A stretch of 64,000 nt of DNA from Microthrixaceae bacterium (GTDB taxonomy: Bacteria; Actinomycetota; Acidimicrobiia; Acidimicrobiales; Poriferisodalaceae): NCBI GenBank assembly GCA_011523825.1, contig WTFX01000009.1, forward strand, positions 600,420 through 664,419. Direction: 5' to 3'. A program made the position numbers and the translations under genes. How positions within the stretch are numbered: the first letter of the stretch is position 1; every line of letters starts with the position of its first letter. Shown piece by piece: positions 1 to 64,000 of the stretch. The notes beneath the pieces are model-generated. The model was not told the origin of the DNA. It worked only from the letters and a program-made list of their open reading frames with translations, and did no database searches.

Positions 1-1086
1 GCGCTCGTCCTCCAGAAGGAGGACCCCGATGGCCGCCTGGTCCTGTCCAAGAAGCGGGCGCAGTACGAGCGTGCATGGGGCCGCATCGAGGAGATCCGTG
101 AGTCCAACGGGATCGTCAAGGGCCCGGTCATCGAGGTCGTCAAGGGTGGGCTGATTGTCGACATCGGCTTGCGTGGCTTCCTGCCGGCGTCGCTGGTGGA
201 GCTCCGGCGGGTCCGAGATCTTGCCCCGTATGTCGGCCGTGAGCTTGAAGCGAAGATCATCGAACTCGACAAGAACCGCAACAACGTCGTGCTCAGCCGG
301 CGTGCCTGGCTGGAAGAGAGCCTCAAGGAGGAGCGGGAAGGCTTTTTGCGGGATCTCCAGCGTGGCGAGCGGCGGACCGGCCGGGTCTCGTCGGTGGTCA
401 GCTTCGGTGCCTTCGTCGACCTTGGGGGCATGGACGGCCTCATCCATGTGTCGGAGCTGTCCTGGAAGCACGTCGATCACCCCAGCTCGGTCGTCAGCAT
501 CGGCGATGAGGTGACGGTGGAGGTGCTTGAGATCGACCGGGAGCGCGAGCGCATCTCGCTCTCGCTCAAGGCGACGCAGCAGGACCCGTGGGAGGCGTTC
601 GCGAACTCCCACCGGGTCGAGGAGCTGGTGTACGGCCGGGTCACCAAGCTCGTGCCATTCGGTGCCTTCGTGCAGGTCGGCGACGGCATCGAGGGCCTGG
701 TGCATATCTCGGAGATGTCCGCCCACCACGTCGAGCTGCCCGAGCAGGTGGTGACGCCCGGCGAGGAGCTCTGGGTGAAGATCATCGATCTCGACCTGCA
801 GCGCCGGCGCATCAGCCTGTCGATCAAGCAGGCAGCCGAAGGCGGGGTGGTCGCGGAGGAATACCGCGAGGCGTTCGGCGATCATGCCTACGACGAGGAA
901 GGCAACTTCATCGGCGAGTTCAGCTACGAGACACCTGCCGACGGCGAGGAATCGGAAGCCGAGCGGGCGTGGCGTGAGTACTACGAGGAGCACGGCGAGG
1001 AGGCCTACCGCCAGGCCCTCGCGCACTATGAGAACCAAGGGGCCGACGGCGAGCCCGCCTCGGCCGCCCCGGAAGGCGACGGCTAG
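1..1086 (+). CDS. rpsA: 30S ribosomal protein S1, 3' part
   Basis: The reading frame is open from the first base, so the 5' end lies outside the window. The visible 361 residues contain the tail of one S1 (OB-fold) RNA-binding repeat followed by three full repeats, roughly residues 38-105, 120-195 and 205-280. Each has the S1 signature of a G-x-V start, an internal FGAFV or similar strand, a GLIH/GLVH-ISE turn and an R-x-ISLS end. A Glu/Tyr-rich acidic tail of about 80 residues follows, as is common in actinobacterial S1. S1 binds mRNA at the 30S platform and helps initiation. coaE follows 65 bp downstream, a usual actinobacterial arrangement. The identification is firm; only the start is missing. 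Confidence 0.95.
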   Translation, partial: ALVLQKEDPDGRLVLSKKRAQYERAWGRIEEIRESNGIVKGPVIEVVKGGLIVDIGLRGFLPASLVELRRVRDLAPYVGRELEAKIIELDKNRNNVVLSRRAWLEESLKEEREGFLRDLQRGERRTGRVSSVVSFGAFVDLGGMDGLIHVSELSWKHVDHPSSVVSIGDEVTVEVLEIDRERERISLSLKATQQDPWEAFANSHRVEELVYGRVTKLVPFGAFVQVGDGIEGLVHISEMSAHHVELPEQVVTPGEELWVKIIDLDLQRRRISLSIKQAAEGGVVAEEYREAFGDHAYDEEGNFIGEFSYETPADGEESEAERAWREYYEEHGEEAYRQALAHYENQGADGEPASAAPEGDG

Positions 1087-1151
1087 CCCGTCAGCTCCCT
1101 GCCGAGCCTGAACCTGCCGCCATCGAGCCCCATTCGGTTGACTGCGGCCTG

Positions 1152-1775
1152 ATGATCACGGTCGGGCTCACCGGTGGCATCGGCAGCGGCAAGAGCACGG
1201 TTGCCTCGGGCTTTGCCCGCCGTGGAGCGGCACTGATCGACGCCGACGCCATCGTCCGCGAGCAGCAAGCACCGGGCAGTCCCGTCTTCACGGAGATGGT
1301 GGAGCGTTTCGGGGATCACATCGTGGCTCCCGACGGCACGCTCGACCGTGGTTCGGTGGCGGCCATCGTGTTCAACGATCCCGACGCCCTCGCCGATCTA
1401 AACGCGATCACCCATCCGCCGGTCGGTCAGGAGATCCGTCGCCGGCTGGGCGAGCTGGAAGGCACGGATCGTCTGGTGGTGCTCGACATCCCGCTGCTCG
1501 GCGAGGGGTTGGCCAAGGGTCGGCGGCCGCGCTACCAGACCAGCGGGATCCTGGTGGTGGACGCGCCGGCTGAGGTGGCGGTGGAGCGCCTTGTGACCTC
1601 GCGGGGGTTCTCCGCCGATGACGCACGTGCGCGCATCGCCGCGCAGTTGTCGCGCAACGAGCGACTGGCCATCGCCGACCGGGTCATCGACAACTCCGGC
1701 GGCCTCGAGGAACTCGAAGCTGCGATCGAAGCAGCCTTCAACTGGGCCAGCGCCCTGCCGCACCTTCGGGCCTGA
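1152..1775 (+). CDS. coaE: Dephospho-CoA kinase
   Basis: A 207-residue protein that phosphorylates the 3'-hydroxyl of dephospho-CoA with ATP, the last step of cytoplasmic coenzyme A synthesis. The P-loop GGIGSGKST is at residues 8-16, followed by the DADAIVRE substrate motif, a TLDRGSVAAIVF segment and a DIPLL motif, all typical of CoaE. The length matches the family. The ATG is chosen because MITVGLTGGIGSGKS is the canonical N-terminus; there is no strong ribosome-binding site. It follows rpsA on the same strand and may be co-transcribed with it. Confidence 0.95.
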   Translation: MITVGLTGGIGSGKSTVASGFARRGAALIDADAIVREQQAPGSPVFTEMVERFGDHIVAPDGTLDRGSVAAIVFNDPDALADLNAITHPPVGQEIRRRLGELEGTDRLVVLDIPLLGEGLAKGRRPRYQTSGILVVDAPAEVAVERLVTSRGFSADDARARIAAQLSRNERLAIADRVIDNSGGLEELEAAIEAAFNWASALPHLRA

Positions 1776-1779
1776 GCGG

Positions 1780-2301
1780 TCAGTAGGCGATCGGGGTACC
1801 GCAGTGAGGGCAGCTCGGTTCTGGTGAGCGGGTGTCGAACTGGGATGGCTTGACCAGCAAGAAGCACCCTTCGCAAAGGATCTCGTCTTCCTGCTTGGAC
1901 GCTGAACGTGAACCGCTGACGATCCCGATCTCGTCGTCTTCGTCGTCCTCGTCCTCGTCCTCAGACGCCAACCGCTCCTTGAGGATCTCGCCGAGATCCG
2001 CTTCGAGCTCCTCGTCGTCATCGTCGTCGTCTTCGTCGTCGGAGGGACGCACCCCGGCGGGCACTTCGCGGCTCGGCCCGCTGTCATCGTCTGCCGATGC
2101 TGTCTCGTCAGCGTCCAACCCGCCGGCATCCAACTCGTCGACATCGTCGATGTCATCGTCGAGGTCGGCCACGCCCAGCTCTTCGGCCTCGAGATCGTCG
2201 GGGATCGGCTCAAAGTCGTCGCCGAGCAGGTCAGGGTCATCCATGGCGTCGTCGAGCGCGTCGTCGTCGGACTCAGGTGCGTCTGGTTCGTCGCGGCTCA
2301 T
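1780..2301 (-). CDS. DUF4193-like acidic zinc-ribbon protein
   Basis: A 173-residue protein of unknown function. Most of it is a very acidic Asp/Glu/Ser low-complexity region encoded by runs of GAC/GAG/GAT codons. The C-terminal part has the layout of actinobacterial DUF4193 proteins: a short helix (LGEILKERL), an acidic stretch, then a Cys4 zinc ribbon with C143-x2-C146 and C164-x2-C167. The start is placed at MSRDEPDA because upstream in-frame sequence has non-acidic, shadow-like composition. It is convergent with coaE (stop codons 4 bp apart) and divergent from uvrB. The DUF4193 assignment rests on layout and motif memory. Confidence 0.75.
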
Positions 2302-2461
2302 GGGCGGTCTCAGGTCGTGAGGGAGTCGGGTTCCGGCAGGTCGGCGGTCAGCGCGGCAGGATAACCACCCGGCCGGGGGCACGGGGGCACCGCGCCTGCG
2401 GCGTCGTTCCCAGTGCGCGCGAGCGGTTGATTGCTGCCGGAATCGCGTGGCACCGCCGCCG

Positions 2462-2467
2462 TAGCCT
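2462..2467 (+). promoter_or_regulatory. -10 box of uvrB (leaderless start)
   Basis: TAGCCT lies 7 nt before the uvrB ATG, which has no Shine-Dalgarno sequence. This is the TAnnnT plus 6-8 nt arrangement seen at leaderless actinobacterial genes and repeated at about ten genes in this window. Confidence 0.5.
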
Positions 2468-2474
2468 CTCTTCC

Positions 2475-4589
2475 ATGACATCTGTCTCTACCGCGCCGTC
2501 GCAGCAGGACGCAGACGCGGTCGAGCCCGGCCGAGCCCGTCCTTGGCTGCCCGAACCGACTGCTGCCCACCCGTTCCGGGTCAGCGCAGGCTTCGAGCCG
2601 GCCGGCGACCAGCCACGCGCCGTGGCCCAGCTTGCGGACGGCGTCGTCCGCGGCGAGCGGTTCCAGACGCTGCTGGGGATCACCGGTTCGGGAAAGAGCG
2701 CCACGATCGCGTGGACGATCGAGCGGGCGCAGCGCCCGACGCTGGTGCTCGCTCCCAACAAGTCGTTGGCAGCACAGCTTGCGAACGAGTTCCGTGAGTT
2801 CTTTCCCGACAATCGTGTGGAGTACTTCGTCTCCTACTACGACTACTACCAGCCCGAGGCATACATGCCGGCCTCGGATACCTACATCGAGAAGGACTCC
2901 AGCATCAACGACGAGATCGACCGGCTGCGCCACTCGGCCACGGCGGCCCTGCTGACCCGCCGGGACGTGATCGTGGTGGCATCGGTCTCGGCCATCTACG
3001 GGCTGGGCGCACCGGAGGAATACCTGCGTCAGATGCTGTACCTGCGCGTGGGCGAGGTGGTCGACCAGCGTGCCGTGCTGCGCCGGCTCGTCGATATGCA
3101 GTACGAGCGCAATGACACGAACCTTGTCCGGGGTCGGTTCCGGGTGCGCGGCGACACGCTCGAAGTGCATCCGGCCTACGAGGAGTTCCTGGTCCGGGTG
3201 GAGCTGTTCGGAGACGAGATCGACCGCATCAGCCGCATTGACCCGGTGACCGGAGAGCGTCTTGGCGAACTCGAAGAGGTCACCGTTTTCCCGGCGTCGC
3301 ACTACGTCACCGGCGAGGACAAGATGCGGACGGCGATCGTCAAGATCGAGGCCGAGCTCGCCGAGCGGCTGCAGTGTTTCGAGAAGGAGAACAAGCTGCT
3401 CGAGGCGCAGCGGCTGCGGATGCGTACCGAGTACGACCTCGAGATGCTGGCCGAGTTGGGCTACTGCAACGGCGTCGAGAACTACTCGATGCATCTCGAC
3501 GGCAGGGTGTACGACGAGCCGCCGTACACCCTGCTCGACTTCTTCCCAGACGATTACTTGCTGGTCATCGACGAGAGCCATGTTGCGGTTCCCCAGCTGC
3601 ACGGCCAGTTCGCCGGCGACCGGCGGCGCAAGGACACCTTGGTGGAGCACGGCTTCCGGCTGCCCTCCGCGCGCGACAACCGGCCCCTGCGCTTCGACGA
3701 GGTGATGGAGCGGCTGAACCAGGTGGTGTTCCTGTCGGCCACGCCGGGAGAGTATGAGCTGCGGACGAGCGCCCAAGTGGTTGAGCAGATTGTCCGCCCG
3801 ACCGGTCTGGTGGATCCCGAGATCGTGGTGCGCCCTACCAAGGGCCAGATCGACGACCTGATGGGCGAGATCGAGCGGGTCACCGAACAGGGCCAGCGGG
3901 TGCTCGTGACGACGCTCACCAAGAAGATGGCTGAGGATCTCACTGACTACCTATTGGAGCTGGGCGTACGGGTGCGCTACCTGCACAGCGAGATCGACAC
4001 CATCGAGCGGATCGAGATCCTGCGCGACCTGCGGCTCGGCCACTTCGACGTGCTGGTGGGTATCAACCTGCTGCGAGAAGGCCTCGACCTGCCCGAGGTG
4101 AGCCTGGTGGCGATCCTGGACGCCGACAAGGAGGGGTTCCTGCGCAGCGAGACGTCGCTGATCCAGACCATCGGGCGCGCGGCACGCAATGTCGACGGCC
4201 AAGTCGTGATGTACGCCGACGAGTTCACGCCGTCGATGCATCGCGCGGTGTCCGAGACCAATCGCCGCCGCGGCCTGCAGCAGGCGTACAACGCCGAGCA
4301 CGGCATCGACCCCCAGACGATCCGCAAGGCCGTCACCGACATTCTTGAGGTCCTGCGAGGCCCGGCAGAGACGGCACCGGTGCCCGAGAAGCTGGTGTCG
4401 GGCCGCGTGAACGCCGAGCGGATGAAGGCCGCCTACGGCGACCTGCCGGCCGACGACCTGACGCGTCTCATCGCCTCGCTGGAGGAGGAGATGGCCGAAG
4501 CGGCCGCCGACCTCAGATTCGAGTACGCAGCCCGCCTGCGAGACGAGCTCAGGGAGCTGCGCCGCGACCTGCGCGACGCCAGCGCTTAG
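2475..4589 (+). CDS. uvrB: Excinuclease ABC subunit B
   Basis: A 704-residue helicase-like damage-verification subunit of the UvrABC nucleotide-excision-repair complex. Walker A is GITGSGKS (residues 68-75) and Walker B is DESHV (366-370). Between them is the Tyr-rich beta-hairpin ([13 protein letters not shown]) that pries apart the duplex. The C-terminal helicase half has the [12 protein letters not shown] and QTIGRAARN motifs, and the protein ends with a UVR coiled-coil hairpin for UvrC binding. The ATG at 2475 gives normal family length; further upstream in-frame codons are Arg-rich shadow of the opposite acidic gene. A TAGCCT box 7 nt upstream suggests a leaderless mRNA. The stop overlaps the convergent mscR stop. 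Confidence 0.97.
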
Positions 4590-5677
4590 AGCATCACGAC
4601 GGAGCGCAGCACCTCGCCGTGCTCCATCTTCTCGAAGGCCTCCTCGACGCCAGCAATCCCGATCGTCTCGCTGACGAACTTGTCGAGCGGCAGGCGGTCC
4701 TGCAGGTGCAAGTCGATGAGCATGGGAAAGTCACGGCTGGGCAGGCAGTCGCCGTACCACGAGCTCTTGAGTGAGCCGCCGCGGCCGAACACCTCGATCA
4801 TGGGCAGCTCGATCTTCATGGCCGGATTCGGCACTCCCACCAGCACCACGGTGCCTGCCAAGTCGCGGGCATAGAAGGCCTGCTCGTAGGTCTGGGGCAA
4901 GCCCACGGCCTCGATGGCCACATCCACGCCGTTACCGTCGGTCAGCTCGCGGATCGCCTCCACGACCTCGTCGTTGCTGAGACCTGCAGAGTTGACGGTG
5001 TGGGTTGCCCCGAACTCGCGGGCCCAGTCGAGCTTGCGGCCGTCGATGTCGACGCCGATGATCGTGTGCGCTCCGGCGAGACGCGCACCGCAGATGGCGG
5101 CATCTCCCACGCCGCCGCAGCCGAACACGGCCACGCTGTCGCCGCGGCCGACACCGCCGGTGTTCATCGCGGCGCCCAAGCCGGCCATGACGCCGCAGCC
5201 GATGAGACCGGCTACCTGGGGCGGCGCGGCAGAGTCCACCTTGGTGGCCTGTCCTGCGGCAACCAGGGTTTTCTCGGCAAACGCCCCGATGCCCAGCGCG
5301 GGCGACAGCTCGACGCCGTCAAGGGTCATCTTCTGTGACGCGTTGTGCGTGGCGAAGCAGTACCACGGGCGGCCCCGGTCGCACGACCGGCAGTTGCCGC
5401 AGACGGCCCGCCAATTCAGGATCACGAAATCGCCGACGGCCACATTGGTGACGCCGTCGCCGACTTCCGACACGACGCCTGCGGCTTCATGCCCCAGCAG
5501 GAAGGGGAACTCATCATTGATGGCGCCCTCGCGGTAGTGCAGGTCGGTGTGGCACACGCCGCACGCTTGGACGTCGACGATCACCTCGCCTGGACCGGGG
5601 TCGGGGACCACGATCGTCTCGACCGTGACCGGCTCGCCGACCGCAGCGGCTACGACACCTTGTACTTCATGTGGCAT
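4586..5677 (-). CDS. mscR: S-(hydroxymethyl)mycothiol dehydrogenase (mycothiol-dependent formaldehyde dehydrogenase)
   Basis: A 363-residue zinc-dependent medium-chain dehydrogenase that oxidises the mycothiol-formaldehyde adduct with NAD+. Catalytic zinc ligands are C42 (GVCHTD) and H63-E64 (LGHEAAG). The structural zinc cysteines are C93, C96, C99 and C107. A Rossmann GCGGVGDA motif follows. Stretches such as [25 protein letters not shown] and the VLRSVVML end are hallmarks of the actinobacterial mycothiol enzyme (AdhE2/MscR) rather than the glutathione enzyme. It implies that the host makes mycothiol. A TAGGGT box 6 nt before the ATG points to a leaderless transcript. It lies between the convergent uvrB and divergent uvrA. 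Confidence 0.93.
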
Positions 5678-5683
5678 GACGCG

Positions 5684-5689
5684 ACCCTA
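5684..5689 (-). promoter_or_regulatory. -10 box of mscR (leaderless start)
   Basis: On the reverse strand TAGGGT is followed by six bases and then the mscR ATG. There is no room for a Shine-Dalgarno sequence, so transcription probably begins at the start codon. Confidence 0.5.
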
Positions 5690-5791
5690 CTTCTGCCGCC
5701 TGAGGCTGAGCCGACAGGCGAAGCCGTGGCCCGAGCGGTCCGTGAGCGGAGCGAACAAGAGCGGGAAGCAAGAGTGCCCCGCAGCGCGGCA

Positions 5792-5805
5792 CGAACTTGT
5801 GTTTG
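5792..5805 (+). promoter_or_regulatory. Candidate LexA (SOS) box upstream of uvrA
   Basis: CGAAC-TTGT-GTTTG matches the Gram-positive/actinobacterial LexA operator CGAAC-N4-GTTCG at 9 of 10 fixed positions (one C to T change). It lies about 60 bp upstream of uvrA, a standard LexA target, and about 30 bp before a possible -10 box TAGGCT at 5834-5839. Binding is inferred. Confidence 0.5.
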
Positions 5806-5863
5806 TGTCCGGGATGGCCGGTGGGTGCACAGGTAGGCTCGGCCCGAATGGGCGGGCGACAGG

Positions 5864-8737
5864 ATGGGTGAGCGGCTGATCGTCCGCGGGGCGCGGGAGC
5901 ACAACCTGCGCAATGTGAATGTGGAGCTGCCGCGCGACCGCATGATCGTCTTCACTGGGCTGTCAGGCAGCGGCAAGTCGTCGCTGGCATTCGACACCAT
6001 CTACGCCGAGGGTCAGCGACGCTATGTCGAGTCGCTGTCGGCCTATGCACGCCAGTTCCTGGGCCAGATGGACAAGCCAGACGTGGATTTCCTCGAAGGC
6101 TTGTCACCGGCGATCTCCATCGACCAGAAGAGCGCCAGCCGCAACCCGCGCTCGACTGTCGGAACCATCACCGAGGTATACGACTACCTGCGGTTGCTGT
6201 ACGCCCGCATCGGCATCCAACACGACCCGCAGACCGGCGAGATCGTCGAACGGCAGACGGCGCAGCAGATCGTGGACCGGATCACCGAGCTTGCCGAAGG
6301 CTCTCGTTTCGAGGTGCTTGCGCCGGTGGTGCGGGGCCGAAAGGGCGACTATCACACGCAGCTCGGCGATTTCGCCCGGCAGGGCTACGCCCGCGTGCGT
6401 GTCGACGGCGACGTGCTGGATCTCGGCAACGTCGACGAGATCGAGCGACTCGACCGGTATGTCAACCATGACATCGAGGTCATCGTCGACCGGCTCGTCA
6501 TGCGTGGCGACATCGAGCAGCGATTGACCGAATCAGTCGAGGCTGCGCTGGGACTGGCCGACGGGCACGTGTGGATTCACGTGGTGCCTGCCAACGCTGA
6601 TTCCTCGGGCGGGGGCGGCGCTCCGGACGATGCGCCCGACATGCTGACGTTCAGCCAGCACCTGTTCTCACCGGGCACCGGCCGCTCCTTCGAGGAGCTG
6701 GCGCCTCGCAATTTCTCGTTCAATTCCCCGTACGGCGCATGCCAGACCTGTGACGGGCTTGGCACCCGGTACGAGGTCGATCCCGAGCTTGTCGTGCCGA
6801 ACACCGAGCTGTCGGTGGCGGCGGGCGCGCTGGCCCCATGGGCGGGAGCAACCGGCAAGTGGTTCACCCGGCTGCTCGAGGCGGTCGGGGAGCAGCACAG
6901 CATCCCGCTCGATGTGCCCTGGGCTGAGCTCGAAGCCGGCCAGCGAAAGCTGCTCCTCGAGGGTGCACCGGCGGGCGAGCAGATCACTGTGCGCTATCGC
7001 AATCGCTATGGCAGGTCGCGCAGTTACACCACCCGCTACGAGGGCGTCATCCCGTTCCTGCGCCGTCGCCACGCCGACACCGAGAGCGACTGGTCACGCA
7101 ACCGCATCGAGGGCTACATGCGCGAGGTGCCGTGCGGGACGTGCCACGGCGCACGGCTCAACGAGGTTTCGCTGGCCGTGCGGGTTGCCGGCCGGAACAT
7201 CTTCGAGCTCTGCTCGGCATCGATCGGCGAGGCGGCGAAGATCATCGACGGCCTGGACCTCACCGAGCGGCAGCGCATCATCGCAGCACCGATCATCAAG
7301 GAGATCGATGCGCGGCTGAACTTCCTGCTCGACGTCGGCCTGGACTACCTGACGCTGAACCGATCGGCGGCGACGCTGGCCGGCGGCGAGGCTCAGCGCA
7401 TCCGGCTGGCGAGCCAGATCGGCAGCGGCTTGGAAGGCGTGCTGTACGTGCTCGACGAGCCCTCCATCGGGCTGCACCAGCGCGACAACCGCCGCTTGAT
7501 CGACACGTTGCTGCACCTGCGCGATCTCGGTAACACCGTGCTGGTCGTGGAGCACGATCTGGAGACGATCTCGGTGTCGGACTGGGTGGTCGACATCGGC
7601 CCGGGCGCCGGCGAGCATGGCGGCGAGATCGTCTACAGCGGGCCGGTGGGCGGGCTGGCGTCCGCACCGGGCTCGGTGACGGGGGAGTACTTGTCCGGCA
7701 TTCGGGAGATCCCGATCCCGCCGCAGCGCCGGCCCCGTGGCGACGACCGCCTCACCGTTCGAGGTGCGCGGGAGCACAACCTGCGCAAGATCGACGTCGA
7801 GTTCCCCTTGGGCTGTTTCATCTGTGTGACTGGCGTGTCAGGTTCGGGCAAGAGCACGCTGGTGAACGAGATCCTCTACAAGGCGCTGATGCAGCGGATC
7901 TACTCGTCCAAGCAGGTGCCCGGCCTGCACACGGCGGTCGAAGGCGTCGAAGCGCTCGACAAGGTCATCGACATCGATCAGTCGCCGATCGGCCGCACGC
8001 CCCGGTCGAACCCGGCCACGTACACCGGCGTCTTCGACCACATCCGCAAGCTCTACGCGGCCACGAACGAGGCGAAGGTGCGGGGCTACCTGCCGGGCCG
8101 GTTCAGCTTCAACGTGAAGGGCGGGCGTTGCGAGGCCTGCTCGGGTGACGGGACCATCAAGATCGAGATGCACTTCCTGCCCGATGTCTACGTGCCCTGC
8201 GAGGTGTGCAAGGGTGCTCGCTACAACCGCGAGACGCTCGAAATCCGGTTCAAGGGCATGACGATCGCCGATGTGCTGAACATGCCCTGCGAGGACGCCC
8301 TCGAATTCTTCTCGGCCCAGCCGCCCATCCGCCGCCACATGCAGACGCTGGTGGACGTGGGCCTGGGCTACATCCGGCTGGGGCAGCCCGCCACGACGCT
8401 GTCGGGCGGTGAGGCGCAGCGGGTGAAGCTGGCCAGCGAGCTGTCGAAGCGGTCGACGGGGCACACGATCTACATCCTCGATGAGCCCACCACCGGACTG
8501 CACTTCGAGGACATCCGGCGCCTGCTGGGCGTGCTCGACCGGCTCGTGTCGGGCGGCAACACCGTGGTGGTCATCGAGCACAATCTCGACGTGATCAAAA
8601 CCGCCGACTGGATCGTCGACATGGGTCCCGAAGGCGGCATCGGCGGCGGCACCGTGGTGGCTGCAGGGACACCCGAACAGGTCGCAGCGACGCCGGAGTC
8701 CCATACCGGCCGGTACTTGGCGCCGCTGGTCGGCTGA
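5864..8737 (+). CDS. uvrA: Excinuclease ABC subunit A
   Basis: A 957-residue damage-recognition ATPase of UvrABC with two ABC modules. Walker A motifs are GLSGSGKSS near the N-terminus and GVSGSGKST in the second half. Signature/Walker B pairs are LAGGEAQ...LDEPSIGL and LSGGEAQ...LDEPTTGL. The second zinc module is intact (CEAC...CEVC). The first is not: the two upstream cysteines (E. coli C253 and C256) align with S269 and T272, and only C293/C296 (CQTC) remain. The ATG at 5864 matches the family N-terminus. A short leader frame (5848-5871) with its own ATG, 8 nt after a TAGGCT box, overlaps this start. A probable LexA box lies upstream. Confidence 0.97.
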
Positions 8738-8776
8738 GCGACCCCGGAATGAGTCCCTGAGCGAGAGAGGACCCAG

Positions 8777-9349
8777 ATGAGACTGCCCGAGATCACGCCT
8801 GACGAACTGACCGGCGGCGGGCGCGAGGTGTACGACGCCTTGCGCAGCGGCCCGCGCAGCGCGGCGACATCCAACCTGAACGTCAAGAGCATCGTCGGCC
8901 CCTATGGCGTCTGGGTGCGTGCACCTGCCATCGGGGGCCCGACCCAGGCACTGGGCGCTGCCGTCCGGTTCGCGGGCGGCCTCCCCGAGCCGGTCAAGGA
9001 AGCGGCCATCTGCACCGTCGGGGCCCACTACCGCTCGAAGTTCGAATTCGCCGCCCATGAGCGCCTGGCGCAGATGGCTGGCATTGAGCAGCGCCACCTC
9101 GATGCGCTTCGGCAGGGCAGGCCCGCAGAGTTCACCGGCCAGGAGGCCGTCGCTCACCGGGTCGCGGCAGAGCTGCTCGAGTCACATCGCATGAGCGATG
9201 AGACCTACGCCGCCGCCGTTGCGGAGTTCGGCACCGAGGGCGTCATCGAACTGGTGACCACGGTGGGCTACTACTGCCTGATCTCGCTGACGCTGAATGC
9301 CTTCGAGATCCCGCTGCCGCCCGACTGGGAGGACCCCTTCCCGGACTAG
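8777..9349 (+). CDS. Carboxymuconolactone decarboxylase (AhpD-like fold) family protein
   Basis: A 190-residue all-helical protein of the CMD/AhpD superfamily. The recognisable core is LPEPVKEAAICTVGAHYRSKFEFAAHE, with the later helix VIELVTTVGYYCLISLTLNAFEIPLP. The CxxC redox pair of true AhpD is absent (one Cys, then V-G-A-H), so alkyl-hydroperoxide reductase partner activity is unlikely. It is closer to the 4-carboxymuconolactone decarboxylase-like branch, whose substrates are mostly unknown. A purine-rich GAGAGAGG ribosome-binding site sits 6 nt before the ATG. It stands alone between uvrA and the convergent histidine-kinase gene, so context does not reveal the substrate. Confidence 0.8.
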   Translation: MRLPEITPDELTGGGREVYDALRSGPRSAATSNLNVKSIVGPYGVWVRAPAIGGPTQALGAAVRFAGGLPEPVKEAAICTVGAHYRSKFEFAAHERLAQMAGIEQRHLDALRQGRPAEFTGQEAVAHRVAAELLESHRMSDETYAAAVAEFGTEGVIELVTTVGYYCLISLTLNAFEIPLPPDWEDPFPD

Positions 9350-11610
9350 GTCGCTGCTGGGGCGTCGGCTGCGTCGACCGTCTCGACGGGCGCCGAGCGC
9401 ACAAGCGGCAGCTCCACCGTGAACTCGGTGTACACACCGGGTTCGCTGTCCACCGAGATCTGGCCGCCGTGGCCTCGCACGATGTCATTTGACATGGCCA
9501 GACCCAGGCCCGTGCCCTCGTTGGTGGGCTTGGTGGTGAAGAACGGCTCGAAAATCCGCTGAACGACATCGGGTGGGATGCCGGTTCCGTTGTCGCGCAC
9601 CTTGATCACCGCCGACTCGTCGGTGCGCTGGGTGCTCAGCCAGATGGTCGGGAAGTAGGGCGTGTCGTCGCCGTCGCCCAAGGAGACCATCTTGCCCGGC
9701 TCGCCGCCGAGGTCCCGCCAGCGCTCGTTCGCCGCGTAGCCGGCGTTGGTGACCAAGTTGAGGAACACCCGGCCCATGTCCTGCGGGATGACCTCCAGCT
9801 CGCCCACGTCCGGGTCGAAGTCGCGCTCGATGGTCACGTTGAAATCGGCATCCTGCGCTCGTGCACTGTGGTACGAGAGCATGGCGTGCTCGTCGAGGAG
9901 CGCATTGATCTCCACCGGACGGGACTCGCCGCCCCCCCGGCCCATCATCAGCATGCTCTCCACGATGCGATTCGCCCGATCGCCGTGCCCGCGGATGCGG
10001 GTCAGGTTCTCCTTGAGGTCGCCGGTGATCTCGGCGATGTAGTCGGCCTGATCGTCTTGCGGCTCCGGGTCTGCGATCGCCTCCAGCAGTTCCTCGAGCA
10101 GCTCGTCGGACGACTCGGCGAAGTTCTTCACGAAGTTCAGCGGATTCCGGATCTCGTGGGCAACGCCAGCGGTCACCTCGCCGAGGGCCGCCAGCTTCTC
10201 GTTCGCCACGATCTGGTCCTGTGCACGGTCCAGATCGGCGAGCGTCTGGGAGAGCTGCTCGTTGCGCTCGCTGAGCTGGCCCGCGAGCTCTTCGACCAGA
10301 TTGAGCCGCTGCACCTCGAGTGCGGCCTGGCGGAACTGCTCCAGCGCATCGGCCATTTCGGCCACCTCATCCCGGCCCCCGGTCTCGACGGGCGTCTCGA
10401 GGTCACCGCCTGCCAGGGCCCGCATGCGATTCGAGAGCTGGCCGACGCGCCGCAGGATCCGCTTGCCGACGAACAGCCAGCTGATGAGCAACGCGCCGAG
10501 AACGCCGACGACGCTGATGACGACCAGCAGCAGACGCCCGGTGCTAACGGCCTGCGCCGAGGCCTCGGTGGCTGCATCCACATCGGTTTCCACGGCGCCG
10601 ACGAGCGACTCGATCTCACCGACCAGGGCCACTCCCAAGTCCTGGTTCTCGGTAAGCAGCCGGCGCTGGGATTCCTCGATCTGCAGGCGTCGCTGCGTGA
10701 CGTCGAACACGCTGCCTTCGTTGAGCCCGAGCGCAAAGAGCCGGTCGACTGCCGGTCGGAAGTCGTCGCCGGCTGCGTCGTCAAGCGTCGCGACGCTGAT
10801 CTCGATGCGGTCTCTCGCCGATTCGAAGCTCTCTCGCAACGGCTCGATCAATGCCGACTCGGATGCGCTGAATGCGCTGGCAAGCAGCGCGGCGGTCTGC
10901 GACACATCGCCGTCCAATGCGGACCAGTGGCGGTACAGCCGCACCTCTTCATCGGATCGGTGAACAGATTCCGCTACCGGTGCTGTGCGAAGCTCCCGCT
11001 GCCCGGCCACGAGGTAGAAGAGCTGGTCGTCGAGTGCTGGCACGATCTGGCGCTCGAGTTCCCGCACGGCCGCATCCACCTCGGCCCTGAGATCATCCGC
11101 TTCCAGCCCGAGCGCGAAGAACTCGGGCATCTCGGCCTCGATGGCGGCGATGTTCGAGTTGAGCTGTGCCGCATAGCCGCGCATCTCGCCGAGCCACATA
11201 GCGCCGGTGCCGCGATTCCACAGCAAGTCCAGGTCGGTCTCGAACTCCAGCCGCGCAGCCGCGATTCCCTCGACGACAGCGTCAAAATCCTCCGGCGTCG
11301 CGGACACGAGCGCCGGCCCGCCGGCCACCAGCCGGTTGCTGGACTCGGCGACGCCGAATGCAGCGCTCAGCTCTGGAATGGACCCCTCGTTGACCTCCTT
11401 CTCGGCCTCGCCGACGCGGGTGAACGAGATCCAGGCGACGAGGCTGGCTGCCAGTGTGAGCAGCAGCGGCGCGGCGATGCCCGCATACATCTGCGTCGAG
11501 ATCCGGTGATGTATCGCCGGCTTGCGGCCCTCGCGCACCCTGTTGGCCCTGGAGACGGTCTCGTCCGTCACGTCTGCAGCCTGGGTCGCCTCCGTCGCTG
11601 TGTCGGTCAT
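9346..11610 (-). CDS. Membrane sensor histidine kinase (HAMP, HisKA, HATPase)
   Basis: A 754-residue kinase. Two membrane helices (about 42-63 and 368-389) flank a roughly 300-residue extracytoplasmic helical sensor region rich in Glu. A HAMP linker, a coiled coil (QLSERNEQLSQTLADLDRAQ) and the H-box follow, with phosphoacceptor H485 in AGVAHEIRNPLNF. The ATPase domain has the N-box (NLVTNAGYAA), G1 (DNGTGIP), F (FEPFFTTK) and G2 (GTGLGLA). It is the last gene of a five-gene operon, and its ATG overlaps the stop of the binding-protein gene by 4 bp. The obvious partner is the response regulator-phosphatase two genes upstream. The signal is presumably relayed by the neighbouring lipoprotein, which is inference. 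Confidence 0.93.
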   Translation of the reverse strand: MTDTATEATQAADVTDETVSRANRVREGRKPAIHHRISTQMYAGIAAPLLLTLAASLVAWISFTRVGEAEKEVNEGSIPELSAAFGVAESSNRLVAGGPALVSATPEDFDAVVEGIAAARLEFETDLDLLWNRGTGAMWLGEMRGYAAQLNSNIAAIEAEMPEFFALGLEADDLRAEVDAAVRELERQIVPALDDQLFYLVAGQRELRTAPVAESVHRSDEEVRLYRHWSALDGDVSQTAALLASAFSASESALIEPLRESFESARDRIEISVATLDDAAGDDFRPAVDRLFALGLNEGSVFDVTQRRLQIEESQRRLLTENQDLGVALVGEIESLVGAVETDVDAATEASAQAVSTGRLLLVVISVVGVLGALLISWLFVGKRILRRVGQLSNRMRALAGGDLETPVETGGRDEVAEMADALEQFRQAALEVQRLNLVEELAGQLSERNEQLSQTLADLDRAQDQIVANEKLAALGEVTAGVAHEIRNPLNFVKNFAESSDELLEELLEAIADPEPQDDQADYIAEITGDLKENLTRIRGHGDRANRIVESMLMMGRGGGESRPVEINALLDEHAMLSYHSARAQDADFNVTIERDFDPDVGELEVIPQDMGRVFLNLVTNAGYAANERWRDLGGEPGKMVSLGDGDDTPYFPTIWLSTQRTDESAVIKVRDNGTGIPPDVVQRIFEPFFTTKPTNEGTGLGLAMSNDIVRGHGGQISVDSEPGVYTEFTVELPLVRSAPVETVDAADAPAAT

Positions 11611-12923
11611 GGGTCTGTGCTCGTCAGCGTGTCGAGAGAGCGATAGTTGCCGTCGGGATCGATCTGGGTGACGAAGACGGCATCGGAGCCTTGGTTGTCC
11701 TCGGTGACGGTCTCGCCGTCGCCGAAGTTCATCGTGAAGCCATCGATGTCAAGGTTGTCGGCCCCCAAGATGGCCTCCAGGAAGCACTGACGCGTCACTG
11801 AGTTGCCGCATTGCTCCAGCCCTGCAATCGCGAGCCTGCCCGCGATGTAACCCTCGAGCGAGACGAAGCCCGGCACGGCCCCGGGATCGACTTCGCGCAG
11901 GGCAGCCTGGTAGGAGGCCACGACGGGTGTGGACTCGTCGAACGGGAAGGGAACGACTTGGGTGACGAGCACCCCTTCGCCCTCAGCGCCGAGCTGATCA
12001 GCCAGCGCGTTGGCGCCTACGAATGACAGCGTAATGAACACCGGGTCGAACCCGGTGTTGCGCGCCCAGGAGATCAATGTGCCCACCGGCTCATATGCGC
12101 CGACCATGATGACGGCCTCAGGGTTGCCTGCCCTCAAGTCCAGCAGCGCCGACTTGATGGCCGTGGTGTTCCGGGGGTAGAAGCCGATTGCGACCGGTTC
12201 CATGTCGCGCCGCTCCAGCGCCGCCAGCGCGCCGAAGTAGCCCGCCCGGCCGAACGAGTCGTCCTGGAAGAGGACGCCAATGCGGTCGATGCCGAGGTCG
12301 GTGGTGAGCCGCTCCACCATCTCCTCGGTCTCCTGGGCGTAGGAGGCACGCAGGTTGATGATGTTGGTCCAGTCGTCGTTGCGCAGGAATCCGGCCCCGG
12401 TGAAGGGCGCCACATAGGGGACCTCAGCCGCGGCGGCAACCGGTGTCGCGGAACGGGAGGTCGGCGTGCCGACAGCGCCGATGAGGGCGAACACCTCCTG
12501 TTCCTCAATCAGCGCGCGCGTGTTGGCGATAGCCGCCTCGGGTTCGTATTTGTCGTCCAGCGACACCAGGTCGAGCTGTCGCCCGTTCACGCCGCCGGCA
12601 CGGTTGGCCTCCTCGAAGGCCGCCAGTATCCCCAGCTGCATGCCGAGGCCGAGTTCGGCTGCAGCACCGCCGAGGGCAGCCGACTGCCCGAACACGACCC
12701 GGTCGGCGTACACCCCGGTCTCGTCGCTGAGATTGTCGGGAACGGTCGGGCGCGATGGCGCTGCGATCGTGTTGTCGGGGCCGTTGCCACCGGAGCCCGA
12801 GCCGTCGCCGGGGTCGCTGCAGGCGCTGAGCAGGGCTGCGGCGGCAATGGCAAGGATTGCCGCCGGGGCGCCTGCGCGCCGTCGCGATGTCAGGCGCAGG
12901 CGCATGGGCGTGCCGTCAGGCAC
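11607..12923 (-). CDS. Branched-chain amino-acid-type ABC substrate-binding lipoprotein, orphan
   Basis: Up to 438 residues, of the type I periplasmic binding protein family (LivK-like). A basic n-region, a hydrophobic Ala/Leu/Ile stretch and the lipobox LLSAC (C35) predict a lipoprotein. Family blocks include FGQSAALGGAAAELG, AFEEANRAGGVNGR, ALIGAVGTPTSR and VLFQDDSFGRAGY. An alternative start at the second Met (12905) would remove an 8-bp overlap with the upstream kinase gene. No permease or ATPase genes lie nearby; instead it is translationally coupled to a sensor kinase. It probably acts as a ligand-sensing subunit for signalling rather than transport, which is inference. Confidence 0.88.
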   Translation of the reverse strand: MPDGTPMRLRLTSRRRAGAPAAILAIAAAALLSACSDPGDGSGSGGNGPDNTIAAPSRPTVPDNLSDETGVYADRVVFGQSAALGGAAAELGLGMQLGILAAFEEANRAGGVNGRQLDLVSLDDKYEPEAAIANTRALIEEQEVFALIGAVGTPTSRSATPVAAAAEVPYVAPFTGAGFLRNDDWTNIINLRASYAQETEEMVERLTTDLGIDRIGVLFQDDSFGRAGYFGALAALERRDMEPVAIGFYPRNTTAIKSALLDLRAGNPEAVIMVGAYEPVGTLISWARNTGFDPVFITLSFVGANALADQLGAEGEGVLVTQVVPFPFDESTPVVASYQAALREVDPGAVPGFVSLEGYIAGRLAIAGLEQCGNSVTRQCFLEAILGADNLDIDGFTMNFGDGETVTEDNQGSDAVFVTQIDPDGNYRSLDTLTSTDP

Positions 12924-13344
12924 CAGCCCGTGCGACCAGCGTCAGGTGGTTCTTGCCGTCGGCGTGCTTGTACGAGAGGTCTTCGGCCATCGTGCGCACG
13001 AGGTGCAAACCCAGGCCGCCGATCGACCGCTCCTGCAGCGGCAGATCGGTGTCGGGGGACGGTTCGTCATGCAAGGGATCGAAGGCAGCGCCGTCGTCCA
13101 CCAGTGTGATCGTGACCGAGTTCTCGCCGCTCTCCAGCGTGATCTCGATATCGCTGAGCCCGCTGGTGCGCCCGTGAGTGAGCGTGTTCAGGATGAGCTC
13201 CTCGAGGATGAGATTGGACCTGAGGACCAAGTCGGGCGCCCAATCGTCCAGCTCGGCCATCTCCTCTACGAACGCCACGATGCGCGGGAGCGCCTCGGCC
13301 GCGGCAGCACCCGGCACTGGTGTGATGTTCAACGAACGTCTCAT
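12916..13344 (-). CDS. RsbW/SpoIIAB-like anti-sigma factor serine kinase
   Basis: A 142-residue GHKL-fold ATPase. The N-box (LILEELILNTLTHG), G1-like DDGAAFDP and the GGLGLHLVR block mark the HATPase_c_2 (RsbW) family. Such kinases bind and inhibit a sigma factor and phosphorylate an STAS antagonist protein. An STAS protein and an RsbU-like phosphatase, the other two parts of a partner-switching module, are immediately upstream in the same operon. The start overlaps the stop of the response-regulator gene by 4 bp. The target sigma factor is not in the window. Confidence 0.9.
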   Translation of the reverse strand: MRRSLNITPVPGAAAAEALPRIVAFVEEMAELDDWAPDLVLRSNLILEELILNTLTHGRTSGLSDIEITLESGENSVTITLVDDGAAFDPLHDEPSPDTDLPLQERSIGGLGLHLVRTMAEDLSYKHADGKNHLTLVARAGA

Positions 13345-14513
13345 GAGGCATTCCGATGCAGTGCTAGGCAGGTGATGTCATCGGAGGCAGGGGCTTCCCC
13401 AGCGAACCCGTGTACGGCATCGAACACCGCGGTCATCGCTTCGTCGGAGCTCTTCGGCGGATTGCCCGCGAAGAGCTCGAGAAGCCGGGCGGTGCCGAAT
13501 TCCTCGTGTTCCACGTTCATAGCCTCGCTGACACCGTCGGTGTAGAGCAGCAGGGTCTCGCCGGGTTCGAGCGTGAAGGTGTGCTCCTTCAGGTTCATCT
13601 GGAAGACCTCTTCGGGCGCTACGCCCAGGGCGATGCCCCCCATGGCGGGCAACCGCTCTGCGCTTCCGTCGACGCGGACGACAACGGGCGGGTCATGACC
13701 TGCGCTCGAGTAGGTCACTTCGCCGTTGTGGGGGTCGTATACCGCCATGATCACGGTGACGAACATGAGCGTCGGATTGTCGGCTTGCAGGACCCGATTT
13801 GCCTCGATCAGCGCTTCCCGCGGCGAGCCGGTGCCGATGGCGGCACCCTTGAGCGCCGTCCGGCTCGACATCATGAACAGGGCCGCAGGGATGCCCTTGT
13901 CCGAGACATCGGCGACGGTCGCGAACATCCGGTCATTGGGAACGCCGACGTAGTCGTAGAAGTCGCCGCCTACGTTGCGCGCCGGCACCATGTTGGCGTT
14001 GATCTCGTACCTCGCCGTCATCGGGAAGTCGGTGGGCAGGATCGACTGCTGAACGTTCGTCGCGATATCGAGCTCGTTCTGCAGCGTCACCAGCTTGTCG
14101 CGCGAGGCCGTTGCCTCGCGCCACTGCCGCAGGTGCTCGACGGTGCGATCGATGGTGATCTGGAGATCGTCGAAGTCGACGGGCTTGGTGACAAAGTCGA
14201 ACGCGCCCCGGTTCATGGCTGTGCGGATGTTGCCCATGTCGCCGTAAGCGGAGATGATCACCGCCCGCAGGTCAGAATCGAGCGAGCTGAGCTGTGACAG
14301 CAGGGTCAGCCCGTCCATCTGCGGCATGTTGATGTCGGACAGCACCAAGTCGATGCTGTCGTCGGCCCGCAGCTTCTCGAGCGCTTCCAAGCCGTTTCCC
14401 GCGAACTCGAATTGGTACTTGCCGCTGCGGATCTGTCTCCGCATCCGCTGCAGGACGAGCGGTTCGAGATCGGGCTCGTCGTCGACGACGAGGATGCGCC
14501 AAGGCTGGGACAT
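13341..14513 (-). CDS. Response regulator with PP2C (SpoIIE/RsbU-type) phosphatase output
   Basis: 390 residues. An N-terminal receiver domain (about 1-125) has the acidic pair D11-D12, phosphoacceptor D60 (LSDINMPQMDG) and K110-region TKPVD. A linker helix is followed by a PP2C SpoIIE-type serine phosphatase domain from about residue 150, with VGGDFYDYV, VADVSDKGIPAALFM, YSSAGHDPP, LYTDGVSEA and SDDITCL motifs. Phosphorylation by the operon's histidine kinase would be expected to activate dephosphorylation of the STAS antagonist encoded just upstream. It is coupled by a 4-bp overlap to the RsbW-like gene. Confidence 0.95.
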   Translation of the reverse strand: MSQPWRILVVDDEPDLEPLVLQRMRRQIRSGKYQFEFAGNGLEALEKLRADDSIDLVLSDINMPQMDGLTLLSQLSSLDSDLRAVIISAYGDMGNIRTAMNRGAFDFVTKPVDFDDLQITIDRTVEHLRQWREATASRDKLVTLQNELDIATNVQQSILPTDFPMTARYEINANMVPARNVGGDFYDYVGVPNDRMFATVADVSDKGIPAALFMMSSRTALKGAAIGTGSPREALIEANRVLQADNPTLMFVTVIMAVYDPHNGEVTYSSAGHDPPVVVRVDGSAERLPAMGGIALGVAPEEVFQMNLKEHTFTLEPGETLLLYTDGVSEAMNVEHEEFGTARLLELFAGNPPKSSDEAMTAVFDAVHGFAGEAPASDDITCLALHRNAS

Positions 14514-14521
14514 GGGCGTGA

Positions 14522-14857
14522 CTACGCCAGCTGTGCCTTCGCCTCGTCGAGCGTTCCGAACACCGTGATGATCTGATTGAAACCGCTGATGCGGAACACT
14601 TCGTCGACCGAGGCTGCGAGCGAGCAGACGGCGAACGGCGTCGAACTGCCGCCCAGGTGCTGCGCGAGCAGCAACAGGACACGCAGGCCGGCGCTGCTGA
14701 TGTAGTCGATGCCGCCCATGTCGAGGATGACGCGGTTGTCATCGCCCGAGAGTGCAGCCATCAGCGACTCGTGAAATTCGGCGGAGTTCGATCCATCCAC
14801 CCGGCCCGCGGGACTGATCACGTTCGTGCCTGCGTCCCGCTCCTGTGCGAGTTCCAT
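14522..14857 (-). CDS. STAS-domain anti-sigma factor antagonist
   Basis: A 111-residue SpoIIAA/RsbV-like protein. The phosphorylation motif DYISSAGLRVLL (residues 51-62) contains the regulatory serine (S54 or S55) in the usual place, preceded by the ILDMGGI strand. It is the first gene of the five-gene signalling operon and has a good GGAGG ribosome-binding site about 9 nt before its ATG. Unphosphorylated protein would sequester the RsbW-like kinase. Two small inverted repeats lie upstream and may be regulatory. Confidence 0.92.
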   Translation of the reverse strand: MELAQERDAGTNVISPAGRVDGSNSAEFHESLMAALSGDDNRVILDMGGIDYISSAGLRVLLLLAQHLGGSSTPFAVCSLAASVDEVFRISGFNQIITVFGTLDEAKAQLA

Positions 14858-14884
14858 ATTGTGCAGCCTCCTGCGCAGCTACGG

Positions 14885-14922
14885 GATGCGGAAGTACCGC
14901 ATCATGCCAGTCCTGAGGCATG
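14885..14922. promoter_or_regulatory. Tandem inverted repeats between the signalling operon and uvrC
   Basis: GATGCGG (14885-14891) and CCGCATC (14897-14903) form a perfect 7-bp dyad around 5 bp. CATGCC (14903-14908) and GGCATG (14917-14922) form a second dyad around 8 bp. They lie 28 bp before the STAS start codon and 100 bp before uvrC. They could be operator sites or a 5'-UTR hairpin of the signalling operon. Nothing else stands out in this 164-bp gap. Confidence 0.35.
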
Positions 14923-15009
14923 CCCGATCCGACACCCCAAAGTTCAGGCCTTACGTCGGCGAAACCTACTACACGCCTTCGCGGTATCCACCTCATCGGC
15001 CCAGCCTCT

Positions 15010-15015
15010 TAACCT
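15010..15015 (+). promoter_or_regulatory. -10 box of uvrC (leaderless start)
   Basis: TAACCT is followed by six bases and then the GTG start of uvrC; there is no Shine-Dalgarno sequence. Confidence 0.5.
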
Positions 15016-15021
15016 GCGAGT

Positions 15022-16896
15022 GTGGGTCTGCGTCCTGAGGGGGGATCCGTTCCGGATACGCCGGGCAGCTACCAGTTCCTGGACGCGGACGGGCGGATCA
15101 TTTACGTGGGCAAGGCCAAGAGCCTTCGATCCCGCCTGAACAGCTACTTCGGCGATCCCGCCGGCCTGCCCCTTCGCACTGCGCAGATGGTTGCGTCGGC
15201 CGCGTCGGTCGAGTGGATCGAGGTGTCGACCGAGGTCGAGGCGCTCATGCTCGAGTACAGCCTCATTCAGCGGCACCAGCCGCGATTCAACGTCAGGCTG
15301 CGCGACGACAAGTCGTACCCGTTCCTGGCGGTGACCCTGCTCGACGAGTGGCCGCGCGCCATGGTCATGCGCGGGCGGCGCAAGCGCGGCAACCGGTACT
15401 TCGGGCCGTACGGGCACGCCTACGCCATACGCGAAACGCTCGACCTGCTGCTGCGGACGTTCCCCATCCGCACCTGCAGCGACAACAAGCTGGCCACCCA
15501 CCAGCGTCTCGGCCGTCCGTGCCTGCTGTACCACATCGAGCAGTGCGCAGGGCCGTGCGTAGGCGAGATCGGGCGCGACGAATACGACCGTCTGGTCAGG
15601 GAGCTGGTGCGCTTTCTCGAAGGCGATACCGACGCGATCGTCGACGATCTCGAGCAGCGCATGGCCGATGCGTCAACCGAACTCGAGTTCGAACTCGCGG
15701 CCCGGCTGCGAGATCGACTCGCCAGCGTCCGGCGGGCCATCGAGAAGCAGCAGCTCGCCGGGACTCGCAACGAAGACTTCGACGTGATCGGCATCAGCGA
15801 CGACGAGCTGGAAGCGGCCGTGCAGCTGTTCTTCGTGCGCAAAGGGCGGGTGATGGGCCAGCGAGGGTTCGTCGTGGACAAGGTGGAGGCACTGGACGGC
15901 CCGCAGCTCGTCTCCCGCGTGCTCTCGGGGCTGTATCACGAGGAGAACCCGCTGGGCTGGCCCAAGCTCGTGCTCGTTCCGGAGCTGCCCTCGGACGCCG
16001 CGCTGTACGAGCAATGGCTGAGCCGCCAGCGCGGCTCCCGGGTGACGCTGCGCGTCCCGCAACGGGGCGACAAGCGCGCTCTGATGGTCACGGCGCGGCA
16101 TAACGCGCGTGAGTCGCTCGCACGGCATCGGATGCGTCGCGGCAGCGACCACAACAGCCGGGCCCGGGCGCTGAACGAGCTGGCGGAGCACTTGGAACTG
16201 CCCCGGGCGCCGCTGCGCATCGAGTGCTACGACATGAGCCACCTGCAGGGAACCAACTACGTCGGCTCGATGGTGGTGCTCGAGGACGGCCTGCCGCGCC
16301 GCAGCGAGTACCGGCACTTCCGGCTTCGCAATGTCGAGGGCAACGATGACTACGCAGCGATGGACGAGGTGCTGCGTCGCCGACTGCGCAACTACCTGGC
16401 CGAGCGCGACCTGCCGGCGTCCGAGCAGGGCCGCTTCGCCTACCCACCGCAGCTGCTGGTGGTGGACGGAGGCAAGGGGCAGCTCGGCGTCGCGGCCGCG
16501 GTGCTCGACGAGCTGGGGCTCCGCGAGCAGATCCCGGTGTGCGCCCTCGCCAAGCAGTTCGAGGAGGTGTTCGTGCCGGGCCGTCCGGAGGCCGTACGCA
16601 TCCCTCGCCAGTCCGAAGCGCTGTACCTGCTGCAACGGGTGCGTGACGAGAGCCACCGCTTTGCCGTGTCGTACCACCGCAGGCTGCGCAGCAAGGCCAT
16701 GAAGCGGGGTGTGCTCGACGGCATCGCCGGGCTGGGCGACAAGCGGCGAGCGCGGCTCGTGCGCGAGCTCGGCAGCGTTGGAGCGGTGAAGTCTGCCTCG
16801 CTCGACGACTTGCGGGCGCTGAGCTGGCTGCCCGACGCCGTGGCGGAGGCGGTGTATGCCGCAACTCACCCGGAGACGGCGTTGACGGGCTCCTGA
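15022..16896 (+). CDS. uvrC: Excinuclease ABC subunit C
   Basis: A 624-residue dual-incision nuclease of nucleotide excision repair. The GIY-YIG domain (about 10-95) has the GSYQF and IIYVGKAKSLRSRL blocks and the catalytic Glu in EYSLIQRHQPRFN. A UVR motif (about 205-240) binds UvrB. The RNase-H-like 5' nuclease domain has IECYDMSHLQGTNYVGSMVV and LLVVDGGKGQLG. Two helix-hairpin-helix motifs (GIAGLGDKRRARLV and following) close the protein. The GTG is chosen because the next residues run directly into the canonical N-terminus and a TAACCT -10 box lies 6 nt upstream. Confidence 0.97.
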   Translation: MGLRPEGGSVPDTPGSYQFLDADGRIIYVGKAKSLRSRLNSYFGDPAGLPLRTAQMVASAASVEWIEVSTEVEALMLEYSLIQRHQPRFNVRLRDDKSYPFLAVTLLDEWPRAMVMRGRRKRGNRYFGPYGHAYAIRETLDLLLRTFPIRTCSDNKLATHQRLGRPCLLYHIEQCAGPCVGEIGRDEYDRLVRELVRFLEGDTDAIVDDLEQRMADASTELEFELAARLRDRLASVRRAIEKQQLAGTRNEDFDVIGISDDELEAAVQLFFVRKGRVMGQRGFVVDKVEALDGPQLVSRVLSGLYHEENPLGWPKLVLVPELPSDAALYEQWLSRQRGSRVTLRVPQRGDKRALMVTARHNARESLARHRMRRGSDHNSRARALNELAEHLELPRAPLRIECYDMSHLQGTNYVGSMVVLEDGLPRRSEYRHFRLRNVEGNDDYAAMDEVLRRRLRNYLAERDLPASEQGRFAYPPQLLVVDGGKGQLGVAAAVLDELGLREQIPVCALAKQFEEVFVPGRPEAVRIPRQSEALYLLQRVRDESHRFAVSYHRRLRSKAMKRGVLDGIAGLGDKRRARLVRELGSVGAVKSASLDDLRALSWLPDAVAEAVYAATHPETALTGS

Positions 16897-16924
16897 CGGG
16901 CTGGGCCGCCGTACCCTCGGCGGC

Positions 16925-17839
16925 ATGGCTGGGGGGCCGGAGTTCGTCATAGTGGCCGGTTTGTCCGGCGCCGGACGCTCGACAGCTGCCAACGCGCTCG
17001 AGGATCTCGGCTGGTTTGTCATCGACAACCTGCCGCCGCACCTGATCGGCGATGTGGCGGACATGGTGGCGCGCCCTGGCGCCCGCCTGCGCCGCGTGGC
17101 CCTCGTGGCGGGCACCCGGGAGTACCGGGAGGATCTGGTGACAGCGATCTCGCAGCTGCGCGAGCGCAATGCCGCCGTGCGTGTCGTGTACCTGGATGCT
17201 CCCACCGACGTGCTGGTGCGGCGGTACGACGACACCCGCAGGCGGCACCCGCTGCATACCGGCGATCAACCGGCCGTCGCCGATGCGCCCGGCCAGGCAA
17301 TGGCGGAACCCGTGGCGGAATCGGTCGTCGACGCCATCGAATTGGAGCGCGAGCTGCTGGCCGACGTGCGCGAGACAGCCGACGTCGTCATCGACACGGG
17401 CGACTTGAACGTTCACGAGCTGCGAGATCGGGTGCACGACGAATTCGGGACAACCGGCGACGAACATCAGATGCGCACCGCCGTCATGTCGTTCGGGTAC
17501 AAGCACGGCGTGCCGCGCGAGGCCGACCTGGTGTTCGACTGCCGCTTCCTCCCCAACCCGCATTGGGTGCCTGAACTGCGGCCGTTCACCGGCTTGCACC
17601 CTGGAGTGAGCGAGTGGGTGCTGGGACAACCGGCGACCATGATGTTCCTCGAGCACTTGACACCGATGCTCGAATCGCTGCTGCCGTCGTACCGGACCGA
17701 GGGCAAGGCGTACCTGACGATTGCGCTGGGCTGCACCGGCGGGCGCCACCGCAGCGTGGCCATCGCAGAGGAAGTGACACGGCTGCTCGCCGAGGCGGGC
17801 CACGATCTGCACTGCCGACACCGCGACATCGCCCGCTGA
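16925..17839 (+). CDS. rapZ: RapZ/YvcJ-family nucleotide-binding protein
   Basis: 304 residues. Walker A is GLSGAGRS (12-19), with Arg in place of Lys as is common in actinobacterial members. FVIDNLPP follows, and the C-terminal half has the conserved SFGYKHGVPREADLVFDCRFLPNPHW and GCTGGRHRSV blocks. In E. coli RapZ is an RNA-binding adaptor for GlmZ; in actinobacteria the role is less clear. In most Gram-positives yvcK (gluconeogenesis factor) and whiA follow, but here gap begins 89 bp after this stop, so both are missing from this locus. A TACCCT box 7 nt before the ATG suggests a leaderless start. Confidence 0.93.
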   Translation: MAGGPEFVIVAGLSGAGRSTAANALEDLGWFVIDNLPPHLIGDVADMVARPGARLRRVALVAGTREYREDLVTAISQLRERNAAVRVVYLDAPTDVLVRRYDDTRRRHPLHTGDQPAVADAPGQAMAEPVAESVVDAIELERELLADVRETADVVIDTGDLNVHELRDRVHDEFGTTGDEHQMRTAVMSFGYKHGVPREADLVFDCRFLPNPHWVPELRPFTGLHPGVSEWVLGQPATMMFLEHLTPMLESLLPSYRTEGKAYLTIALGCTGGRHRSVAIAEEVTRLLAEAGHDLHCRHRDIAR

Positions 17840-17928
17840 GACCCATTTGGCCGCTAGACAGCTAGCGACGGAACGGGCCGGGGCGCAGGCAGCCCGGCAG
17901 GCCCGCAGAGCGAAGAGGACAGCAGCAG

Positions 17929-18933
17929 ATGAGCGTGCGCGTGGGCGTCAACGGTTTCGGCCGGATCGGGCGCAATTTCTACCGGGCGGCCGACCGCCCC
18001 GACTGCGACATCGAGATCGTGGCGGTGAATGATCTCGGCGACACCGCCACCATGGCCCACCTGCTCAAGTACGACTCGGTGCTCGGCAACCTGCCGCACG
18101 ACATCGCTGCTGCCGAGGGCGGCATCTCGATCGACGGCACGGTGCTGCCGGTGCTGTCGGAGCGCAGCCCGGCCGACCTGCCTTGGGGTGACTACGGCGT
18201 CGATGTCGTGGTGGAGTCCACCGGCATCTTCACGTCCCGTGACAAGGCGGCGATGCACCTCGACGCAGGCGCACCGCTCGTCATCGTGTCGGCACCGGCG
18301 TCCGGCGCCGACGCCACCTTCGTGGTGGGAGTCAACGACGCCGACTTCGACCCCGAAGCGCACAAGGTGGTCTCCAACGCGAGCTGCACGACGAACTGCT
18401 TCGTGCCGATGGTGCAGGTGCTCGACCAGGCCTTCGGTGTCCAGCAGGGCCTCATGACCACCATCCACGCCTACACCGGCGACCAGTCGTTGGTGGATGG
18501 ACCGCACGGCGACTTGCGCCGCGCCCGCGCGGCCGCCGTGAACATCATCCCCACCTCGACCGGCGCTGCTCGGGCGACTGGGCTGGTGTTGCAGGCAATG
18601 GACGGCAAGCTCGACGGCGCCTCGCTGCGCGTGCCGATCCCCGACGGCTCGATCACCGACTTCACGGCCACGCTGAACGCCAGCCCCAGCGTCGACGAGG
18701 TGAACGAGGCCTTCGCTGCCGCCGCAGCCAGAGGCCCGCTGGCCGGCGTTCTGGACTACTCCGAGGACCCCCTCGTGAGCAGCGACATCGTGGGCAACCC
18801 GGCGAGCTGCGTGTTCGACGCCGGTTTGACCATGGCCATGGGCAGCATGGTCAAGGTGCTCGGCTGGTACGACAACGAGTGGGGCTACTCGAACCGGCTG
18901 GTGGATCTCGTGGACATCACCTGCAACCGATGA
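17929..18933 (+). CDS. gap: Glyceraldehyde-3-phosphate dehydrogenase, type I
   Basis: 334 residues catalysing NAD+-dependent oxidative phosphorylation of glyceraldehyde-3-phosphate. The Rossmann motif NGFGRIGRN is at 8-16, D35 (VNDLGD) favours NAD, and the catalytic Cys is C153 in SNASCTTNC. HAYTGDQ, the phosphate-binding STGAARA block and the WYDNEWGYSNR signature are all present. It is the first gene of the gap-pgk-tpiA glycolytic operon; the stop overlaps the pgk ATG in an ATGA coupling. Confidence 0.97.
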   Translation: MSVRVGVNGFGRIGRNFYRAADRPDCDIEIVAVNDLGDTATMAHLLKYDSVLGNLPHDIAAAEGGISIDGTVLPVLSERSPADLPWGDYGVDVVVESTGIFTSRDKAAMHLDAGAPLVIVSAPASGADATFVVGVNDADFDPEAHKVVSNASCTTNCFVPMVQVLDQAFGVQQGLMTTIHAYTGDQSLVDGPHGDLRRARAAAVNIIPTSTGAARATGLVLQAMDGKLDGASLRVPIPDGSITDFTATLNASPSVDEVNEAFAAAAARGPLAGVLDYSEDPLVSSDIVGNPASCVFDAGLTMAMGSMVKVLGWYDNEWGYSNRLVDLVDITCNR

Positions 18934-20129
18934 GCCCAATGACGGGTGGTGTCGGCAGCCTGCCGACGCTCGAGGATCTTGAGCAGCGACTCGGCAGCCT
19001 CGACGGCCGGCGCATTTTGGTTCGCTGCGACTTCAACGTTCCCCTGCGTGATGGCGGGGACGGTCGCCAAGAGATCGCCGACGATCTGCGCATCCGGGCG
19101 GCACTGCCGACCTTGCGCTGGCTGACTGAGCGAGGAGCTGCCGTCACTGCCTGTTCGCACCTGGGCCGGCCGTCGGGCGTCCCAAATGAGCGCTACTCGC
19201 TGGCCCCGGCGGCGCAACGCCTTGCGGAGCTCGCCCCCGGCGTGGCGCTGGCAGAGAACCTCCGTTTCAGTCCGGGAGAGACAGCCAACGATCCGACCTT
19301 CGTGGAAGCGCTCGTCAGCGGCAGCGTCCCTGTCCCGTTCGGCGGTTCGCCGCCGGGTGAGGCGCTGGCTGCGTTCGACGGCTACGTGAACGACGCCTTC
19401 GGTGCCAGCCATCGGGCGCATGCCTCCATCGTGGGGCCGCCGCAGCGCCTGCCGAGCGCGGCGGGTCGCCTGCTGCAACGGGAGGCCGAGGTACTCGGCG
19501 GCCTGCGAACCGAGGCCAAGCGACCATTCGTGGCTGTGCTGGGCGGGGCCAAGGTCAGCGACAAGCTCGGCGTCGTCGAGGCGCTGCTGTCGGTGGTCGA
19601 CTCGCTGGTCATCGGCGGAGGCATGTGCTTCACGTTCCTTGCCTCACTGGGCCACCCGGTCGGCGACTCGCTCTGCGAGCCCGACTTCATCGAGACCTGC
19701 GAGCGCCTGCTGCGCAGTGGCGCCAACATCGTTCTCCCGAACGACATCGCGGCGCTGGACGCCGGAGGCACCGTGCGTCAGATGGGTCGCAGCCTGCCCG
19801 ACGGCTGCCGCGGTCTCGACATCGGCCCCGGCTCAGCGGCCGAGTTCGATGACGTGATCGCAGGAGCCCGAACGGTGTTCTGGAATGGCCCGATGGGCCT
19901 GTTCGAGGACGAGCGATTCGCCGCGGGAACCCGCGCCGTGGCGCAGTCGATGGCCGATTCCCGCGCATTCACCGTGGTCGGCGGCGGCGACAGCGCTGCC
20001 GCTGTAGCCCAGTTCGGGCTCGCGCCATACATGGATCACATCTCGACCGGGGGAGGGGCGGGCCTCGAGCTCATCGAGCACGGGGATCTGCCGGGGCTCG
20101 CTGCCCTGCGAGACTCGCCGCAGCGATGA
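18930..20129 (+). CDS. pgk: Phosphoglycerate kinase
   Basis: 399 residues. Substrate-binding RCDFNVPL and SHLGRP motifs are in the N-domain; GGAKVSDK, IGGGMCFTF, WNGPMGLFE and GGGDSAAAV are in the nucleotide domain; the STGGGAGLE block is near the end (usual form STGGGASLE). The ATG at 18930 overlaps the gap stop (ATGA) and gives normal family length. An in-frame ATG three codons later is an alternative. Its own stop overlaps an ATG (20126) that probably once began tpiA, now interrupted by a short duplication. Confidence 0.97.
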   Translation: MSPMTGGVGSLPTLEDLEQRLGSLDGRRILVRCDFNVPLRDGGDGRQEIADDLRIRAALPTLRWLTERGAAVTACSHLGRPSGVPNERYSLAPAAQRLAELAPGVALAENLRFSPGETANDPTFVEALVSGSVPVPFGGSPPGEALAAFDGYVNDAFGASHRAHASIVGPPQRLPSAAGRLLQREAEVLGGLRTEAKRPFVAVLGGAKVSDKLGVVEALLSVVDSLVIGGGMCFTFLASLGHPVGDSLCEPDFIETCERLLRSGANIVLPNDIAALDAGGTVRQMGRSLPDGCRGLDIGPGSAAEFDDVIAGARTVFWNGPMGLFEDERFAAGTRAVAQSMADSRAFTVVGGGDSAAAVAQFGLAPYMDHISTGGGAGLELIEHGDLPGLAALRDSPQR

Positions 20130-20145
20130 GCCAGTCGGGGAGAGC

Positions 20146-20246
20146 GACGATGAGCCGAACGCCACTCATCTCGGGGACGACCCGCCATAGAGGCGGGCCA
20201 TTGTGATGAGGGGGTAGACGATGAGCCGAACGCCACTCATCTCGGG
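20146..20246 (+). repeat. 30-bp direct repeat duplicating the 5' end of tpiA
   Basis: The 30 bases at 20146-20175 recur exactly at 20217-20246, 71 bp apart. Both copies contain an ATG and the first eight to nine codons of tpiA (MSRTPLISG). In the upstream copy the frame runs into a TGA at 20204-20206. Between the copies lies a perfect 6-bp hairpin, CCCGCC (20181-20186) and GGCGGG (20192-20197). The arrangement looks like a small tandem duplication or insertion that displaced tpiA from its ATGA coupling to pgk. Confidence 0.8.
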
Positions 20247-20994
20247 CAACTGGAAGATGCACCTGAATCATCTTGAGGCCATCCAGCTCTGCCAGAAGCT
20301 CAGCTACGAACTGGCCCGCCACCGCTACGACAAGGTGGAGGTCAGTCTGCACCCGCCCTTTGTCGATCTGCGAAGCTGCCAGATCGTCATCGACGCAGAC
20401 CGCCTGGAGTTCAAGCTGGGTGCGCAGAACTGCCACGATCAGAGCCAGGGGGCCTTCACCGGCGAAGTGTCGCCGGCAATGCTGGCCAAGCTTGACGTGA
20501 GCTACGTCATCGTCGGACACAGCGAGCGTCGGGCGCTGTTCGGAGAGGCCGATGACTTCATCGCCGCCAAGGCAGCAGCGGTGGCCAAAGCTGGCATGAC
20601 GCCGATCGTCTGCGTCGGAGAGACGCTCGCCGAACGCGAATCCGGACAAGCCGTCGAGGTCGTCAGCACGCAGCTGCGAGGCAGCCTCGCCAAGCTCACC
20701 AAGGCCCAATTCGAGACCCTGGTGGTGGCCTACGAGCCTGTCTGGGCCATCGGCACGGGTCGCAACGCTTCGCCTGGCGACGCGCAGGAAATGTGCGCAG
20801 CCGTCCGGGGCGTGGTTGACGACTTGCGCCGGGGAACCGGCGAGCACGTCCGTATCCAGTACGGCGGCTCCGTCAAGCCCGCCAACGCTCCGGAGCTGCT
20901 GGCACAGCCAGACATCGACGGCGCCCTGGTCGGCGGGGCCTCGCTCGATGCGGTGCAGTTCGCCCGCATAGTCCAGTCGGCGGCGCATTCCTAA
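20221..20994 (+). CDS. tpiA: Triosephosphate isomerase
   Basis: 257 residues of the TIM barrel enzyme interconverting dihydroxyacetone phosphate and glyceraldehyde-3-phosphate. Catalytic residues are K12 (GNWKMH), H100 (VGHSERR) and E172 (YEPVWAIGTG). The phosphate-binding GGSVK and GGAS loops are present. The ATG at 20221 gives the full N-terminus; a truncated copy of the same start lies 71 bp upstream. Third gene of the gap-pgk-tpiA operon. A promoter for the next gene begins just after its stop. Confidence 0.97.
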   Translation: MSRTPLISGNWKMHLNHLEAIQLCQKLSYELARHRYDKVEVSLHPPFVDLRSCQIVIDADRLEFKLGAQNCHDQSQGAFTGEVSPAMLAKLDVSYVIVGHSERRALFGEADDFIAAKAAAVAKAGMTPIVCVGETLAERESGQAVEVVSTQLRGSLAKLTKAQFETLVVAYEPVWAIGTGRNASPGDAQEMCAAVRGVVDDLRRGTGEHVRIQYGGSVKPANAPELLAQPDIDGALVGGASLDAVQFARIVQSAAHS

Positions 20995-20995
20995 G

Positions 20996-21024
20996 TTGCA
21001 AGTTGTTCCCGCAGTGGGTACTAT
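20996..21024 (+). promoter_or_regulatory. Sigma-70-type promoter of the phasin-like gene
   Basis: TTGCAA (20996-21001), a 17-bp spacer and TACTAT (21019-21024) make a plausible housekeeping promoter. The predicted start, near 21031, is immediately before the hairpin at 21032-21056. Confidence 0.5.
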
Positions 21025-21031
21025 TTCTAAC

Positions 21032-21056
21032 AGTGCCGGTGACCCCCGCCGGCACT
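21032..21056 (+). terminator. Perfect hairpin: tpiA terminator or phasin 5'-UTR structure
   Basis: AGTGCCGG (21032-21039) pairs with CCGGCACT (21049-21056) across a 9-nt loop. A C/T run ending in TTTT follows, so it could end tpiA transcription. It also begins almost exactly at the predicted +1 of the phasin promoter, so it may be a stabilising 5' structure on that mRNA. A GAGGAG ribosome-binding site (21067-21072) follows. Confidence 0.5.
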
Positions 21057-21081
21057 TCCCCCTTTTGAGGAGCACGTCAAC

Positions 21082-21360
21082 ATGGCAGTTCTCGATTCCA
21101 TCCGCGACATGCAGGACCGCACCCTCGAGCAGATGAAGACTGCCCAAGAGCAGTTCGTCTCGATGAACGAGCGCGTCGCTGAGGCATGGCTGTCGGCTGT
21201 GCCGGCGGTTTCATCGCCGTTCGCGGAGTACCTGCCCAAGCCCACCGAGATGATCGACACCTACTTCAGCTTCTGGAGCCAGGTGCACGAGGCCAACAAG
21301 GACTGCGCCGCCCGCATCGCCGCAGCCTGGGAGCGGGCCAGCGAGGACGCCCAGGCCTGA
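21082..21360 (+). CDS. Phasin-like small protein
   Basis: 92 residues, almost entirely amphipathic helix (SIRDMQDRTLEQMKTAQEQFVSMNERVAEAW...WSQVHEANKDCAARIAAAWERA). This is the composition of phasins, which coat polyhydroxyalkanoate granules. It has its own promoter and a GAGGAG ribosome-binding site 9 nt before the ATG, suggesting strong expression. The stop is fused to the start of the XRE regulator (TGATG), and PHA synthase lies 4.5 kb downstream. The phasin role is inferred from helix content and context; the sequence does not carry a motif I can name with certainty. Confidence 0.6.
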   Translation: MAVLDSIRDMQDRTLEQMKTAQEQFVSMNERVAEAWLSAVPAVSSPFAEYLPKPTEMIDTYFSFWSQVHEANKDCAARIAAAWERASEDAQA

Positions 21361-21749
21361 TGGCCGCTTCCGACCCTGACGCCGCTGAAGCGGACGATCA
21401 GCGGTCGGCCAACTCGTTTCCCGGCTTCGACCAGCTCGGGGACTTCATACGGGCCCAACGCGAGCTGATGGAGCTGAGCCAGCGGCAGCTGGCCAAGATG
21501 GCTCGCCTGTCGAATCCGTACCTCAGCCAGATCGAGCGCGGGCTGCACGAGCCGTCGGTGCGTGTGCTCAAGTCGCTGGCCGAAGCACTGAATGTGCGCG
21601 CAGCAACCTTGCTGTCGTACGCCGGCCTGATGGACCGCGACGACGTGCCCACGGTGGTGGAGGCGGTGCAGGCTGATCCGAACCTCACCGACGAGCAGAA
21701 GGCAGCGCTGCTGGGCGTGTACCGCAGCTTCGACACCGGCGGAGACTGA
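21360..21749 (+). CDS. XRE-family helix-turn-helix regulator
   Basis: 129 residues. The Cro/C1-type HTH is at about 24-80: GDFIRAQRELMELSQRQLAKMARLSNPYLS, then QIERGLHEPS. The C-terminal third is short and helical. The ATG overlaps the stop of the phasin-like gene, so the two are translationally coupled. A phasin paired with a small HTH regulator suggests PHA-responsive autoregulation, analogous to PhaR, though PhaR itself is a different family. The target sites are unknown. Confidence 0.85.
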   Translation: MAASDPDAAEADDQRSANSFPGFDQLGDFIRAQRELMELSQRQLAKMARLSNPYLSQIERGLHEPSVRVLKSLAEALNVRAATLLSYAGLMDRDDVPTVVEAVQADPNLTDEQKAALLGVYRSFDTGGD

Positions 21750-21755
21750 CGCTCT

Positions 21756-23351
21756 GTGCCTGGGCCGATGATCGCCGGCGACAGCATGTGGAACGTCGCC
21801 TTGCGCATGGGAGCTGCCGACGCAGCTCTCGGCTCGGCGCGCTGGTGGGCTTCGGTGCAATGGGGCCTCGGCACCGCCGCTGCCGTGACGGCGGCGGCGC
21901 TGCGGTTCGGGGGTCGCAGCGCGATCGTGGACGACGCCGGTTCGGTGGACTACCGCACGCTCGACCGCGGGGCATCGAGCGTGGCAGCCCGGCTACGCGC
22001 CGACTCGGCCCTGCCCGACGGCAGCTTGGGCGCCGTCGGCATCCTCTGCCGCAACCACCGGTGGTTCGTGACGGCGCTCGTGGCCGCCGAGCGCGCCGGC
22101 TGCGACACCGTGCTGCTCTCGACGGCGCTGCCCGCATCGAATCTCGCGGAGGTGTGCGAACGCGACGGCATCGCCGTCATCGTCGCCGATGAGGAATTCG
22201 CCGAGGTCGTGGCCCAGTCGGGCACGAAGGCCACGGTGCTCGTTGCCGATGGGAGCGGCCCGGACGCGCTGGCTCACATCGCAGCGGAACGCTCGCCATG
22301 CTCGCCGCCGTCGCGCCGGCCCAAGCTCGTCTTGCTGACGTCCGGCACGACGGGCGTGCCGAAGAGCGCCGTGAGAACGCTGAAGACGACGCGCGTGGGC
22401 GGCGTCGGCATGCTGCGGCGCGTCCCGTACCGCCTCGGCGATCGGTACTTCATCGCTTCGCCGCTGTTCCATGCGTGGGGCCTCAGCCAGCTCGTGGTCG
22501 GTCTGGCCACCGCCAGCACCCTCGAGATGAGGCGACAGTTCCGGGCAGCCGAGCTGGGCCAGCTGCTGTGCGAGCGGCGCTACGACGCCCTCGTGGTTGT
22601 CCCGCTGATGCTGCGCCGCATTCTCGACCTGCCGATCGAGCCCGGCACAGTGCGCCGACCGCGCATGGTGCTCAGCAGCGGCAACGTCCTGTCGGGCGAC
22701 CTCGCCCGGGAATGGATGGACCGCTTCGGAGACCGCCTGTACAACGTGTACGGCTCCACCGAGACCGCGATCGGCACCATCGCCGATCCGGTCGATCTGC
22801 GCGCGGCGCCCGGCACCGTGGGCCGCCCGCCCGATGGGGTGACGCTGACGATCCTCGACGATGACGGCATGCCGTCGCTCAACGGCAGTTCCGGCTGGGT
22901 TCACCTCGCCAGCACCGCGCAATTCCTCGGCTATACCGACGGCAGCGACGGCGACCGAGCAGGAACGCTCATGGCCACCGGCGACATCGGCAGTCTTGAC
23001 GCCGACGGCCGGCTCCATATCTCAGGGCGTGCCAACGACATGATCGTGACCGGTGGCGAGAACGTCTTCCCCTCTGGTGTCGAGGAAGTGCTGGGACGCC
23101 ATCCCGGCGTCGAGATCGCTGCCGTCGTCGGCGTGGATGATCCCGAGTTCGGCCAGCGCGTGGCTGCGTTCGTGGTGCCTCGCCCGCGCCGCCGCGTCGA
23201 CGCCGACCAGCTCCGCGCTTGGGTCGGCGAGAACCTTCCGAGCTTCATGGTGCCGCGTGACGTTCACTTCGTGGATGCGCTGCCCATGACGACGACCGGA
23301 AAGGTCGTGCGGCACCGCCTCGCGGTTCTGGGGCACTCCGACCGCGTGTAA
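21756..23351 (+). CDS. Acyl-CoA ligase-like adenylate-forming enzyme (FadD family)
   Basis: 531 residues of the ANL superfamily. The P-loop LTSGTTGVPKSAV, the YGSTETAIG motif, TGDIGSLDADGRLHISGRANDMI and the C-terminal lysine motif TTTGKVVRHR mark an acyl-CoA synthetase. It would activate a carboxylic acid with ATP and CoA. The GTG start is chosen because GGAG (21741-21744) lies 11 nt upstream; ATG 21768 is an alternative. It follows the XRE gene by 6 bp, so it probably supplies acyl-CoA within the PHA module. The exact substrate cannot be read from sequence. Confidence 0.88.
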   Translation: MPGPMIAGDSMWNVALRMGAADAALGSARWWASVQWGLGTAAAVTAAALRFGGRSAIVDDAGSVDYRTLDRGASSVAARLRADSALPDGSLGAVGILCRNHRWFVTALVAAERAGCDTVLLSTALPASNLAEVCERDGIAVIVADEEFAEVVAQSGTKATVLVADGSGPDALAHIAAERSPCSPPSRRPKLVLLTSGTTGVPKSAVRTLKTTRVGGVGMLRRVPYRLGDRYFIASPLFHAWGLSQLVVGLATASTLEMRRQFRAAELGQLLCERRYDALVVVPLMLRRILDLPIEPGTVRRPRMVLSSGNVLSGDLAREWMDRFGDRLYNVYGSTETAIGTIADPVDLRAAPGTVGRPPDGVTLTILDDDGMPSLNGSSGWVHLASTAQFLGYTDGSDGDRAGTLMATGDIGSLDADGRLHISGRANDMIVTGGENVFPSGVEEVLGRHPGVEIAAVVGVDDPEFGQRVAAFVVPRPRRRVDADQLRAWVGENLPSFMVPRDVHFVDALPMTTTGKVVRHRLAVLGHSDRV

Positions 23352-23357
23352 CGACCC

Positions 23358-24581
23358 TCAGCGCGGCGCCGGCGGCTGCTGGCCGAACGTCTCGACGGCG
23401 GCCCGGTCGACGTAGCGAGCGACCTCGCGCTCGAACGGGTAGGACAGGTGCGAGCCCTGGTACCAGAGCATGTCGGGACGCTCCCAGTGCTCCCAGAGCG
23501 TCTTGACGTTGCCCGGCCGGACCCAGCGGTCGAGCAGCCCGGCGAAGATGTAGCGCCGCTCGTGGGGCACCTTGCAGGGGAGCGACAGCGGTGACACCAC
23601 CGAGAGGATCTGCTCGTAGGGCTCCCACGACAGCCCCCACTGCTCGTAGAAGGGCGGGAGCAGCGGTTCGACCTGACGGCGGGTGCCGCGCGCGAGGTCG
23701 CTCTCGGGGACGCCGGCGATGACTGCGGCCAGGTCGTCTTCCAGCGCCGCGGTCATGGCGGCCATGTAGCCGCCGAGCGAGATGCCCGACACGGCAACGG
23801 CGGGCGCTTCGTGCTGGCTGCGCACCCATCCGATCACCCTGCGGATGTCCCAGGCACCCTGCGCCACCGTGAACACCGTGTTCATGGCGCCTGCGTGGAT
23901 GACACGCGAACCGCTGACGCCGATGGCTCGGGGACCGTGCAGCGGGAGCACCACGGCAATCACGTTGAGCCCCCAACGCCGGTGCAGCCGGTGCGCGTAC
24001 AGCATCCACATGTCCATCTCGGGCTCGCCGGTGCGGTAGCCGTTGACGGCCACGACCCAGGGCCGGGGCCGGTCGGGGTGCTGCAGCATCCACGCGTGGG
24101 TGGTGCGCACGGGCCGGTAGCTCATCCAGCGGTCGCGCCCCGGCTCGCCGGGCCACGGCTCGAATTCGCTGGCGAAGCGGACGTGCCAGAAGTCGGCGTC
24201 GCCCGCGGAAGTAGCGCTGACCTGCACCCCGCTGTCGAGCGGCGGGGGAGTGCGGTGGTACGCAGCGGGGTCGTCAAGCCAGCCGCATTCGGCGTAGAGG
24301 CTGCGGGCCTCGGCCAGCTCGGAGCGAAGTCGCTGACGGAACGGCCCGTCGGGGATCCTCATGCGAGCCGACGCCAGCTCCAGCTGGATCGACCATTCGT
24401 CGATCATCCACTTCCACGCCGCGACCGGTGTCTGGCGGACCGCAGGCAGATCGTCCTCGTTGTGCCCACGGATCCACTCGGCCACCGAGCCTGCGGCCCG
24501 GCAGCCGGCGCGCAGCGGCGACCTAGGCTCACTTGAGGCCGGTCGGCGGCTCGTGGGAACGTCGGCGGGGACGGCGGTCAT
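23358..24581 (-). CDS. Alpha/beta-hydrolase fold protein
   Basis: 407 residues. The C-terminal half is an alpha/beta hydrolase with nucleophile elbow GISLGG, a late acidic loop (GLLDRW) and a terminal His (GSHLSY). About 170 residues of N-terminal sequence have no motif I recognise. The layout resembles ABHD18-like hydrolases, but this is tentative. The start is taken at MTAVPAD, 37 bp after the MarR stop on the same strand, so the pair is likely one transcript. Given the PHA neighbourhood an esterase acting on hydroxyacyl esters is conceivable, but the substrate is unknown. Confidence 0.75.
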   Translation of the reverse strand: MTAVPADVPTSRRPASSEPRSPLRAGCRAAGSVAEWIRGHNEDDLPAVRQTPVAAWKWMIDEWSIQLELASARMRIPDGPFRQRLRSELAEARSLYAECGWLDDPAAYHRTPPPLDSGVQVSATSAGDADFWHVRFASEFEPWPGEPGRDRWMSYRPVRTTHAWMLQHPDRPRPWVVAVNGYRTGEPEMDMWMLYAHRLHRRWGLNVIAVVLPLHGPRAIGVSGSRVIHAGAMNTVFTVAQGAWDIRRVIGWVRSQHEAPAVAVSGISLGGYMAAMTAALEDDLAAVIAGVPESDLARGTRRQVEPLLPPFYEQWGLSWEPYEQILSVVSPLSLPCKVPHERRYIFAGLLDRWVRPGNVKTLWEHWERPDMLWYQGSHLSYPFEREVARYVDRAAVETFGQQPPAPR

Positions 24582-24618
24582 CGGCGGTCGGGTCTCTCTC
24601 GGATCGGTTGATCTCGTG

Positions 24619-25227
24619 CTACAGCGCCCGGGCATCGAGCCGGGCGAGCGCGGCGTCGGTCGACACCAGCATGCGTTCGAGCAAGTCTGCAAGAACTTCG
24701 CGCTCGCCGGTGTCGAAGACGGTGAAGATCTCCTCGTAGATGCCGTAGGCGCGGTCGACGAAGTACTGGTGGCGGGCCGCGCCGAGATCCGTCAGCTCGA
24801 CCAATACCTCCCGATGGTCGCGGTCGGCCCGTCGCTTGAAGACCAGCCCGTCGGTCTCGAGCCGGACGACGGCGCGTGTGACCGTGCTGGGTTCGACGTC
24901 CATGACGTCGGCGAGCGTCCGGATGGAGACGGGGCCGTGACCTGCCACTGCGTCGAGCGCCCGGAACTGGCCGGGCTCGATCGACTGCGTACCGCCGCCG
25001 AGCACGTGCCGGCGCAGCCGTTCGACGGTCGGCCCCAGCCGAGCGGCGCGCCACAAGGCGGCGACCTTGTGATCGAGATCCCACTCGTCGCCCCAGTCGG
25101 CTGGGGTCGGCGCCCAGGATTGCTGCGCGTCACCAGCTCGTGGCAGCCCGAGCGTGCGGCGAGCGCCGCTGCCCCCTGACTGCGCTGGGCCTCCCGCGCC
25201 CCGCTGGTCCGTATCGATCAAGTTCAT
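24619..25227 (-). CDS. MarR-family transcriptional regulator
   Basis: 202 residues with a disordered N-terminal extension of about 40 and a winged helix: GPVSIRTLADVMDVEPSTVTRAVVRLETDGLV, then KRRADRDHREVLVELTDLG, the MarR DxR wing. It is divergent from the PhaE-like/PhaC operon and upstream of the hydrolase gene. A perfect 7-bp palindrome overlapping the -10 region of the divergent promoter (25343-25362) is a natural candidate operator. Ligand unknown; an acyl-CoA or hydroxyacid would fit. Confidence 0.9.
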   Translation of the reverse strand: MNLIDTDQRGAGGPAQSGGSGARRTLGLPRAGDAQQSWAPTPADWGDEWDLDHKVAALWRAARLGPTVERLRRHVLGGGTQSIEPGQFRALDAVAGHGPVSIRTLADVMDVEPSTVTRAVVRLETDGLVFKRRADRDHREVLVELTDLGAARHQYFVDRAYGIYEEIFTVFDTGEREVLADLLERMLVSTDAALARLDARAL

Positions 25228-25315
25228 CGGCTGTCTTCATACTTTAGCCGATCTGCCGCTTCCCTGCGAACAGATCATTGCAGCGTGTCACACAGTTTCT
25301 AGAAGAGGAATCTGC

Positions 25316-25344
25316 TTGTGACCTCGCTCTTGTCTAGATATGAT
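25316..25344 (+). promoter_or_regulatory. Promoter of the PhaE-like/phaC operon
   Basis: TTGTGA (25316-25321), a 17-bp spacer and TATGAT (25339-25344). The predicted +1 is near 25351, giving a 5' UTR of about 130 nt before the PhaE-like ATG, which has a strong GGAGGA site. Confidence 0.55.
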
Positions 25345-25362
25345 TGCATAGCGTCATGCAAT
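25343..25362. promoter_or_regulatory. Candidate MarR operator (7-6-7 palindrome)
   Basis: ATTGCAT, 6 bp, ATGCAAT: a perfect dyad that begins inside the -10 box and covers the predicted transcription start. Binding here would block the promoter. The divergent marR-type gene is the obvious source of the repressor. The remainder of the 252-bp gap shows nothing else clear. Confidence 0.55.
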
Positions 25363-25479
25363 TGATGGACGGCGGAGACTGTCCCATCAGTTCATCAATT
25401 CGCTCCGGCAGGTGTCTGGCACGCCGCCGGGATTCGTGACATCAGACCGGACACCCCCTGTATTCCGGAGGAACCAAAC

Positions 25480-25872
25480 ATGGCCAAGCAATGGCGTGAG
25501 ATCTACGACGAGTGGGAGAAGGCCGTAGCGCCTGGTCTCCAGCAGTTCACCGCCTCGGACGGCTTCCGCGACTTCATGGCTGCGAGCGCCAAGGTCACCA
25601 GCGCATTCACTGCGGAGTTCGAGCGCGCCAGCCGGCGTTGGCTGCACTTCTGGAACCTGCCTGCCGCCACCGATGTTCGCAAGCTTCGCCAGCAGGTCGC
25701 AGCGGTCGACCGCGAGCTGAAGGGCCTCAAGAACCTCGTGTTCGAAGTGGTCGCCGCCGAGGGCACCGATGCCGCGCCGGCTACGAACGGCCAGTCCAAG
25801 CCGGCCGCCAAGAAGACCACCGCGAAGAAGCCGGCTGCGCGCAAGACCGCCGTTGCCGTCGAAGCCTCCTGA
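25480..25872 (+). CDS. PhaE-like / phasin-like PHA synthase partner
   Basis: 130 residues. The first 100 are helical and Trp-rich (KQWREIYDEWEKAV, RRWLHFWNLPAATDVRKLRQQVAAVDRELKGL), with the N-L-P...DV-x-x-L pattern found near the C-terminus of class III PhaE subunits. The last 30 residues are a histone-like Lys/Ala tail (PAAKKTTAKKPAARK) that could contact DNA, as in nucleoid-linked phasins. It is much shorter than a usual PhaE (about 350). A GGAGGA ribosome-binding site precedes the ATG, and phaC follows 28 bp later. Function is inferred mainly from the operon. Confidence 0.65.
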   Translation: MAKQWREIYDEWEKAVAPGLQQFTASDGFRDFMAASAKVTSAFTAEFERASRRWLHFWNLPAATDVRKLRQQVAAVDRELKGLKNLVFEVVAAEGTDAAPATNGQSKPAAKKTTAKKPAARKTAVAVEAS

Positions 25873-25900
25873 TCAATCTGATGGAGCCCAAGGAACAGCA

Positions 25901-27043
25901 ATGTCTGCAAGCACACTGATCAAGCTCAACAACGCCGCTGACGCCAATGGCAAGTCGCCCGAGCGCGCAGCAGAGGTGCCCAACCTCTTCGGCCCCTTCG
26001 CGGAGTTGTGGGAGACCGGCATGCGGCGCTGGTGGAACCTGACCCGCCACGTCATGGGCATCGATCGTGCCCCTGTGGGCCAGACTCCCCGCGATGCGGT
26101 GTGGAGCAACGGCAAGGCCGTGCTCTACCGCTACCGCAGCGAGAACCCGACCGTCCGTCCGCCGCTCCTGCTGGTGATGAGCTTGGTCAGCCGCTCGTTC
26201 ATCTTGGACCTGCAGCCGGGCAACAGCTTCATCGAGCGGCTCGTGGCCGAGGGCTTCGACGTCTTCCTGCTCGACTGGGGCGTGCCCGACGAGGAGGACG
26301 CCAACAACACCCTCGAGACCTACTGCGACGAGCTGCTGCCCCAGGCAGTGGCCAAGGTCAACCAGATGGGCGGCGAGGTCGGTGTCACCGTGTTCGGCTA
26401 CTGCTACGGCGGCCTGCTGTCGCTGCTGTATGCGGCCGGCCACCCCGAGGATCCGATCCGCAACCTGGTGGTGATGGCCACTCCGGTGGACTTCACCAAG
26501 ATGCCCACGGTCATGACCGGCGTCGGCAAGGGCGGCATCGATCCCGAACACCTGATGGACCACACGGGCAACGTGCCCGCCGAGGCCGTTCGGGCCTCGT
26601 TCACGCTGCTCACGCCAACCTCGGACCTCAGCACGGTCATGGACTTCTGGGAGCACCTCGACGATGACAAGTTCCTGAGCTCGTACCAGGCGATGACGTC
26701 GTGGACCCGCAGCCACATCCCGTTCCCAGGGGCCACGATGATCCAGACCGTCGAGATGTTCATCGAGGGCAACGGCTTCGTCACCGGCGATCTGATGCTG
26801 GGCGGCCGCAAGCTGGACCTCGGCGACATCAAGGCGCCGTTCCTGAATGTGATCGCCGAGCGCGACCACATCGTGCCTCCCGAATCCACCTTCGGCCTCG
26901 GCGAGATGATCGGCTCCGACGACGCCACCGAGATGCGGCTGCCCGCCGGCCACGTCGGGCTGATCGTGGGCAACGGCGCCCGCAAGCGCTCGATCCCGTC
27001 GATGGTCGGCTGGATGCTCGAGCACAGCGACGTCGCGGCCTAG
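25901..27043 (+). CDS. phaC: Poly(R)-hydroxyalkanoate synthase, class III-like
   Basis: 380 residues, the size of class III PhaC, which polymerises (R)-3-hydroxyacyl-CoA on granules. The lipase-like box is GYCYGG with catalytic C168; D322 (AERDHIVPP) and H351 (PAGHVGL) complete the triad. LLDWGVPDEED and the VVMATPVDF block are PhaC signatures. The start is ATG 25901, preceded by AAGGAACAG; upstream in-frame codons run through the PhaE-like tail in another frame. It follows the PhaE-like gene under the MarR-operator promoter. Confidence 0.93.
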   Translation: MSASTLIKLNNAADANGKSPERAAEVPNLFGPFAELWETGMRRWWNLTRHVMGIDRAPVGQTPRDAVWSNGKAVLYRYRSENPTVRPPLLLVMSLVSRSFILDLQPGNSFIERLVAEGFDVFLLDWGVPDEEDANNTLETYCDELLPQAVAKVNQMGGEVGVTVFGYCYGGLLSLLYAAGHPEDPIRNLVVMATPVDFTKMPTVMTGVGKGGIDPEHLMDHTGNVPAEAVRASFTLLTPTSDLSTVMDFWEHLDDDKFLSSYQAMTSWTRSHIPFPGATMIQTVEMFIEGNGFVTGDLMLGGRKLDLGDIKAPFLNVIAERDHIVPPESTFGLGEMIGSDDATEMRLPAGHVGLIVGNGARKRSIPSMVGWMLEHSDVAA

Positions 27044-27078
27044 CCGGAGTCGTTCAGAGCCGGACCGCTCGAGGTCGC

Positions 27079-28089
27079 ATGAGCGAGACAGCGACGCCCG
27101 GACCCGCCGGGTCGATTCGCAGCGTGGCGCTGGTGATGGGCTCCGGCGGCATCGTCGGCGGGGCGTTCCATGCTGGCGTGCTCAAGGCGCTCGAGGACGC
27201 CTGGGGGATCGACGCCCGGGAGGTCGACCTGATCGTCGGCACATCGGCCGGGTCGATCTCGGGAGCCCTGGTGGCTGCCGGGCTCAGTCCCAGCGATCTG
27301 TTCCGCCGCGAGACACGTCAACCGCTGAGCCCCTACGGCGAGCGGCTGCTCGGCGCGGCACGGGCCCGGCGCGGCCCGAAGCGCCAGGCCACTGCCAGCT
27401 TCGGGGCGCCGATGGCACCCCATGTCTGGATGCTCGCTGCGGCGATGCCGGGCCAGGTGGCGCCAGGCACTGCGCTGGCATCGCTGCTGCCCCGTGGCAG
27501 AGTGCCGACCTCGCACGTGGCCGACATGGTGCGCGGGCTCTTCGAGGGGGATTGGCCGTCAGGGCCACGACTGCGTGTGCCGGTGGTGGATCTTGATACC
27601 GGCCGGCGGGTGGTCTTCGATGCCGACGGTCCGGCGACGCCCGCGGAGGCTGTTGCGGCGTCATGTGCCGTGCCCGCGGTGTTCGAGCCGGTCGAGATCG
27701 ACGGCACCGCGTACATCGATGCCGGCGTGCACTCGTCCGACAACCTCGATGTGCTGCGGGAAGAATCCTACGACCTGGTCGTGGTGAGCTCCCCGATGGG
27801 AATTGCCGAGTTGCCGTCTGCGGCACGGCCGTGGGCCATGCCGATTGTCGCGGCGATGGACTTCGGCGCGACAACACTCGGCTGGAGCGCATTGCGGATT
27901 GCCAGCCGGATGGCCACCGAATGCGAACGACTGAGCCTGACGGAGTGTGAGCGTGTGGAAATCGTCATGCCGGCATCGGCCGACCTCGATGCCATGGGCG
28001 GCAACCTGCTCGATCCGCGCCGCCGGCCGGCTGTGGCCCTGCAGGCCTACGCCACGGCGAGCGAGCAGTTCACGGCACACCCCCTGTAG
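27079..28089 (+). CDS. Patatin-like phospholipase / lipid hydrolase
   Basis: 336 residues of the patatin family. The oxyanion glycine-rich loop GSGGIVGGAFHAG is at 21-33, the nucleophile elbow GTSAGS contains S56, and the catalytic Asp is D214 in YIDAGVHS. The last motif reads D-A-G rather than the usual D-G-[GA]. The start is 35 bp after phaC on the same strand, so it is likely part of the PHA operon. Patatin-type enzymes can act as intracellular PHA depolymerases or phospholipases; which applies is unknown. Confidence 0.85.
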   Translation: MSETATPGPAGSIRSVALVMGSGGIVGGAFHAGVLKALEDAWGIDAREVDLIVGTSAGSISGALVAAGLSPSDLFRRETRQPLSPYGERLLGAARARRGPKRQATASFGAPMAPHVWMLAAAMPGQVAPGTALASLLPRGRVPTSHVADMVRGLFEGDWPSGPRLRVPVVDLDTGRRVVFDADGPATPAEAVAASCAVPAVFEPVEIDGTAYIDAGVHSSDNLDVLREESYDLVVVSSPMGIAELPSAARPWAMPIVAAMDFGATTLGWSALRIASRMATECERLSLTECERVEIVMPASADLDAMGGNLLDPRRRPAVALQAYATASEQFTAHPL

Positions 28090-28143
28090 CGGATCGCTGG
28101 TGCGTCGGCGCCGACCGGGAGGCCGCAGCTAGCGCCCCAGATC

Positions 28144-28149
28144 TAGAGT
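28144..28149 (+). promoter_or_regulatory. -10 box of the thioredoxin-fused gene (leaderless start)
   Basis: TAGAGT is followed by six bases and the GTG start at 28156, without a Shine-Dalgarno sequence. Confidence 0.5.
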
Positions 28150-28155
28150 CTCAGC

Positions 28156-29742
28156 GTGCCTGCTGAAGAACGCTCCACCGCCGCTGAGCTGCCGGACCTC
28201 GTCGATGGCCTCGTGGCGTTCGTGAAACGCGATTGCCCGACGTGCCGCGATGTCGAGCCGGTACTCGCCGAACTCGCCGACCACGCCGTGCGCGGCGGCA
28301 CTCGCCTGACGGTGTTCACGCAGGACGACCCCGAGTTCATGGCTGTGCTCAATGGACCACACGCGAATGTCGTGCACGACCACGACCTGGCGGTGTCGTG
28401 GCACCACGAGATCGAGACCGTGCCGACGCTCATGGCCGTGATGGACGGTCGTGAGATGGCGCGCACCGTGGGGTGGGATCGCACGAGCTGGGAGGCGCTG
28501 AGCGGCGCCGACGATCTGGGCTCCGAGCTGCCGGACATGCGACCGGGCTGCGGCTCGATGTCAGTGGACCCATTGCTGGCCGACGAGCTGGCACTGCGTT
28601 TCGGCGCCACAGCGTTCGCAAGCCGCAAGGTGGAGCTGGCGTCGGCGGAAGACCCGGTCGAGGCGGCATACGACCGCGGCTGGTCCGACGGGCTGCCGGT
28701 GGTGCCCCCGACCGAGGCACGGGTGGCCGCCATGCTGGCGGGAACCAGCCGGGCACCTGACGAGATCGTTGCCGTGGTGCCGCCGACGCTGGCCGAATGC
28801 ACGGTGGAGAAGGTGGCGGTCAACGCGGTGATGGCCGGCTGCAAGCCCGAGTACCTGCCGGTGGTGCTGGCCGCAGTCGAAGCAGCCTGCACCGACACCT
28901 TCAACATGCACGGGCTGCTGTGCACGCTGTGGTTCTCGGGCCCGATCGTGATCGTGAACGGCCCGATCCGGCGCCGCATCGGCATGAACACCGACAAGAA
29001 CGCGCTGGGCCAAGGCAACCGGGCCAACTCCACCATCGGCCGGGCGCTGCAACTGGTGATCCGCAATGTCGGTGGCGGCAAGCCGGGCATCGGCGGCATC
29101 GACCGCTCGGCGCTCGGATCGCCCTCGAAGGTGGGCTGGTGCTTCGCCGAAGACGAGGAAGGCCTGCCCGACGGATGGGCGCCGCTGTCGGTCAGCCGGG
29201 GCTTCGAGCCGGGTCAGGACACCGTGACGCTGTTCGCAGGGCACGGCCCGATCGGCTGCATCGACCAGGTGTCCCGGACGCCGGACTCGCTGATCCGCAC
29301 AATCGCCCAGCAGCTGATGTGCGTGGGCAACCGCAAGCTGCCCACTGAGGCGATGCTGGTGATGACGCCTGAGCACATGTCGACGTTTGCGGACTCGGGA
29401 TGGACGCGAGCGCGCTTCTACGAAGAACTCGAGCCGCTGTTGCAGATGGACCTCGAGTTCGCGGTGAGCGGTGCCGGCGGCATCTCCGAGGGCTTGCCCG
29501 AGGGTTTCGTTCAGCAGCTCCGGGGCACCGAAGCTGCTGGCAACGAGAGCGGTTCCGTCGACGGCGGGCTCGTGTTCAGCTCGGCCGAGGGCGACGCCAG
29601 CGGGAGCCTGCGCAAGCTGCCGCCCTGGTCACCCATGGTCGTGCGTGCCGGCGGGGGAGCGGGAGGCTTCAGCGCCATCATCGAGGGCTGGGTGCCGGGG
29701 GCGAAGGGCAGTACGCCGATCACCCATCCGATCGTTGCATAA
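28156..29742 (+). CDS. Thioredoxin-domain fusion protein with a large domain of unknown function
   Basis: 528 residues. Residues about 15-115 are a thioredoxin fold with the redox motif C27-P-T-C30 after an FVKRD strand and a cis-proline VPT segment. A linker contains a GCGS tetrapeptide. The remaining 370 residues form a conserved-looking domain (YDRGWSDGLPVVPPTEARV, VNAVMAGCKPEYLPVV, NMHGLLCTLW, NVGGGKPG) with at least five further cysteines, whose function I do not know. Thioredoxin-fold plus Cys-rich partner suggests a thiol redox or metal-dependent enzyme. A leaderless GTG start is supported by TAGAGT. It is separate from the PHA genes. Confidence 0.75.
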   Translation: MPAEERSTAAELPDLVDGLVAFVKRDCPTCRDVEPVLAELADHAVRGGTRLTVFTQDDPEFMAVLNGPHANVVHDHDLAVSWHHEIETVPTLMAVMDGREMARTVGWDRTSWEALSGADDLGSELPDMRPGCGSMSVDPLLADELALRFGATAFASRKVELASAEDPVEAAYDRGWSDGLPVVPPTEARVAAMLAGTSRAPDEIVAVVPPTLAECTVEKVAVNAVMAGCKPEYLPVVLAAVEAACTDTFNMHGLLCTLWFSGPIVIVNGPIRRRIGMNTDKNALGQGNRANSTIGRALQLVIRNVGGGKPGIGGIDRSALGSPSKVGWCFAEDEEGLPDGWAPLSVSRGFEPGQDTVTLFAGHGPIGCIDQVSRTPDSLIRTIAQQLMCVGNRKLPTEAMLVMTPEHMSTFADSGWTRARFYEELEPLLQMDLEFAVSGAGGISEGLPEGFVQQLRGTEAAGNESGSVDGGLVFSSAEGDASGSLRKLPPWSPMVVRAGGGAGGFSAIIEGWVPGAKGSTPITHPIVA

Positions 29743-29790
29743 CCGCTCGCCTGCGCCGGGAGCGCACTCGGGGGCTGAGCCGGGTGCCGG

Positions 29791-29796
29791 TAGCCT
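29791..29796 (+). promoter_or_regulatory. -10 box of secG
   Basis: TAGCCT lies 8 nt before GTG 29805 and 11 nt before the in-frame ATG 29808; no Shine-Dalgarno sequence. If leaderless, translation may begin at the GTG. Confidence 0.4.
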
Positions 29797-29807
29797 CAAG
29801 CCTCGTG

Positions 29808-30035
29808 ATGGTGTGGATCGTCGGAGCGATACACCTGCTGTCGGCCTTCGGGCTGATCGGTCTCGTGCTGCTGCACAGCGGCCGCGGCGGCGGCGTGTCC
29901 GACATGTTCGGCGGCACGGTGGGATCCACTGCAGCGGGCTCGACCGTCGCCGAGAAGAACCTCAGCCGCATCACGGTGGTAGTGGCCGTCTCGTTCGGCT
30001 TCACCACGCTGATCCTGGGCCTCCTGCTCGCCTGA
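29808..30035 (+). CDS. secG: Preprotein translocase subunit SecG
   Basis: 75 residues with two membrane helices (about 3-21 and 50-73) separated by the SecG signature: LLHSGRGGGVSDMFGG, then the GSTAAGSTVAEKNLSRIT linker. It is an accessory subunit of the SecYEG protein export channel. In many actinobacteria secG directly follows tpiA; here about 8.8 kb of PHA and other genes lie between them. The start is ATG 29808, or GTG one codon earlier. Confidence 0.93.
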   Translation: MVWIVGAIHLLSAFGLIGLVLLHSGRGGGVSDMFGGTVGSTAAGSTVAEKNLSRITVVVAVSFGFTTLILGLLLA

Positions 30036-30071
30036 CGGCCCGGGCGTGCTGCTCGCCTGATCGCAGGTTTC

Positions 30072-31511
30072 TCAGGTTCGTCTGAGGGCCCGGCCCGGCC
30101 GCTCGCCGGTGCTGGCGCCGTCACGCCAAACCGTCCTGCCGTTGACCATCACGAGTTCGATGCCGCTCGCCGGCTGGGCCGGTCGCTCGAACGTGGCGGT
30201 GTCGATCACCGTTTCGGGGTCGAACAGCACCAGGTCGGCCATCGCACCGACCTCGAGCACGCCCCTGTCGGCCAAGCCGAAGTTCCGGGCCGGAAGGCCC
30301 GTCATCTTGTGCACTGCTTCTTCCAGCGAGAAGAGCCCCACCTCGCGCGCATAGTGCCCGAGCACTCTCGGGAACGTTCCCCACAGGCGCGGATGCGGGA
30401 ACTCGTCGTGCGGCAGGCCGTCTGAGCCGATCATCGTGCCGGGGTAGGCCAGGATGCGGCGCACGTCCGCCTCGTCCATCATGAAGAAGATCCCGCCGGC
30501 CGGCATCAACGCCTCGACGGTTGCTTCGAGGTCGAGACCCATCTCGGCTGCGATATCCGCGAGATCCTTGCCGGCCGCTTCTGGCCACGCCTCAGACCAC
30601 GTCACCAGCACTCTGCTGGCGCCGAGATGCCTGGCTGAGGCCAACGTGGTGGAGCTGGCGACGTAGGGGTAGGCGTCGAGGCTCACCGGCTGGTGCTGCC
30701 GGGCCCGCTCGATCTGCGCCAGCGTGTCTGTCGAGCGGCCGAAGTTGGCCTGCCCGGCGCACTTGTGATGCGAGATCACCACCGGAATGCCGGCCTCGCG
30801 GCCGATAGTGAACGTCTCCACCAATGACTCGCTGACGTAGTCGCCTTCATCGCGCATGTGAGTCGTGTGGATGCCGCCGGCGAGTTGGACGGCCTTCGCT
30901 AGCTCGATGATCTCCGCGGTCGGAGCGGCAGCCGCCGGGGCATAGAACAGTCCCGTCGACAGCCCGATTGCGCCGGCCTCCATCGCCTGCTCCAAGCGCC
31001 GGCGCATGGCTGCGATCTCGGCTGGGGTTGCTGGACGGTCCAGCGAATCCATTGCCTCGACTCGCAAGGAGGCATGGCCGACGAGGCACGTTGCGTTGAC
31101 GGCCGCAGGCTCGGCATCCAGCGCAGCGAGATAGTCGCCGAAGTCGCCGAAGAAGTCCTCGCCGTCGGGACACACGAGATCCAGCGGCGCTGGCGGCCGT
31201 CCGCTGGTGCGCAGAGGTGCCAGGCTGACCCCGCAATTGCCAGTGACCACCGTGGTCACGCCTTGGCTGACCTTGGGTGCCATCAGCGGGTCGATCAGCA
31301 GCGCGCGGTCGTCGTGGGTGTGCACGTCGATGAACCCGGGCGCCACCGCCTTGCCGCCGGCATCGATCTCGACCGCCCCTTCGGCGAGGCTGAGATCGCC
31401 GAGGCCGACGATCCGGTCATCGGTGACTGCGATGTCACCGCGGGCCGACGGGCCGCCGGTTCCGTCGATCAGGCGGGCATTGCGGATGATCAGGTCCGCT
31501 GGTTCGATCAC
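30072..31511 (-). CDS. N-acyl-D-amino-acid deacylase (amidohydrolase superfamily)
   Basis: 479 residues. Metal-binding GFIDVHTHDD is near the N-terminus, then TGNCGVS, HTTHMRDEGDY, SHHKCAG and the C-terminal SDGLPHDEFPHPRLWGTFPRVLG block with the catalytic Asp. These are hallmarks of D-aminoacylase, which releases D-amino acids from N-acyl derivatives in the cytoplasm. The GTG at 31511 is chosen because AAGGAG lies 9 nt upstream and the protein then begins with the usual DLIIRNARLIDGTG. Divergent from an LLM oxidoreductase gene; substrate range unknown. Confidence 0.9.
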   Translation of the reverse strand: MIEPADLIIRNARLIDGTGGPSARGDIAVTDDRIVGLGDLSLAEGAVEIDAGGKAVAPGFIDVHTHDDRALLIDPLMAPKVSQGVTTVVTGNCGVSLAPLRTSGRPPAPLDLVCPDGEDFFGDFGDYLAALDAEPAAVNATCLVGHASLRVEAMDSLDRPATPAEIAAMRRRLEQAMEAGAIGLSTGLFYAPAAAAPTAEIIELAKAVQLAGGIHTTHMRDEGDYVSESLVETFTIGREAGIPVVISHHKCAGQANFGRSTDTLAQIERARQHQPVSLDAYPYVASSTTLASARHLGASRVLVTWSEAWPEAAGKDLADIAAEMGLDLEATVEALMPAGGIFFMMDEADVRRILAYPGTMIGSDGLPHDEFPHPRLWGTFPRVLGHYAREVGLFSLEEAVHKMTGLPARNFGLADRGVLEVGAMADLVLFDPETVIDTATFERPAQPASGIELVMVNGRTVWRDGASTGERPGRALRRT

Positions 31512-31638
31512 TGCGGCGAACTCCTTGCTATGCCGGCCGAGGCCCCGAGTCCACCACAGAACCGACTCCCGCTGGCCGTCGTCGCTCCGGCGAGACACGA
31601 CGCGTAGCGTTCGAGGCGCCTGCGACGAAGGAGCCCCG

Positions 31639-32475
31639 ATGGGACGCCACGCGATCAAGACCCCGCCGCACCACGCCACCTGGCCGGAATTCCTCTCCCT
31701 GTGGCAGCTGGCCGACGAGATGGAGGTCATCGAGTCGGTGTGGAACTGGGACCACTTCTACCCGCTGGCGCCGCCGTATGACGGTCCCAACCTCGAGGGC
31801 TGGACGATGCTGGCAGCGCTCGCGCAGGCGACCGAGCGGGTCCGCATCGGCGCCATGGTCAACGGCATGCACCACCGTCACCCGGCGGTGACCGCCAATA
31901 TGGCGGCCACGCTGGACCACATCTCCAATGGCCGCTTCGAGCTGGGGATGGGCGCGGGCTGGAACTTCATGGAGAGCGATGCCTACGGCATCGACCTCGG
32001 CCCGTTGCGGGACCGCTCGGACCGTCTCGAGGAGGGCATGGAGGTGATCGTCAGCCTGCTGACCAACAAGACGACGACGCACAAGGGCCGCTTCTACGAG
32101 CTGACCGATGCGATGTGCGAGCCGAAGCCGGTCCAGGACCGCATCCCGATCGTCATCGGCGGGTCGGGTCGGGTTCGGACGCTGCGCACCGTGGCGAAGT
32201 ACGCCGATCAGTGGGACATGCTCTTCCCGGACGATGTCGCTGCGTGGCAGGAGCTCGATGATGTGCTGCGGGCGCACTGCGAGCGGGTCGGCCGCGACGA
32301 GGCCGAGATCGACCGGTCCATCCACCTGAGCCTCGAAGCAGGAGATGCGGGCGAGGCGGTGGCCGTGGCGCAGGAGTTCTTCGACGCCGGTGTCGACATC
32401 GTCGTGTGGTCGTGGCGCGGCGAGCTCGACCCGGGCCGCCTGGACGCGCTCGCGACCGCCATCGACGAGGCCTGA
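31639..32475 (+). CDS. LLM-class F420/flavin-dependent oxidoreductase
   Basis: 278 residues of the luciferase-like monooxygenase TIM barrel. Features include WNWDHFYPL near the N-terminus, ATERVRIGAMVNG, MAATLDHISNGRFELGMGAGWNFME and IPIVIGGSGRVRTLRTVAKYAD. These patterns are typical of actinobacterial F420-dependent members. AAGGAG lies 8 nt before the ATG. A hairpin sits 40 bp after the stop. Neither cofactor nor substrate can be fixed from sequence. Confidence 0.85.
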   Translation: MGRHAIKTPPHHATWPEFLSLWQLADEMEVIESVWNWDHFYPLAPPYDGPNLEGWTMLAALAQATERVRIGAMVNGMHHRHPAVTANMAATLDHISNGRFELGMGAGWNFMESDAYGIDLGPLRDRSDRLEEGMEVIVSLLTNKTTTHKGRFYELTDAMCEPKPVQDRIPIVIGGSGRVRTLRTVAKYADQWDMLFPDDVAAWQELDDVLRAHCERVGRDEAEIDRSIHLSLEAGDAGEAVAVAQEFFDAGVDIVVWSWRGELDPGRLDALATAIDEA

Positions 32476-32516
32476 CTCCCACCGGACGATCGGGACGGCA
32501 GCGCTATGCTGATGCG

Positions 32517-32550
32517 CCCCGAAATGGCTGCCCAGACGGCTGTTTCGGGG
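32517..32550 (+). terminator. 8-bp inverted repeat before tRNA-Leu
   Basis: CCCCGAAA (32517-32524) and TTTCGGGG (32543-32550) are separated by 18 bp. It lies between the LLM gene stop and the tRNA. It may terminate the upstream gene or fold in the tRNA precursor leader; a TATGCT box at 32505-32510 would start transcription right at the repeat. There is no T-run. Confidence 0.4.
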
Positions 32551-32556
32551 GCTTCA

Positions 32557-32640
32557 GTCGGAGTGGCGGAATTGGCAGACGCGCTAGATTAAGGATCTAG
32601 TGCCCGAAAGGGTGTGGGGGTTCAAGTCCCCCCTCCGACA
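32557..32640 (+). tRNA. tRNA-Leu (anticodon AAG)
   Basis: An 84-nt class II tRNA. The acceptor stem is GTCGGAG (32557-32563) with CTCCGAC (32633-32639) and discriminator A. The anticodon stem CTAGA/TCTAG is perfect (32584-32588 and 32596-32600) around loop TTAAGGA, which places AAG at 32591-32593. The variable arm has a CCC-GAAA-GGG hairpin, and the T arm is GGGGG-TTCAAGT-CCCCC. CCA is not encoded. A34 is unusual for bacterial leucine tRNAs and would need deamination to inosine to read CUC. Shifting the loop to give UAA breaks the stem. Confidence 0.93.
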
Positions 32641-32699
32641 CACACCATCAGCGCTCGGCCAGAGCGTCAGCGTCGACACCGAGCCGGAGTCAGGTCGCC

Positions 32700-33596
32700 A
32701 TGAGAGTCGGTGCGATTCTTTCCCAAGCCGACGCAGGCACGGATCCGACGAGGATCAGACGGTACGCCCGCGAACTCGAGGAGGCGGGCTACGAGCACCT
32801 GATGGCCTACGACCACGTGCTCGGCGCATCGCCGGAGCGGCTCGGTGCGGGGCCCTTTGGCGGGTTCCCCGAGCCCCCGTACACCAGCGAGCACACCTTC
32901 CACGAGATCCTCGTTCTGTTCAGTCACTTGGCCGCGGTCACCTCGACCATGGAGTTCGTGACGAGCGTGGTTGTCTTGCCGCAACGCCAGGCGCCCGTCG
33001 TTGCCAAGCAGGTAGCGACGATGGACCTGCTCAGCGAGGGGCGCCTTCGGCTTGCGGTGGGGGCCGGCTGGAACGCTGCGGAGTACATGGCACTCGGCGC
33101 CGACTTCGATCATCGCACGGCGGTGCTCGAAGAGCAGATCGAGGTCATGCGCAAGCTGTGGACCGAGCGGATCGTCACCTTTGACGGGCGCTTCCATCAG
33201 TTGGACCGGGTCGGGATCAACCCGCTACCCGAGCGGCCGATCCCCGTGATGCTGGGGACCCGCATAGCTGATGCAGCGATGCGACGAGTTGCGCGCGTCG
33301 CGGATGGCTGGATGCCGCTCGCTCTTCCGGGCATTGATCGGGGCACCCTTGCCGAAGGGGTGCGGCGCATGCGGGAGATCTGCGAGAGCCAGGGCCGAGA
33401 CCCCGATTCCCTGCCTGTCTTCGCGAGGGTCTACTTCGGCCCGGGATGGCAGGCCGAGACCGAGACGGCCCTTCGCTGCGGGTGCGCCGACTTCTCCGTC
33501 GGGGTCAACCGGTTCGAGAACCCCGACATGACCTTGGAGGACCACCTTCGCATCCTCGTCGAGACGAAGCCCGAGATCGACAGCCTGGTGGGTTGA
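32700..33596 (+). CDS. LLM-class F420-dependent oxidoreductase
   Basis: 298 residues, luciferase-like TIM barrel. MRVGAILSQADAGTDP at the N-terminus, GYEHLMAYDHVLG, TSVVVLPQRQAPVVAKQVATMD, LLSEGRLRLAVGAGWNAAEY and IPVMLGTRIADAAMRRVARVADGWMPL are typical of F420-linked actinobacterial enzymes. It starts 59 bp after the tRNA. The convergent PhyH-family gene ends 18 bp downstream. It is distinct from the other LLM gene before the tRNA; the substrate is unknown. Confidence 0.87.
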   Translation: MRVGAILSQADAGTDPTRIRRYARELEEAGYEHLMAYDHVLGASPERLGAGPFGGFPEPPYTSEHTFHEILVLFSHLAAVTSTMEFVTSVVVLPQRQAPVVAKQVATMDLLSEGRLRLAVGAGWNAAEYMALGADFDHRTAVLEEQIEVMRKLWTERIVTFDGRFHQLDRVGINPLPERPIPVMLGTRIADAAMRRVARVADGWMPLALPGIDRGTLAEGVRRMREICESQGRDPDSLPVFARVYFGPGWQAETETALRCGCADFSVGVNRFENPDMTLEDHLRILVETKPEIDSLVG

Positions 33597-33613
33597 CGCC
33601 TATCAGTGCGCAG

Positions 33614-34456
33614 CTACAGCGTCGGGGCTCGTTCGGGCGGACGCTCGGCACCCTGGTAGAGGAGTTCGCGGAGTGCCACGCCGGCTCGCTGGTGGAACTC
33701 GACGGCGACCGGGTCGAAGTCTTTGCGTGGCCGCGGGGTCAGCTCGAAATTTCCGTAGCTGTCGGTCCCGCGGACGAGGGTGGCGAAGTCCCAGTCGACG
33801 AGGAGCTGCTTGGTCCGGGTCGGCATGTACTGCAGCGAGATGCCGATGCGTCGGTCGTCGGTGGTGTTCGGCCCCGATCCATGTGCGAGCCGCACGTTGT
33901 GCATGGACATCTGCCCGGGCTCGAGTGCCATCGAGGCGACCTCTCGCTCGGAGACGTCGATCTTGAGCTCCTGGCCCCGCGTCAGCATGTTGTCCGCGTG
34001 GTAGGTCTCGTCGTGGGCGAGGAGTTCCCGGTGGCTTCCGGGGAGCACCGACATCGCACCGGCTGCCTCGGAGGCAGGTGAGAGTGCGATCCACGCGCTG
34101 ACGAGCTCGCCGTTGTCGAGTCCCCAGTACTCGAGGTCCTGGTGCCAGCCGACGTAGCTAGGCGAATTCGCCTCCTTGATCCAGAAGATCGAGTTCCAGC
34201 ACAGGATGTTTGGGCCGATCAGGTCCTCGACCGCGTCGAGCAGGTTCTCGTGGCGCATGAGCTCGTCGATCCACGGCCACAGCAGATGGCCGCCGGCGCG
34301 CTGAGCGCCGCCGAGCGGGCCGCCGCTTTCGGCCTCGTAGGCCTCGAGCTTCGCCCGCGCCTCGGCCGCCTCGCTCGCGGTCAGAAGATCGAGCGGCGCG
34401 ATATAGCCCCGGTCGCGGTAGTGGTCGACCTGGGCGTCGGTCAGGTGCTTCGGCAT
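33614..34456 (-). CDS. Phytanoyl-CoA dioxygenase (PhyH) family protein
   Basis: 280 residues of the non-haem Fe(II)/2-oxoglutarate oxygenase family. Iron ligands are the H-x-D pair in VGWHQDLEYWG and a distal His in NVRLAHGSGPN, followed by the 2-oxoglutarate-binding Arg in DRRIGISLQYMP. It has the PhyH N-terminus (QVDHYRDRGYIAPLDLLT). The start at 34456 has a strong GGGAGGGGG site. It is divergent from a Rieske-oxygenase operon across an intergenic region carrying a large dyad, so it may belong to the same pathway. Confidence 0.88.
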   Translation of the reverse strand: MPKHLTDAQVDHYRDRGYIAPLDLLTASEAAEARAKLEAYEAESGGPLGGAQRAGGHLLWPWIDELMRHENLLDAVEDLIGPNILCWNSIFWIKEANSPSYVGWHQDLEYWGLDNGELVSAWIALSPASEAAGAMSVLPGSHRELLAHDETYHADNMLTRGQELKIDVSEREVASMALEPGQMSMHNVRLAHGSGPNTTDDRRIGISLQYMPTRTKQLLVDWDFATLVRGTDSYGNFELTPRPRKDFDPVAVEFHQRAGVALRELLYQGAERPPERAPTL

Positions 34457-34523
34457 CGCGTCCCCCTCCCTGCCTGCCATGGCTGGTCGGTCTGGTTCGT
34501 CGCCGAAACTACTACTCGGGTCT

Positions 34524-34564
34524 GGACTCACCTCTAGCATCGCCTACTAGACGACGGTGAGTCC
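34524..34564. promoter_or_regulatory. 41-bp dyad-symmetric element in the PhyH / Rieske divergent promoter
   Basis: The outer arms GGACTCACC (34524-34532) and GGTGAGTCC (34556-34564) are perfectly complementary over 9 bp. The inner arms TCTAG (34533-34537) and CTAGA (34547-34551) are complementary over 5 bp. Only a 4-bp CGAC insertion breaks the symmetry, around a 9-bp centre. It lies 67 bp from the PhyH start and 29 bp from the Rieske start. It is most likely a regulator-binding site controlling both genes, or an RNA hairpin. Confidence 0.55.
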
Positions 34565-34593
34565 TCGCATTGCACGACCGGGGGGAGGCTCGC

Positions 34594-35895
34594 ATGGTCA
34601 GTGCCGATGAGAACCGACTCTTGACCGAGAGCGGGCCGGGGACGCCGGGCGGTGACGTGCTTCGCCGGTACTGGCAGCCGGCGGCGCTCACGGAGGAACT
34701 CGACAGCGAACGGCCGGTCGTCCCGGTTCGCTTGCTGGGCGAGGATCTCGTGCTGTTTCGCGACGACCGAGGCCGGCTGGGCATGATCGGGCGACGGTGC
34801 CCCCACCGAGGCGTCGATCTGTCCTATGGCCGGGTGGAGGACGGCGGACTGCGCTGCCCATTCCATGGGTGGCTCTTCGATGTGACCGGTGCGTGCCTCG
34901 AGACTCCCGCAGAGCCGCCGACATCGACGTTCCACACGAGGGTGTGCCAGGTCCACTACCCGGTCACCGAGCGCAACGGCATCGTGTGGGCGTTCCTGGG
35001 CGAGGGTGATCCGCCCGAGCTTCCCGGCCTCGACTGCTTCGTGGCGCCGGGCTCGCAGGTGTTCGCGTTCAAGGGCATGTGGGGGTGCAACTGGCTGCAG
35101 GCGCACGAGGTCGGCATCGACCCGGCGCACGCGGCGTTCTTGCATCGCTTCCTCGGCGCGGAGGACGGCACCTATGGGCTGCAGTTCCGCGACACCATCG
35201 CCGACACCGACGTGACCGTCGCCGAGTTGATGCGGGAGGCCTCCGCACCGGACATCACGATCGAGCCCACCCCGTTCGGATTCCGGTTCCGGACGTTGCG
35301 CCGGTACCGGGACGAGTTCACCCACGTCCGCATCTCGAACTGCATCTTCCCCAACGCGATCACGATCGCGATGAGCCGGGAGATGAGCATCTTCCAGTGG
35401 CACGTGCCCATCGACGATCACCACTGCTACTGGTACTCGATGTTCGTCAGCTACGGCGAACCCGTCGACGCCGAGGTCATGCGAGCCCAGCGCATCAGCC
35501 AGGTCACCCTGCCGGACTACCGCCCGATCGCCGACCAGTCGAACAACTGGGGGTTCGATCCGGTCGAGCAGCGCGAGCGGACCTACACCGGCATGGGCGC
35601 CGACATCAATGTCCACGACCAGTGGGCGGTCGAGTCGCCCGGGCCGATCTTCGACCGCACGACCGAGCACCTCAGCCCGACCGACGCCGGCATCCGCACC
35701 CATCGCCGCATGTTCTTGGCCGCTCTCCGCCGGCCTGACGCGGACACGCTCATCGGTGCGGCCGACCCTGGGGCGCTCCGTGGCCCCGGCGCCATCGACG
35801 GCGTTACTACCGGCGACGACTTCGACGCCGCGTGGCGCGATCTCGAAACCAAGCGACGCGAGGCCTCAGGCTGGGCCCCCGCGCTGGCGGACTGA
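34594..35895 (+). CDS. Rieske non-haem iron oxygenase, phthalate-dioxygenase type
   Basis: 433 residues. The Rieske [2Fe-2S] centre uses C69-x-H71 (RRCPHRG) and C88-x2-H91 (RCPFHGW). The catalytic mononuclear iron site follows the pattern NWLQAHEVGIDPAHAAFLH. The start at MVSADENRLL is preceded by GGGGGAGG. It is the first gene of an operon with a glutamine-synthetase-like ligase (3 bp downstream) and two acyl-CoA dehydrogenases. No reductase or ferredoxin is encoded nearby. Hydroxylation of an aromatic or amine substrate is expected; the substrate is unknown. Confidence 0.9.
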   Translation: MVSADENRLLTESGPGTPGGDVLRRYWQPAALTEELDSERPVVPVRLLGEDLVLFRDDRGRLGMIGRRCPHRGVDLSYGRVEDGGLRCPFHGWLFDVTGACLETPAEPPTSTFHTRVCQVHYPVTERNGIVWAFLGEGDPPELPGLDCFVAPGSQVFAFKGMWGCNWLQAHEVGIDPAHAAFLHRFLGAEDGTYGLQFRDTIADTDVTVAELMREASAPDITIEPTPFGFRFRTLRRYRDEFTHVRISNCIFPNAITIAMSREMSIFQWHVPIDDHHCYWYSMFVSYGEPVDAEVMRAQRISQVTLPDYRPIADQSNNWGFDPVEQRERTYTGMGADINVHDQWAVESPGPIFDRTTEHLSPTDAGIRTHRRMFLAALRRPDADTLIGAADPGALRGPGAIDGVTTGDDFDAAWRDLETKRREASGWAPALAD

Positions 35896-35898
35896 CCG

Positions 35899-37305
35899 AT
35901 GCCCGACACCTCGAAGCCCGAAGACCGCTGGGATGGGGACTGGGCCGACGCCGTAGCGGCAGTCGAGGACCAAGTCCGCGACAAGGGGCTGCGAAGCGTT
36001 CGGGTCTCGTTCGCCGATCAGCACGGGCGGTTGCACGGCAAGGTGCTCGATGCGGCGCAGATCCCCGATGCGCTGCGTAACGGCGTCTCGTTCCCGGGTT
36101 CGTTGCTCACCAAGGACACCGGCCAGCACTACGCGTTCAAGATCTGGGAGCCTGATGGCGGCCCGACGCTTGCCTCGGTGATGGGGGCGCGCGACATGGT
36201 CATGGTCCCGGACCCCACCACGTTCCGCGTGCTGCCGTGGCTGGACGGGACCGGGTGGCTGCTCAGCGACCTGTACAGCGTCGAGGGCGCTCCGATCGAG
36301 CTGTTGACGCGTCGCATCTGTGCCCAAGCGCACCAGCGGCTGACGGATCGAGGGCTGCGGCTGCGGGCCGGACTCGAGATGGAGTTCCACCTCTACCGCG
36401 TCGACGAGTCCTCCGGGGACCACCAGCTCATCCATCGGGGCTGGGACCTGCTGTCTGAGAACTTCTCCGATCAGATCGAACCGCTGCTCGAGCCGATCCA
36501 ACGCAACCTCTCGGCGCTGGGACTGCCGCCGAGAACCATCGAGGTCGAGCACGGTCCCAGCCAGGTCGAGCTCACCTTCCTTCCCGCCGACGGCATCGAA
36601 CTGGCAGATCAAGCGGTCCTGATCCGTGCCGCCGTCAAGCAGATCGCGAGACGGCATGGCTTGCATGCGACGTTCATGGCCAGGCCAGCACTCGGCGATG
36701 CGTTCCCGAGCGGCTGGCACCTCCATCAGTCGCTCATCGGCATCGACGACGGCCGCAACCGGTTCGCGCCGACGGTCCCCGGTGAGACGCTCTCGGCGAC
36801 GGCGCGGCACTACCTCGCCGGGCTCATCGACCACGCTGCGGAGTCCTGCCTGCTCACCACGCCGACCGTCACCGGCCACAAGCGCTACCGGCCCCACAGC
36901 ATCGCCCCCGATCGGATCGTGTGGAGCCGCCAGCATCGCGGCGCCATGCTGCGAGTCATCGACGAGCCCCCGGGCCCCGCGACCAGGATCGAGAACCGTG
37001 CTGGCGATCCCGCCGCGAACCCCTACCTGTACCTCGCCTCCCAGATCCTCTCAGGGCTCGACGGCATCGACGCGAAGCTCAAGGCACCGCCCCCCAGCGA
37101 GACGCCGTACGAGGCCGACGCCGGGCCGCTGCTGCCGCGCTCCCTCGGCGAAGCCATCGACGCGTTCGACAGCAGCAGCTTCTACCGCAACGCGCTCGGC
37201 GACGAGATCGTCGACTACCTCGTCACCCTCAAGCGGTCCGAGTGGTCACGATTCGGTGCGGCCGTGACCGACTGGGAACAACGCGAGTACTACGACACCT
37301 TCTAG
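35899..37305 (+). CDS. Glutamine synthetase-family gamma-glutamyl ligase
   Basis: 468 residues with the GS catalytic fold. Metal/ATP-site motifs include the Glu pair in GLEMEFHLY, EVEHGPSQVELTF, the His of SGWHLHQSL and the Arg/Asn motif ENRAGDPAANPYLYLASQI. Sequence and operon differ from housekeeping GlnA; relatives attach glutamate to amines (polyamine, aniline or isopropylamine catabolism). It is nearly fused to the Rieske gene. A plausible role is gamma-glutamylation of an amine before oxidation, which is inference from family and neighbours. Confidence 0.87.
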   Translation: MPDTSKPEDRWDGDWADAVAAVEDQVRDKGLRSVRVSFADQHGRLHGKVLDAAQIPDALRNGVSFPGSLLTKDTGQHYAFKIWEPDGGPTLASVMGARDMVMVPDPTTFRVLPWLDGTGWLLSDLYSVEGAPIELLTRRICAQAHQRLTDRGLRLRAGLEMEFHLYRVDESSGDHQLIHRGWDLLSENFSDQIEPLLEPIQRNLSALGLPPRTIEVEHGPSQVELTFLPADGIELADQAVLIRAAVKQIARRHGLHATFMARPALGDAFPSGWHLHQSLIGIDDGRNRFAPTVPGETLSATARHYLAGLIDHAAESCLLTTPTVTGHKRYRPHSIAPDRIVWSRQHRGAMLRVIDEPPGPATRIENRAGDPAANPYLYLASQILSGLDGIDAKLKAPPPSETPYEADAGPLLPRSLGEAIDAFDSSSFYRNALGDEIVDYLVTLKRSEWSRFGAAVTDWEQREYYDTF

Positions 37306-37336
37306 CCGCAGCGAGACTGCACGGAGGAGGCAGCGG

Positions 37337-38512
37337 ATGGAGTTCGAGTTCCCGGCCGAGGCGGAGCAGTTTCGGGAAGAGCTGCGCGCGTTCATGGACG
37401 CAGAGCTGCCTGACTGGTGGAAGGGTCTGTTTCACGACGACGACCGCATCTATCCGTTCACCCGCGAGTTCTGCATGAAGCTGGCGGAGCGGGATTGGCT
37501 GACGATGTCGTGGCCGGTCTCCCACGGTGGCGTCGACGCCGACGTGTGGAGCCAGATGGTGGTGCGCGAGGAGATGTGGGCGGCCGGTGAGCCCCGCGGC
37601 CCGCAGTACATGAGCCTCAACTACATCGGCCCGATGCTCATGGACTTCGGGACCGCCGACCAGCAGGAGCGGTTCCTGAAGCCGATGGCTGCGGGTGAGG
37701 TCATGTGGTGTCAGGGGTTCTCCGAGCCCGAGGCCGGCTCCGATCTGGCTGCGCTGTCCACGAGGGCGACCGATGCCGACGGGTGCTTCCTGGTGAACGG
37801 CCAGAAGATCTGGACCAGCTACGCGACTGCTGCGGACTGGTGCCTGTTGCTGTGCCGAACTGATCCGGGTGAGCGGAAGCATCAGGGCTTGTCGATGCTC
37901 CTGGTCGACATGAACACTCCGGGGATCACGGTCCGGCCGATCGACTCGATGGGCGGCCCCCAGGAGTTCAACGAGGTCTTCTTCGACGACGTCGAGGTGC
38001 CCTATGACTGCTTGTTGGGTCCGCGTGGCGACGGCTGGCGAGTCGCGATGTCGACGCTGGCCCATGAGCGGGTCGGCGCTGCGCTCCACGCCCGAGTGAA
38101 GGTGCTGCTCGACGCCCTGATCGAGTACGCGACAACCACGAAGGACGAGAGCGGCCGGCCGCTGGCAATGCGCCCGTCGGTGCGTTCCGGATTGGTACGG
38201 CTGCAGGCCCGATACCGAGCGGCACGGCTGTTGTGCTACCGCGTCGTGTCGGCCATGGCGGCGGGCGACGCCAACGACGTCGACCCCGCCGTGAGCAAGG
38301 TCTTCTCGTCCGAGCTCAACATCCTGATCGGCAACATCGGTCTCGACATCGTGGGCGCCAGGGGACAGCTCAAGACCGGTGACCGCCTCGCCCCGCTGGA
38401 CGGGCTCATGAACGATCACTGGGTCCACAGCATCCCGCAGCCGATCGCCATGGGCACGAACGAGATCCAGCGGAACATCATCAGCCAGCGCGGCCTCGGC
38501 CTCCCCCGATAG
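37337..38512 (+). CDS. Acyl-CoA dehydrogenase (FadE-like), subunit 1
   Basis: 391 residues. FAD/substrate-site block WCQGFSEPEAGSDLAALSTRA, VNGQKIWTSYA, TLAHERVGAA and the C-terminal PIAMGTNEIQRNIISQRGLGLPR are typical of actinobacterial FadE proteins. The Y-E-G-T motif bearing the catalytic Glu of mammalian-type enzymes reads A-M-G-T here, as in members of heteromeric pairs. GGAGGAGG precedes the ATG. A second acyl-CoA dehydrogenase follows 11 bp later, suggesting an alpha2-beta2 complex like FadE26/FadE27. Confidence 0.9.
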   Translation: MEFEFPAEAEQFREELRAFMDAELPDWWKGLFHDDDRIYPFTREFCMKLAERDWLTMSWPVSHGGVDADVWSQMVVREEMWAAGEPRGPQYMSLNYIGPMLMDFGTADQQERFLKPMAAGEVMWCQGFSEPEAGSDLAALSTRATDADGCFLVNGQKIWTSYATAADWCLLLCRTDPGERKHQGLSMLLVDMNTPGITVRPIDSMGGPQEFNEVFFDDVEVPYDCLLGPRGDGWRVAMSTLAHERVGAALHARVKVLLDALIEYATTTKDESGRPLAMRPSVRSGLVRLQARYRAARLLCYRVVSAMAAGDANDVDPAVSKVFSSELNILIGNIGLDIVGARGQLKTGDRLAPLDGLMNDHWVHSIPQPIAMGTNEIQRNIISQRGLGLPR

Positions 38513-38523
38513 GAGCGACCGCC

Positions 38524-39642
38524 ATGGACCTCATGCTCAACGACACCCAAGAGATGATCCGGGACGGCGTCCGACGCTTTCTGGCCGACTCGCTCGATGC
38601 CGACACGGTGCGGGAGGTCGAGGCAAGTGCCGACGGCGTCAACGCCGAGATCTGGGCTCAGATGGCCGAGCTCGGCTGGACCGGGCTTGCGCTCCCCACC
38701 GACATCGGGGGAGGCGGTGCCGGACTCGCCGATCTCTGCGTGCTGGCCGAGGAGCTCGGACGGGCTGCCGCATCGACGCCCCTCATCGCCACGGCTGGTT
38801 TCGCGGCAACCTTCCTCACCGCCGTCGAGCCGACCGCGGTGACTCGCGACCTGTTGAGCACGCTCGCGACCAGCGGCGCAGTGATCACGCCCGCGCTCCT
38901 CGACGCGGCTGGGCGCGACGAACGATCCGCTTCGTCGAGCGTCCTGCGCGAGACGGACGCCGGTGCCACGATCTCGGGCGCGAAGGCGATGGTCCCGTAC
39001 GCGTCAGCAGCGCAGGTGCTGCTCGTGTCGCTGACGACAACAGACGGCGAATCAGCGGTCGTCGCCGTCGACCGAGATGCCGCAGGCGTCAGGTGGACTC
39101 GCCATGGCGCCACGGGCGGGGATCCGCTGTTCCACGTCGAGTTCGACAACGTGGGTGTGCCCGCTGACAGCATCCTGGCTCGCGGCGCCGCCGCGGAGCG
39201 GGCCATCGACGTCGCGTTGGACGCGGCAACCATCCTCGCCACCGCTGAGGCGGTCGGCTGCTGCGAAGGGATGATCCGGCTCGCGTCGGAGCACGCATCG
39301 AGCCGTCAGCAGTTCGGCCGGGTGATCGGCAGCTACCAGGCGGTATCGCACCGGCTGGCCGACATGCGCATCAACACCGACGCCTGCCGGCTCCTCGTCG
39401 CAGAAGCCGCCTGGATGCTCGACCAGGGGCACGACGCGCCCCTCGAGGTCGCCGGGACCAAGGTCTTCGCGAACGAGGTGATCGTCGACATGATCCATGC
39501 CGCCCACACCGTTCACGGGGCGATCGGCTACACGACCGAGTACGACCTGCAGCTCTACACCAGGCGCGCCAAGGCGTTCTGCCTCAGCCACGGCGACACC
39601 GACGCCCAGACCGAACGGGCCGCCGTCGCGCTCGGCCTCTAG
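38524..39642 (+). CDS. Acyl-CoA dehydrogenase (FadE-like), subunit 2
   Basis: 372 residues. MLNDTQEMIRDGVRRFL, LGWTGLALPTDIGGGGAGLAD, EHASSRQQFGRVIGSYQAVSHRLADM and the terminal HGAIGYTTEYDLQLYTRRAKAF mark an acyl-CoA dehydrogenase of the shorter heteromeric type. It probably pairs with the gene just upstream to oxidise an acyl-CoA whose structure is not known. Last gene of the forward operon; it converges with the molybdenum-hydroxylase operon, with 11 bp between stops. Confidence 0.9.
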   Translation: MDLMLNDTQEMIRDGVRRFLADSLDADTVREVEASADGVNAEIWAQMAELGWTGLALPTDIGGGGAGLADLCVLAEELGRAAASTPLIATAGFAATFLTAVEPTAVTRDLLSTLATSGAVITPALLDAAGRDERSASSSVLRETDAGATISGAKAMVPYASAAQVLLVSLTTTDGESAVVAVDRDAAGVRWTRHGATGGDPLFHVEFDNVGVPADSILARGAAAERAIDVALDAATILATAEAVGCCEGMIRLASEHASSRQQFGRVIGSYQAVSHRLADMRINTDACRLLVAEAAWMLDQGHDAPLEVAGTKVFANEVIVDMIHAAHTVHGAIGYTTEYDLQLYTRRAKAFCLSHGDTDAQTERAAVALGL

Positions 39643-39653
39643 CCGAGGCGGCG

Positions 39654-42017
39654 TCAGCCGCCGGCTTCTCGGATGAGGCGTGACAGCAGTGTCGGTCGCA
39701 GCGGCTTGGTGTTGACGTTGACATCAAGGTCGGCCAGGGCGTCGGCGACTGCGTTGACGATCGAGGGCACTGCCCCGATCAGACCGCCCTCTCCCACGCC
39801 TTTGAACCCGCCGATGGTGTCGATCGACGGCGACTCGATGTGGGCGATCTGGAAGTTGGGAACGTCCACTGAGCTGGGCAGCAGGTAGTCCATCAGCGTC
39901 GCCGTGCGGACCTGGCCGTCGGAGTCGTACACGAACTCCTCCATGAGCGCCTCGCCGATGCCCTGGGCCACGCCGCCCATCACTTGGCCGTCGACGATCA
40001 TCGGGTTGATGACTCGGCCGCAGTCGTGCACCACGACGTAGCCCTCGATGTCGACCGTCCCGTCTGCGGCATCGACCGCCACCTGTGCGATGTGGGTGGC
40101 GTTCGCCATGGTGACCAGCGGCGGGTCGTAGAAGTCGGTCTCCTCGATGCCGAAGCTCTCGCCTTCGGGCAGGTCGACGGTGTTCATCGCGTACGCCGTC
40201 TCGGCGACCTCCGCGAATGAGAGCGCTCGGCTCGGCACGCCGGCGACGTGCATCTGGCCGTCGGACACCACGATGTCCTCTGGCGTGGACTCGAGCATGT
40301 ATGCGGCGATTCGCGCCAGCTTGAGCCGGGCCTTCTCCGATGCCCGTATCAGCGCCCCGCCGCCGGTGACTGCGCTGCGGCTGGCGAAGGTGTTGGTGCC
40401 GTAGGGTCCCGCCGCGGTGTCGCCCTCGACAACCGTCACGTCGGACAGGGGCGCCCCGAGTTCGTCGGCGACCACCTGGGCGAAGGTCGTGAAATGGCCT
40501 TGCCCAGAATGCGCATGGCTCACGAAGGCCGTCACCTTGCCGGTGGGCTCCACCTTCACCGTCCCGCTGTCGAAGCCGGGCAGACGGCTCAATCCGCGGG
40601 CACGCCAGCCGGGAGCGCCCGTCCCGCTCACCTCGGTGAAGCTGCAGATGCCGATGCCCCGGTACTTGCCGTCCACGAGCCGGCCGTTCGCCTGGCGAGC
40701 GCGGAACTCGTCATATCCCGCCATCTCCATCGCCAGCTCGAGCGATTCGACGAAGCTGCCCGTGTCATAGCGAACGCCGACGACGTTGTTCCACGGAAGC
40801 TCCGCCGTGGGCACCATGTTTTTCAGCCGAACCTCAGCAGGATCGAGCTCAAGCCGGCGGGCGATCCGGTCCATGATGCCTTCGATCGCCATGAAGCAGA
40901 CTGGCTGGGCCACGCCGCGGTAGGCCAGCACGGGCGCGGTGTGCGTGGCGACCGCCGTGGCCGTGTACTCATACTCGGTGATCCGGTACGGCCCGACGAT
41001 CATGCGGGCGCCGCCGGTGGTCTCCAGCGTGCAGCCGAACGGCACCGCTGAGTAGGCGCCGCCGTTGGTCCGGATCTCGGCCCTCAGCGCCTTGACAATG
41101 CCGTCATCATCTACAGCGGCCTCGACTCGATAGTGGTTGTCGCGGGCGTGCACATCGGTGAGCAGGGCCCCGTAGCGGTCCTGGATCCACTTGACGGGCC
41201 GGCGCAGACGCAGCGCGAGCGCAGCGCAGACGAACTCCTCGGGGTAGAGGGCGGCCTTGATGCCGAACCCGCCGCCGACGTCGGGAACCACGACTCGCAG
41301 GGTTGACTCCGCAATGTCGCAGAACTCGGCCAGCGCCGTCCGCAGCAAGTGGTGGATCTGGGTCGAGGAGTAGAAGACCAGGTTGGCTGGCTGCTCGGGA
41401 ACGGCGAGACACCCTCGGGGCTCGATCGGCACCGCGGTCACACGGTTGGAGTGGAAGTCCTCGGAGATGACGTGGGCCGCTGCTTCGAAACCGGCAGCCA
41501 CGTTCTCGGTCGCGAATCGACCCTCGAAATAGACGTTGCCCGGCACCGTCGGGTTGACCTGCGTGGCGTCGGGACCGGTGGCTTCGTGAATATCGACCAC
41601 CGCAGGAAGCGGCTCGTAGTCCACCTGGACCAGTTCCATGCCGTCCTCGGCGAGGTACTGGCTCTCGGCCACGACCACGGCCACCGCCTCGCCGGCAAAC
41701 CGCACTTCGTCGATTGCCAGCACGTCGCGGGTGTTGGGGCTGTAGCCGGGCAGCTCGATCTGGGCGGCGATCGGCTTCACCATGGCGGCGAGATCGGCGC
41801 CGGTGAACACGTCGACGACGCCGTCGAGCGCGAGGGCCTCGCTGGCGTCGATCGAGGTGATCCGGGCGTGGGCGTAGGGGCTGAGCACGAAGGCGAGGTG
41901 CAGCGTGTTGAGCGGCGTGGGCAGATCGTCGACGAAGCGGCCCTGGCCCCGCAGGAGGTAGTCGTCCTCTCGACGCAGGACGCTCTGGCCGACGGCGCCT
42001 TGGGTGTCGCCGCTCAT
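39654..42017 (-). CDS. Xanthine-dehydrogenase-family molybdopterin hydroxylase, large subunit (CoxL-like)
   Basis: 787 residues. It has the aldehyde oxidase/xanthine dehydrogenase a/b hammerhead and Mo-binding domains; GGGFGIK, AYRGVAQP (366-372) and the catalytic Glu E743 in GVGEGG are visible. The loop is neither AYxCSFR (form I CO dehydrogenase) nor AYRGAGR (form II), since Gln371 replaces the Arg, so CO oxidation is unlikely. It overlaps the small-subunit stop by 4 bp. With the medium and small subunits it would hydroxylate a heteroaromatic or aldehyde substrate. Confidence 0.9.
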   Translation of the reverse strand: MSGDTQGAVGQSVLRREDDYLLRGQGRFVDDLPTPLNTLHLAFVLSPYAHARITSIDASEALALDGVVDVFTGADLAAMVKPIAAQIELPGYSPNTRDVLAIDEVRFAGEAVAVVVAESQYLAEDGMELVQVDYEPLPAVVDIHEATGPDATQVNPTVPGNVYFEGRFATENVAAGFEAAAHVISEDFHSNRVTAVPIEPRGCLAVPEQPANLVFYSSTQIHHLLRTALAEFCDIAESTLRVVVPDVGGGFGIKAALYPEEFVCAALALRLRRPVKWIQDRYGALLTDVHARDNHYRVEAAVDDDGIVKALRAEIRTNGGAYSAVPFGCTLETTGGARMIVGPYRITEYEYTATAVATHTAPVLAYRGVAQPVCFMAIEGIMDRIARRLELDPAEVRLKNMVPTAELPWNNVVGVRYDTGSFVESLELAMEMAGYDEFRARQANGRLVDGKYRGIGICSFTEVSGTGAPGWRARGLSRLPGFDSGTVKVEPTGKVTAFVSHAHSGQGHFTTFAQVVADELGAPLSDVTVVEGDTAAGPYGTNTFASRSAVTGGGALIRASEKARLKLARIAAYMLESTPEDIVVSDGQMHVAGVPSRALSFAEVAETAYAMNTVDLPEGESFGIEETDFYDPPLVTMANATHIAQVAVDAADGTVDIEGYVVVHDCGRVINPMIVDGQVMGGVAQGIGEALMEEFVYDSDGQVRTATLMDYLLPSSVDVPNFQIAHIESPSIDTIGGFKGVGEGGLIGAVPSIVNAVADALADLDVNVNTKPLRPTLLSRLIREAGG

Positions 42018-42502
42018 GACTGGTGCCCCCGTCGCAGCTCCACCGCGGCCTCGGCTACCGCATCCACGATGTTCGCGTAGCCGGTGCAGCGACAGACGTT
42101 GTTCATGAGCGTCTCGCGGATGGTGGCCTCGTCGGGGTCGGGCGTGCTCTCGAGCAGCTCGAGCGTGGTGAGGAGGAATCCCGGCGTGCAGAAGCCGCAC
42201 TGCAGGGCATGCTTTTGGTGGAACATCTCCTGGATCGGATGAAGCTGATCAACCTCGGCGAGATCTTCCACGGTGCGGATTTCCGATCCGTCGACCGCCA
42301 CCGCGAAGTGCAGGCAGCTGCGGGCCGTGCGGCCGTCGAGCAGCACGGTGCACGCACCGCACACTCCCTGCTCGCAGCCGATATGGGTGCCCGTCAGGCC
42401 GAGGTCGTGCCGCAGGTAGTCGACCAGCAACCGCCGTGGCTCCACCCGGGAGTGGTGGCGTCGCCCGTTGACGGTGACCGTCACTTCGCAATCTTCGGTC
42501 AT
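42014..42502 (-). CDS. [2Fe-2S] small subunit of molybdenum hydroxylase (CoxS-like)
   Basis: 162 residues carrying two iron-sulfur clusters. The plant-ferredoxin cluster uses GCEQGVCGACTVLLDG plus the Cys of ARSC; the helical cluster uses CGFCTPG and CRCTGY. VNGR at the start and LVDYLRHDLGLTGTHIGC are classic. It passes electrons from the Mo subunit to the FAD subunit. 4-bp overlaps link it to both neighbours, so all three subunits are translationally coupled. Confidence 0.95.
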   Translation of the reverse strand: MTEDCEVTVTVNGRRHHSRVEPRRLLVDYLRHDLGLTGTHIGCEQGVCGACTVLLDGRTARSCLHFAVAVDGSEIRTVEDLAEVDQLHPIQEMFHQKHALQCGFCTPGFLLTTLELLESTPDPDEATIRETLMNNVCRCTGYANIVDAVAEAAVELRRGHQS

Positions 42503-43356
42503 TCGCTCGCCCCTTCCGCCAGGCAGCGCTCAACCAGCACGCCGACGAGGTGTCGCCGGTACTCGGCGTCGGCGTGCATGTCACCGGTCGGATTGACTGC
42601 ATTGCGGGCAGCCGCGACTGAGGCTGCGATTGCCTCGGGGCTCAGGTCGGTGCCGACCAGCGCCTCCTCGGCGTCAATCAGACGCTGGGCCACCGACCCC
42701 ACGCCGAACGCCGCGATGCGTGCCATGGTGCAGGTGCCGTCCGCGCTGGCCCACCGCAGTGCGACCCCGCCCACCGGAAACACGTTGCCCCCATTCGAGA
42801 CCTCCCGAAGGGCGCTTCGCTCGCTCGGGTCCTGGCGTTTGAATGCAACCGCCGAGACGATCTCGCCCGGCTCGATGCAGGTGGTCATCTCAGCGACGAA
42901 GAAGTCGTGGGCCGGCACCCGGCGTTCGCCGGCGGAACTCGTGAGCACCAGCTCGGCGTCCAACGCGAGTGCAACGGCCGGGAGCTCGGCGAGCGGGTCG
43001 CAATGGGCCAGGCTGCCGCAGACGGTGCCGCGGTTGCGTGTGGCGGGCAGCCCGACATACCGCAGAGCGGTGGCCAGCAGCGGGCACTCGGCCCCGACCA
43101 GCGGGCTGGTCTCGGCGTCGATCTGGCGCACGAGCGCGCCGACGACGAGGCGGTCGCCAGAGAGCCGGGTGTAGTCGAGCTCGTCGCAGCGGTTGATGGA
43201 CACGAGCACCTCGGGCCGGGCCAGCCGGAGGTTCATGAGCGGAACCAGGCTCTGGCCGCCGGCCAGAATCCGGGCGTCATCGCCGTGGGCAGCCAGGGTT
43301 TGGATCACCTCGTCGAGCGACTCGGGGGCGACGAACGAGAACGGGGCGGGTTTCAT
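42499..43356 (-). CDS. FAD-binding medium subunit of molybdenum hydroxylase (CoxM-like)
   Basis: 285 residues. The FAD pyrophosphate loops AGGQSLVPLMNLRLARP and ATRNRGTVCGSLAHCDPLAE are clear. The N-terminal PAPFSFVAPESLDEVIQTLA and the C-terminal CO-dehydrogenase-flavoprotein domain complete the family layout. It lies between the NicX-like gene (6 bp upstream) and the small subunit. Confidence 0.94.
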   Translation of the reverse strand: MKPAPFSFVAPESLDEVIQTLAAHGDDARILAGGQSLVPLMNLRLARPEVLVSINRCDELDYTRLSGDRLVVGALVRQIDAETSPLVGAECPLLATALRYVGLPATRNRGTVCGSLAHCDPLAELPAVALALDAELVLTSSAGERRVPAHDFFVAEMTTCIEPGEIVSAVAFKRQDPSERSALREVSNGGNVFPVGGVALRWASADGTCTMARIAAFGVGSVAQRLIDAEEALVGTDLSPEAIAASVAAARNAVNPTGDMHADAEYRRHLVGVLVERCLAEGASE

Positions 43357-43362
43357 GGCGAC

Positions 43363-44391
43363 TCAGCCGGCGAGTGGATGCAGATCGGCGGCGAGAGCCG
43401 CCAACGACTCGGGGCCCACGATGGCGCCGTCCTCGACAACACGCTGGCCGTCGATGTCGATCGTGTGCATGAACAGCACCGCGTCGGGGTGGTTCTCGCC
43501 GCCGCCGGGATCCCACCACGGCATGCCCATGCCGATGGCGTTGTTGCCCTGGGCGCGGGTGTCCTCGATGAACGAGTCGCCGGTGACCCGGGCTGTGGGA
43601 TGGATGCCGTGGGTGAAGTGAATGACGTAGCCGTAGTCGCCGTCCTTTCCTGCCCGCCGCAGCGCACGGTCGGCGACGACCCGTTCGTTGCCCCCTCCGG
43701 AAATGGCTCGGATGCGGCCGTCGATCTCGAGCGTGATGGGTGCTGGCAGCCGGGTGTAGTACTCGTGAAAGATGGCGCCCACCTCGATGCGCCCCTTCAC
43801 CGTCTCGACTTCGGGGAAGATCGTGCATTGCCCGGGCACCAGGACCGTCCCCGGCTTGTCGGCCCGTCGCGGCTTGGAGAATCCGCGCTGGCCCACGATG
43901 AAGCTCACGTCGGTGCCGGCGTTGTCGGTGATGCGCACGGGCTTGCCGACGGCGTCGTTCACCAGCGCATCGAACCCATGGTGCACCGCGAAGTAGCGAT
44001 CGAGATCGACTCGCCCGAACAGCCGCAGCAGGCCCCCGGCGTTGAGGTCGGCGCCCAGCAGGTAGCGGATGTGGTTGCCCTCCATGGCCTGGTCGTGCAG
44101 CTCCGACCCGGCGAGGTAGGGGAACGTGAGATCGATCCACACATCTGCTGCCAGCGCCGCGGCCGCGACAGCCGGAGTGATGTAGGGGTCGGCGAGGCGG
44201 CCTTGGTACGGCAGCGGCGGGATCAACATGACCGAAGCGTTGGCACCGGCGAGCAGCGACGCCCGCAGCACCGCCTGCCACACCTGCTCGTCGCTGTCGG
44301 TGTCGGCGGTGATCAGGACGGTCTCGTCGGGCTTCAACGCCATGTAGTCGCGCATCAGCACGTCTGCTGCGCCGGCAATCGTGGCGGTCAT
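43363..44391 (-). CDS. M29 aminopeptidase / NicX-like metalloenzyme
   Basis: 342 residues. The C-terminal half has the layout shared by M29 aminopeptidases and 2,5-dihydroxypyridine 5,6-dioxygenase (NicX): an EIDGRIRAISGG strand, a metal His in VIHFTHGIHPTAR and a second His/Asp site in FMHTIDIDG, ending with VVEDGAIVG. Metal-ligand assignment is by pattern. It sits between a Rieske oxygenase and a molybdenum hydroxylase, with a 4-bp overlap to the former. Ring cleavage of a hydroxylated N-heterocycle would fit, but a peptidase or unrelated hydrolase cannot be excluded. Confidence 0.7.
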   Translation of the reverse strand: MTATIAGAADVLMRDYMALKPDETVLITADTDSDEQVWQAVLRASLLAGANASVMLIPPLPYQGRLADPYITPAVAAAALAADVWIDLTFPYLAGSELHDQAMEGNHIRYLLGADLNAGGLLRLFGRVDLDRYFAVHHGFDALVNDAVGKPVRITDNAGTDVSFIVGQRGFSKPRRADKPGTVLVPGQCTIFPEVETVKGRIEVGAIFHEYYTRLPAPITLEIDGRIRAISGGGNERVVADRALRRAGKDGDYGYVIHFTHGIHPTARVTGDSFIEDTRAQGNNAIGMGMPWWDPGGGENHPDAVLFMHTIDIDGQRVVEDGAIVGPESLAALAADLHPLAG

Positions 44392-45521
44392 GGGGTCGTA
44401 CCGCCGATGACGCGGTCGAGATAGCCGTTGAGGAAGTTGTGAACGCCCTTCTCGAGCGTGCTCATGCGCCCGGGCCGGTAGGCGGGGGAGCTCATCGCCT
44501 GCTGCATCGACTCGATCATCACCCGATCCTCTTCGAGCACCAAAATCTGGTAGTCGTAGTAGATCTTCAGCGTCTCGTCGAAGTCGGGCCGCTCGAAGAA
44601 CTCCTCGGGGAACAGGTGGTAGATGACCACCCGGGTGTGGCCCTCATCGATCGGCCAGGCGATCATCGGCCGGATGCAGTCGATGCGGCCGAAGAACGTC
44701 ATATTGGGCGCCTTGTACGCCGTGCAGGCAAAGCTGTGCGGGCGGTCCTCCAGCCATGGCATCTTGCCGAGCAGCGGCTCGGCGCCCGGCGTGGGCGGGC
44801 CGGCGTCGTAGAAGATCGACAGCCCGCCGCCGGGCTTGATCATCACGTGGTCGGGCTCGAACCTGAAGTTGGCGCCGAAGCTTCCCGCGTGCAGCACACC
44901 GACGTGGTAGAAGTCCATCAAGTTCTCGTGCACGAACTTCCAGTTGCACGCCAGGTCGATCTCGAGCTTGTTGCCGAGGCGGCATTTCTCCCACCCGAGG
45001 AAAGAGAACTCCTCGTCAATCACGGAGATCGCGTCGGCCAGCGGCTGGGCATCGGGGTCGAAGTTGATGAAGATGTTGCCTCGCCACACGTCGAGCCGCA
45101 GCGGTGTCAGGGCGCAGTTGGCGACGTCGAATCCCTCGGACTCGGCCATGTAGGCGGCGCCCTTGAGCTGGCCGTCGAGACCGTAGACCCAGCCGTGGTA
45201 CGGGCAGCTGAACGCTCGCAGATTGCCCTCCCCGTATGCAATCTCGACACCCCGGTGGACGCACATGTTGTAGTTGGCATGCAGCTCCCCGTCGCGGTCG
45301 CGTGAGAGCAGCACGGGCTCGCCGACCAGGCGCAACGCCATGTAGTCGCCCGGGTCGGCCAGTTCCTCGACCCGCCCGACGTACAGCCACTCGCGCTTGA
45401 AGTACTCGTCGACCTCGCGGCGGAAGATCTCTGGGCTGGCGTAGATCGCGCCCGGTGCATGGCTGGCCTGATCCAACTCAGCCCTGGTCCCGCTCGGGTC
45501 CAGCACGAACGATTCCGGCAT
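44388..45521 (-). CDS. Rieske aromatic-ring-hydroxylating oxygenase alpha subunit
   Basis: 377 residues. The Rieske cluster uses C87-x-H89 (NMCVHRG) and C106-x2-H109 (SCPYHGW). The catalytic iron motif NWKFVHENLMDFYHVGVLHAG is the classic ring-hydroxylating type. No beta subunit, ferredoxin or reductase is near. The second of two adjacent ATGs is chosen because a GGGGGG run sits 5 nt upstream of it (only 2 nt from the first, 45524). First gene of the reverse operon Rieske, NicX-like, CoxM-, CoxS-, CoxL-like. Confidence 0.92.
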   Translation of the reverse strand: MPESFVLDPSGTRAELDQASHAPGAIYASPEIFRREVDEYFKREWLYVGRVEELADPGDYMALRLVGEPVLLSRDRDGELHANYNMCVHRGVEIAYGEGNLRAFSCPYHGWVYGLDGQLKGAAYMAESEGFDVANCALTPLRLDVWRGNIFINFDPDAQPLADAISVIDEEFSFLGWEKCRLGNKLEIDLACNWKFVHENLMDFYHVGVLHAGSFGANFRFEPDHVMIKPGGGLSIFYDAGPPTPGAEPLLGKMPWLEDRPHSFACTAYKAPNMTFFGRIDCIRPMIAWPIDEGHTRVVIYHLFPEEFFERPDFDETLKIYYDYQILVLEEDRVMIESMQQAMSSPAYRPGRMSTLEKGVHNFLNGYLDRVIGGTTP

Positions 45522-45615
45522 CATGTCCCCCCGTTCCCCGCGGCCCGGCCCCGCGGATCGGCATTGCGAGACTCGATTCGCTCTCCGTTGCATAGCAGGG
45601 CATCAGCCCGCCCGC

Positions 45616-45631
45616 CAAGGCCAGTGCCTTG
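45616..45631. promoter_or_regulatory. Short inverted repeat in the Rieske / PP2C divergent gap
   Basis: CAAGGC (45616-45621) and GCCTTG (45626-45631) form a perfect 6-bp dyad around CAGT. It lies about 95 bp before the Rieske start. Possible operator or hairpin; nothing else is evident in the gap. Confidence 0.25.
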
Positions 45632-45719
45632 CCCGAGGCCGTGAGGTCACGGAAATCAATTGGGCTCTGGCCGATGAGCTTCGGTACCGTTGCTGGTGAG
45701 GCTTCGAACGGAGTGCTCT

Positions 45720-46526
45720 GTGTCCCGGATATCAGCCGCCTCAGTCGATGTCGACATTGCCACGCGGGCTGAGATTGGGCCGCGGGATCGGCAGGAGGAC
45801 CGCGTCCGGACGGTCGTCAATGCTGACGGCTCGTGGGTGATGGCGGTGGCCGATGGGCTGGGCGGTCATCCGTTCGGGGACGAGGCCGCCCAGGCGGCGA
45901 CCGATGCGCTGCCCGAACGCATCACCAGCCAGGCAGAGATGGCCGCAGCCTTCGACGCGGCGAACGCAGCCGCATGGGGCTTGCATCCCGAGATGCGCAG
46001 CCCCGACGAGGGCGTGTCGTCGGTGATCGCGCTCACGACGCTCGTGGTTGCCGCGTGGACACCCGAAGGCCGCCTGCTGGTGTCGTGGGTGGGGGACTCG
46101 ATGGCGTTCCTGGTGCCTATTGCGGGCGGGACCGGCTGGCACAGCACCCCTCACGGCGGGCCGATGGGATTCGTCAGCCGCGGCATCGGCATGTTCCGGG
46201 CCAGCGAGGGCAGCACCTACGAGCTGCCGGCGGGCCACCTCGAGAACCTCAGCGAGGATGTCCCCGCGGCCCGTGTCCAAGGCTGGATCGCCGATCAGGG
46301 GCTGTTGGTCGTGCTGGCTACCGATGGGCTGTTCGACCCGGTGTTGCTGACGCATGATCGGGGCTGGTTCGGCGACGATCCTGACGATCTGAGCCTCGGC
46401 TTCGCGCTGCCGCCGGAGCGGCGGGAATCGGCTGACACCGTTGCCGACACGCTGATGGACACCGCCCGATTCGCCGGCCTGATCGACAACACCACCATCG
46501 CGGTCGCCCGTATCGCACCGGGCTGA
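45720..46526 (+). CDS. PP2C-family serine/threonine phosphatase
   Basis: 268 residues. Metal-dependent phosphatase motifs: the RDRQEDR region (usual GxxRxxNED), VADGLGGHPFGDEAA, a GDS in WVGDSMAFL, ATDGLFDP and DNTTIAV. It would dephosphorylate Ser/Thr-phosphorylated proteins. The GTG at 45720 is chosen because GGAG (45710-45713) is 6 nt upstream; TTG 45690 would extend it without support. No partner kinase is adjacent. Confidence 0.88.
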   Translation: MSRISAASVDVDIATRAEIGPRDRQEDRVRTVVNADGSWVMAVADGLGGHPFGDEAAQAATDALPERITSQAEMAAAFDAANAAAWGLHPEMRSPDEGVSSVIALTTLVVAAWTPEGRLLVSWVGDSMAFLVPIAGGTGWHSTPHGGPMGFVSRGIGMFRASEGSTYELPAGHLENLSEDVPAARVQGWIADQGLLVVLATDGLFDPVLLTHDRGWFGDDPDDLSLGFALPPERRESADTVADTLMDTARFAGLIDNTTIAVARIAPG

Positions 46527-46527
46527 G

Positions 46528-46550
46528 ATAATACGTATGTATAATACGTA
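46528..46550 (+). promoter_or_regulatory. Toxin-antitoxin promoter with direct repeats
   Basis: Two copies of ATAATACGTA (46528-46537 and 46541-46550) are spaced 13 bp apart. Each contains the palindrome TACGTA. The second overlaps a consensus -10 box TATAAT (46540-46545). Start codon GTG 46552 lies 6 nt after the -10, so the mRNA is probably leaderless. Tandem sites are what a ribbon-helix-helix autorepressor would use. Confidence 0.6.
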
Positions 46551-46551
46551 C

Positions 46552-46782
46552 GTGCCAAACAAGACCATCAGCGTGCCTGATGACGTCGTGCCGATCATCG
46601 ACAGCCTGCACGTGCCGTTTTCGAGGTGGGTCACCGATCAGCTCCGGCGCCATGCGGCCCAGTCGACCATGTCCTTCGCCGATCAGCTCATGGCGGATGC
46701 CGCACTGGCCGCGACCGATGGGCTGTCTCGAGCCGACGCCGCGGCGGTTGGGGAGCGGATGGAGCGATCTGCACCGTGGTAG
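46552..46782 (+). CDS. Ribbon-helix-helix-type antitoxin
   Basis: 76 residues from GTG 46552. KTISVPDDVVPIIDSLHVPFSRWVTDQLRRHA fits an RHH DNA-binding N-terminus; the C-terminal 40 residues would neutralise the toxin. An in-frame ATG at 46537 exists, but it would place the -10 box inside the coding region, so the GTG is preferred. The stop overlaps the toxin start. Together they form a small type II toxin-antitoxin operon. Confidence 0.75.
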   Translation: MPNKTISVPDDVVPIIDSLHVPFSRWVTDQLRRHAAQSTMSFADQLMADAALAATDGLSRADAAAVGERMERSAPW

Positions 46783-47093
46783 TGCGTGGTGGGGTGTACT
46801 GGATCGATCTCGACAAACGTCGGCCCTGTGTCGTCGTGTCGTCTGATGACGTGCTCGAAGTCGACGTCTGGCAGACCCATGTGGTGCCGCTGACCTCAAA
46901 CCTCGATCGGGCCGGTCTCGCCGGCAATGTCCTGCTCGACGCTGCCGTGACCGGCCTGCCGTCCGACTCCGTTGCGGTTCCGCTCGGATTGGAGCTGGTC
47001 GATCGCACATGGCTGTCCGAACGTGTGGGCCGGCTGCCCCGGGCCCTGGTCGTTGCGATCGACGACGGAATGCGAGCCGTCCTGGGCCTCTGA
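46776..47093 (+). CDS. MazF/PemK-like toxin
   Basis: 105 residues. RGGVYWIDLDKRRPCVVVSSDDVLEV is the MazF N-terminal block; HVVPLTSN and the SVAVPLGLELVDRTWLSERVGRLP block match the conserved core of this endoribonuclease family. GTG 46776 is chosen for overlap with the antitoxin stop and a GGAG 11 nt upstream; GTG 46782 is possible. It would cleave mRNA when not bound by the antitoxin. Confidence 0.87.
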   Translation: MVVRGGVYWIDLDKRRPCVVVSSDDVLEVDVWQTHVVPLTSNLDRAGLAGNVLLDAAVTGLPSDSVAVPLGLELVDRTWLSERVGRLPRALVVAIDDGMRAVLGL

Positions 47094-47152
47094 GCTATAC
47101 CGCAAGCCGAGAAACTCGGCCGACGACACTCAGCAATGGAGAGAGAAGCTGT

Positions 47153-47836
47153 ATGAGTTCACCGCTGCAAGACCCTGGGCTTGAGGAGCTGCTGGATCGG
47201 TTGCACGCCCAGAGCGACGCGCAGGCCGGCGAGACGTCGACATTCTTCTCCGAGGCGCGGCGGGAGAGCGGCCGGGACCGAACCCAGCGCGGCTTCGACG
47301 ACGACATGCGCCAGTACCTCGCCGACAAGCTCGTGGCGCTCGATCGCGACAAGGCGATGTTCTGCTACCAGGTCTGCCGCGCTCTGGATGCTCGGCGTGT
47401 GGTCGAAGCCGGGACCTCCCACGGTGTGTCCACCCTGTACCTGGCCGCTGCCGTGCGGGACAACGGTCATGACGACGGGGTGGTGATCGCGACCGAGTAC
47501 GAGCCGTCCAAGGCTGCTGTTGCCCGGGCCAACTTCGACGAGGCAGGTCTGGCGAGCTGGATCGAACTGCGGGAGGGCGATCTGCGCGAGACGCTCGTCG
47601 ACTGCGGGGGACCGGTCGATTTCCTCCTCGTCGACATCTGGCATGTCGCTCTCGACGCTCTCGAGCTGGTCGCCCCCGCCCTGCGCCTCGGCGCGGTCGT
47701 CGTCACCGACAACACCATCTCGTCCGCGGAGGGCTACCGGCCCTACTTCGAGTTCCTCAACGACCCCGCCAACAAGCTCCGCACGATGACCCTGCCCTTC
47801 TCAGGCGGGCTCGAGTTCACCGTCCGCGTCGACTAG
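47153..47836 (+). CDS. Class I SAM-dependent methyltransferase (O-methyltransferase-like)
   Basis: 227 residues. SAM motif I is VVEAGTSHGVSTLYLA, followed by IATEYEPSKAAVARANFDEAG, LREGDLRETL and FLLVDIWHVAL. The long N-terminal helical region and DLRETL/LVDIW order resemble catechol-type O-methyltransferases. GGAGAGAG lies about 8 nt before the ATG. It has no operon partner, so substrate cannot be inferred. The convergent enolase-superfamily gene ends 25 bp downstream. Confidence 0.85.
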   Translation: MSSPLQDPGLEELLDRLHAQSDAQAGETSTFFSEARRESGRDRTQRGFDDDMRQYLADKLVALDRDKAMFCYQVCRALDARRVVEAGTSHGVSTLYLAAAVRDNGHDDGVVIATEYEPSKAAVARANFDEAGLASWIELREGDLRETLVDCGGPVDFLLVDIWHVALDALELVAPALRLGAVVVTDNTISSAEGYRPYFEFLNDPANKLRTMTLPFSGGLEFTVRVD

Positions 47837-47861
47837 CCCCGCCCGCCGAGATCGGTCTCGG

Positions 47862-49031
47862 TCAGGGCTGGACCCGGAACTGGTTGACCAGGTCCACGTT
47901 GAGCTCGAGGCCCAGCCCGGGTGCGGTCGGCGGCGCGACCCAGCCGTCGACGATCTCGGGCATTGCCGGGTGGACGAGGTCGCGGCGCAGGATCGAGGTC
48001 ACCGGCTCGATGGTGCGGAATTCGACCATCGGGATCTGCATGCTCGCGATCTGCATGTGGATGTTGCAGTAATCGGAGATGGCCGTGGCGTAGCTGTGGG
48101 GCATGAGCAGGGCCCCGGCGAGCTCGCACATCTCCGAGATGCGGGCGATCTCGGTGAAGCCGCCGGCCCGGCTGATGCCGCAATGCAGCAGCGGCACCTT
48201 GGCATGGTCGAGCCACTCCTTGGCTTCCCACCGGCCGGTCGAGAATTCGCCTGCGCCGATGAGCAGCGGGCAACGGGCCGCGAGCTGGCGATACCCCTCC
48301 ATGTCGTCATGACGCAGCGGCACCTCGGCGAAGTACACCCGGTGATCGTCGAGGCGGTTCAGCACCCACAGCGCTTCCTGCCAATGGGTCCAGCGATACC
48401 CGGGATCGGTGCCCAGCACGATGTCGTCGCCGATCATCGCCCGGAGCTGGCCCACCAGATCGACCACCTGGTGATCGGGCAGCTCGGTGAGCCCGACGAA
48501 GGGCAGCTTCATGGCGGTGAAGCCCGACTGCCGGGCAAGGTCGACGATCCCCTCCATCTTGTCGAGGATCACGCCGGTCGGCTCGCCCCTGGTGTCGCCC
48601 GGATACAAGGTCACATACGGGCGCGCCCCCGGCTGGCGGGCACCTCCCAGCAATTGCCAGACCGGCTTGTCGAGCTGCTTGCCGGCCAGGTCATAGAGGG
48701 CGATGTCGACGGCCGACAGGGCGTTGATGAGCAGCCCTCGGCGGCCGTGATAGAAGCTCGAGTGGTAGATGCCGTCATAGATGGCCAGTGCCTCGATCGG
48801 GTCCTTGCCGATGACGTGCTCGGCGATGCCGTTGGCCCAGAAGTGCTCGCTCGGGAACTCGATCAGCTCCTTGAGCACACCGGGAGCGCAGGCGCATTCC
48901 CCGAAGCCCATCCGACCGTCCTCGTCGGTGACCAGCACGAGCAGCATGTCCTCGGTGTCGGTCTCGGTGAAGGCGTTCCCTTCAGCGGGCACTGACACGA
49001 CGATGGCTTCGAGGTCAACGACGGCTGGCAT
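47862..49031 (-). CDS. Mandelate racemase / muconate lactonizing enzyme-family protein (enolase superfamily)
   Basis: 389 residues. Metal ligands appear as Asp in LGTDPGYRW, Glu in FAEVPL and Glu in IGAGEF. A catalytic-side Lys lies in MKLPFVG, and a late His is in LMPHSY. These give the enolase-superfamily order; the usual K-x-K is only partly present. The start MPAVVDLEAIVV has a GAGGAAG site. Divergent from an SDR gene, suggesting sugar-acid or aromatic-acid catabolism; substrate not predictable. Confidence 0.88.
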   Translation of the reverse strand: MPAVVDLEAIVVSVPAEGNAFTETDTEDMLLVLVTDEDGRMGFGECACAPGVLKELIEFPSEHFWANGIAEHVIGKDPIEALAIYDGIYHSSFYHGRRGLLINALSAVDIALYDLAGKQLDKPVWQLLGGARQPGARPYVTLYPGDTRGEPTGVILDKMEGIVDLARQSGFTAMKLPFVGLTELPDHQVVDLVGQLRAMIGDDIVLGTDPGYRWTHWQEALWVLNRLDDHRVYFAEVPLRHDDMEGYRQLAARCPLLIGAGEFSTGRWEAKEWLDHAKVPLLHCGISRAGGFTEIARISEMCELAGALLMPHSYATAISDYCNIHMQIASMQIPMVEFRTIEPVTSILRRDLVHPAMPEIVDGWVAPPTAPGLGLELNVDLVNQFRVQP

Positions 49032-49147
49032 GTGCTTCCTCGCTGTGTTGATGGGTGACGCTGGTTGACTGACTGTACGACTGCGCACGGCGGACGGGCG
49101 GCCAGAGTTGGCTCGCCACTGACGACCGGTTCTGGGGGAGGAAGCCC

Positions 49148-49909
49148 ATGATTTCTGCCGATCTCAGCCAACGGCGGACCATTGTCACCGGTGGCGCGAG
49201 CGGCCTGGGCCTGGCCACGGTGCGCAAGTTCGCCGAGATGGGATCGACCGTGGCCATGGCCGACCTCGACGGCGACCGACTCGGTGATGCAGCCGCGTCG
49301 CTGGCTCGGGAGGGGCTCGAGGTGTTCGCTGCGCCCACCGATCTACGAGATGGGGACGCAGCGCGCCAGATGGTACGGGCTGCCGCTGAGCGGATGGGCG
49401 GATTGGACTACCTGGTGAACATCGCCGGTCACCCGGTGACGCTCACACGCATCGGACCCGAGGATCTCGACAGCCAGACCGAAGAGCTGTGGTCCGAAGC
49501 GCTGTCGATCAACCTCCTATCGGCCTTTCGCACCTCGCATGCTGCAGCGCCGTTCCTGAAGGAGTCGAAGGGCGCGATCGTCAACACGGCCTCGATGGCC
49601 GGCTGGCGCGGCGGCGGCTCGAGCTCGCCGTACAGCGTGGCCAAGGGCGGCGTCATCACGCTGACCAAGGAGCTCGCTCGTGGTCTCGCGCCTGACGTTC
49701 GGGTGAACGCGATCTCTCCGAGCTATGTCCATCCCGACTCCACGAATTTCCCGCTCAAGTGGCCGTCGGTCTTCGAGGACGCAGCCGCGCTGCCCCTGGG
49801 ACGGCCCGGCACCGGCGAGGAGTACGCCGATGTGTGCCTGTTCCTGTGCGCCGGGGCCAGCTACATCACCGGCCAGACGATCCACGTCGACGGCGGCTGG
49901 AGCGCCTGA
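49148..49909 (+). CDS. Short-chain dehydrogenase/reductase
   Basis: 253 residues, classical SDR. Cofactor motif TGGASGLG (15-22), MADLDGD after beta-2 (NAD preference), NIAG, catalytic Ser in NTASMAG and YSVAK, and the HVDGGWSA end. GGGGGAGG lies 5 nt before the ATG. Divergent from the enolase-superfamily gene; both may act on hydroxy acids or polyols. Confidence 0.92.
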   Translation: MISADLSQRRTIVTGGASGLGLATVRKFAEMGSTVAMADLDGDRLGDAAASLAREGLEVFAAPTDLRDGDAARQMVRAAAERMGGLDYLVNIAGHPVTLTRIGPEDLDSQTEELWSEALSINLLSAFRTSHAAAPFLKESKGAIVNTASMAGWRGGGSSSPYSVAKGGVITLTKELARGLAPDVRVNAISPSYVHPDSTNFPLKWPSVFEDAAALPLGRPGTGEEYADVCLFLCAGASYITGQTIHVDGGWSA

Positions 49910-49988
49910 TCACGACACTGGAGGCCAGACCGGAAGCTTCGTGGCTATTGACGGAGGCCTCGTCAAGCTCGCTCTGCAGAAGGCAAGG

Positions 49989-50624
49989 TCAGAGGACGCC
50001 GGCGAGCCAGTCGCGGGCGTCGATCATCATCTCGATGGTCTGGCTGTGCGCCATGTCGTAGGCGTGGTGCCGCAGGTCCCACCCGCCGTCGGTCAGGGCC
50101 GCGATCGCCTGTTTGGGCTGATCTTGGCCGATGAAGATGTCGCGGGTGCCCCACTGGAACAGCGCAGGCCGGCCGTCGCCGCCCGACAGGTCCACGTCAA
50201 GACCGAGCGCGCTCGGAAGCCCGCAGCAGATTGCCCACACGCCGGCGTAGCGGGGCGCGCCGGGCCTGCCGACGAGCGCCAACGACAGGTATCCGCCCTG
50301 GCTGAACCCGCCCACGATGCACCGCTCGAGTGGCACGCCTGCTTTGCCGGCCTCGTCAGCGATGAACGACTCGAGCATCTCGAGCGACGGCACGAACTGT
50401 GAGAGATCCATCTCGAAGGTCTCGAGGTCGATAGACCACCAGCCTGCGCCGTCGCCGTCGGGCATGTCGATCGGTCCCCGCGGCGCGATCGCAGTGAAGC
50501 GCTCGTCTGGATCCACCAGCGGCACGTACGACGCGAGGTGGTGCTGCTCGGCGGTATAGCCATGCATGAGGAAGAGGAGACGGTCGGCACCGTCGCGGTC
50601 AATCCGGTACTGGGTCAGTGGCAT
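49989..50624 (-). CDS. Alpha/beta hydrolase, carboxylesterase/phospholipase family
   Basis: 211 residues. LLFLMHGYTAEQHHL, nucleophile GFSQGGYLSL, Asp in GTRDIFI and His in DMAHSQ match the acyl-protein-thioesterase-like/YpfH family of small cytoplasmic esterases. The start is taken at MPLTQYRIDRDGADRLLFL; a longer in-frame start at 50681 would run into the divergent udp promoter. Convergent with the SDR gene. Confidence 0.87.
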   Translation of the reverse strand: MPLTQYRIDRDGADRLLFLMHGYTAEQHHLASYVPLVDPDERFTAIAPRGPIDMPDGDGAGWWSIDLETFEMDLSQFVPSLEMLESFIADEAGKAGVPLERCIVGGFSQGGYLSLALVGRPGAPRYAGVWAICCGLPSALGLDVDLSGGDGRPALFQWGTRDIFIGQDQPKQAIAALTDGGWDLRHHAYDMAHSQTIEMMIDARDWLAGVL

Positions 50625-50680
50625 GACACGAGTTTCGCAGCCGAACCCCGACATCGCTGCCTGCATCGGTGGCTGAGACA

Positions 50681-50686
50681 TAGGGT
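50681..50686 (+). promoter_or_regulatory. -10 box of the nucleoside phosphorylase (leaderless start)
   Basis: TAGGGT, then six bases, then ATG 50693. No Shine-Dalgarno sequence. Confidence 0.5.
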
Positions 50687-50692
50687 CGGGTG

Positions 50693-51463
50693 ATGAGCGA
50701 CGGGAGCGTGATGCACCTCGGCGTGAGTGCCACCGATCTGGATGGGGCCTCGCTGGCGATCGTGCCGGGAGACCCGGCCCGGGTGGCGCGGATCGCCGAG
50801 ACGATGGCCGAGCCGGTCCACCTGGCTTCGAATAGGGAGTTCACGATCTACCGAGCGTCGATCGACGGCACGCCGGTGGTGGTGTGTTCGACCGGTGTCG
50901 GCGGGCCGTCGACGTCGGTTGCTGTCGAGGAGCTGGGCCAGCTCGGCGTGAGGACGTTCCTGCGGGTTGGCACCACCGGGTCGATCCAGCCCGATCTGCT
51001 GATCGGTCACCTGGTCATCACCCAGGCAGCGGTTCGCCTCGACGGGGCGAGCCGACACTTCGCACCCTTGGAGTACCCGGCCGCCTCCTCCTTCGAGTGC
51101 ACCCGGGCCCTGGTCGATGCAGCGGTCGCCCTCGACGCCCCCCATCAGGTCGGCATCACGGCGTCGTGCGACACCTTCTATCCCGGCCAGGAGCGCTACG
51201 ACACCGTGGCCGGCGACGTCGTGCCGTGGCTGCGGGGCAGCCTGGCCGAGTGGCGCCGCATCGGGGTGCTCAACTACGAGATGGAGTCGGCGACGCTGTT
51301 CACGATGTGTGCGGCGAATGGTTGGCGGGCCGGGTGCGTCGCCGGGGTGATTGCCCAGCGCATTACCTCTGAGGCCGTCGTCGACGAATCCCGCATCGCT
51401 GCCACCGAGGAACGAGCGGTCGCTGTGGTCGTCGAAGCCGCCCGCCGCCTGCTCGCTTCCTGA
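50693..51463 (+). CDS. udp: Uridine phosphorylase-like nucleoside phosphorylase
   Basis: 256 residues of the PNP/UDP family, which cleaves a nucleoside with phosphate. Blocks include LAIVPGDPARVARIAE, CSTGVGGPSTSVAVEEL, FLRVGTTGSIQ, a TASCDTFYPGQERYDT substrate region and NYEMESATLFTM with the ribose-binding Glu. These favour uridine phosphorylase over purine enzymes. ATG 50693 is preferred over GTG 50690 because it lies 6 nt after a TAGGGT box. It stands alone. Confidence 0.88.
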   Translation: MSDGSVMHLGVSATDLDGASLAIVPGDPARVARIAETMAEPVHLASNREFTIYRASIDGTPVVVCSTGVGGPSTSVAVEELGQLGVRTFLRVGTTGSIQPDLLIGHLVITQAAVRLDGASRHFAPLEYPAASSFECTRALVDAAVALDAPHQVGITASCDTFYPGQERYDTVAGDVVPWLRGSLAEWRRIGVLNYEMESATLFTMCAANGWRAGCVAGVIAQRITSEAVVDESRIAATEERAVAVVVEAARRLLAS

Positions 51464-51464
51464 A

Positions 51465-52259
51465 CTAGTGACAGATCAGGCTGACCTCGCCGAGGCCTTC
51501 GATCGTGAACACCAGCTCGTCGCCCGCAGACGGGAATTGGGTGACGATGCTGCTGCCGGTCATCACGAACTGGCCAGCGCGCAGGCTCTGGCCGCGGGAG
51601 TTGAGGTTGTTGGCCAGAAACGCCACGGCCTCGAGCGGATGACCGAGCGCATCTCCCGTACGGCCTTTGCCCGCCGGCTCGCCGTTGAGCGTCAGGCGGG
51701 TCGCTGCGTCGACCAGGTCGACTGAGCGCCATTCGGTGACGGCATCAGCGAGGACAACTGCGGCGTTCCAGGCGTTCTCAGCGACCAGGTCGAACACGTT
51801 TAGACTGCTGTAGTCGGCGTTGCGGTCCTCAACCAGCTCGAACGAGGCATGGCAGGCACTCACCGCGTCCGCAACGCTCTCGCGGGTATGGGGGCCCGCA
51901 TCAGCGGTGAGATCGGCTCCCATTCGCACGGCGACCTCGAACTCCACACCCAAGTGGCGGTGATCGTCGAGCCGCACGACGGCGGGCGAGGCGTGCACCA
52001 CGTGGTCGAACACCGCACCGGCAAGCGGCTCGTCGACGCCGACGAACTCCTGCATCGCCCGAGAAGTGAGGGCAACCTTGTATCCGGCGATCTTGTGGCC
52101 CCGCTCGCCCAGCAGCCGGTGGAAGGCGTCCTGGACCGCGTAGGCCGCGTCGAGCGACCGGTCGGTGGCGAGATCGGCGAATGAACGATGCTGTGCTCGA
52201 GCGTCGAGATCGGCGAGGTACCGGCCTGCCAGATCGTTCGCCTCAGTCTGTTTCAACAT
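51465..52259 (-). CDS. 2-keto-4-pentenoate hydratase-family protein (MhpD/HpaH-like)
   Basis: 264 residues of the fumarylacetoacetase-like fold. KIAGYKVALTSRAMQ near the N-terminus, the metal site E-x-E in GVEFEVAV, ASFELVEDRN and KGRTGDALGHPLEAVAFLANNL are typical of hydratases/decarboxylases of aromatic meta-cleavage pathways. It ends a three-gene reverse operon after a hydroxyacid dehydrogenase and the selenoprotein, with 23 bp from the latter. Confidence 0.9.
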   Translation of the reverse strand: MLKQTEANDLAGRYLADLDARAQHRSFADLATDRSLDAAYAVQDAFHRLLGERGHKIAGYKVALTSRAMQEFVGVDEPLAGAVFDHVVHASPAVVRLDDHRHLGVEFEVAVRMGADLTADAGPHTRESVADAVSACHASFELVEDRNADYSSLNVFDLVAENAWNAAVVLADAVTEWRSVDLVDAATRLTLNGEPAGKGRTGDALGHPLEAVAFLANNLNSRGQSLRAGQFVMTGSSIVTQFPSAGDELVFTIEGLGEVSLICH

Positions 52260-52282
52260 CGTGAGCTCCCCTCAATCGGACG

Positions 52283-53446
52283 TTAACGGCCGGCCCGGGG
52301 CTGCGGCGGCTCGGTGCCGAGGCTCCGTTCGCCGGGCTCGGGCGTGCCGCCGGCGGGAATGTGCTGGAACTCGCGGTTCATTCTGCGGACGGCCGGTGTG
52401 ATGGCCGCGGCGTAGCCGATCAGAGCGAGGAGGACTCGGCGAGCTGGCAGGAGCACGAAGCAGATGGCCCATGCAGCAGCGAATCCGATGAGTCGTGGTT
52501 TCATGGCGGACACACGCGCAGACGGCTTGTCGCCTGGTCGGCCGAGTGGGAATCGCTTCGGCTTGATGAACCAGCCGTGGGCGAACAGCTGAGCGACGAA
52601 GTACGGCCAGAAGGCCTCCGGGGCGTCCAGCGGGGGGTCGGTGTCCCATGGAGCGTCGGTGTCGCTGGCGAGTCCGTCTTGGATGCGCGACCACATATGC
52701 GAGGCGGTGACTCGGCCGGAGGCGCCACCGCGGTTCTGATGGGTGGGGCGACAGTGCCATCGGTACAGCACTCGTCGGTCCGCGGCGAGGGCCAGGATCC
52801 CGGCCTGGAAAATGCCGTTCGGGTGTGACGACCAGTGTCGCTCCAATATTGCGCCGTCGCCGATGTAGAGATCGAACCGGTCAGCCTCGCGGCAGTCGCC
52901 GAGGATCTCGTGGTGGGGGTCGCCGACCGCCTGATAACTCAGTTCCCATGTGTCCTGAGCTTCGCTTGCGAGACTCTGGGGCTCACTGGAGACGGCGAAG
53001 ATCTCGCCTCCCGCAGCCCGGATCTCCTCGACGACCCCCGACTTTTCGAAGCCGCGCAACTCGCGACGGCAGGGAGGTCACCACAGGCCGCGGTAGAACA
53101 CCAAGACGACAAACTTGTGCTTGTCGAGTTGGGCGTTGAGCCACCCGGTGCGCACCCCGATCGGCGGGTCGAGCAGCGGCGGAATCAGTGGATCGTCAAC
53201 GTGGGCGGCCGACACCCGAAAGCCCACTGCCGATCGTTCGACCACGACTTGCTCACGGGCACAGACGTCGCCGTCGCACAGCACCAAGCCCAGCTCGAAG
53301 GACCCTTCTCGCGCTCGTGCCACGGTGTCTTCGGCGTCGATGACTCCGGTGATCTCGTAGCACGACCCATGCGTCGCGTTGATCCACTCGAGAGCGGCCT
53401 CCGAAGCCGCCTGAAGCTCCCTGGGGGGTTCTTCGCTCACGTCCAT
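52283..53446 (-). CDS. Selenocysteine-containing peroxiredoxin/thioredoxin-like membrane protein (in-frame TGA = Sec)
   Basis: One 387-residue protein if the TGA at 53078-53080 (codon 123) is read as selenocysteine. The local sequence is FYRGLW-U-PPCRREL, so Sec replaces the first Cys of the GLWCxxC redox motif of AhpC/TSA-like proteins; C126 is the resolving partner. Homology-like redoxin sequence continues in frame on both sides (KFVVLVFYRG before; GGEIFAVSSEPQSLASEAQDTW and YIGDGAIL after). A SECIS-type hairpin follows the TGA. Residues 1-90 are a separate domain; residues about 318-352 hold two membrane helices, followed by a short tail. GGAGG precedes the ATG by 11 nt. The alternative is a pseudogene with a nonsense mutation. 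selA/selB/selC are not in this window. Confidence 0.82.
53033..53080 (-). promoter_or_regulatory. Bacterial SECIS element
   Basis: Immediately 3' of the UGA the mRNA folds into a two-part stem. The outer helix pairs 53079-53073 (GACCUCC) with 53039-53033 (GGGGGUC), 7 bp with one G-U. The upper helix pairs GCCG (53070-53067) with CGGC (53054-53051). A bulged U (53066) is followed by three pairs, CGC/GCG, and apical loop GAGUU (53062-53058). A bulged U three pairs below a loop containing G and U is the E. coli fdhF SelB-binding arrangement. The bulge is at nucleotide 15 from the U of UGA, against about 17 in fdhF. Confidence 0.8.
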
Positions 53447-53466
53447 TCGTCTCAGTGCCTCCGAGG

Positions 53467-54456
53467 TCAGAAGCCGAGGATCTTGTCGGCGACGACGTAT
53501 TGGAGCGGTTCGCCAGCGAGAAGGCGACGGCAGTTGCCCGCGACGAGCTCGAAGCGACGCTGGTCGATGTCGGGGCCGACCATTGCCACGTGCGGCGTGA
53601 TGAGCACGTTGGGCAGCGTCCAGATCCGGTGCTCGGGCGGCAGCGGCTCCTGGTCGAAGACGTCGAGGCCGGCGCCCGCCAGCTCGCCGGCTTCGAGTGC
53701 GTCGACGAGGTCGTCGAGCACGACGGTCATGCCGCGCCCGATGTTGATGAACACTGCCGTGGGCTTCATCAGCGCGAACTGCGCCCGGCCCAGCATTCCC
53801 TCGGACTCGGCAGTGTGGGGAACGGTCATCACGACCGCGTCGGCCAGCGGCAGCTGCGCCTCGAGCTCATCCGCGCCGAACACAGCGTCGATGGCGCCGC
53901 CGGCAGTGGTCTCGGGTCGGGCGTCGACGGCCACGACTCTCGGTCCCCACGGCTGCAGGTAGCGAGCGGCCTGGTGGGCGACACCACCGGCGCCGATGAA
54001 CAGCACGGTCGAATCTGCGAGGTGCAGGACCGGGGCAAGCCCGCCCCGGTACTCCCGGTTGCGCTGGTCGTGTGCGTAGTGCGGCAGCCCACGGGCGAAG
54101 GCGAGCAGGAACGCCATCACGTGGGTGGCGATGTGGTCGTTGTAGACGCCGCGCATGTTGGTGACGACGACTGGGTGGGCGGCGAGCTCGGGCGTGAAGT
54201 AGCCGAGCGGGGGATTGGCCATCGGGGCCTGCAACCAACGCAGCCTCGGTGCGTGCCAGCCCGCCGGCAGCACGCCATACGCCGCGTCGGCGTCGCTGAG
54301 CTGTTCGAGAATCTCCTCTTCGGTCGCAGCGATGACGACCTCGAGTCCCTCGAATTCGGCCCGGAGCTCGGCCGCCCACCGCTCCAGCACCTCTGGGTGC
54401 GGGATCGCCGGCGCCCCAGGCTGCGCCATCAACACGAACTTGGCAGTTGAACTCAT
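53467..54456 (-). CDS. D-isomer-specific 2-hydroxyacid dehydrogenase
   Basis: 329 residues. NAD-binding loop FIGAGGVAHQAARYL, catalytic Arg in NIGRGMTV, Glu in DVFDQEPLPPEH and His in ITPHVA give the complete R-E-H set. It reduces 2-oxoacids or oxidises D-2-hydroxyacids. First gene of the operon with the selenoprotein (20 bp downstream) and the 2-keto-4-pentenoate hydratase. Substrate unknown. Confidence 0.92.
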   Translation of the reverse strand: MSSTAKFVLMAQPGAPAIPHPEVLERWAAELRAEFEGLEVVIAATEEEILEQLSDADAAYGVLPAGWHAPRLRWLQAPMANPPLGYFTPELAAHPVVVTNMRGVYNDHIATHVMAFLLAFARGLPHYAHDQRNREYRGGLAPVLHLADSTVLFIGAGGVAHQAARYLQPWGPRVVAVDARPETTAGGAIDAVFGADELEAQLPLADAVVMTVPHTAESEGMLGRAQFALMKPTAVFINIGRGMTVVLDDLVDALEAGELAGAGLDVFDQEPLPPEHRIWTLPNVLITPHVAMVGPDIDQRRFELVAGNCRRLLAGEPLQYVVADKILGF

Positions 54457-54498
54457 CTTAGGCCGGGTCTACCAGCCACTGACGGGAATGAGCTGATC

Positions 54499-54801
54499 TC
54501 AGCTCAGCAGGTCGGGCCACGGTTTCGCGTGCAGGTCTTCGAAGCTCTCGCCGGTGAGGTCCAAGTACATGGCCATGGGATCGAGTTCGAGCGCATCGTC
54601 TTTGCCCCAGGCGCTAGCGCCGTACGGCCGCACATGCGCAGTCTTGAAGAAGGACGCGTCTGACCAAGCTGCGAAGACTCCTCGGGTTGACCACTCGGCC
54701 AGATCCACGACGCCGCTCACGCCGTCGTCGAATCTGATCCACAGCTCGAACGGCCGCCGCGCCTCGACTTCGACGGCCTGAGGCGGGCGCCACTCGTCCA
54801 T
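54499..54801 (-). CDS. DUF2442 domain protein
   Basis: 100 residues. VEVEARRPFELWIRFDDGVSGVVDL, STRGVFAAWSDASFFKTAHV and the Trp/Asp-rich C-terminal strand WGKDDALELDPMAMYLDL are the DUF2442 layout; these small proteins often lie beside toxin-antitoxin-like genes. The start at MDEWRPPQAV is supported by TAGGGT (reverse strand 54814-54809) 7 nt upstream, a leaderless signal. No biochemical role is known to me. Confidence 0.8.
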   Translation of the reverse strand: MDEWRPPQAVEVEARRPFELWIRFDDGVSGVVDLAEWSTRGVFAAWSDASFFKTAHVRPYGASAWGKDDALELDPMAMYLDLTGESFEDLHAKPWPDLLS

Positions 54802-54808
54802 GCCGAGG

Positions 54809-54814
54809 ACCCTA
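54809..54814 (-). promoter_or_regulatory. -10 box of the DUF2442 gene (leaderless start)
   Basis: Reverse-strand TAGGGT, seven bases, then ATG 54801. No Shine-Dalgarno sequence. Confidence 0.45.
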
Positions 54815-54865
54815 CGTGGGCCCGATGCCGGGCGTGCAGTTCGTCGCACGCTGGACCGCTGCGAG

Positions 54866-55201
54866 CTACAGCGCCGCCTTGAGTTCGTCGACGTCGGAGT
54901 ATTCGGTCAGTTCGTCGAGATTCTGGGCCTGATGCAGGGCATCGACGGTCTCGGCCATGGACTCCCAATCGGTGTCGGCGAGGCGTACCCCTGTGATGCC
55001 AGCAATGGACTTGAGTTCGGCGATGGCGGACAGAACAGCTTCGTGAAGGGAGTCGGCTTCGCGGTCAAAGTCGGCGAACTGGATGCCGCTGGCTCGGCTG
55101 ATCAGAGCATCGTCGCAGCCTGCCTCGAACACGTCATCGACGAGTTCGTCTGATTGCAGGTCGGGACCCTCGGCGATCAGGGTGAAGGTGTGGATGGTCA
55201 T
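54866..55201 (-). CDS. Hypothetical protein, 111 aa, acidic
   Basis: I do not recognise the family with certainty. The protein starts MTIHTFTLIAEGPDLQSDELVDDVFEAGCDDALI, has a central FADFDREADSLHEAVLSAIAELKSI helix and ends with a short helix (LDELTEYSDVDELKAAL). Net charge is strongly negative and there is no signal peptide or membrane helix. The start is the ATG at 55201; more upstream in-frame sequence looks like shadow. Its small size and neighbourhood (DUF2442, HicA/HicB-like) suggest an antitoxin-like or regulatory protein. The 288 bp upstream to 55489 show no gene. Confidence 0.55.
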   Translation of the reverse strand: MTIHTFTLIAEGPDLQSDELVDDVFEAGCDDALISRASGIQFADFDREADSLHEAVLSAIAELKSIAGITGVRLADTDWESMAETVDALHQAQNLDELTEYSDVDELKAAL

Positions 55202-55489
55202 GGTCAGGTGTCGATGTCTCGTTCCGGAGCGTGCTGCCAAGGGGTGCGAGAGTGATCTGGCCCACAGGTCTAGTGGGCGCGAGACGGCCAAGGCAGAACG
55301 GGCAAGCAGATTCGTCTAGCTGGCAGATGCGAGCTTCTCGGATGGCCATTCGCGGAGGACGTCAAACATCGTGTGCGCACAGCAGTCTGCGTCGCTGCGA
55401 CATGTGGGGCTGAGAGATCGGAAGGCGAGCCGCGAGACCGTCGTTCACGATATGGTCTCCCGGTCTGTTGATCGGGCCCGAGCGGGGGG

Positions 55490-55738
55490 ATGGTGCGGGC
55501 AGACGAGTTCCCAGCTCTGAAGTCGCAGCGCGTTCTCTCGATGCTGGAGCGACTCGGGTACTCGGAGCTAAGGCGGAAGGGCTCACATCGTCGTCTGGTG
55601 GCCGATGCGCGGCCTCCGTTGACGTTCGCATACCATGAAGGCGGTGAGGTACCACCGAAGGCGTTGCGGCACTTGCTGATGGTGCAGGTCGGCCTGACCG
55701 AGGACGAAACTCGTCAACTGCTAGGCAGACGGCGGTAG
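55490..55738 (+). CDS. hicA: HicA/YcfA-type toxin
   Basis: 82 residues. LKSQRVLSMLERLGYSELRRKGSHRRLV holds the conserved G-S-H with the catalytic His, and a double-stranded-RNA-binding-like strand pattern follows (PLTFAYHEGGEVPPKALRHLL). HicA toxins cleave mRNA. A G-rich run touches the ATG, so an alternative GTG at 55493 is possible. The HicB-like gene follows 23 bp downstream. Confidence 0.87.
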   Translation: MVRADEFPALKSQRVLSMLERLGYSELRRKGSHRRLVADARPPLTFAYHEGGEVPPKALRHLLMVQVGLTEDETRQLLGRRR

Positions 55739-55761
55739 CACTCATTCAAGGAGCTTTGAAG

Positions 55762-56052
55762 ATGCATCAAGTGAGGATCCATCCCAACGGCGACAACGGC
55801 GTTCTTTGGTGGGCCGAGGATGACCGCGGGTTCAATGGCGGTTCCGACTCGTTGGACGAACTTCTCGCAACGATTGGCGAGTATGCCGAAGATGAACCTG
55901 GGATCGGCGACTGGCAGGCAGTCCTGGTCGCCTCGGCCCCACCTCCTGGCGACATCGTCCATAGCGCCGTGAGAATGAGCGCGCCGCGACCCCACACGAC
56001 TGGCTCGGGCGCTGTCGTGGTCAGTCAGATGCGGGTCTTGGAGACCGTCTGA
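55762..56052 (+). CDS. HicB-like / DUF1902-like antitoxin candidate
   Basis: 96 residues. RIHPNGDNGVLWWAEDDRGFNGGSDSLDELLATIGEYAED is the partial RNase-H-like strand pattern of HicB antitoxins (strand, acidic turn, helix). The C-terminal 35 residues are Pro/Ser/Val-rich and lack the DNA-binding HTH or RHH often found in HicB. AAGGAG is 8 nt before the ATG. Position right after hicA supports an antitoxin role. Confidence 0.65.
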   Translation: MHQVRIHPNGDNGVLWWAEDDRGFNGGSDSLDELLATIGEYAEDEPGIGDWQAVLVASAPPPGDIVHSAVRMSAPRPHTTGSGAVVVSQMRVLETV

Positions 56053-56053
56053 G

Positions 56054-56476
56054 GTGCAAGTTCGCGCCGCAATTCTCTGTGATTTTGCGCAAGTCCGCGA
56101 TGGTGTCTTGACCGTCGCGTCCGGGGGGATTACTCGATTGTGGCGATCCCAGTACCCGGCTCAGATGGGCATGATGCTTGCGCTCATGTTCGAGGCCGCG
56201 CCCGATGAGATTGTCACGCCGAAGGAGATCCGTATCCATGTCGAAAGTGCCGACGGAGCTCGGTTGGCGGAAGCAATCGGCAGTCTGCAAGGCGGACCTC
56301 CGAACCAACACGACCCTGGTGAGCTCTTGATGTTGCCCCTGGCGCTCGACTTCCGCGAAGTGTCGCTGCCCGCGGCTGGCCGCTACCAAGTAGTGATGGA
56401 TATGGAGAGGGCTGGAGGCTCATCCGCGTCGCTTGCCTTCCGCGCAGGCTTCGCGAGCGAGGTCCAACACGGTTGA
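56054..56476 (+). CDS. DUF6941-like protein
   Basis: 140 residues starting VRAAILCDFAQVRDGVLTVASGGITRLWR, with PAQMGMMLALMFEA and PLALDFREVSLPAAGRYQVVMDME blocks that I associate with a conserved small family of unknown function (DUF6941). Predicted all-beta and soluble. The GTG start immediately follows the HicB-like stop (2-nt gap), so it may be co-transcribed with the TA pair. No function is proposed. Confidence 0.6.
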   Translation: MQVRAAILCDFAQVRDGVLTVASGGITRLWRSQYPAQMGMMLALMFEAAPDEIVTPKEIRIHVESADGARLAEAIGSLQGGPPNQHDPGELLMLPLALDFREVSLPAAGRYQVVMDMERAGGSSASLAFRAGFASEVQHG

Positions 56477-56604
56477 CTCCGTAGTTCGGAACAGCATCGG
56501 GCGTGCAGAATGGGTTTGCTTGGTGAGCCCTGAACACTTGGGCCTGATGTCAGCGCGTGTATAGCCGGCGTCCGTGGCTACGCCTAGCTATTCCACCCCA
56601 CCGG

Positions 56605-56610
56605 TACGAT
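56605..56610 (+). promoter_or_regulatory. -10 box of the beta-flower-like gene (leaderless start)
   Basis: TACGAT, seven bases, then ATG 56618. No Shine-Dalgarno sequence. The rest of the 141-bp gap before it shows no clear element. Confidence 0.4.
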
Positions 56611-56617
56611 CGAAGCG

Positions 56618-56917
56618 ATGACGGACTACCTGTATGACCAGCAGGGTTCAGCGGTCGGGTTCGTTCGAGGCACCTACATACACGCCATGAACGGCACCGC
56701 GATAGGCCAGCTGCAAGGCACACATGTCCATAAGTTGTCGGGCGACTACGTCGGGGAGCTTGACGACCAGATGGTCGTAGACAAGCACATGGGGAATCGT
56801 GGGAACATCGGTAGTCCCGGTAATCCGGGGAATGCAGGAAGTCCGACGAACCCGGGTAGTCGCGGCAACCGTGGGTACGGCGGTTACCCGGAGGTCTTCC
56901 ATCGGCTGCTCCAGTAG
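56618..56917 (+). CDS. 4-fold beta-flower-like protein with Gly/Asn/Pro tail
   Basis: 99 residues. The N-terminal 50 consist of four short similar strand pairs: YLYDQQGSAVGFVRG, YIHAMNGTAIGQLQG, HVHKLSGDYVGELDD. Each is a Y/H strand, a G-turn and a G-x-[VI]-G strand, matching the 4-fold beta-flower family as I recall it. A collagen-like segment of G-N and G-x-x repeats follows (about residues 58-90), then a short PEVFHRLL end. Function unknown; repeats suggest oligomerisation or surface adhesion, but no signal peptide is present. Confidence 0.6.
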   Translation: MTDYLYDQQGSAVGFVRGTYIHAMNGTAIGQLQGTHVHKLSGDYVGELDDQMVVDKHMGNRGNIGSPGNPGNAGSPTNPGSRGNRGYGGYPEVFHRLLQ

Positions 56918-57046
56918 CGGCGCCGGACGCCCAATCGCCTAGATGTCCCGAATCACCAATCGGGCGGGAGTTGTGATCATCTCGACATCTGGAGGGGGTG
57001 GTGTGAAGGACGGCCGGATGGCGCCCGAGGTACTCTGAGCGCTCGC

Positions 57047-59893
57047 GTGACGCCGTATGAGTTCATCAACAAGTGGCGAGCTTCCACGCTGACGGAGCGC
57101 TCAGCGTCGCAGCAGCATTTCCTTGATCTCTGCGAGTTGCTCGGCGAACCCAAGCCAGCCGACGTCGATCCGCACGGCGACTCGTATTGCTTCGAGCGTG
57201 GGGCGAGCAAGGACTCTGGCGGTGACGGGTGGGCCGACGTCTGGAAGCGCCATCACTTCGCTTGGGAGTACAAGGGCAAGCGGAAGGATCTCGACGCGGC
57301 GTTCGGGCAGCTCCGGCAGTACTCCTTGGCGCTGGAGAACCCGCCGGTCCTAATCGTCTCGGACATGGAGCGGTTCCGCATCCGCACGAATTGGACGAAC
57401 AGCATCAGCAAGGTCTATGAGTTCGACCTGGCGGATCTCGCCGATGCGGGCAAGCGAGACCTGCTCAAGTGGGCGCTGTCCGACCCAGAGCGGCTGCGGC
57501 CGGATGACACACGGCAGGCGCTCACAGAACAGGCGGCGGACGCATTCTCATCCCTTGCTCAAACGCTGCGGGGGCGAGGGCACGACCCGCATGCGGTTGC
57601 GCACTTTGTCAACCGGCTCGTGTTCTGCATGTTCGCGGAGGACGTTGGCCTGCTGCCAGCTCACATGTTCACGCGGTTGTTGCAGCAGGTGCGAGGCACT
57701 CCGGCGCAGTTCGCAGAGCTTGCTGGCGACCTGTTTCGGGTGATGGCGACTGGCGGACGGGTCGGCTTCGAGCAGGTCGCATGGTTCAACGGCGGCCTCT
57801 TCGATGATGACGTGGCGCTGCCATTGGAGATGTCGGACATCGACACCGTGCTGGCGGCCTCGAATCTCGATTGGTCCGAAATCGACCCGTCGATCCTGGG
57901 CACGCTGTTCGAGCGTGGGCTCGACCCGGACAAACGTGCGCAACTTGGGGCGCACTACACCGACCGCGACAAGATCATGTTGATCATCGAGCCGGTGGTG
58001 ATCCGCCCGCTGCTCGCCGAGTGGGAGGCGGCGAAGGCCGAGATCGCCGCCAGTCTGGAGAGTGCGGATTCCGCTACAGCGTCGGCCACCCGCACGAGGC
58101 GGCGGAATGAGGCAGTGCAGCGGTATCGAAAGTTCCTGAACCGCTTGAGAGCCTTCACGGTGCTCGACCCCGCGTGCGGATCGGGCAACTTCCTGTACCT
58201 GGCCCTGCAAGCGCTCAAGGACCTCGAGCATCGGGTGCAGTTCGAAGCAGAAGCGCTTGGCCTTGAGCGGTCATTCCCCGAGGTCGGTCCGGCGAACGTC
58301 AAGGGCATCGAGATCAACCCCTACGCCGCGGAGTTGGCCCGTGTCTCGGTGTGGATCGGTGAGATCCAGTGGATGCGGCGCAACGGCTTTGCGGAATCGC
58401 GCGACCCGATCCTCAAGCCGCTCGACACGATCGAGTGCCGCGATGCGATCTTGACTCCGGACAACACCGAACCTGACTGGCCGGAAGCCGATGTCGTCAT
58501 CGGTAACCCGCCGTTCCTGGGCGGCAAGCTCTTGATCAGCGGGTTGGGCGAGGACTACGTGTCGCAGCTGTTCGCCAACTACGCCGGCCGCGTGCCCGCT
58601 GAGGCGGACCTCGTCTGCTACTGGTTCGAGAAGGCGGGCCAGCAGATCGCGTCTGGCAAGACGAGCCGGGTCGGGCTCGTCGCGACTAACTCGATTCGAG
58701 GTGGTGCGAACCGCCGCGCGCTGCAGGCCGCTACCAGCAACCAACCGATTTTCGAGGCTTGGAGCAACGAGCCGTGGGTAATCGACGGAGCGGCGGTGCG
58801 AGTGTCGCTGGTCTGTTTCTCGCGTGCTGACGACGAATTCGTGGGCGGCTCGCAGCTTGACGGCGCCGGTGTAGATGAGATCTACACAGACCTGACAGCA
58901 CGAAGCGATGGGGTCGGCGTCGATCTGACTAAAGCCGCTCGCCTTGCCGAGAATGGCGGTGTGGCGTTCATGGGCGACACGAAGGGCGGTCCCTTCGATA
59001 TCGACGGCGATCAGGCGCGTGAGTGGCTGCGTCTGCCTGCGAATCCGAACGGCCGGACGAATGCAGATGTTCTCAGGCCGTGGGCCAACGGCATGGACGT
59101 AACTCGGCGACCGGCGGGAAAGTGGATCATCGACTTCGGTACCGAGACAGGCGAGACCGATGCGGCCCTGTACCAGGAGCCGTTCGAGTGGGTTGCTGAG
59201 CATGTTCGACCTCTCCGTTTGGAGAACCGGCGTGACTCATACCGCACGTACTGGTGGAGACACGCAGAACCACGACCGAAGATGCGGCAGACGCTCCAAG
59301 GTCTCCGGCGGTACATCGCAACTCCCACTGTCGCCAAGCACCGCCTGTTCGTCTGGCTGGATGCCCGCGTGTGTCCCGATCATCAGTTGATCGTCGTTGC
59401 TCGCGACGACGACACGACGTTCGGGATATTGCACAGCCGCTTCCACGAAATCTGGTCCTTGCGACGCGGCACGAGCCTGGAAGACCGACCGCGCTACACG
59501 CCGACAACCACCTTCGCTACGTTCCCGTTCCCAGTCGATCTCTCGCCGCAAGTGCCGGCCATCAAGTATGCGTCCGACCCGCGTGCTGTCGCCATCGCTG
59601 CGGAGGCTCGACGCCTCGTAGAACTGCGCGACCGCTGGCTCAACCCGCCCGAGTGGGTCGAATGGCTCGACGAACTCGTTCCCGGTTATCCGAAGCGCCC
59701 CGTGCCCCGCGACGACGAGGCAGCGAACGCGCTTCACGAGCGCACCTTGACGAACCTCTACAACATCCGCCCGCAGTGGCTGGCTGACGCACATGAAGCC
59801 CTCGACGTGGCTGTAGCCGCTGCCTACGGATGGCCAGCCGACATCTCCGACGACGACGTTCTCCGAGAGCTCCTGGCGCTCAACGCCGGCTAG
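57047..59893 (+). CDS. MmeI-like type IIL restriction-modification enzyme
   Basis: 948 residues combining nuclease, N6-adenine methyltransferase and target recognition in one chain. The N-terminal PD-(D/E)xK site is D64 ... E74-Y-K76, with the same 10-residue spacing as MmeI D70/E80/K82. A helical linker (LGAHYTDRDKIMLIIEPVV) leads to methyltransferase motif I DPACGSGNF (from D374) and motif IV N487-P-P-F. The C-terminal third should recognise DNA. Such enzymes methylate one strand and cut about 20 nt away. GTG start; a weak TACTCT box is 10 nt upstream. No separate partner gene is needed or found. Confidence 0.88.
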   Translation: MTPYEFINKWRASTLTERSASQQHFLDLCELLGEPKPADVDPHGDSYCFERGASKDSGGDGWADVWKRHHFAWEYKGKRKDLDAAFGQLRQYSLALENPPVLIVSDMERFRIRTNWTNSISKVYEFDLADLADAGKRDLLKWALSDPERLRPDDTRQALTEQAADAFSSLAQTLRGRGHDPHAVAHFVNRLVFCMFAEDVGLLPAHMFTRLLQQVRGTPAQFAELAGDLFRVMATGGRVGFEQVAWFNGGLFDDDVALPLEMSDIDTVLAASNLDWSEIDPSILGTLFERGLDPDKRAQLGAHYTDRDKIMLIIEPVVIRPLLAEWEAAKAEIAASLESADSATASATRTRRRNEAVQRYRKFLNRLRAFTVLDPACGSGNFLYLALQALKDLEHRVQFEAEALGLERSFPEVGPANVKGIEINPYAAELARVSVWIGEIQWMRRNGFAESRDPILKPLDTIECRDAILTPDNTEPDWPEADVVIGNPPFLGGKLLISGLGEDYVSQLFANYAGRVPAEADLVCYWFEKAGQQIASGKTSRVGLVATNSIRGGANRRALQAATSNQPIFEAWSNEPWVIDGAAVRVSLVCFSRADDEFVGGSQLDGAGVDEIYTDLTARSDGVGVDLTKAARLAENGGVAFMGDTKGGPFDIDGDQAREWLRLPANPNGRTNADVLRPWANGMDVTRRPAGKWIIDFGTETGETDAALYQEPFEWVAEHVRPLRLENRRDSYRTYWWRHAEPRPKMRQTLQGLRRYIATPTVAKHRLFVWLDARVCPDHQLIVVARDDDTTFGILHSRFHEIWSLRRGTSLEDRPRYTPTTTFATFPFPVDLSPQVPAIKYASDPRAVAIAAEARRLVELRDRWLNPPEWVEWLDELVPGYPKRPVPRDDEAANALHERTLTNLYNIRPQWLADAHEALDVAVAAAYGWPADISDDDVLRELLALNAG

Positions 59894-59985
59894 TAATGGC
59901 GCGGCCACAGATTGTCCCCATTGGCCGGTCAGGCGGTCAGCGGCGGACCATCGCCCGTGGTCGGGATTGTTGGCCTAGCGGTCCC

Positions 59986-60471
59986 TCAGCGCTGGGCGCG
60001 GGCGATCACGGCGGGTAGGTCCTTGATCCGGGACATAAACATTTCAAGTGGTTCAAGACGTGTTCGCTTGTTTCCCATGTCTCGACGGATAGCGAGCATC
60101 ACTTGCCCAATCGCCGTGAATGCCTCCAGCATCACGGACTCATCCACCGGGCCTTCATCCAAGGGCATAGACCAGAGGAACTGCCACATGCTGTTGAAGG
60201 CGCGCAGAACATCGTCGGATCCGAAGAAATGAATCTGGAATGCGGCATTGCGGTATTCCTTCTGTTGCAGTGCTTGTGCAACTCTCTCCGGGTTCCCGCT
60301 TTGTCCGCTGAGGATCATCTCCATCGGTTGCAGCAACCTGATGTACAACTCAGCCCGGTCCTTGTACAGGCGCTCTGACAACCGCCTGTTTTCCTCAATG
60401 CGCGATTGGATCCACCAGACGACCAGCCCGACGACAACGGAGGTGGCGCCAGCGATGAGCGTCGTGAACAC
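59986..60471 (-). CDS. Membrane-anchored hypothetical protein
   Basis: 161 residues. A single N-terminal membrane helix (about 4-22, TLIAGATSVVVGLVVWWI) is followed by a helical cytoplasmic region (ENRRLSERLYKDRAELYIRLLQPMEMIL) and further helices. The start is GTG 60471. I do not recognise the family; the layout resembles small helical membrane proteins often carried in accessory or defence regions. Convergent with the MmeI-like gene (92 bp between stops). Confidence 0.6.
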   Translation of the reverse strand: MFTTLIAGATSVVVGLVVWWIQSRIEENRRLSERLYKDRAELYIRLLQPMEMILSGQSGNPERVAQALQQKEYRNAAFQIHFFGSDDVLRAFNSMWQFLWSMPLDEGPVDESVMLEAFTAIGQVMLAIRRDMGNKRTRLEPLEMFMSRIKDLPAVIARAQR

Positions 60472-60536
60472 ACAACGGAGTGTCGCGCATATGGCGACTT
60501 CAGAGCGATCTTCGCGGAGGCGTTGCGAAGCGCGGA

Positions 60537-61202
60537 TCAGAAGACGGGAAAGACCGCAGCGTCGCCTGAGCGCTCGGCGCGGGTGAGGGCGTAGAGGACG
60601 TCCCAGTCGCCGTTGCGGTCGCGGGCGATGTCGATGCAGATGTCGATGATGATGGCGGCGCCCTCTGGGTCGGTGGCCGGGCGGGGCTGATCGGTGCTGA
60701 CGGCGAGGTCGTCGAGATGCAGGAGCACTTCAATCAGCCGGGTGCGGCAGAAGTCGTCGAGGGTGAGCAGGCGGCCACCCAATGCAGCGACGAGGCGGTC
60801 CGCGGGTTCGGCGGCCAGTCGTGTTTCGAGGTCGGCAGCCAGTTGACGGCACTTGTGCACGGTGGCTTCGTGGCCGATGGCCGACTCGGTGGCGGAGACA
60901 TCCTTGATTCTGTCGTGGATGGGGGAGTCGACGGCGGCGTGGAAGTAGGTGACCGCGGTGAGCAGATCGCCGTCGGCGCGCCGGTCGGGCGGGGTGCGGT
61001 CGAGGTAGGCGATGGTGGCGCCGGCGGCACGCACGAGATGGGCGGCGAGCGCGCCGACCGTCATGCCTTCGAGGGCGGAGGGCTGGTCCCATTGTTCGGC
61101 AGTCGCCGGGGATGCGATGAGTTCGGCTGCTTGGGTGACGGCTTCGACGACCAGCTCCCGCACTCGGGCTGAGTCGTTGGGCAGGTCGGTGGGCGGCGTC
61201 AT
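60537..61202 (-). CDS. Maleylpyruvate isomerase / mycothiol-dependent DinB-fold protein
   Basis: 221 residues. The N-terminal DinB four-helix layout includes SALEGMTVGALAAHLVRAAGATIAYL (the W-x2-P...VGxLxxHL region of the MDMPI_N domain), with candidate metal His residues in AAHL and LLHLDD. Family members use mycothiol as thiol cofactor, consistent with mscR in this genome. The start is MTPPTDLPND. It precedes nothing obviously related; substrate unknown. Confidence 0.8.
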   Translation of the reverse strand: MTPPTDLPNDSARVRELVVEAVTQAAELIASPATAEQWDQPSALEGMTVGALAAHLVRAAGATIAYLDRTPPDRRADGDLLTAVTYFHAAVDSPIHDRIKDVSATESAIGHEATVHKCRQLAADLETRLAAEPADRLVAALGGRLLTLDDFCRTRLIEVLLHLDDLAVSTDQPRPATDPEGAAIIIDICIDIARDRNGDWDVLYALTRAERSGDAAVFPVF

Positions 61203-61257
61203 GGGCTGACCTCGAGTCGTTTCATGGATGGTCCGTTGGCGCAGTGCCCGTCTGGAG

Positions 61258-62601
61258 TCAGCGTGGGCGGGGGTAGGTGGGGTGCAGGTGACGCCGGCCG
61301 GTGCCGAAGAAATTCTCGCGGAAGGTCGTGCCTTCATAGCTGGTGCGGAAGCGGCCGCGCCGTTGGAGCTCGGGCACCAGCCAGTCGACCACCTGGGCGA
61401 AGCCCCAGGGCACTGGCGCTGTCGTCACGTTGAACCCGTCGACGCCGGTGGTCTCCATGAACGCCTCCATCTGGTCGGCAACCGTGGTCGGCGAGCCCAC
61501 GAACCCCAGCCCGCCAGCGGTCTCCGAGAGCCGACGGGCGACATCGCCGACGGTCCAGACCCTGTCGGGGTCTTCCAGCTTCCAGCGCTCGACCTGGGTG
61601 CGGATCGCATTCGCCTCGATGTCGTCGATCGGCGTGTCGGGCGGGTGGCCGCCCAAGTCGATGCCCGTCCAGCCGCCGTAGAGCGCCAGGTAGCCGTCGA
61701 CGGAGAACAGCCGTGACCACTCGTCACGCATTGCCCGGGCTTCGGCGTCGGTTTCTGCGACCACCACCCGTGCCACCTGCAGGGCCCTGATCTGGGAGGG
61801 ATCGCGCCCGGCCTGCGCGGCACGCTCGCGCAGTGATGCCACCACAGTGGCACCCCGTTCGTTGCCCGGCACCTGCATGAAGACGACCTCCCCCGTATTG
61901 GCCGCGAACTCGACACCGCGCGTCGAGTTGCCTGCTTGGTACAGCACCGGAGTGCGCTGAGGGGAAGGTTCCACCATGTGCGGGCCTTCGACCGTGAACC
62001 ACTCGCCGGAATGATTGATCTCATGCACCTTGGCCGGGTCTGTGTGAGTGTCGGCCTCGGCATCGAGAACGATGGCGCCCGTGTCCCAGCTCTGCTCCCA
62101 CAGCTTCACGCAGACCTCGACGTACTCGTCGGCCCGGTCGTAGCGAGCGTCGTGAGGCAGGATCTCACCGAGTCCTTGACGCTCGGCATCGGACAGGTAC
62201 GAGGTGACGATGTTCCAGCCGACCCGGCCGCCGGTGAGGTGGTCGAGTGTGGAGAACAGGCGGGCCGTGTGGTACGGGGCGTGGTGGCTGGTCGAGAAGG
62301 TCACGGCGAAGCCGAGGTGCTCGGTGCACGCCGCCAATGCCGGGATCAACAGGGTGGGATCGATGCCGGGAATCTGGACCGCGCCACGCAGCGCAGCCTC
62401 GCGGCCCGCCCCGTACACGTCGTAGGTGCCCAGCACGTCTGCGAAGAAGATCCCGTCGAAGCAGCCTCGCTCCAGCGTGCGCACGAGGTCCTGCCACCAG
62501 CTCAGGGTCCGGTAGCCCCACGACGTCTCATCGGCGGGGTGCTTCCACATTCCCTTGATCTGGTGATTCGGCGATGCCTGGATGAAGGCGCTCAAATGCA
62601 T
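61258..62601 (-). CDS. NtaA/SnaA/DszA-type flavin-dependent monooxygenase
   Basis: 447 residues of the two-component LLM subgroup that uses reduced FMN from a separate reductase. MHLSAFIQASPNHQIKGMWKHP, FDGIFFADVLG, TLDHLTGGRVGWNIVTSYLSDAERQG, LYQAGNSTRGVEFAANTGEVVF and the terminal FRENFFG block are family hallmarks. Start at ATG 62601; farther in-frame Met codons lie in the divergent DUF3500 gene. Substrates in the family include nitrilotriacetate, sulfones and other xenobiotics. No reductase is adjacent. Confidence 0.92.
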   Translation of the reverse strand: MHLSAFIQASPNHQIKGMWKHPADETSWGYRTLSWWQDLVRTLERGCFDGIFFADVLGTYDVYGAGREAALRGAVQIPGIDPTLLIPALAACTEHLGFAVTFSTSHHAPYHTARLFSTLDHLTGGRVGWNIVTSYLSDAERQGLGEILPHDARYDRADEYVEVCVKLWEQSWDTGAIVLDAEADTHTDPAKVHEINHSGEWFTVEGPHMVEPSPQRTPVLYQAGNSTRGVEFAANTGEVVFMQVPGNERGATVVASLRERAAQAGRDPSQIRALQVARVVVAETDAEARAMRDEWSRLFSVDGYLALYGGWTGIDLGGHPPDTPIDDIEANAIRTQVERWKLEDPDRVWTVGDVARRLSETAGGLGFVGSPTTVADQMEAFMETTGVDGFNVTTAPVPWGFAQVVDWLVPELQRRGRFRTSYEGTTFRENFFGTGRRHLHPTYPRPR

Positions 62602-62671
62602 CTCGCCGCGGTCCCTCAGCCCAGGTGACTTTGCCACGGGCACCCCGTTTGCTCGATCCGACCGTGAGATT

Positions 62672-63910
62672 ATGAGGTCTGTGAGCCACTGGACCGAGTT
62701 CGGGGTGCGCCACATGCCCCCGATGAGCGCTCGCACTCGCGTCACCGAGATCGCACCTCCGCTCGTGCCTTTCGTCGACAAGCGGGTCGCTGCTGGCCGC
62801 GAGCCATTCCGGGGCGTGACCGTCGACGGTGCGATTCGACAGGGCCTGTTCGGCCTCGCGCCGACGGGTGTGTCGACGGAGCTCCTCGTCGAGGCCGCGC
62901 AGGCGTTCCTCGGAGCGTTGACCAGCGAGCAGCGTGCGCGGGCCCACCAACCGCTCGACAGCGACGACTGGCGCACCTGGATCAACGTGCACATGAATTT
63001 CTTCCGCCACGGCGTGATGCTCGAAGAGCTCGACACCGCCGGCCGCCGGCTCGGTCTCGACCTGCTGCGGGCGACGCTGTCGGCTCGGGGCTACGGCCAG
63101 GCTCGCGACATCATGCGGCTGAACGAGCTGATCGCCGACATCACCGGCAGCGCCGACGAGTACGGCGAGTGGCCCTACTTCGTGACCGTCTTCGGCGAGC
63201 CCGGGCCCGACGGGCCATGGGGCTGGCAGATCGACGGCCACCACCTGGTCGTCAACTGCGCCGTGGTCGGCGACCAGATGGTCATGACGCCCACCTTCAT
63301 GGGCGCCGAACCGTGCCATGTGCACGAAGGCCCCTACGCCGGCACGCAGGTGTTCACCGTCGAGGAACGATCCGGGCTTGATCTGATCCGCTCGCTGGAC
63401 AGCGTCCAGCGGGGTCAAGCGATCATCCGGCCCTCGATCCATCCCGACGACCTCCCGCCGGAGCTGCAGCACCCCTTCGACGGCCGGATGCAGGGCGGCG
63501 CCTTTCTCGACAACGCAGTCATTCCCCACGAAGGCGTTGCCGCAACCGATCTGTCGGACGCCCAGCGGCGCATCCTGCTCAATCTGATGGCGACCTACGT
63601 GGGCTGGACCCGCGACGGCCATGCGCAGATCAGGATGGACGAGGTCGCACACCACCTCGACGAGACATGGTTCTCATGGATGGGCTCGACCGGCGACGAC
63701 GGGCCGTTCTACTACCGGGTGCAGAACCCCGTGGTGCTGATCGAGTTCGACCACCACCCTGGCGTGGTATTCGACAACCTGGTGCCGTCGCGCAACCACG
63801 TCCACACGCTGGTCCGTACACCCAACGGCGGCGACTACGGCGCCGACCTGCTGCGTCAGCACCATGATCGCTACGACCACTCCCACGGCGACCACCGCCA
63901 CCGCCACTGA
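62672..63910 (+). CDS. DUF3500 protein with His-rich tail
   Basis: 412 residues. GPWGWQIDGHHLVVNCAVVGDQMVMTPTFMGAEP and the following ERSGLDLIRSLD block are the DUF3500 core. The C-terminus is HHDRYDHSHGDHRHRH, a probable metal-binding tail. Conserved His residues in the core suggest a metalloenzyme or metal handling, but function is unknown. The start at 62672 leaves 70 bp to the divergent monooxygenase, enough for a shared promoter. The final 90 bp of the window (63911-64000) contain nothing identifiable. Confidence 0.82.
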   Translation: MRSVSHWTEFGVRHMPPMSARTRVTEIAPPLVPFVDKRVAAGREPFRGVTVDGAIRQGLFGLAPTGVSTELLVEAAQAFLGALTSEQRARAHQPLDSDDWRTWINVHMNFFRHGVMLEELDTAGRRLGLDLLRATLSARGYGQARDIMRLNELIADITGSADEYGEWPYFVTVFGEPGPDGPWGWQIDGHHLVVNCAVVGDQMVMTPTFMGAEPCHVHEGPYAGTQVFTVEERSGLDLIRSLDSVQRGQAIIRPSIHPDDLPPELQHPFDGRMQGGAFLDNAVIPHEGVAATDLSDAQRRILLNLMATYVGWTRDGHAQIRMDEVAHHLDETWFSWMGSTGDDGPFYYRVQNPVVLIEFDHHPGVVFDNLVPSRNHVHTLVRTPNGGDYGADLLRQHHDRYDHSHGDHRHRH

Positions 63911-64000
63911 CGAGTCCTGCGACGCGACCAAGCGGCCGCTGGTGGCAGCAGCGCCTTGGCAATCAGAGGTTGGCGACGGCGGGTCGAGTGGTCAGCAGGT

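What the first reader, a model, noticed from the sequence alone, without database searches (positions are those of the whole stretch)
52283..53446. New selenoprotein: redoxin with UGA at the redox-active cysteine and a fitting SECIS
Seen directly: two reading frames that look like separate genes are in the same frame, split by a single TGA at 53078-53080. The residues around it read FYRGLW-(TGA)-PPCRREL, so TGA occupies the first Cys of a CxxC redox motif. The mRNA just after the TGA folds into a 7-bp outer helix and an upper helix with a bulged U, three pairs and a GAGUU loop, matching the E. coli fdhF SelB-recognition arrangement. Established: Sec replaces catalytic Cys in peroxiredoxin/thioredoxin-like bacterial selenoproteins. 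Inference: the host decodes Sec and this membrane-anchored redoxin is a selenoenzyme. Automatic annotation would miss it or call two fragments.
Basis: partly seen in the sequence, partly recalled or inferred. Interest (0 to 1): 0.93.

Follow-up and report, generated by a model that had tools for sequence, protein, structure and literature searches.

The report
Membrane-tethered selenocysteine redoxin family
A gene that reads as two separate hypothetical proteins is one gene interrupted by a conserved TGA codon that most likely encodes selenocysteine in the active site of a redoxin predicted to be membrane-anchored, and protein fragments cut at the same point in other bacterial groups suggest a wider selenoprotein family that annotation pipelines miss.

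Summary
The finding holds. The gene lies on the minus strand (53446..52283); one in-frame TGA (53080..53078) is codon 123 of a 387-codon frame, in FYRGLW-(TGA)-PPCRREL. Eleven clean full-length homologues have Cys there. Of 11 congeneric genomes 10 have the gene and 10 of 10 copies keep exactly one TGA, with purifying selection before, just after and beyond it. The genome carries tRNA-Sec, SelA, SelB and SelD. N-terminal halves in databases stop exactly before this residue in 66 of 67 hits, own included; 107 of 120 listed homologues begin just after it. Selenium itself was not measured.

A 6-bp hairpin with loop AGUUG, 16 nt after the TGA, is formed by 10 of 10 orthologues and fits the published bacterial rule.

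The model shows an N-terminal domain with an invariant CxxxxC, a peroxiredoxin-fold core with UPPC, and a C-terminal hydrophobic helix pair. No NCBIfam model reaches its cut-off. Membrane-bound thiol-disulfide or peroxide reduction is inferred.

The parts
52283..53446 (-). whole gene, 387 sense codons if the TGA is read, ATG to TAA
   Evidence: orthologues in 10 of 11 congeneric genomes
53078..53080 (-). in-frame TGA, codon 123, predicted Sec
   Evidence: Cys in 12 of 12 spanning homologues, 11 of them clean; TGA in 10 of 10 orthologues
53069..53080 (-). UPPC redox motif, codons 123-126
   Evidence: C123, P124, P125, C126 columns invariant in the 12 rows of A2, own row with C for U; one congener, L055, has R for the first P
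53051..53067 (-). predicted bacterial SECIS hairpin: 6-bp stem, loop AGUUG at 53061..53057, 16 nt after the TGA
   Evidence: 10 of 10 orthologues meet the published rule; 60 of 60 pair cells standard, one compensatory change, but 160 of 500 shuffles do as well; 76 of 1543 TGAs of the window also pass
53201..53446 (-). N-terminal alpha/beta domain, residues 1-82, cystatin-like in the model; invariant Cys57 (53276-53278) and Cys62 (53261-53263)
52658..53158 (-). peroxiredoxin/thioredoxin-fold core, residues 97-263
52367..52513 (-). predicted membrane helix hairpin, residues 312-360
   Evidence: helices 312-332 and 335-360 in the model; hydropathy peak in this region in 6 of 6 sequences examined, own included
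53458..53462 (-). GGAGG, ribosome-binding-site-like, 11 nt before the ATG
   Evidence: sequence shown

Best explanation
This is one gene whose in-frame TGA at codon 123 most likely encodes selenocysteine, giving a redoxin with a predicted UPPC active site that is predicted to be tethered to the membrane by a C-terminal helix hairpin. How it would work: SelA and SelD would make Sec-tRNA(Sec) (genes shown; activity inferred), and SelB would deliver it to the TGA with the help of the conserved AGUUG hairpin 16 nt downstream (hairpin sequence shown; role inferred). Residue 123 lies at the start of the active-site helix in the model; Sec123 would attack a disulfide or a peroxide, Cys126 would resolve it as a selenenylsulfide, and a cytoplasmic thiol donor would reduce the pair (inferred). 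The invariant Cys57/Cys62 pair of the N-terminal domain may be a second redox pair (inferred, the weakest step).
For: Cys at the position in 12 of 12 spanning homologues, 11 clean. TGA kept in 10 of 10 congeneric copies. Mean pairwise dN/dS 0.211 (codons 1-122), 0.122 (124-135), 0.130 (136-369), against 1.0 or more, or dS of zero, in shifted frames. tRNA-Sec, SelA, SelB, SelD over cut-offs. 66 of 67 database N-terminal halves, own included, end at the residue before codon 123; 107 of 120 listed homologues begin 7-29 residues after it. Hairpin meets the bacterial SECIS rule in 10 of 10 orthologues. Peroxiredoxin-fold core and hydrophobic C-terminal helix pair.
Against: No direct selenium or peptide evidence. 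The hairpin alone is modest: 76 of 1543 TGAs of the window pass the same strict rule, covariation is not above shuffles (160 of 500), and the window's own hairpin passes narrowly (-7.8 kcal/mol against -7.5). TGA-form DNA was seen only within one genus; for other phyla the kind of stop is inferred. 1 of 11 congeneric genomes (G937, about 90% complete) shows no copy. Substrate, reductant and topology are untested, and the gene neighbours give no hint.
Confidence: 0.88

Rival explanations
1. Two separate genes: the TGA is a true stop and the downstream ORF (258 aa from TTG at 53059) starts anew.
For: The mechanical ORF list and public annotation show two pieces. TGA ends 5 of 7 neighbouring ORFs checked.
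Against: The 12 codons between the TGA and the next possible start are under purifying selection in frame (dN/dS 0.122) and match PPCR of the Cys homologues. 11 clean homologues are one chain. The stretch before the TTG shows no GGAGG-like site. The break would fall in the middle of the redoxin domain.
Confidence: 0.03
2. A broken gene (pseudogene) or an assembly error.
For: A single TGA in an otherwise open frame can look like this.
Against: Same TGA in 10 of 10 congeneric copies from separate assemblies, with selection on both sides.
Confidence: 0.01
3. It is a selenoprotein, but one already catalogued under a broad heading such as Prx-like thiol:disulfide oxidoreductase, Prx-like 3 or Redoxin family protein (UxxC).
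For: The reviews list UxxC families under PF00578 and PF08534, and PF00578 matches here. [quoted passage not shown]
Against: No NCBIfam model reaches its cut-off (best 23.9 against 120 bits). Representative sequences and supplements could not be compared here. I saw no description of this architecture in the passages that I read.
Confidence: 0.35

Closest known systems
Prx-like thiol:disulfide oxidoreductase selenoproteins (PF00578, UxxC/UxxU; PMC13188914 Table 1)
   Same: PF00578 domain and a UxxC motif
   Different: Extra N-terminal domain with CxxxxC and a C-terminal predicted membrane hairpin; whether the listed representative has these was not tested
Redoxin family protein (PF08534, UxxC; PMC13188914 Table 1) and GOS Prx-like 3 (PMC2398784 Table)
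   Same: UxxC and weak PF08534 match (26.0 bits, just under the cut-off 26.6)
SelL-related redox protein (NF040769)
   Same: Best NCBIfam match, over the redoxin core (23.9 bits)
   Different: Far below the cut-off of 120 bits; UPPC here, whereas SelL is recalled as UxxU
Cys homologues P0008-P0026 (11 clean full-length proteins; P0023 and P0025 named Saprospiraceae)
   Same: Full-length alignment, 35-44% identity, FYRGFW-C-PPCR
   Different: Cys in place of Sec
Peroxiredoxins (AhpC, Bcp4)
   Different: PxxxTxxC signature (recalled; the T and U/C part is in PMC13188914) absent: V116 and G120 instead

Membership tests
Bacterial selenoprotein | In-frame UGA aligned with a conserved Cys of homologues | tested here: met
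   12 of 12 spanning homologues have Cys, 11 clean
Bacterial selenoprotein | Sec machinery in the same genome | tested here: met
   tRNA-Sec, SelA, SelB, SelD over cut-offs
Bacterial selenoprotein | UGA-containing homologues and selection past the UGA | tested here: met
   10 of 10 congeneric copies; dN/dS 0.12-0.13 past the TGA
Bacterial selenoprotein | bSECIS hairpin after the UGA | tested here: met
   10 of 10 meet the published rule in its strict form; the rule alone passes 4.9% of all TGAs of the window
Bacterial selenoprotein | Selenium in the protein | not testable with these tools
   needs 75Se label or mass spectrometry
Thioredoxin-fold UxxC/CxxC redoxin | UxxC or CxxC at the start of the active-site helix of this fold | tested here: met
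   UPPC, helix 124-136, fold match
Classical peroxiredoxin | PxxxTxxC/U signature | tested here: not met
   V116 and G120 at the P and T positions, invariant in 12 sequences
SelL-related redox protein NF040769 | Score over the curated cut-off | tested here: not met
   23.9 against 120 bits
Listed Prx-like or Redoxin-family UxxC selenoproteins | Full-length similarity to the listed representative | not testable with these tools
   Representatives and supplements not available here
Cystatin fold (N-terminal domain) | Clear structural match | tested here: inconclusive

The most novel reading that the evidence does not exclude
An uncatalogued, widespread family of three-part membrane redoxins that use selenocysteine in several phyla (Actinomycetota, Pseudomonadota, Myxococcota) and cysteine in Bacteroidota, in which an N-terminal cystatin-like domain with its own CxxxxC pair relays electrons to a UPPC centre at the membrane; public databases hold it mostly as pairs of hypothetical proteins cut at the Sec codon.
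Probability: 0.45. Interest if true: 0.68.

Novelty: new variant of a known kind. Interest (0 to 1): 0.58.

Why it matters
If true, it adds a selenoprotein family with a distinct domain arrangement to a list of 119 families and subfamilies (PMC13188914). It would show that a family represented by 66 N-terminal halves (own included) and 107 C-terminal halves in public protein sets is stored as two fragments. It gives matched Sec and Cys versions for testing what selenium contributes in a redoxin predicted to sit at the membrane, and it marks this Acidimicrobiia genus as a user of selenium with at least three probable selenoproteins: this one, a second redoxin and SelD.

Tried and rejected
Rejected: (1) the plus strand of the given range: the gene is on the minus strand. 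(3) TGA as Trp: TGA ends 5 of 7 neighbouring ORFs checked, and spanning homologues have Cys. (4) An operon partner: in the 9 congeneric loci with flanks, tblastn at 1e-10 found neither the 2-hydroxyacid dehydrogenase nor the FAA-hydrolase-like gene that flank it here; at relaxed E only L055 kept a 24-residue stretch like the dehydrogenase's end, about 1 kb upstream. (5) A viral origin: no relative in viral contigs or phages; plasmids gave 2 partial matches covering 33-36% of the query.

Led nowhere: class and phylum searches (395 and 396 genomes, E at most 1e-15) matched only the own genome, so no TGA-form DNA from outside the genus was obtained. The genome-contig scan used exact peptides of this protein, so it could find only close relatives (9 loci, all Acidimicrobiia or within it). 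Solved-structure sequences gave only weak redoxin matches (best E 0.05). Seven paper searches listed nothing that I recognised as this family, but I read few of the listed papers, Haft and Tolstoy 2025 was not held and supplements could not be opened, so absence from print is not established. Papers, what I saw: PMC13188914, abstract, section 5, parts 1-2 of 3 of section 7, passages; PMC9312934, abstract and table section; PMC2398784, passages and section 7; PMC5029168 and PMC12013277, passages; PMC1088965, abstract and outline.

Rows that do not fit: P0188 does not end at the motif. P0080 lacks the region. P0007 has Cys but a disturbed stretch right after it and is not counted as clean. PF00487 FA_desaturase matched 2 of 12 members weakly (best 0.00044) and was set aside as probably the hydrophobic segment.

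Full report
What is there. On the minus strand, 53446..52283, one frame runs from an ATG with a GGAGG 11 nt before it to a TAA, interrupted by one TGA at 53080..53078. The TGA is codon 123 of 387: FYRGLW-(TGA)-PPCRREL. A mechanical ORF list shows two pieces, 122 aa and 258 aa.

Is the TGA a sense codon? Four lines say yes. First, Cys: of the 120 listed homologues of the joined protein (198 found; only the 7999 candidates sharing most words were scored), 12 span the position and all 12 have Cys there (11 cleanly; P0007 is disturbed just after it), 107 begin 7-29 residues after it by alignment, and one (P0080) lacks the region. Second, conservation: of 11 congeneric genomes 10 have the gene, and all 10 copies carry exactly one TGA (in the order search of 298 genomes the 5 congeneric genomes, own included, all did). 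Third, selection: mean pairwise dN/dS over 45 pairs is 0.211 for codons 1-122, 0.122 for codons 124-135 (before the next possible start) and 0.130 for codons 136-369. On the same alignment, shifted frames give 1.76 and 2.09, then dS of zero and 1.02, then 1.78 and 3.21. Pairs are not independent and L057 is cut at codon 246, so these are descriptions rather than tests. Fourth, other bacteria: a search with the 122-aa N-terminal half gave 67 proteins, 66 of which (own included) end exactly at a YRGxW motif, the residue before codon 123; P0188 does not. The length limits of that search favour short proteins but not this end point. A few sources carry names: Gammaproteobacteria (P0140, P0144) and Myxococcota (P0149) among N-terminal halves; Myxococcales or Myxococcota (P0032, P0038, P0067) and Pseudomonadota (P0064, P0077) among C-terminal halves; Saprospiraceae (P0023, P0025) among Cys forms. 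For one Myxococcota genome both halves appear under neighbouring locus tags, MK489_14450 and MK489_14445. DNA of those was not available, so the kind of stop there is inferred.

Can the host decode Sec? The own genome has a tRNA-Sec (66.3 bits, cut-off 47; anticodon tca in ARAGORN), SelA (389.9 bits, cut-off 267.9), SelB (275.2 bits, cut-off 242.25) and SelD (359.8 bits, cut-off 125, one TGA inside). The SelD TGA stands just before ACKLG, the Sec position of SelD as I recall it; the review lists SelD as UxxK.

SECIS. The published bacterial rule (PMC13188914 section 5) asks for a 3-9 nt loop, a 4-16 bp stem, G in the first two loop positions (mostly followed by G or U), 16-37 nt spacing and at most -7.5 kcal/mol. 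The hairpin with loop AGUUG, spacing 16 and 6 bp meets the strict form in 10 of 10 orthologues (the window's own at -7.8, the others -8.6 to -10.5; by the loose form the window's best is a different hairpin). Of 1543 TGAs on both strands of the window, 76 (4.9%) pass the strict and 162 (10.5%) the loose form, so the hairpin alone is modest evidence. In the 10-row alignment 60 of 60 pair cells are standard, with one double change G-C to A-U (L057), two G-U and one U-G; 160 of 500 shuffles do as well, so covariation is only suggestive.

Mechanism. Shown: the codon, its conservation, the Cys counterparts, the Sec genes, the hairpin sequence. Inferred: Sec insertion at codon 123; Sec123 attacks and Cys126 resolves; the hairpin recruits SelB; the anchor holds the core at the inner face of the membrane; Cys57/Cys62 as a second pair. 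Substrate and reductant are unknown, and neighbours give no hint because they change within the genus.

Known or new? Sec-containing redoxins with UxxC are a known kind. The 2026 review counts 119 families or subfamilies, with PF00578 and PF08534 entries that could include this one. Among the 120 listed homologues no full-length record is a close relative of the TGA form, and no name that a source gives says selenoprotein (most have no name). Seven paper searches showed nothing that I recognised as this family, but key supplements and one paper were out of reach. I rate it a new variant of a known kind: a selenoprotein family with a three-part architecture that I did not find listed.

Noticed in passing
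L046 minus strand, TGA at 1678-1680 (own genome G000:C7:39967-40179, outside the window): A second redoxin with an in-frame TGA, FYRSAVW-(TGA)-PPCRTQL. It was matched in 8 of 11 congeneric genomes, own included, and all 12 copies examined, 4 of them from other genera, have the TGA. A GGUCG hairpin 20 nt after the TGA passes the strict SECIS rule in 9 of 12; the own copy L046 is among the 3 that fail.
   Followed up: partly
L048 (own genome G000:C28:31140-32090, minus strand): The genome's selD has one TGA just before ACKLG, probably a Sec-containing SelD; a hairpin 33 nt after it passes the SECIS rule at -12.9 kcal/mol.
   Followed up: partly
L035 (genome G235), minus strand: Another redoxin with an in-frame TGA, FYRGHW-(TGA)-PYCRQQL, in a different family of the order; no hairpin passes the SECIS rule there. 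Whether that genome decodes Sec was not checked.
   Followed up: no
window 51465-52259 and 53467-54456: The FAA-hydrolase-like and 2-hydroxyacid-dehydrogenase genes beside this gene are not found beside it in the congeneric loci, where another long ORF (it looks like an enolase-superfamily protein, recalled, no family search) follows on the other strand in the three loci read (L049, L053, L056); the PNP_UDP_1 gene (50690-51463) is kept about 1.2 kb downstream in 8 of 9 loci.
   Followed up: partly
window 32557-32641: ARAGORN reads a tRNA-Leu with anticodon AAG, unusual for bacteria as I recall; not checked against the congeners.
   Followed up: no
P0007 and P0080 (database proteins): P0007 has Cys at the site followed by a disturbed stretch; P0080 lacks the whole region around it. 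Probably frame errors or pieced gene predictions around the stop.
   Followed up: no
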